From assembly GCA_018400515.1 (NCBI GenBank), contig JAGYMR010000054.1, forward strand, positions 1-13,446: a stretch of 13,446 nt of DNA. The letters are read 5' to 3'. Every line of letters starts with the position of its first letter. Position 1 is the first letter of the stretch. This DNA comes from Tangfeifania sp. GTDB taxonomy: Bacteria; Bacteroidota; Bacteroidia; Bacteroidales; Prolixibacteraceae. Under the pieces are notes generated by a model. That model saw only the letters and a program-made list of their open reading frames with translations. It ran no database searches and was not told the DNA's origin. Shown here one piece after another: positions 1 to 13,446 of this stretch. A program made the position numbers and the translations under genes.

Positions 1-144
1 AACCCGAATCAGAAAAACCTTTTCACCCCCACGGGGTGAATCAATTTCTCCCTCCACTCTTCTGAAACATACAACCCGAATCAGAAAAACCCTTTTCACC
101 CCCACGGGGTGAATCAATTTCTCCCCGATTCCTTTGAAACATAC
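1..144. repeat. Two tandem 72-bp direct repeats, each with an 8-bp-stem hairpin
   Basis: Copies at 1-72 and 73-144 start with AACCCGAATCAGAAAAACC and end with TGAAACATAC. They differ mainly in a short stretch after the shared TGAATCAATTTCTCC. A third copy seems to begin at 145 (AACC) but decays within a few bases. Each copy carries the perfect inverted repeat TTCACCCC-CAC-GGGGTGAA (22-40 and 95-113). The first copy begins exactly at the window edge, so more copies may lie to the left. Both lie directly upstream of the legumain-fusion gene. They may be a repetitive extragenic element, a terminator array for an upstream gene, or a regulatory leader; the sequence alone does not decide. Confidence 0.85.
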
Positions 145-164
145 AACCAAAATCATTAAAATTG
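133..164 (+). promoter_or_regulatory. Possible Bacteroidota-type promoter for the legumain-fusion operon
   Basis: TTTG at 133-136 is followed after 20 bases by TAAAATTG at 157-164. The Bacteroidota consensus is TTTG, about 19-21 bases, then TAnnTTTG, so the second element has one mismatch. A start near 171 would give a leader of about 35 bases before the ATG at 207. The TTTG lies in the second 72-bp repeat; the first repeat has TCTG at the matching place. This is a pattern match only. Confidence 0.35.
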
Positions 165-206
165 CAGTAAGAAGAGCGATGCTTAACCCACATTTTCAAA
201 AAAGAG

Positions 207-2297
207 ATGCATTTTTTCAAAAACAGTTTCCGGCTGATTATCATTAGTCTGCTGGTTTCGGGATGCCAGTTTTGGGAGAAGGAACAGCTGCCCCGGCTCA
301 AGATCGGGGTAATGCTTCACTACTCCGGCGAATATGCTTCCAACTGGGATCACGGACTCGACTGGGCCGTTGAGAACATCAACAAAGCCGGTGGAGTGGC
401 GGGTTACAAGCTCGAACTGGTAAAAAAAGACCTGGCAAAAGCGGATTTGAAAACCGTCTCCGAAGCATTTATTGCCGATGAAAGCATAAAAGCGGTGATC
501 GGTCCCCTTACCTCATCAGAAGTATACGAAGCAGCCCCGCTTTTCATTTCCGGCAAAAAATTACTGATGGCTCCGGTAGCCACATCCGCGAACATTTCCA
601 GGGCTTTTGCCGGGTATGATTATTTCTGGCGTTTATCAGAACCCGACATCTCCCAGGTAAAAACCCTCATGCTTCTGGCCCAGTCGGGAGGAGCCCGGAG
701 AATTGGGCTCATTACCGAGGAGTCGCAGTACGGGGCCTCTTTCGAAGACTGGTTTGGTTATTTTGCCACCGAACTGGGTCTGGAGGTCGCCGGCATGCGG
801 GTGGTTGACCCGGGAGATCTGTCCGCGACAGAAGCCGCATGGAATGACCTGATCGAATCCCACCCCGATGCGGTGGTGGCAGCCATTAACTCCCCCGGAC
901 AGATCGCTGAACTGGTCAGGGCCTACCGGGCCAACGGACAGCAATCAAGGCTGCTGCTATCGGATGCGGCCGTTTTTCAGGCCCTGGTGGATGATCTGGG
1001 ACCGCTGGCCGAAAATCTGGAAGGGACAACCATCACCTCCGATCCTGCCTCCGGATTTGACATCTCTTATCAGGTAAAACACGGGGATTATCCCGGCCCC
1101 TTTATTGCCCATATGTACGATGCCGTTATGCTGCTGGGAATGGCCCTGGAAGCCTCCGGCGGAGAGGGCGGGGATATGCTGGTCAGCGCCCTGGAAAATG
1201 TGGTGACGGGAGATGCCGGAACATACGGATGGCATCGCGACGATGTTAGGCGGGCCCTCGAATCCATCAGGAACGGAGTTTTCCCCGACATCCGCGGGGC
1301 CAGCGGGCCCCTCGATTACGATGAACTGTATTTCACCGATGTTACCGCTACCACCTACGGCCACTGGCGGGTCGATGCCGGCCGCTTTGTAATTACCGAC
1401 TTTTACACCACCGACGGCGAGGGGCGCATCAGCTCCACCTCGGCCGCCTACCGGATCATTGCCGAAAAACGCCAGCAATTCTCCTCCAACGGAAGCTGGC
1501 CCTCATTGCCTCCGAAAGAGGGACTCTATGCCTTCCTGATGGCCACTTCCGAAGGATGGAGCAATTACCGCCACCAGGCCGATGTCCTGCATGCCTACCA
1601 ATTGCTGAAGTCCAACGGACTCAGCGATGACCGGATCGTCCTGGTTTTGGCCGATGACCTGGCACAATCCCCCTCCAACAACCTTCCCGGCGTGGTGCGC
1701 AATGTTCCGGAAGGGGAAAACCTGTATGAAGGGGTGAAGATCGATTACAAACTGAAAAATATGACCCCAGAAAGGATCAAAAAAATATTCACCGGACAGA
1801 TAACCAATGAAACACCGGTGGTTATCCCCTCTACCGCTTCCGATAATGTATTCATTTTTACCTCCGGGCACGGAACCCCTGAGGGAATGGTCTTTGAGGC
1901 CCGAAACGAGGCATCCCTGACGCCGGAATTCTGGCAATCGGTATTCAGTGCCATGGAGGAAAATCAAAAATACCGGCAGGTTTTCTGGGCCCTGGAGGCC
2001 TGCTACTCAGGCAAAATCGGCCAGGCCATATCCACCCCGGGCGTAATGCTGATGACAGGTGCCAATCCCTACGAAACATCCAAAGCCCACTTCTACGACC
2101 CCGAAATTAAGGCCTGGCTGGCGGATAAATTTGCCTACTCCATTAACAATACCATTTCAGAGGCACCCAACATCCCCTTCAATGAACTTTATGAAAGAAG
2201 TTACACATACGTCAACGGGTCCCATGTCTCCTTTTACAATTACCAGAATTTCGGCAACATTTATGAACTCACATTAAGCGATTTTGTCATCCCATGA
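207..2297 (+). CDS. Lipoprotein fusing a type-1 periplasmic ligand-binding domain to a legumain-like (C13) cysteine peptidase
   Basis: The 696-residue protein begins with a lipoprotein signal peptide: basic start, hydrophobic stretch, lipobox Val-Ser-Gly-Cys20. Residues about 30-410 resemble the LivJ/LivK branched-chain amino-acid receptor family (IGVMLHYSGEYA near the start, AVIGPLTSSE, PVATSANIS). Residues about 435-696 resemble the legumain catalytic domain along its whole length: GWSNYRHQADVLHAYQ with Asn453, Arg455 and His456; FTSGHGTPEG with catalytic His555; ALEACYSG with Glu597 and nucleophile Cys599; GANPYETSKAHFYD with Ser625; and LADKFAYSIN with Asp640. By legumain numbering these are the catalytic Asn/His/Cys and the S1-pocket residues for Asn. 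The protein ends where the legumain catalytic domain ends, so the C-terminal inhibitory prodomain is absent. The Asp before the catalytic His in legumain is Gly554 here. Inferred role: a membrane-anchored asparaginyl endopeptidase or transpeptidase whose activity may depend on ligand binding. Domain calls come from motif recognition, not a search. Confidence 0.88.
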   Translation: MHFFKNSFRLIIISLLVSGCQFWEKEQLPRLKIGVMLHYSGEYASNWDHGLDWAVENINKAGGVAGYKLELVKKDLAKADLKTVSEAFIADESIKAVIGPLTSSEVYEAAPLFISGKKLLMAPVATSANISRAFAGYDYFWRLSEPDISQVKTLMLLAQSGGARRIGLITEESQYGASFEDWFGYFATELGLEVAGMRVVDPGDLSATEAAWNDLIESHPDAVVAAINSPGQIAELVRAYRANGQQSRLLLSDAAVFQALVDDLGPLAENLEGTTITSDPASGFDISYQVKHGDYPGPFIAHMYDAVMLLGMALEASGGEGGDMLVSALENVVTGDAGTYGWHRDDVRRALESIRNGVFPDIRGASGPLDYDELYFTDVTATTYGHWRVDAGRFVITDFYTTDGEGRISSTSAAYRIIAEKRQQFSSNGSWPSLPPKEGLYAFLMATSEGWSNYRHQADVLHAYQLLKSNGLSDDRIVLVLADDLAQSPSNNLPGVVRNVPEGENLYEGVKIDYKLKNMTPERIKKIFTGQITNETPVVIPSTASDNVFIFTSGHGTPEGMVFEARNEASLTPEFWQSVFSAMEENQKYRQVFWALEACYSGKIGQAISTPGVMLMTGANPYETSKAHFYDPEIKAWLADKFAYSINNTISEAPNIPFNELYERSYTYVNGSHVSFYNYQNFGNIYELTLSDFVIP

Positions 2298-3301
2298 AAC
2301 AATTCATATACATCACCGGGCTGTTTCTTTTTTTTCTGTCCGGCTCCTGCCAGAAGGAGGAGTCCCTGATTTTTTCCCCCGATTTTGAGGTGTTTGTTTT
2401 ACTTCCGGCGGAAGGCCTGGGCGACCGGAGTTTTGCCGATGTTGTCTACGAAGGGGTGGAGGCAGCGGCCCTGGACTACAACTTCAAAGTGAACTATATC
2501 ATCCCGGAAACCTTTGAAAAAGGGGAAACATGGATTGAACAGATTCCTTCCCTCGGGAAAAGTGAAACGGAGCCCCACCTGATCTTCATTGCCGGGAACC
2601 AATATACGGAGGCGGTCAATAAGCTGAAAAACGTCCGGATGGAAAACAAGATCGTTTTGCTGGCGGGCATTGGAGAGGAGGCCGGACACCTGGCTTCACT
2701 GGTCTACCATACGTATGCCCCCTCCTACATCGGGGGGTATGTTTCGGCCCGGCTGGTAAATCAATGCAGAGCAACGGTTATCGAGGGGTTTGATGCACCT
2801 TTTCTGAAAGAGTACAGTGCCGGCTTTAAAGCAGGGGTGCGGGCAGCAGGGGGAACAGTCAACCCGGTACATTTTGTCAGTACCGGATTCAGCGGGTTTG
2901 AAATGCCCGATTCGGCCTATGCCCTGACCGAACGCCTGCTTCCGGCCAACGACCTGATTTTTGCTTTAGCGGCGGGCTCCAACTTCGGGATCATCAATGC
3001 GGCCCGTGATTTCCCCGGCCAGCGCTACGTGATTGGGGTTGATTCCGATCAAAGCTGGATGGGCCTTAAGGTGGTAACCGGCTCCGTGATCAAACTTTTC
3101 GAAGATGATATCCTGGAAATCATTGGCCGGTTTTCAGAAGGCCGTTTTGTTTCCGGGAATTTTTATCGCACATTTGAAGAGGGCAAAACCGCTTTCCTGA
3201 TCAATGAAGTGGTCCTGGACAATGCTGAAATTCCGGAATCCCTGGTTGAAACAGCAATCAGAAAAGAGCAACAGTACATCAATGGGCTTTCTGAAAAATA
3301 A
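2294..3301 (+). CDS. BMP/PnrA-family substrate-binding lipoprotein
   Basis: The 335-residue protein has a signal peptide ending at Cys19 followed by Gln-Lys-Glu-Glu, which fits the Bacteroidota lipoprotein export signal (Cys-X-Lys-acidic-acidic) and suggests surface exposure. The mature part resembles the basic membrane protein/PnrA family, whose known members bind nucleosides or related ligands. Visible landmarks are VLLPAEGLGDRSFADVVYEG near the N-terminus, a YIGGYVSARL segment, an FKAGVRAAGG segment, and YVIGVDSDQSW followed by a lysine-rich helix (GLKVVTGSVIKLFEDD). The length is normal for the family. The ATG overlaps the upstream stop by 4 bases (ATGA), so translation is probably coupled to the legumain-fusion gene. 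No permease or ATPase gene follows, so a transport role is unsupported; a ligand-sensing partner of the peptidase is my inference. Confidence 0.8.
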   Translation: MKQFIYITGLFLFFLSGSCQKEESLIFSPDFEVFVLLPAEGLGDRSFADVVYEGVEAAALDYNFKVNYIIPETFEKGETWIEQIPSLGKSETEPHLIFIAGNQYTEAVNKLKNVRMENKIVLLAGIGEEAGHLASLVYHTYAPSYIGGYVSARLVNQCRATVIEGFDAPFLKEYSAGFKAGVRAAGGTVNPVHFVSTGFSGFEMPDSAYALTERLLPANDLIFALAAGSNFGIINAARDFPGQRYVIGVDSDQSWMGLKVVTGSVIKLFEDDILEIIGRFSEGRFVSGNFYRTFEEGKTAFLINEVVLDNAEIPESLVETAIRKEQQYINGLSEK

Positions 3302-3332
3302 ACCGGGTGACCAGAACCGAAAAATATCCGCT

Positions 3333-3355
3333 GGTACGGATTTGAAATCCGTACC
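3333..3355. repeat. 23-nt near-perfect palindrome between operon genes
   Basis: The arms GGTACGGATTT and AAATCCGTACC are exact reverse complements separated by a single G. A T-run (3369-3375) begins about 13 bases after the palindrome. That is too far for a classical terminator, though attenuation is possible. The core GGATTTGAAATCC looks like the short palindromes dispersed in many genomes, which would make it a REP-like copy, but this window has only one. It separates the BMP lipoprotein from the acetolactate decarboxylase gene. Confidence 0.7.
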
Positions 3356-3403
3356 AACACCCGGAATATTTTTTTGCAAACAAAAAATTTAAAATAAAAA
3401 CGA

Positions 3404-4213
3404 ATGCAACAAAAAAGGCACCTGAAAATAATGCATGGATCTGTTTTAGCCCTCCTCCTTTTCTTCATCCCTTTTGCCGGATGTCAGGAAAAAGGACAAG
3501 TCCCGGAAAGGGAGGATTCCATCGTACAGGTTTCCACCATCGATGCCCTGCTCAACGGAGTATACGACGGGATCATAACATTGGAAGAGCTCCGGGAATG
3601 GGGAAATTTTGGCATTGGCACATTTCACGCCCTTGATGGGGAAATGGTCCTGCTGAACGGCACCTTTTACCAGGTGAAGGCCGATGGGAAAATTTACCGC
3701 CCTTCCGGAAAAATGAAAACACCTTTTGCTGCCGTAACCCGTTTCACTCCTGAAAAATCGGAGCGCCTGGCAATCCGGAATTATCCGCAGCTCCAAGCGG
3801 TCCTCGACAGCCTGATAGCCAGTCCCAACCTGTTTTACGCCATCAGGTTCTCGGGGACCTTCCGGTCGGTTACAACCCGGAGTGTTCCGGCACAACAAAA
3901 GCCCTACCTGCCCTTAACGGAAATAACCGCGGATCAGCCGGAGTTTTCCGCCACCGGAATCAGCGGTACACTGGCCGGATTTTATTGCCCGCCCTATGTG
4001 AAGGGCATCAATGTCCCCGGTTACCACCTCCACTTTTTATCAGATGACAAAAAATTTGGCGGCCATCTGCTGGGGTTTAAAATGGGAAAGGGCCGTGTGC
4101 AGCTGGATCAGGTCAGCCATTTCAGAATGAAACTTCCCGAAAAGGGCGATTTTCTGCACTCCGATCTCCGGAAAGACAGGAGCAGTGAATTAAAAGAAGT
4201 GGAAGGTGAATAG
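3404..4213 (+). CDS. budA: Alpha-acetolactate decarboxylase, lipoprotein form
   Basis: The 269-residue protein decarboxylates alpha-acetolactate to acetoin, a step of the butanediol pathway and a way to drain acetolactate away from valine/leucine synthesis. Family landmarks are STIDALLNGVYDG, LREWGNFGIGTFHALDGEM, YRPSGKMKTPFAAVT and NVPGYHLHFLSDDKKFGGH. The zinc ligands His208, His210 and His221 show the same spacing as His194/196/207 of the Brevibacillus enzyme. Glu80 (DGEM) and Arg159 (TRSVP) match its active-site Glu65 and Arg145. The N-terminus is hydrophobic with lipobox Phe-Ala-Gly-Cys27 (PFAGC), so the mature enzyme should be membrane-anchored outside the cytoplasm. Met10 is an alternative start that still keeps the signal peptide. 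It lies 102 bases after the BMP gene, possibly in the same transcript. The usual partner, acetolactate synthase, is not in the window. Confidence 0.9.
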   Translation: MQQKRHLKIMHGSVLALLLFFIPFAGCQEKGQVPEREDSIVQVSTIDALLNGVYDGIITLEELREWGNFGIGTFHALDGEMVLLNGTFYQVKADGKIYRPSGKMKTPFAAVTRFTPEKSERLAIRNYPQLQAVLDSLIASPNLFYAIRFSGTFRSVTTRSVPAQQKPYLPLTEITADQPEFSATGISGTLAGFYCPPYVKGINVPGYHLHFLSDDKKFGGHLLGFKMGKGRVQLDQVSHFRMKLPEKGDFLHSDLRKDRSSELKEVEGE

Positions 4214-4280
4214 CCGGTATTTTTGAAGAAACCTTAAAAAAATAAACCCAAAGAACGAATCCTAAGAAAAATTTTAAAAC

Positions 4281-4757
4281 ATGACGGAAAAAGACAAAGT
4301 TTTTATGCAACGCGCCATCGAACTGGCCGGGAAGGGGATGGAAAACGGATTTGGCGGTCCTTTTGGAGCGGTGGTGGTCAAAGACGGAGCGATTATCGGC
4401 GAGGGGTACAACCGCGTCACGGCGACAAATGATCCGACCGCCCATGCCGAAATGATGGCCATCAGGGAAGCCTGCCGGCACCTTAATTCATTCCAGCTGG
4501 AAGGCTGCACCATCTATACCTCCTGCGAACCATGCCCGATGTGCATGGGTGCAATCTACTGGGCCCGTCCCGAAAAGGTTTATTACGCCTGCACAAGCAA
4601 GGATGCTGCAGCCATCGACTTCGACGATCATCACATTTATGAAGAGCTGCAAAAACCGGACGGCCAGCGCCGGATAAAATTTGAACGGATCATGCGCCCC
4701 GAAGCTTTAAAAGTACTCCGGCAGTGGGAGGAGAAAACAGATAAAAAATCCTACTGA
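4281..4757 (+). CDS. guaD: Guanine deaminase (cytidine-deaminase fold)
   Basis: The 158-residue enzyme hydrolyses guanine to xanthine and ammonia in purine salvage and catabolism; it is cytosolic. The zinc site is plain: THAEMMA-type motif with His55 and the proton-shuttling Glu57 (AHAEMMAI), and SCEPCPMCMGAIYWARP with Cys85 and Cys88. Length, the ARPEKVYYA segment and the FDDHHIYEEL segment near the C-terminus match Bacillus subtilis GuaD (about 156 residues) much better than tRNA adenosine deaminase TadA. The C-terminus ends at IRQW-like VLRQWEEKTDKKSY, as expected for a complete protein. It lies 67 bases after the decarboxylase gene and could share its transcript, but no functional link is evident. 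A TATTTTTG at 4218-4225 resembles a Bacteroidota -7 box without a matching -33. Confidence 0.9.
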   Translation: MTEKDKVFMQRAIELAGKGMENGFGGPFGAVVVKDGAIIGEGYNRVTATNDPTAHAEMMAIREACRHLNSFQLEGCTIYTSCEPCPMCMGAIYWARPEKVYYACTSKDAAAIDFDDHHIYEELQKPDGQRRIKFERIMRPEALKVLRQWEEKTDKKSY

Positions 4758-4824
4758 AAACCCATATATTTTCTTCCCCATTCGGTTGATCACTGGCTGT
4801 AATTCCTGGTTTCTCATCATCACA

Positions 4825-5115
4825 TCAGCCTACTAAAAGCTTCTCCTTTCCCTCACTGATCAATTTCAGGACCAGTTCGCCAAACAGGGTATTGGCCCAG
4901 GCAAACCACGATCGCGTAAAGTTGGCGGGATCATCTTTATGAAAAGTTTCCAAAGAATCAATCTCCCACTTGCGTTCATGCAACCCCGGTTTCATCTCGG
5001 TATTATCGCTCATCCAGTGTACCTCTTCCTCCGTGGTTTTATTGAAAGCATTGGCATACCGGTCGAGCAATACGCACTGTGTTTGCCGGTGGACAACACC
5101 GGCCAGCAGTTTTTT
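4825..5115 (-). pseudogene. Remnant of a GH125 exo-alpha-1,6-mannosidase with internal deletion
   Basis: Reading the minus strand from 5115 gives KKLLAGVVHRQTQCVLLDRY and then ANAFNK, a typical stretch from the front half of GH125 enzymes. HERKWEIDSL follows, where intact enzymes continue with CYPIRLAY. Here it jumps directly (near 4951/4950) to ETFHKDDPANFTRSWFAWAN, TLFGELVLKLISEGKE and a stop, which is the GH125 C-terminus. The N-terminal part before LLAGV and several hundred central residues, including most of the catalytic barrel, are therefore missing. The piece has no start codon of its own: TAG at 5118-5116 is directly upstream in the same frame, and TTG at 5070 is the only internal candidate. 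It should be inactive. The family call is from memory of conserved motifs. Confidence 0.75.
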
Positions 5116-5343
5116 CTATTCTGTAAAAATTGTTATTTCTTTTCCTTTTTGCAGTGAACCATGAGATACAAAATATCCGTCAACGGTTCCTCCGTCAATT
5201 GCTATCCTGCTGATTTTCCGCCCATGGTTTTTCCTGGAAATCGTCACTTTTGACGCTTTGGCCAGCAAGGCCACGGCATAATCATCGTAGGCATATTCCA
5301 ACGTTTTTGTAACGGCTGCCTTCGCCTTTGTTTCCACATGCGG
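5116..5343 (-). pseudogene. Remnant of a GH92 alpha-mannosidase with internal deletion
   Basis: The open frame runs from 5514 to the TAG at 5118-5116, but GH92-like sequence is recognisable only from about 5343. KAAVTKTLEYAYDDYAVALL is the conserved TLEYAYDDW motif region of GH92 enzymes. After LAKA the sequence passes at about 5253 straight into KVTISRKNHGRKISRIAIDG, GTVDGYFVSHG and LQKGKEITI, which resembles the extreme C-terminal beta-sandwich (xTIxxKNxSxxNxYIxxxxLNG, then HxDIxxGGxLxF). The several hundred residues normally between them, including later catalytic motifs, are gone. The stop codon is followed at once by the GH125 remnant in the same frame. The upstream residues (about 5344-5514) resemble nothing I recognise and overlap the start of the plus-strand MBL gene. 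Confidence 0.65.
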
Positions 5344-5501
5344 TTTTTCAAAAAATTTCGGGCGAAAATTGCAAACTTTTTCGGTAAATTCGTCGCTTTG
5401 AAAAAGATTCATTTTCTGTGCTAAAAAAGTCTCAATCAATTTTTTCAGAAAATCCATATGGGAAAAACCAAAAAACCACCGCCTCTCTTTTGATAAACGA
5501 T

Positions 5502-6134
5502 ATGAATCACTCATCCGACTTTCTGGTTTCGAACGCCCCCGCCGGAGGCCCTTCGGTGAAAATTCTGGTAAAAGGATATGCCGCTGCCTTTGGGGAGGGG
5601 TGGAAGGCCAGCTCCACCTGTTGCCTGGTAGAAGCTTCGGGAAAGAAGATCATCACCGATCCGGGTTGCAACCGGGAATTGCTGGAGGCGGCACTCCAAA
5701 CGGAACAATTAACTGCCCGGAATATTGATTTTGTTTTCCTGTCGCACGGCCATCCCGATCATATTCTGCTGGCGGCCCTGTTCCCGGAGGCCCGGTACAT
5801 TACCTACGATAACAACCTTGTATATGACGGGGACGTCATGACCCCTTTCAGTGAAAACCTGCTGGGCCCCGGCATCCGGATCATCAATACACCCGGCCAT
5901 GTGCCCGAACATCTCTCCCTGCTGGTGGAAACCCCAAAAGAGACCATCGCGGTTGCAGGCGATGTTTTCTGGTGGAAAGATAATGAGCCCCGGGATGTGG
6001 ATGTCCACCGGCCGGATTCCGCCCGGCCAGTGGGAATGGATCACTGCAAACTGCTGGAGAGCCGAAAAAAACTGCTGCGTTTAGCCGATGTCATCATCCC
6101 GGGGCATGGTGAAATGTTCAGGGTAGTGCCATAA
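5502..6134 (+). CDS. MBL-fold metallo-hydrolase, MBLAC1-like
   Basis: With the ATG at 5502 the protein has 210 residues. The metal site is complete: SHGHPDH with His82, His84, Asp86 and His87; TPGHVPEHLSLLV with His133; AGDVFWW with Asp154; and PGHGEMF with His202. The N-terminal block (ILVKGYAAAFGEGWKASSTC, then CLVEASGKKIITDPG) resembles the small MBL hydrolases related to eukaryotic MBLAC1; substrate cannot be assigned. The frame is open back to an ATG at 5418, but those 28 extra residues would be encoded opposite the GH92-remnant frame and do not fit the family start, so 5502 is chosen. It ends 13 bases before the end of the convergent lipoprotein gene. No signal peptide is seen, so it is probably cytosolic. 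Confidence 0.85.
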   Translation: MNHSSDFLVSNAPAGGPSVKILVKGYAAAFGEGWKASSTCCLVEASGKKIITDPGCNRELLEAALQTEQLTARNIDFVFLSHGHPDHILLAALFPEARYITYDNNLVYDGDVMTPFSENLLGPGIRIINTPGHVPEHLSLLVETPKETIAVAGDVFWWKDNEPRDVDVHRPDSARPVGMDHCKLLESRKKLLRLADVIIPGHGEMFRVVP

Positions 6135-6147
6135 AAAAACAAAATAT

Positions 6148-6942
6148 TTAACTGTCTGTCCGTTCAAATGAATCGGTTGCCCAATCCAGCCTGAAATGCA
6201 TTTCTCCGGGATAACCCTCCCGTGGAATATCAATACTGAATGTTTTGTAGGCAAACCTGCTAAGTCCGAGCCAGCTGTCTTCATACAAAACAAAATCGAT
6301 CTCCAGGTCATTGTACTGCGTCCCTAAAACCGTTTGCCACGGGGGTTCAAATTGAAAGGTATTTTCAAAGCCATCCGCTTTATTGACAGTCAGCACAGAA
6401 ATATAGTCGGCCGGCAGATACAGCCAACTCTCCAGGCGCAACACCTGCACTTTATATTCAGCTGCCTCAGGGACATTTTCATAATCAATCCGGATGGTGA
6501 ATCCCTCCCCGGAATTTTCGGCCTGCGGCTCCGGAGCTGAAAAGTCAAGATTGAAAGATCCTGAATTTTCAGTTACCTCAAAATAAGGAGAAGATGTTTC
6601 GGCCGCCACGTCGAAGGAAACGTGCTGTCGTGTGGTATCCACCGGCATAATGGCGTAACTGCCTGGCAACAACCCATCAAACCGGTACTGACCGTTAGCA
6701 TCGGTAAAAACCGAATCCAGGGTAACCTCATCCCGCATGATATCCGAAACAGACTTATCCTGTGCATCCAAAAGCAAAACCTGAATACCCTCCAGCGGGG
6801 TGGTGATCGAAGGGGTATTCACATTGTGTGAAGTAATGGTTCCCACCACTGTCGACGGACCGGTTTCCTCTTTTTGACAGGAAGAAAGCAGCGCTCCTCC
6901 AATAATAATTCCAAATAAAAAAATCTGACCTAATCGTACCAT
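6148..6942 (-). CDS. Lipoprotein with carboxypeptidase-regulatory-like domain, paralogue of its upstream neighbour
   Basis: The start is taken at 6942 (264 residues) because it gives a clean lipoprotein signal peptide: MVRLGQIFLF..., lipobox Leu-Ser-Ser-Cys22. The upstream ATG at 6996 would put 18 polar residues before it. Cys22 is followed by Gln-Lys-Glu-Glu, fitting the Bacteroidota export signal for surface lipoproteins. The region TLDSVFTDANGQYRFDGLLPGSYAIMPVDT is typical of a prealbumin-like/carboxypeptidase-regulatory beta-sandwich. A second beta-rich half with YENVPEAAEYKVQV follows. The same order of motifs (SIFTDGLGRFSFSGLPNGHY, PVDT, ENSGE, NVPEAGEY) is found in the neighbouring gene at 7085-7894, so the two are diverged duplicates. 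The gap between them is 142 bases. No enzymatic motif is visible; a binding or structural surface role is an inference. Confidence 0.75.
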   Translation of the reverse strand: MVRLGQIFLFGIIIGGALLSSCQKEETGPSTVVGTITSHNVNTPSITTPLEGIQVLLLDAQDKSVSDIMRDEVTLDSVFTDANGQYRFDGLLPGSYAIMPVDTTRQHVSFDVAAETSSPYFEVTENSGSFNLDFSAPEPQAENSGEGFTIRIDYENVPEAAEYKVQVLRLESWLYLPADYISVLTVNKADGFENTFQFEPPWQTVLGTQYNDLEIDFVLYEDSWLGLSRFAYKTFSIDIPREGYPGEMHFRLDWATDSFERTDS

Positions 6943-7084
6943 TTCAAAATGTTTTATTTTTCCGTTTGAATCGTTAATGCTTAATAATTTCTTCATTGAT
7001 TTTCGTAGAGCTTTTTTAAAAAAAGGTTTTTTTGAATCAAATATTTCACATCGCTTTTATTTTCCTCAGAATCGAGAGATACCC

Positions 7085-7894
7085 TTAATTTTCCAATCCT
7101 AATGCGGTACCCGTCTCCCAATCCAACTCCAAAACATATTCGCTTTCGTAGTTATCCAGGGGAACCGAAACCGAAACAACCTCTTCCTGTATTTCGGTAT
7201 AGCCTTTAAAAATCCCCAGCAACCAAACGGGATTCTGGGCCCGGAATAGTATCTTCAGGTTGTTGGTTTGCTTTTCATACCAATTTTCATACGGAGCCGG
7301 AAGTTGAAACGTACTGGTGGTTAATTCACCGGCTGTGTATGTATCACAATTACTGTAAGCTTTGCCAAATAAAAAGCGGATCTCTTCCCGTTGGGCATAG
7401 ACAAAGTATTCCCCGGCTTCAGGAACATTTACATGCTGCACTTTCACGGTATAAGCAACCTCCCCGGAATTCTCAGGAACCGGCATATAGGCAATGTAAT
7501 TCAACTGAATTCGTTTTTGGGCGTCACTTACCACGGCTTCATGGGAAGAAGTACCCTCCGCCAGATCAAAGGCATATGCTTGGGCCGTATCCACCGGTAA
7601 TAAGGCATAATGGCCATTAGGCAAGCCGGAAAAAGAAAACCTCCCCAAGCCATCTGTAAAAATGGAATCGATGACCATCGAAGTTTCAACCTTCAATCCC
7701 TGCGATGCATCGGCAAGGAATATCAGTATGCCTTCTGCAGGCATGGCGGTACTGGAAAAATTGTCCCCGGTTATTTGTACCTTCCCTTCAATTGTGCCCG
7801 ACAACGGAAGGTCATTTTGAGTACAGCCGGTAAAAACAAAAACGACCAGGAATGCAATCAGTGATACTGATGGAGGAATTCTCTTTGGTTTCAT
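7085..7894 (-). CDS. Lipoprotein with carboxypeptidase-regulatory-like domain, first gene of a paralogous pair
   Basis: The 269-residue protein has a signal peptide with lipobox Phe-Thr-Gly-Cys24. Residues about 35-130 form a likely prealbumin-like domain (GTIEGKVQI at its start, DSIFTDGLGRFSFSGLPNGH, then YALLPVDTAQAY). Residues about 150-265 form a second beta-rich region beginning PENSGEVAYTVKVQHVNVPE and ending in a Leu-Asp-Trp-Glu strand; the paralogue ends in a similar Leu-Asp-Trp. The mature N-terminus (CTQNDLP) lacks the Lys-acidic-acidic export signal of the paralogue, so the two may face different sides of the outer membrane. It is the promoter-proximal gene downstream of the TPR-AraC regulator and is preceded by the phased 12-mer repeats at 8018-8090. 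Function unknown. Confidence 0.75.
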   Translation of the reverse strand: MKPKRIPPSVSLIAFLVVFVFTGCTQNDLPLSGTIEGKVQITGDNFSSTAMPAEGILIFLADASQGLKVETSMVIDSIFTDGLGRFSFSGLPNGHYALLPVDTAQAYAFDLAEGTSSHEAVVSDAQKRIQLNYIAYMPVPENSGEVAYTVKVQHVNVPEAGEYFVYAQREEIRFLFGKAYSNCDTYTAGELTTSTFQLPAPYENWYEKQTNNLKILFRAQNPVWLLGIFKGYTEIQEEVVSVSVPLDNYESEYVLELDWETGTALGLEN

Positions 7895-8220
7895 GTCTTT
7901 TTTTATTTATCTACCTTTCTTTGCCTCCGGTGCTGTCAAACGGCCGGGAAGCAACAACCTCAAAAAGTGTCCAAAATCCCAGAAATTGTTACAAGGGCAA
8001 ATTTCCGGTTTTTGGGATTCAGCTGACAGAAAAGGGTGTTCAGTTAACAGAGAACATTGTCCGGCTGGCAGAATTTTGTTCAGCTAACAGGATATTCAAA
8101 AACGAATCATTGATTTTTCCCGGGGGATTCCGCAACTCAACGAAAAAAAACGGCAGACCAGTTTATGCAAAGAAATTAAGCTGCGTGTTCATTCTCTTTT
8201 GTCGGGCAAATGAAGGGGGT
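7895..8220. other. 326-bp intergenic region between regulator and lipoprotein pair
   Basis: This gap separates the stop of the TPR-AraC gene from the start of the first lipoprotein gene on the same strand. Its centre holds the phased 12-mers listed separately. TTTGACAG (minus strand, around 7936-7943) and TAGATAAAT (around 7908-7916) could be promoter elements, but their spacing fits neither the Bacteroidota nor the sigma-70 consensus well. A plus-strand open frame across the gap (from 7852) has no family likeness. No RNA gene or clear GC-rich terminator is seen. Confidence 0.6.
8018..8090. promoter_or_regulatory. Four phased 12-mer direct repeats, candidate AraC-type operator
   Basis: On the plus strand the copies are TTCAGCTGACAG (8018-8029), TTCAGTTAACAG (8039-8050), the degenerate TCCGGCTGGCAG (8060-8071) and TTCAGCTAACAG (8079-8090). 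Start-to-start distances are 21, 21 and 19 bases, about two helical turns, so all copies face the same side of the DNA. AraC-family proteins typically bind direct half-sites at such spacing. The array lies 124-196 bases upstream of the lipoprotein gene starting at 7894 and just beyond the AraC-type gene ending at 8221, so it is a plausible target of that regulator. Confidence 0.55.
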
Positions 8221-9948
8221 TCAGATTCCCACTCCCCCTGAAGTGTAATGCCCCCCGGATTCTTCCCGGGCCATTTTCCTGAACTGGCCGGGGGTGAGGC
8301 CGGTCATTCTTTTAAAGGCAGCGGTAAAACTGGTACGGGACTTAAAACCAACTTTGTACATAATCTGCTCCAGCGAATATTGCCGGAACCTGTCCTCCTG
8401 CATCAAACGTTTGGCGTGATTAATCCGGAAACCGTTGATGTATTGGTAAAAATTGGTTCCACTTCCCTGGTTGATGGCCCTTGAAACATATTTTTCATTG
8501 GTGTTCAGTTTTTCAGCCAGAAGGGCAATGCTCAGTTCAAATTGGGTATACAGCGCTTCCTCCTCCAGCAGTTGGCTGATCTTTTCAAAAAGGAGGTCCA
8601 GGGAATCTTTTTCAGCCGGATTCACAACAGGGGCCTTTTCCTGCTCCTGCAATCCAAAACCTGCCCGGTTGGAGGCAACATTCAAATGGTAAAGGTCTTT
8701 CAGCTTTTTCATCCGGAACCGGAAAAAAAAGAGGATTCCTCCGGAAACAAAACCAACGAGCAGAATGCCCAGGATCAGGATAAAATTCCGGGATTCCTGT
8801 TTTTCGATGCGTAACTGCTGGATTTTTATCAGTTGCTCCTTGTTCCTGAGGTCATGCATAAAGGACAGCTCTTCAAAAGTCTCCATTCTTGCCCGCGTTT
8901 GGTGGATATTGATGGCTTTGGTAAAACGGGCGAGGGTCCTTTCCATTTTCTCCGTTTCCCCGGTTCGGGCATACAGTTTCAGTAATTCGGTATAGTAGGT
9001 ATCCTCCATGGAGTGGATGCCGTTCTTCCTTATAAGCTCCAGCCCGTCAAGCAATGCTTTCTCGGCCTGTCCGGCATTAATATTCCCCGATTTTATCGTT
9101 GCCAGCCAGATCCGCAGGACATTCTCCGAGTTGAAGATCTCATGCCGTTCGGCTACGGTGAGCGCCTTTCGAAACCATCTACTTACACGGGGCGTATCCT
9201 TTTCCAGCTGATAAATTTTTCCCATGTTGAAATAGACTTCAATAAGGCCCCCGGGACTGCCGGCAGCGGAAAAGCAACTTTCCGCTTTTGTCCGCCATTT
9301 GCTGACCGGTTCAGGGACAAAGGTATCCCGGACGTGGTATTCATAAAGCATGAGGTTCTGATAAATTAACCCCAGGGACAAGGTGTCGGGGTGTTCCTCA
9401 AAATAGGTCCTTGCCGCATGGAGATACCGGCCCGCCTTTTCATAGTCCTGCTCCCAGAGATACACCAAACCGATATTGATGTTCGACTGGGCAATGCCGC
9501 GCTGGTTTTCCAGCTGCTTTTCGATTTCGAGCGACCGGAGGTAATAATCCAGCGCCTTGTCATATTCGGTCAACACATCGTAATTGACACCGATATTGTT
9601 ACACAATTTGGATTTAAACGAGGGATGCCTCCCGGCAAAACCGGAATGAAGGGCCCTTAAATAGGACTGGTTGGATGCTTTAAAATACCCCTTGTAATAG
9701 TAGACCATTCCCTTCAGGTAATAAGTATAGCTGATCAGGGAATCGTTGCCCGTTTGCAAAGCAAATTCATTGGCTTTTCCGGCATGATGCAATGTCAGGG
9801 AATCAGCGGCCGGCAATTTCTCCCGGACACGGTTGATATATACACGGGCAGAATCTTCCTGTACCGGCGCTGAAAAAACCTTCCCGGCAGTAAGAAGAAA
9901 AATAATCACCGGCCATTTTAAAAGGCAAATAAAAAAATTTAACACCAT
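8221..9948 (-). CDS. Membrane-spanning TPR/AraC-family transcriptional regulator
   Basis: The 575-residue protein has a cleavable-looking signal peptide (residues 1-27, Phe-Ser-Ala before Pro28). An extracytoplasmic helical part with TPR-like repeats follows; the clearest are residues about 105-190 (NNIGVNYDVLTEYDKALDYY, then SNINIGLVYLWEQDYEKAGR). There is a coiled-coil-like stretch (LRNKEQLIKIQQLRIEKQES), one membrane span at about 388-409, and a cytosolic C-terminal AraC-type double helix-turn-helix at about 470-563 (LAEKLNTNEKYVSRAIN, and GFKSRTSFTAAFKRMTGLTP). This architecture is common in Bacteroidota and suits sensing in the periplasm with direct output on DNA. The two lipoprotein genes downstream on the same strand are its likely targets. 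It is divergent from the PBP1A gene with a 230-bp gap. The ligand is unknown. Confidence 0.88.
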   Translation of the reverse strand: MVLNFFICLLKWPVIIFLLTAGKVFSAPVQEDSARVYINRVREKLPAADSLTLHHAGKANEFALQTGNDSLISYTYYLKGMVYYYKGYFKASNQSYLRALHSGFAGRHPSFKSKLCNNIGVNYDVLTEYDKALDYYLRSLEIEKQLENQRGIAQSNINIGLVYLWEQDYEKAGRYLHAARTYFEEHPDTLSLGLIYQNLMLYEYHVRDTFVPEPVSKWRTKAESCFSAAGSPGGLIEVYFNMGKIYQLEKDTPRVSRWFRKALTVAERHEIFNSENVLRIWLATIKSGNINAGQAEKALLDGLELIRKNGIHSMEDTYYTELLKLYARTGETEKMERTLARFTKAINIHQTRARMETFEELSFMHDLRNKEQLIKIQQLRIEKQESRNFILILGILLVGFVSGGILFFFRFRMKKLKDLYHLNVASNRAGFGLQEQEKAPVVNPAEKDSLDLLFEKISQLLEEEALYTQFELSIALLAEKLNTNEKYVSRAINQGSGTNFYQYINGFRINHAKRLMQEDRFRQYSLEQIMYKVGFKSRTSFTAAFKRMTGLTPGQFRKMAREESGGHYTSGGVGI

Positions 9949-9985
9949 AGGTTATCTGAATAAACCATTATTTGCCCCATCCGCA

Positions 9986-10000
9986 TTTCGGCGGCCGAAA
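9986..10000. repeat. Short perfect inverted repeat upstream of the TPR-AraC gene
   Basis: TTTCGGC and GCCGAAA flank a single G, 38 bases upstream of the regulator start. It could be an operator in the divergent region shared with the PBP1A gene, or chance. I see no clear -7/-33 promoter pair in the rest of 9949-10178. Confidence 0.35.
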
Positions 10001-10178
10001 AGAGGTATTCATCCGGAATAAAACAGCGTCGCAAAAAATCGGATAGGGTTCCAAATCATCCTGCCTGTAAAAATAGCAACAAACCCCAAAAATTTCAAAT
10101 CCTGTCAGCCCCTTTGCCCTTCAAAATTTTCCGAAAAGATTTTTTATCAGGGAATAACAGCGCAAAAAGAACCTTAAA

Positions 10179-12599
10179 ATGATTAATTTTGCAAAAAAGA
10201 ATTTCATGGCATCCCGGAATTCAAAAAACCGAAATACCCCAAAAAGAAAACCTGCAGCCCGGAAGAAAAAAACCGCGCGTAGCCCCCGGCGAAGAGTTTT
10301 TATATTTCTGCTGAAGGCATTTCTTGCCGGAGTGGTGCTTTTTTCCCTTTTTTTTATGGCGGTTTACCTTGGTTTTACCGGCCATGTGCCTTCTACCCAG
10401 CAGCTCCATAAAATAGTAAATCCCCAGGCTTCTGAAGTGTTTTCGGCAGACGGGAAGTTGCTGGGGCGCTACTATATTGAAAACCGGAGCAATGTGGATT
10501 TTGACGAAATTTCACCGAATGTGATCAATGCCCTGATAGCAACCGAAGACGCCCGGTTTTACGAACACCGCGGAATCGATGAGATGGCCCTTTTAAGGGT
10601 CCTGGTAAAGACCATTATCCTGGGCGATGAGAGCGCAGGCGGAGGGAGTACCCTCAGCCAGCAAATTGCCAAGAACCTCTTCCCCCGGAACGATTTTGGG
10701 ATTATTTCACTTCCTGTCAATAAATTGCGGGAATCCATCATCGCCTATCGCCTGGAGCGTATTTACACCAAAGAGGAGATCCTGACCCTTTACCTCAATA
10801 CCGTTCCCTTTGGCGAGAACATTTTCGGGATTGAAGTAGCAGCCGAACGGTTTTTCAGTAAAAAACCGGACGAACTCACGGTGAACGAAGCAGCTGTGCT
10901 GGTGGGAATGCTGAAAGGAAATACCCTCTACAACCCCCGGTTGCATCCGGAGAGATCAAAAAGCCGGCGAAACGTGGTCATCCAGCAAATGGTGAAAAAT
11001 GATTTCTTACCCGAAGAGGAGGGACGGAAATTCATGGAAAAGCCCCTGGAAATCCATTACCAGAAAATTTCTTACAATGAGGGACCGGCTCCCTACTTCC
11101 TGGAAATGCTGAAACCCGAACTGCTGGATTGGTGTTCAGACCATTTTAAAGAAAACGGGGAACCCTACAATCTGTATACCGACGGATTAAAGATCCGTAC
11201 CACCATCAATTATAACTTTCAGTATTTTGCCCGGCAGTCGGTAAAAGAATATATGAAAAACCTGCAACAGGTTTTTGACCGTCACTGGAAAAATGCCGTT
11301 CCCTGGAGAAGCGACCCGGAAATATTGCAGCGGGCCGTCGAACGAACCGACCGCTACCAAAAAATGGAACGCTCGGGCTATTCTGAAGCACAAATCGATA
11401 AAGCTTTCCAACAAAAAATCACCGCCTCCCTGTTTACATGGGAGGGCCTCAAAGAGGTGGAAACCACTCCGCTTGATTCGGTCAAACACTACCTCCGGTT
11501 GCTGAATGCCGGTTTTTTAGCTTTGGAACCGGCCACCGGTGCATTAAAAGCCTGGGTGGGAGGCATCGATTTTCGCTTTTTTAAGTACGACCACGTGCTT
11601 TCACAACGGCAAACCGGTTCCACGTTCAAACCCATTGTTTATCTTTCCGCCCTTGAAAACGGATTAAGCCCGTTTGAGTACTTCCCGGCAAAACAGCGGG
11701 TTTACGAGGACTACCAGGACTGGTCGCCCTCCAATGCCGGCGGTGATCACGAAGGATTTTACACCATGGAAGGAGCCCTTTCCCGCTCGGTCAATACGGT
11801 TACCGTGGATGTGTGCATGAAAACAGGACTGGAGAATGTCATCACAACCGCCCGGAAACTGGGGCTGAAAGCCGATCTCCCGGAGGTTCCCTCGCTGGCC
11901 CTGGGCGTGGCATCGATAAGCCTGAAAAACCTTCTTTCCGCTTACACCACCCTGCTCAATGAAGGCACGCGGACACCCCCCTGGTACCTCCGGTCCATTA
12001 CCACCAGCGAAAATGAGGTCCTCGATGAATTTGCACCTCCGGAATCAAAACCAACCACCCTTAAACCCGTAAACTGCCGGATCGTCCGACACATGATGGA
12101 AACAGCCGTAAACGAAGGCACCGGAACAAAAATCCGTTCGGTATACCACATTCCCGGCGACTTTGCAGGAAAAACCGGTACTACCCAGAACCAGTCCGAC
12201 GGATGGTTCGTGGGCCTGACCCCCCGGCTGGTGACCGGTTGCTGGGTGGGAGCCGAAGACCCCGGCATTCATTTCCGGACCATTACTTACGGACAGGGTT
12301 CCTACATGGCATTGCCCATCGTGGGAAAATTTTTCCATAAATTGTATCATGACCCCCGCTATTCGGATTTTAAAAACGCACGTTTCCCCCGTTTAAGCCG
12401 GGAATTGCTCGCCGACCTGGACATTCCGCCTTACAAAGAAATGTTCAAAATGGAACGAAAAGAGCACCTGCTCGACCAGCTTTTTGCGGGGAAAAGCAAA
12501 GAGGAGAAATTGCGGGAGAGGCAACAACCCGGAGAGGAAAAAGAAAAAAAAGGGTTATGGCAGTCCATAAAAAACCTTTTCAAAAAGGATAAGAAATAG
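10179..12599 (+). CDS. Bifunctional class A penicillin-binding protein, PBP1A type
   Basis: The 806-residue enzyme polymerises and cross-links peptidoglycan. It has a strongly basic cytosolic N-terminus (residues 1-39), one membrane span (about 40-66), and a GT51 transglycosylase domain (about 85-260) with TEDARFYEHRGID, catalytic Glu123 and GGGSTLSQQIAKNL. A penicillin-binding transpeptidase domain (about 460-730) follows, with nucleophile Ser481 in GSTFKP, Ser-Val-Asn at 537-539 and the Lys-Thr-Gly at 665-667 in GKTGTTQNQSDGWFVG. All catalytic motifs are intact. The C-terminus is a highly charged tail (KEEKLRERQQPGEEKEKKGL and on to KKDKK) that looks disordered or basic-amphipathic. An ATG at 10206 (MASRNSKN) is an equally plausible start; 10179 is the longest frame and is kept with reservation. 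It ends 4 bases before the end of the convergent gene. Confidence 0.93.
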   Translation: MINFAKKNFMASRNSKNRNTPKRKPAARKKKTARSPRRRVFIFLLKAFLAGVVLFSLFFMAVYLGFTGHVPSTQQLHKIVNPQASEVFSADGKLLGRYYIENRSNVDFDEISPNVINALIATEDARFYEHRGIDEMALLRVLVKTIILGDESAGGGSTLSQQIAKNLFPRNDFGIISLPVNKLRESIIAYRLERIYTKEEILTLYLNTVPFGENIFGIEVAAERFFSKKPDELTVNEAAVLVGMLKGNTLYNPRLHPERSKSRRNVVIQQMVKNDFLPEEEGRKFMEKPLEIHYQKISYNEGPAPYFLEMLKPELLDWCSDHFKENGEPYNLYTDGLKIRTTINYNFQYFARQSVKEYMKNLQQVFDRHWKNAVPWRSDPEILQRAVERTDRYQKMERSGYSEAQIDKAFQQKITASLFTWEGLKEVETTPLDSVKHYLRLLNAGFLALEPATGALKAWVGGIDFRFFKYDHVLSQRQTGSTFKPIVYLSALENGLSPFEYFPAKQRVYEDYQDWSPSNAGGDHEGFYTMEGALSRSVNTVTVDVCMKTGLENVITTARKLGLKADLPEVPSLALGVASISLKNLLSAYTTLLNEGTRTPPWYLRSITTSENEVLDEFAPPESKPTTLKPVNCRIVRHMMETAVNEGTGTKIRSVYHIPGDFAGKTGTTQNQSDGWFVGLTPRLVTGCWVGAEDPGIHFRTITYGQGSYMALPIVGKFFHKLYHDPRYSDFKNARFPRLSRELLADLDIPPYKEMFKMERKEHLLDQLFAGKSKEEKLRERQQPGEEKEKKGLWQSIKNLFKKDKK

Positions 12600-12603
12600 C
12601 TCC

Positions 12604-13446
12604 CTACTCTGCTGCAAGGGCCCAGTCGGAGGGGTAAGGTGCCCTGAAGACATGGTTTCCTGCTGATTTTTTCCCAAGATCGAGTTCCGCATATTCCTTT
12701 CGTGTATCCACCGCAACGACCTTTTTTCTTCCCCCGGTAAGCCGGTAATGGATCATGTCCGTCGCCTCCTTGTAAAAAACAAAACGCTTATCCCCCGAAC
12801 GAAGGCAAATTCCATCGGTTAATTCATTGTCAATAACCATCTCTTTTCCGAACCGGTGGTGATCATTCCAAAAGACCGAAAAACATTTCAATTGCTCCTT
12901 GTTGGGGTAAATCCCGTTCCCATCAAGGTATCCCCAGATGGCTCCGACTCCCCCCGCCAGGGTATGGTGCCACATTCCCCGCCGGGTTTCTTCTTCATTA
13001 TAATCCTTTTCAGGCCAGGGGCTGGGAGGATCCCGCCTTATCCTGTAACGGTCGCCCGACAAGGAAGGTTTCTCAGGACGGGCATTGATCATATCCACCA
13101 AATTGATGGTTCCCGTGAGGTTTTTCTCTTCGTACCAGGGTTTATGACTCTCATAATCGGAAAAATCCATCCCTTCATAAATCTGCTCCGGAGATTCATA
13201 CGCAGGGCTGCGGGCTCCCAGCAGGTGATTCCACCCCTCTTTTGACCACATGTAGGTGTGCCATTTCTTCAGGTCTTCTTTGGTTACCCACTCAAATAAA
13301 TCAAACCCATACCCCATGTACCACCCCTTCAGAGGCCCCAGCTTTTCGGCAATCGTATCCATTACACGTTGTTCCTGCCGGCCCATAATTCCATCTTTCG
13401 TGCTCTTTGAAGTCCATTCCCGCTGGTGGTCGCCCCAAACCCAAAG
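12604..13446 (-). CDS. Glycoside-hydrolase-like protein with C-terminal beta-sandwich (5' end outside window)
   Basis: The frame is open to the right edge, so only the C-terminal 280 residues are present. The translation begins LWVWGDHQREW; the ATG at 13386 lies inside the frame and is not a credible start. Landmarks: GPLKGWYMGYGFDLFEWVT, WSKEGWNHLLGARSPA, a GMWHHTLAGGVGAIWGYLDG segment typical of TIM-barrel glycosidases near the end of the barrel, and a final domain (DGICLRSGDKRFVFYKEATD, VDTRKEYAELDLG, FRAPYPSDWALA) resembling the 'putative collagen-binding' beta-sandwich often attached to DUF4038-type or related glycosidases. The acidic residues in GYGFDLFEW could be catalytic. Substrate cannot be assigned. 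The signal peptide, if any, lies outside the window. Confidence 0.6.
   Translation of the reverse strand, partial: LWVWGDHQREWTSKSTKDGIMGRQEQRVMDTIAEKLGPLKGWYMGYGFDLFEWVTKEDLKKWHTYMWSKEGWNHLLGARSPAYESPEQIYEGMDFSDYESHKPWYEEKNLTGTINLVDMINARPEKPSLSGDRYRIRRDPPSPWPEKDYNEEETRRGMWHHTLAGGVGAIWGYLDGNGIYPNKEQLKCFSVFWNDHHRFGKEMVIDNELTDGICLRSGDKRFVFYKEATDMIHYRLTGGRKKVVAVDTRKEYAELDLGKKSAGNHVFRAPYPSDWALAAE

Follow-up and report, generated by a model that had tools for sequence, protein, structure and literature searches.

A LivJ-type receptor domain fused to a legumain-like peptidase in a bacterial lipoprotein, encoded beside a Bmp/PnrA-like lipoprotein

The receptor–C13 fusion protein

The analysed stretch of Tangfeifania sp. 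DNA (13,446 nucleotides; hereafter the window) encodes a lipoprotein in which a LivJ/LivK-type receptor domain is joined to a Peptidase_C13 (legumain) domain, followed on the same strand by the gene for a PnrA/Bmp-type lipoprotein (Table 1). A preliminary description of the same DNA had proposed a ligand-binding receptor and a complete legumain-type peptidase in one lipid-anchored chain. The presence of both domains in one chain was confirmed by Pfam and by the fold of a structure model. The C13 match was significant (PF01650; 179.4 bits against a curated cut-off of 22.8), and the catalytic domain forms the C-terminal end of the protein. The receptor domain was assigned to the LivJ/LivK-type SBPs (PF13458) by its profile as well as by its fold, and the protein also matched PF01094 (ANF_receptor) with an E-value of 1.6e-14. 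Up to E 1, the Pfam matches of the fusion protein included neither the legumain prodomain PF20985 nor the C11 family. The linker (residues 406–436) was not covered as a separate domain in the VIA-align rows.

Table 1. Features of the window, with positions counted from its first nucleotide
Feature	Position	Strand	Basis
SBP-C13 fusion lipoprotein, 696 aa	207..2297	+	ORF, Pfam, structure model, homologue family
Signal peptide, residues 1–20, with lipobox LVSGC and predicted lipidation at Cys20	207..266	+	Read from sequence
LivJ/LivK-type receptor domain (Peripla_BP_6), residues about 31–405	297..1421	+	
Peptidase_C13 (legumain) domain, residues about 441–696; Asn453, His555, Cys599	1527..2294	+	
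PnrA/Bmp-type lipoprotein, 335 aa; gene overlaps that of the fusion by 4 bases (ATGA)	2294..3301	+	Pfam Bmp E 1.1e-23, fold matches, adjacency in 20/21 loci
Acetolactate decarboxylase with lipoprotein-like signal	3404..4213	+	PF03306 E 2.7e-82, TIGR01252 over cut-off
Small CarboxypepD_reg-like lipoprotein	6148..6996	-	Pfam match below cut-off
Small CarboxypepD_reg-like lipoprotein	7085..7894	-	Pfam match below cut-off
TPR-type regulator	8221..9948	-	
Transglycosylase-transpeptidase penicillin-binding protein	10179..12599	+	PF00912 E 3.4e-54, PF00905 E 9.2e-26

Conservation was assessed in an alignment of 57 fusion homologues, hand-picked for spread from 120 listed of the 152 found (see below). 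The catalytic residues N453, H555 and C599 were identical in all 57 sequences, as were Y454, R455, H456, E597 and S625, and judging from the sequence the C13 domain is very probably an active peptidase. R455, H456, E597 and S625 make up a putative S1 pocket for Asn, but a further pocket position, D640, which we take to be the equivalent of D231 in human legumain, was Asp in 34 and Asn in 23 of the 57 proteins (Asp in the window protein). Given this variation, some members may not share the same specificity for Asn. The lipid anchor was supported in the same alignment, with Cys at position 20 in 52 of the 57 members. Self-cleavage in the linker was considered and rejected: between residues 398 and 441, Asn occurred at any one position in at most 18 of the 57 members, which gives no support for a conserved site of legumain-like autocleavage there.

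When the C13 half alone was used as the query, 39 proteins were retrieved, comprising bacterial and metagenomic pieces and legumains. The six named animal C13 matches were 33–36% identical to the C13 half and five of them carried PF20985, as did many of the longer C13 matches. Legumains are zymogens controlled by pH and by a prodomain. In contrast to eukaryotic legumain, the fusion is a bacterial lipoprotein with an N-terminal LivJ-type receptor, lacks a PF20985 match and has a Bmp-like gene partner.

The assignment of the binding domain to the LivJ/LivK type, likewise part of the preliminary description, was borne out by a conserved amino-acid-type pocket in addition to profile and fold. In the alignment to Leu/LIV-binding proteins, S103 (56/57), T or S126 (55/57), D147 (56/57), Y175 (55/57) and D253 (57/57) fell on the positions that we take to be Ser79, Thr102, Asp121, Tyr150 and Glu226 of LIVBP, with the roles these residues presumably have; the counterpart of another presumed LIVBP contact, Tyr202, is not kept in the fusion family. 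We lean towards the view that the receptor domain binds an amino-acid-type ligand. Its fold is common to LivJ/LivK and ANF_receptor-type sensors and its pocket residues resemble those of LivJ/LivK, from which the fusion differs by the attached protease and by the absence of ABC transporter domains among the eight window proteins scanned with Pfam.

Distribution of the fusion family

When 5.8 billion proteins were searched, 7996 candidates were scored and 152 homologues were obtained. PF01650 and an SBP Pfam domain occurred together in 116 of the 120 rows listed of these 152 (query included), and identities among the 120 ranged from 31 to 81%. The matches listed included one row from a Thermoplasmata archaeon and records from Tangfeifania, Draconibacterium, Thermophagus and Pseudomonadota with the source name 'C13 family peptidase'. 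Myxococcales records, too, are among the members from outside the Bacteroidota.

The fusion recurs in relatives within the Bacteroidota, the survey envisaged in the preliminary description, but its carriers are a small minority. At the level of orders, 3 carriers were found among the 247 genomes sampled for G001 and 7 among the 393 for G002, two samples that overlap. At the family level, it occurred in 1 of 140 genomes for G001, 3 of 12 for G002, 1 of 13 for G111, 7 of 56 for G740 and 4 of 18 for the family common to G774 and G706, whereas a class-wide sample for G365 (197 genomes, no positive control) contained none. These counts include the seed genomes, and those of the order- and class-wide searches, in which scoring was limited to a few top candidates from each genome, are lower bounds. 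Across the phylum, PF01650 matched in 17 of 296 genomes (16 over the cut-off); one match, in G001, was the fusion and the others were weaker. Among viral contigs, 35 stretches fitted a pattern and none encoded a relative of the fusion; plasmids gave no match to it at E 1e-20. Searched against PADLOC, the fusion, its Bmp partner and two MACPF proteins all failed to match at E-values up to 0.01.

In one genome (G968; L070, 8404–10547, minus strand) the fusion gene lies in two overlapping frames, split near the receptor–protease junction. In the close copies L065 and L066 it is a single open frame.

The preliminary description knew of no system of this kind. This held for the literature, where no description of a receptor–C13 fusion or of the combined module was found among the matches listed from open-licence PMC texts (a weak absence), but the fusion is not unique to the window and relatives already bear the name 'C13 family peptidase' at NCBI. 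Each domain is already known; their combination as a module is new to the literature found.

The Bmp/PnrA-like partner and the MACPF operons

Twenty-one fusion loci were compared: the window, L001, L002, L003 with L041, L038, L039, L040, L050–L054, L065–L072 and L074. L003 and L041 were counted as one gene that appears to be split over two contigs of G003, and the set contains near-copies (L039/L054; L065/L066/L070; L067/L068). In 20 of the 21 loci the fusion gene had a Bmp/PnrA-like lipoprotein gene as its immediate neighbour on the same strand; these include L001, whose contig holds only the first 69 codons of the Bmp gene. At L053 no Bmp gene lay beside the fusion, and a TonB-dependent receptor gene was upstream. 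In the window, L001, L002, L040 and L041 the fusion gene comes first and overlaps the Bmp gene by 4 bases; in the other 15 loci the Bmp gene comes first, and overlaps depend on the choice of start. That the pairing is kept despite changed gene order argues for a functional link. The preliminary description had missed both this co-encoded lipoprotein and the MACPF link in one clade described below.

Pfam called Bmp in 11 of the 15 partners scanned (best E 8.8e-29), and neither in the other four nor in the partner at L074. The remaining partners were assigned with our own profile, built from six partners and iterated once, which makes the assignment of the divergent ones less sure. The structure model of the window partner (pLDDT 88.9) was closest, by sequence profile and fold, to guanosine-bound Lbp, adenosine-bound BmpD and PnrA, with inosine-bound proteins also among the closest; riboflavin-binding RfuA and sugar-binding proteins were the next fold matches. 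Based on this model, the ligand is likely to be a nucleoside but may be another compound, given the matches to RfuA and sugar-binding folds. The window partner thus resembles the PnrA/Bmp nucleoside-binding lipoproteins, but it is paired with a protease gene, and four of the 15 partners scanned in the family fall below Pfam detection.

Pairwise identities co-varied across 13 loci (SBP–C13, r 0.87; Bmp–C13, r 0.74; Bmp–SBP, r 0.86; 0 of 5000 permutations each), as would also be expected from vertical inheritance. We regard it as probable that the Bmp-like protein acts in the same complex or pathway as the fusion.

Genes for MACPF (PF01823) lipoproteins lay directly upstream of the Bmp and fusion genes, on the same strand, in 5 of the 21 loci (L038, L050, L051, L069 and L071). 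The calls for L038, L050, L051 and one of those at L071 were made by Pfam and those for L069 by a genome search; several of the operon MACPF proteins have BACON-like regions near the Pfam cut-off. A PF01823 search of 18 carrier genomes gave 13 matches in 5 genomes, of which 11 lay within MACPF–Bmp–fusion operons; the other two are at the end of a contig in G1019 (L073), a position that would fit the same operon. No MACPF protein was found in the other 13 carrier genomes, whose completeness is not stated, nor among the window proteins scanned. A 28-row tree, built from 17 of the 21 loci together with 11 database proteins, placed the five MACPF loci on one side of a single branch (support 99/98). 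The trait required one change, a value as low being reached in 0 of 500 shuffles, which fits a single gain kept over deep divergence. The window fusion is placed in another part of the tree, without MACPF.

MACPF as a general substrate was rejected, since it was not found in 13 of 18 carriers or near the window gene and is confined to one branch. Within the MACPF clade it is a possible substrate of the fusion, a proposal we hold tentatively. Lipoprotein-like genes without a Pfam match over the cut-off accompany the MACPF or Bmp–C13 genes at L073 (4210–11015, minus strand), L051 (3193–5139), L071 (5625–6875) and L072 (994–4352); their products are candidate substrates or pore partners.

The published signal for surface export consists of acidic residues at positions +2 to +6 after the lipidated Cys (PMC5080379). 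Among proteins with a called lipobox, at least two acidic residues fell in this interval for 12 of the 18 fusions, 13 of the 19 partners and 8 of the 10 MACPF proteins. The calls were made by a simple pattern without a background control; two fusion proteins gave none and one partner Cys looks miscalled. Going by these residues, a surface location is likely for the system in general. The Cys of the window partner is followed by QKEES and that of the window fusion by QFWEK, which is unlike the published signal, so the window copy could face the periplasm; it may be at the surface or in the periplasm.

A candidate sensor–protease module

We hypothesize that the two genes encode a small-molecule-switched sensor–protease module of the cell envelope, a reading for which we see the case as evenly balanced. 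The fusion would be an active asparaginyl (Asn-P1) endopeptidase, lipid-anchored at the outer membrane, and its LivJ-type Venus-flytrap domain would bind an alpha-amino-acid-like ligand. Closure of the receptor would alter the activity of the C13 domain or access to it; such gating is a reasonable supposition that could equally well prove wrong. The receptor would thereby take the regulatory place that the C-terminal prodomain holds in eukaryotic legumain. The outcome would be an asparaginyl endopeptidase gated allosterically, which would be interesting both biologically and as a tool. The Bmp/PnrA-type lipoprotein would add a second sensor of the Venus-flytrap type, which probably recognizes a nucleoside and shares a complex or pathway with the fusion, and the conservation of this partner suggests a two-input sensor. 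Substrates would probably be neighbouring lipoproteins and, in one clade, the MACPF pore-formers of the same operon.

Surface proteases of the C11 family activate the Bacteroidales toxin BcpT (PMC9308784) and CDCL pore-formers (PMC11169675). The C11 enzymes fragipain and DpnB are, like the fusion, lipoprotein cysteine proteases of the same phylum, and were shown to activate toxins including pore-formers. They are reported to cut after Arg or Lys, whereas the fusion is a C13 enzyme with Asn expected at P1; it also has a receptor domain, and its operon encodes MACPF proteins in one clade. The MACPF proteins at five fusion loci resemble the antibacterial BSAP proteins, which are MACPF surface lipoproteins of Bacteroidales; the paper on BSAP leaves open whether BSAP-1 needs an external trigger such as proteolysis, and the word 'legumain' does not occur in it (PMC12853789). 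The MACPF operons provide a candidate for what switches on some Bacteroidales MACPF pore-formers. In a complete receptor-to-protease-to-pore pathway, amino-acid and nucleoside sensors would jointly switch on the protease, which would activate the operon's MACPF protein in one clade and other lipoproteins elsewhere. We consider this full chain of events rather unlikely. Should it hold, the pathway would represent a bacterial, ligand-gated analogue of caspase–gasdermin and complement logic, and its two inputs, amino acids and nucleosides, would both be products of lysing cells.

Proteins of the SBP and Bmp families are known above all for their part in uptake, which favours a rival reading in which the C13 domain is a constitutive envelope peptidase. 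The receptor would then only anchor or position the peptidase or capture the amino acids released, and the pair would scavenge peptides and nucleosides. A conserved pocket is expected for capture too. At L039, one of the non-window loci at which some neighbours were scanned, a DcuC-type carrier gene (E 9.7e-102) adjoins the Bmp gene and, a few genes away, there is one for an oligopeptide-type ABC ATPase. Both lie on the strand opposite to Bmp, and they could suit uptake or scavenging. Nevertheless, the eight window proteins scanned held no ABC transporter domain, and the MACPF association of one clade is unsuited to nutrition; we judge a constitutive peptidase to be unlikely.

The preliminary description had read the chain as a ligand-switched protease or transpeptidase. 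The fusion, lipoprotein signal, active site and pocket stood up, whereas transpeptidase activity had no support beyond a shared fold. In a transpeptidase reading, the C13 domain would cut surface proteins at Asn and transfer them to an acceptor, as GPI8 and the peptide ligases of plants do. The likeness to the GPI8 transamidase is one of fold only, by which protease and ligase are inseparable, and a sorting enzyme appears very improbable. A chance or decayed fusion, an accretion of domains without linked function, would suit the patchy, rare spread (at least 7 of 393 genomes) and the two-frame copy at L070, but is strongly disfavoured by conservation: the architecture in 116 of the 120 rows listed, at identities as low as about 31% and with a Pseudomonadota and a Thermoplasmata record included, the catalytic residues in 57 of 57 members and the partner gene in 20 of 21 loci.

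Several other genes were observed near the fusion loci. The penicillin-binding protein of the window is probably unrelated to the fusion. For the acetolactate decarboxylase encoded after the Bmp gene, a lipoprotein-like signal would imply what is, to our knowledge, an unusual location for the enzyme. Relatives of the window's CarboxypepD_reg-like lipoproteins flank the fusion–Bmp pair in L002 (598–1386 and 4528–5292); in L003 (4645–5451 and 7200–7994) they are located upstream of the fusion gene. TPR-type regulators were encoded at or near the loci in the window, L040 (3262–5756, minus strand), L067 (5318–7030) and L066 (4976–6655). They are of differing kinds (histidine kinase with LuxR-type regulator, LuxR-like, AraC), and as those of the window and L067 share no detectable similarity, a link to regulators stays a lead. 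The second fusion–Bmp copy of G1019 (L074, 2139–6088, minus strand) lies beside gldN and gldM, genes of gliding and type IX secretion.
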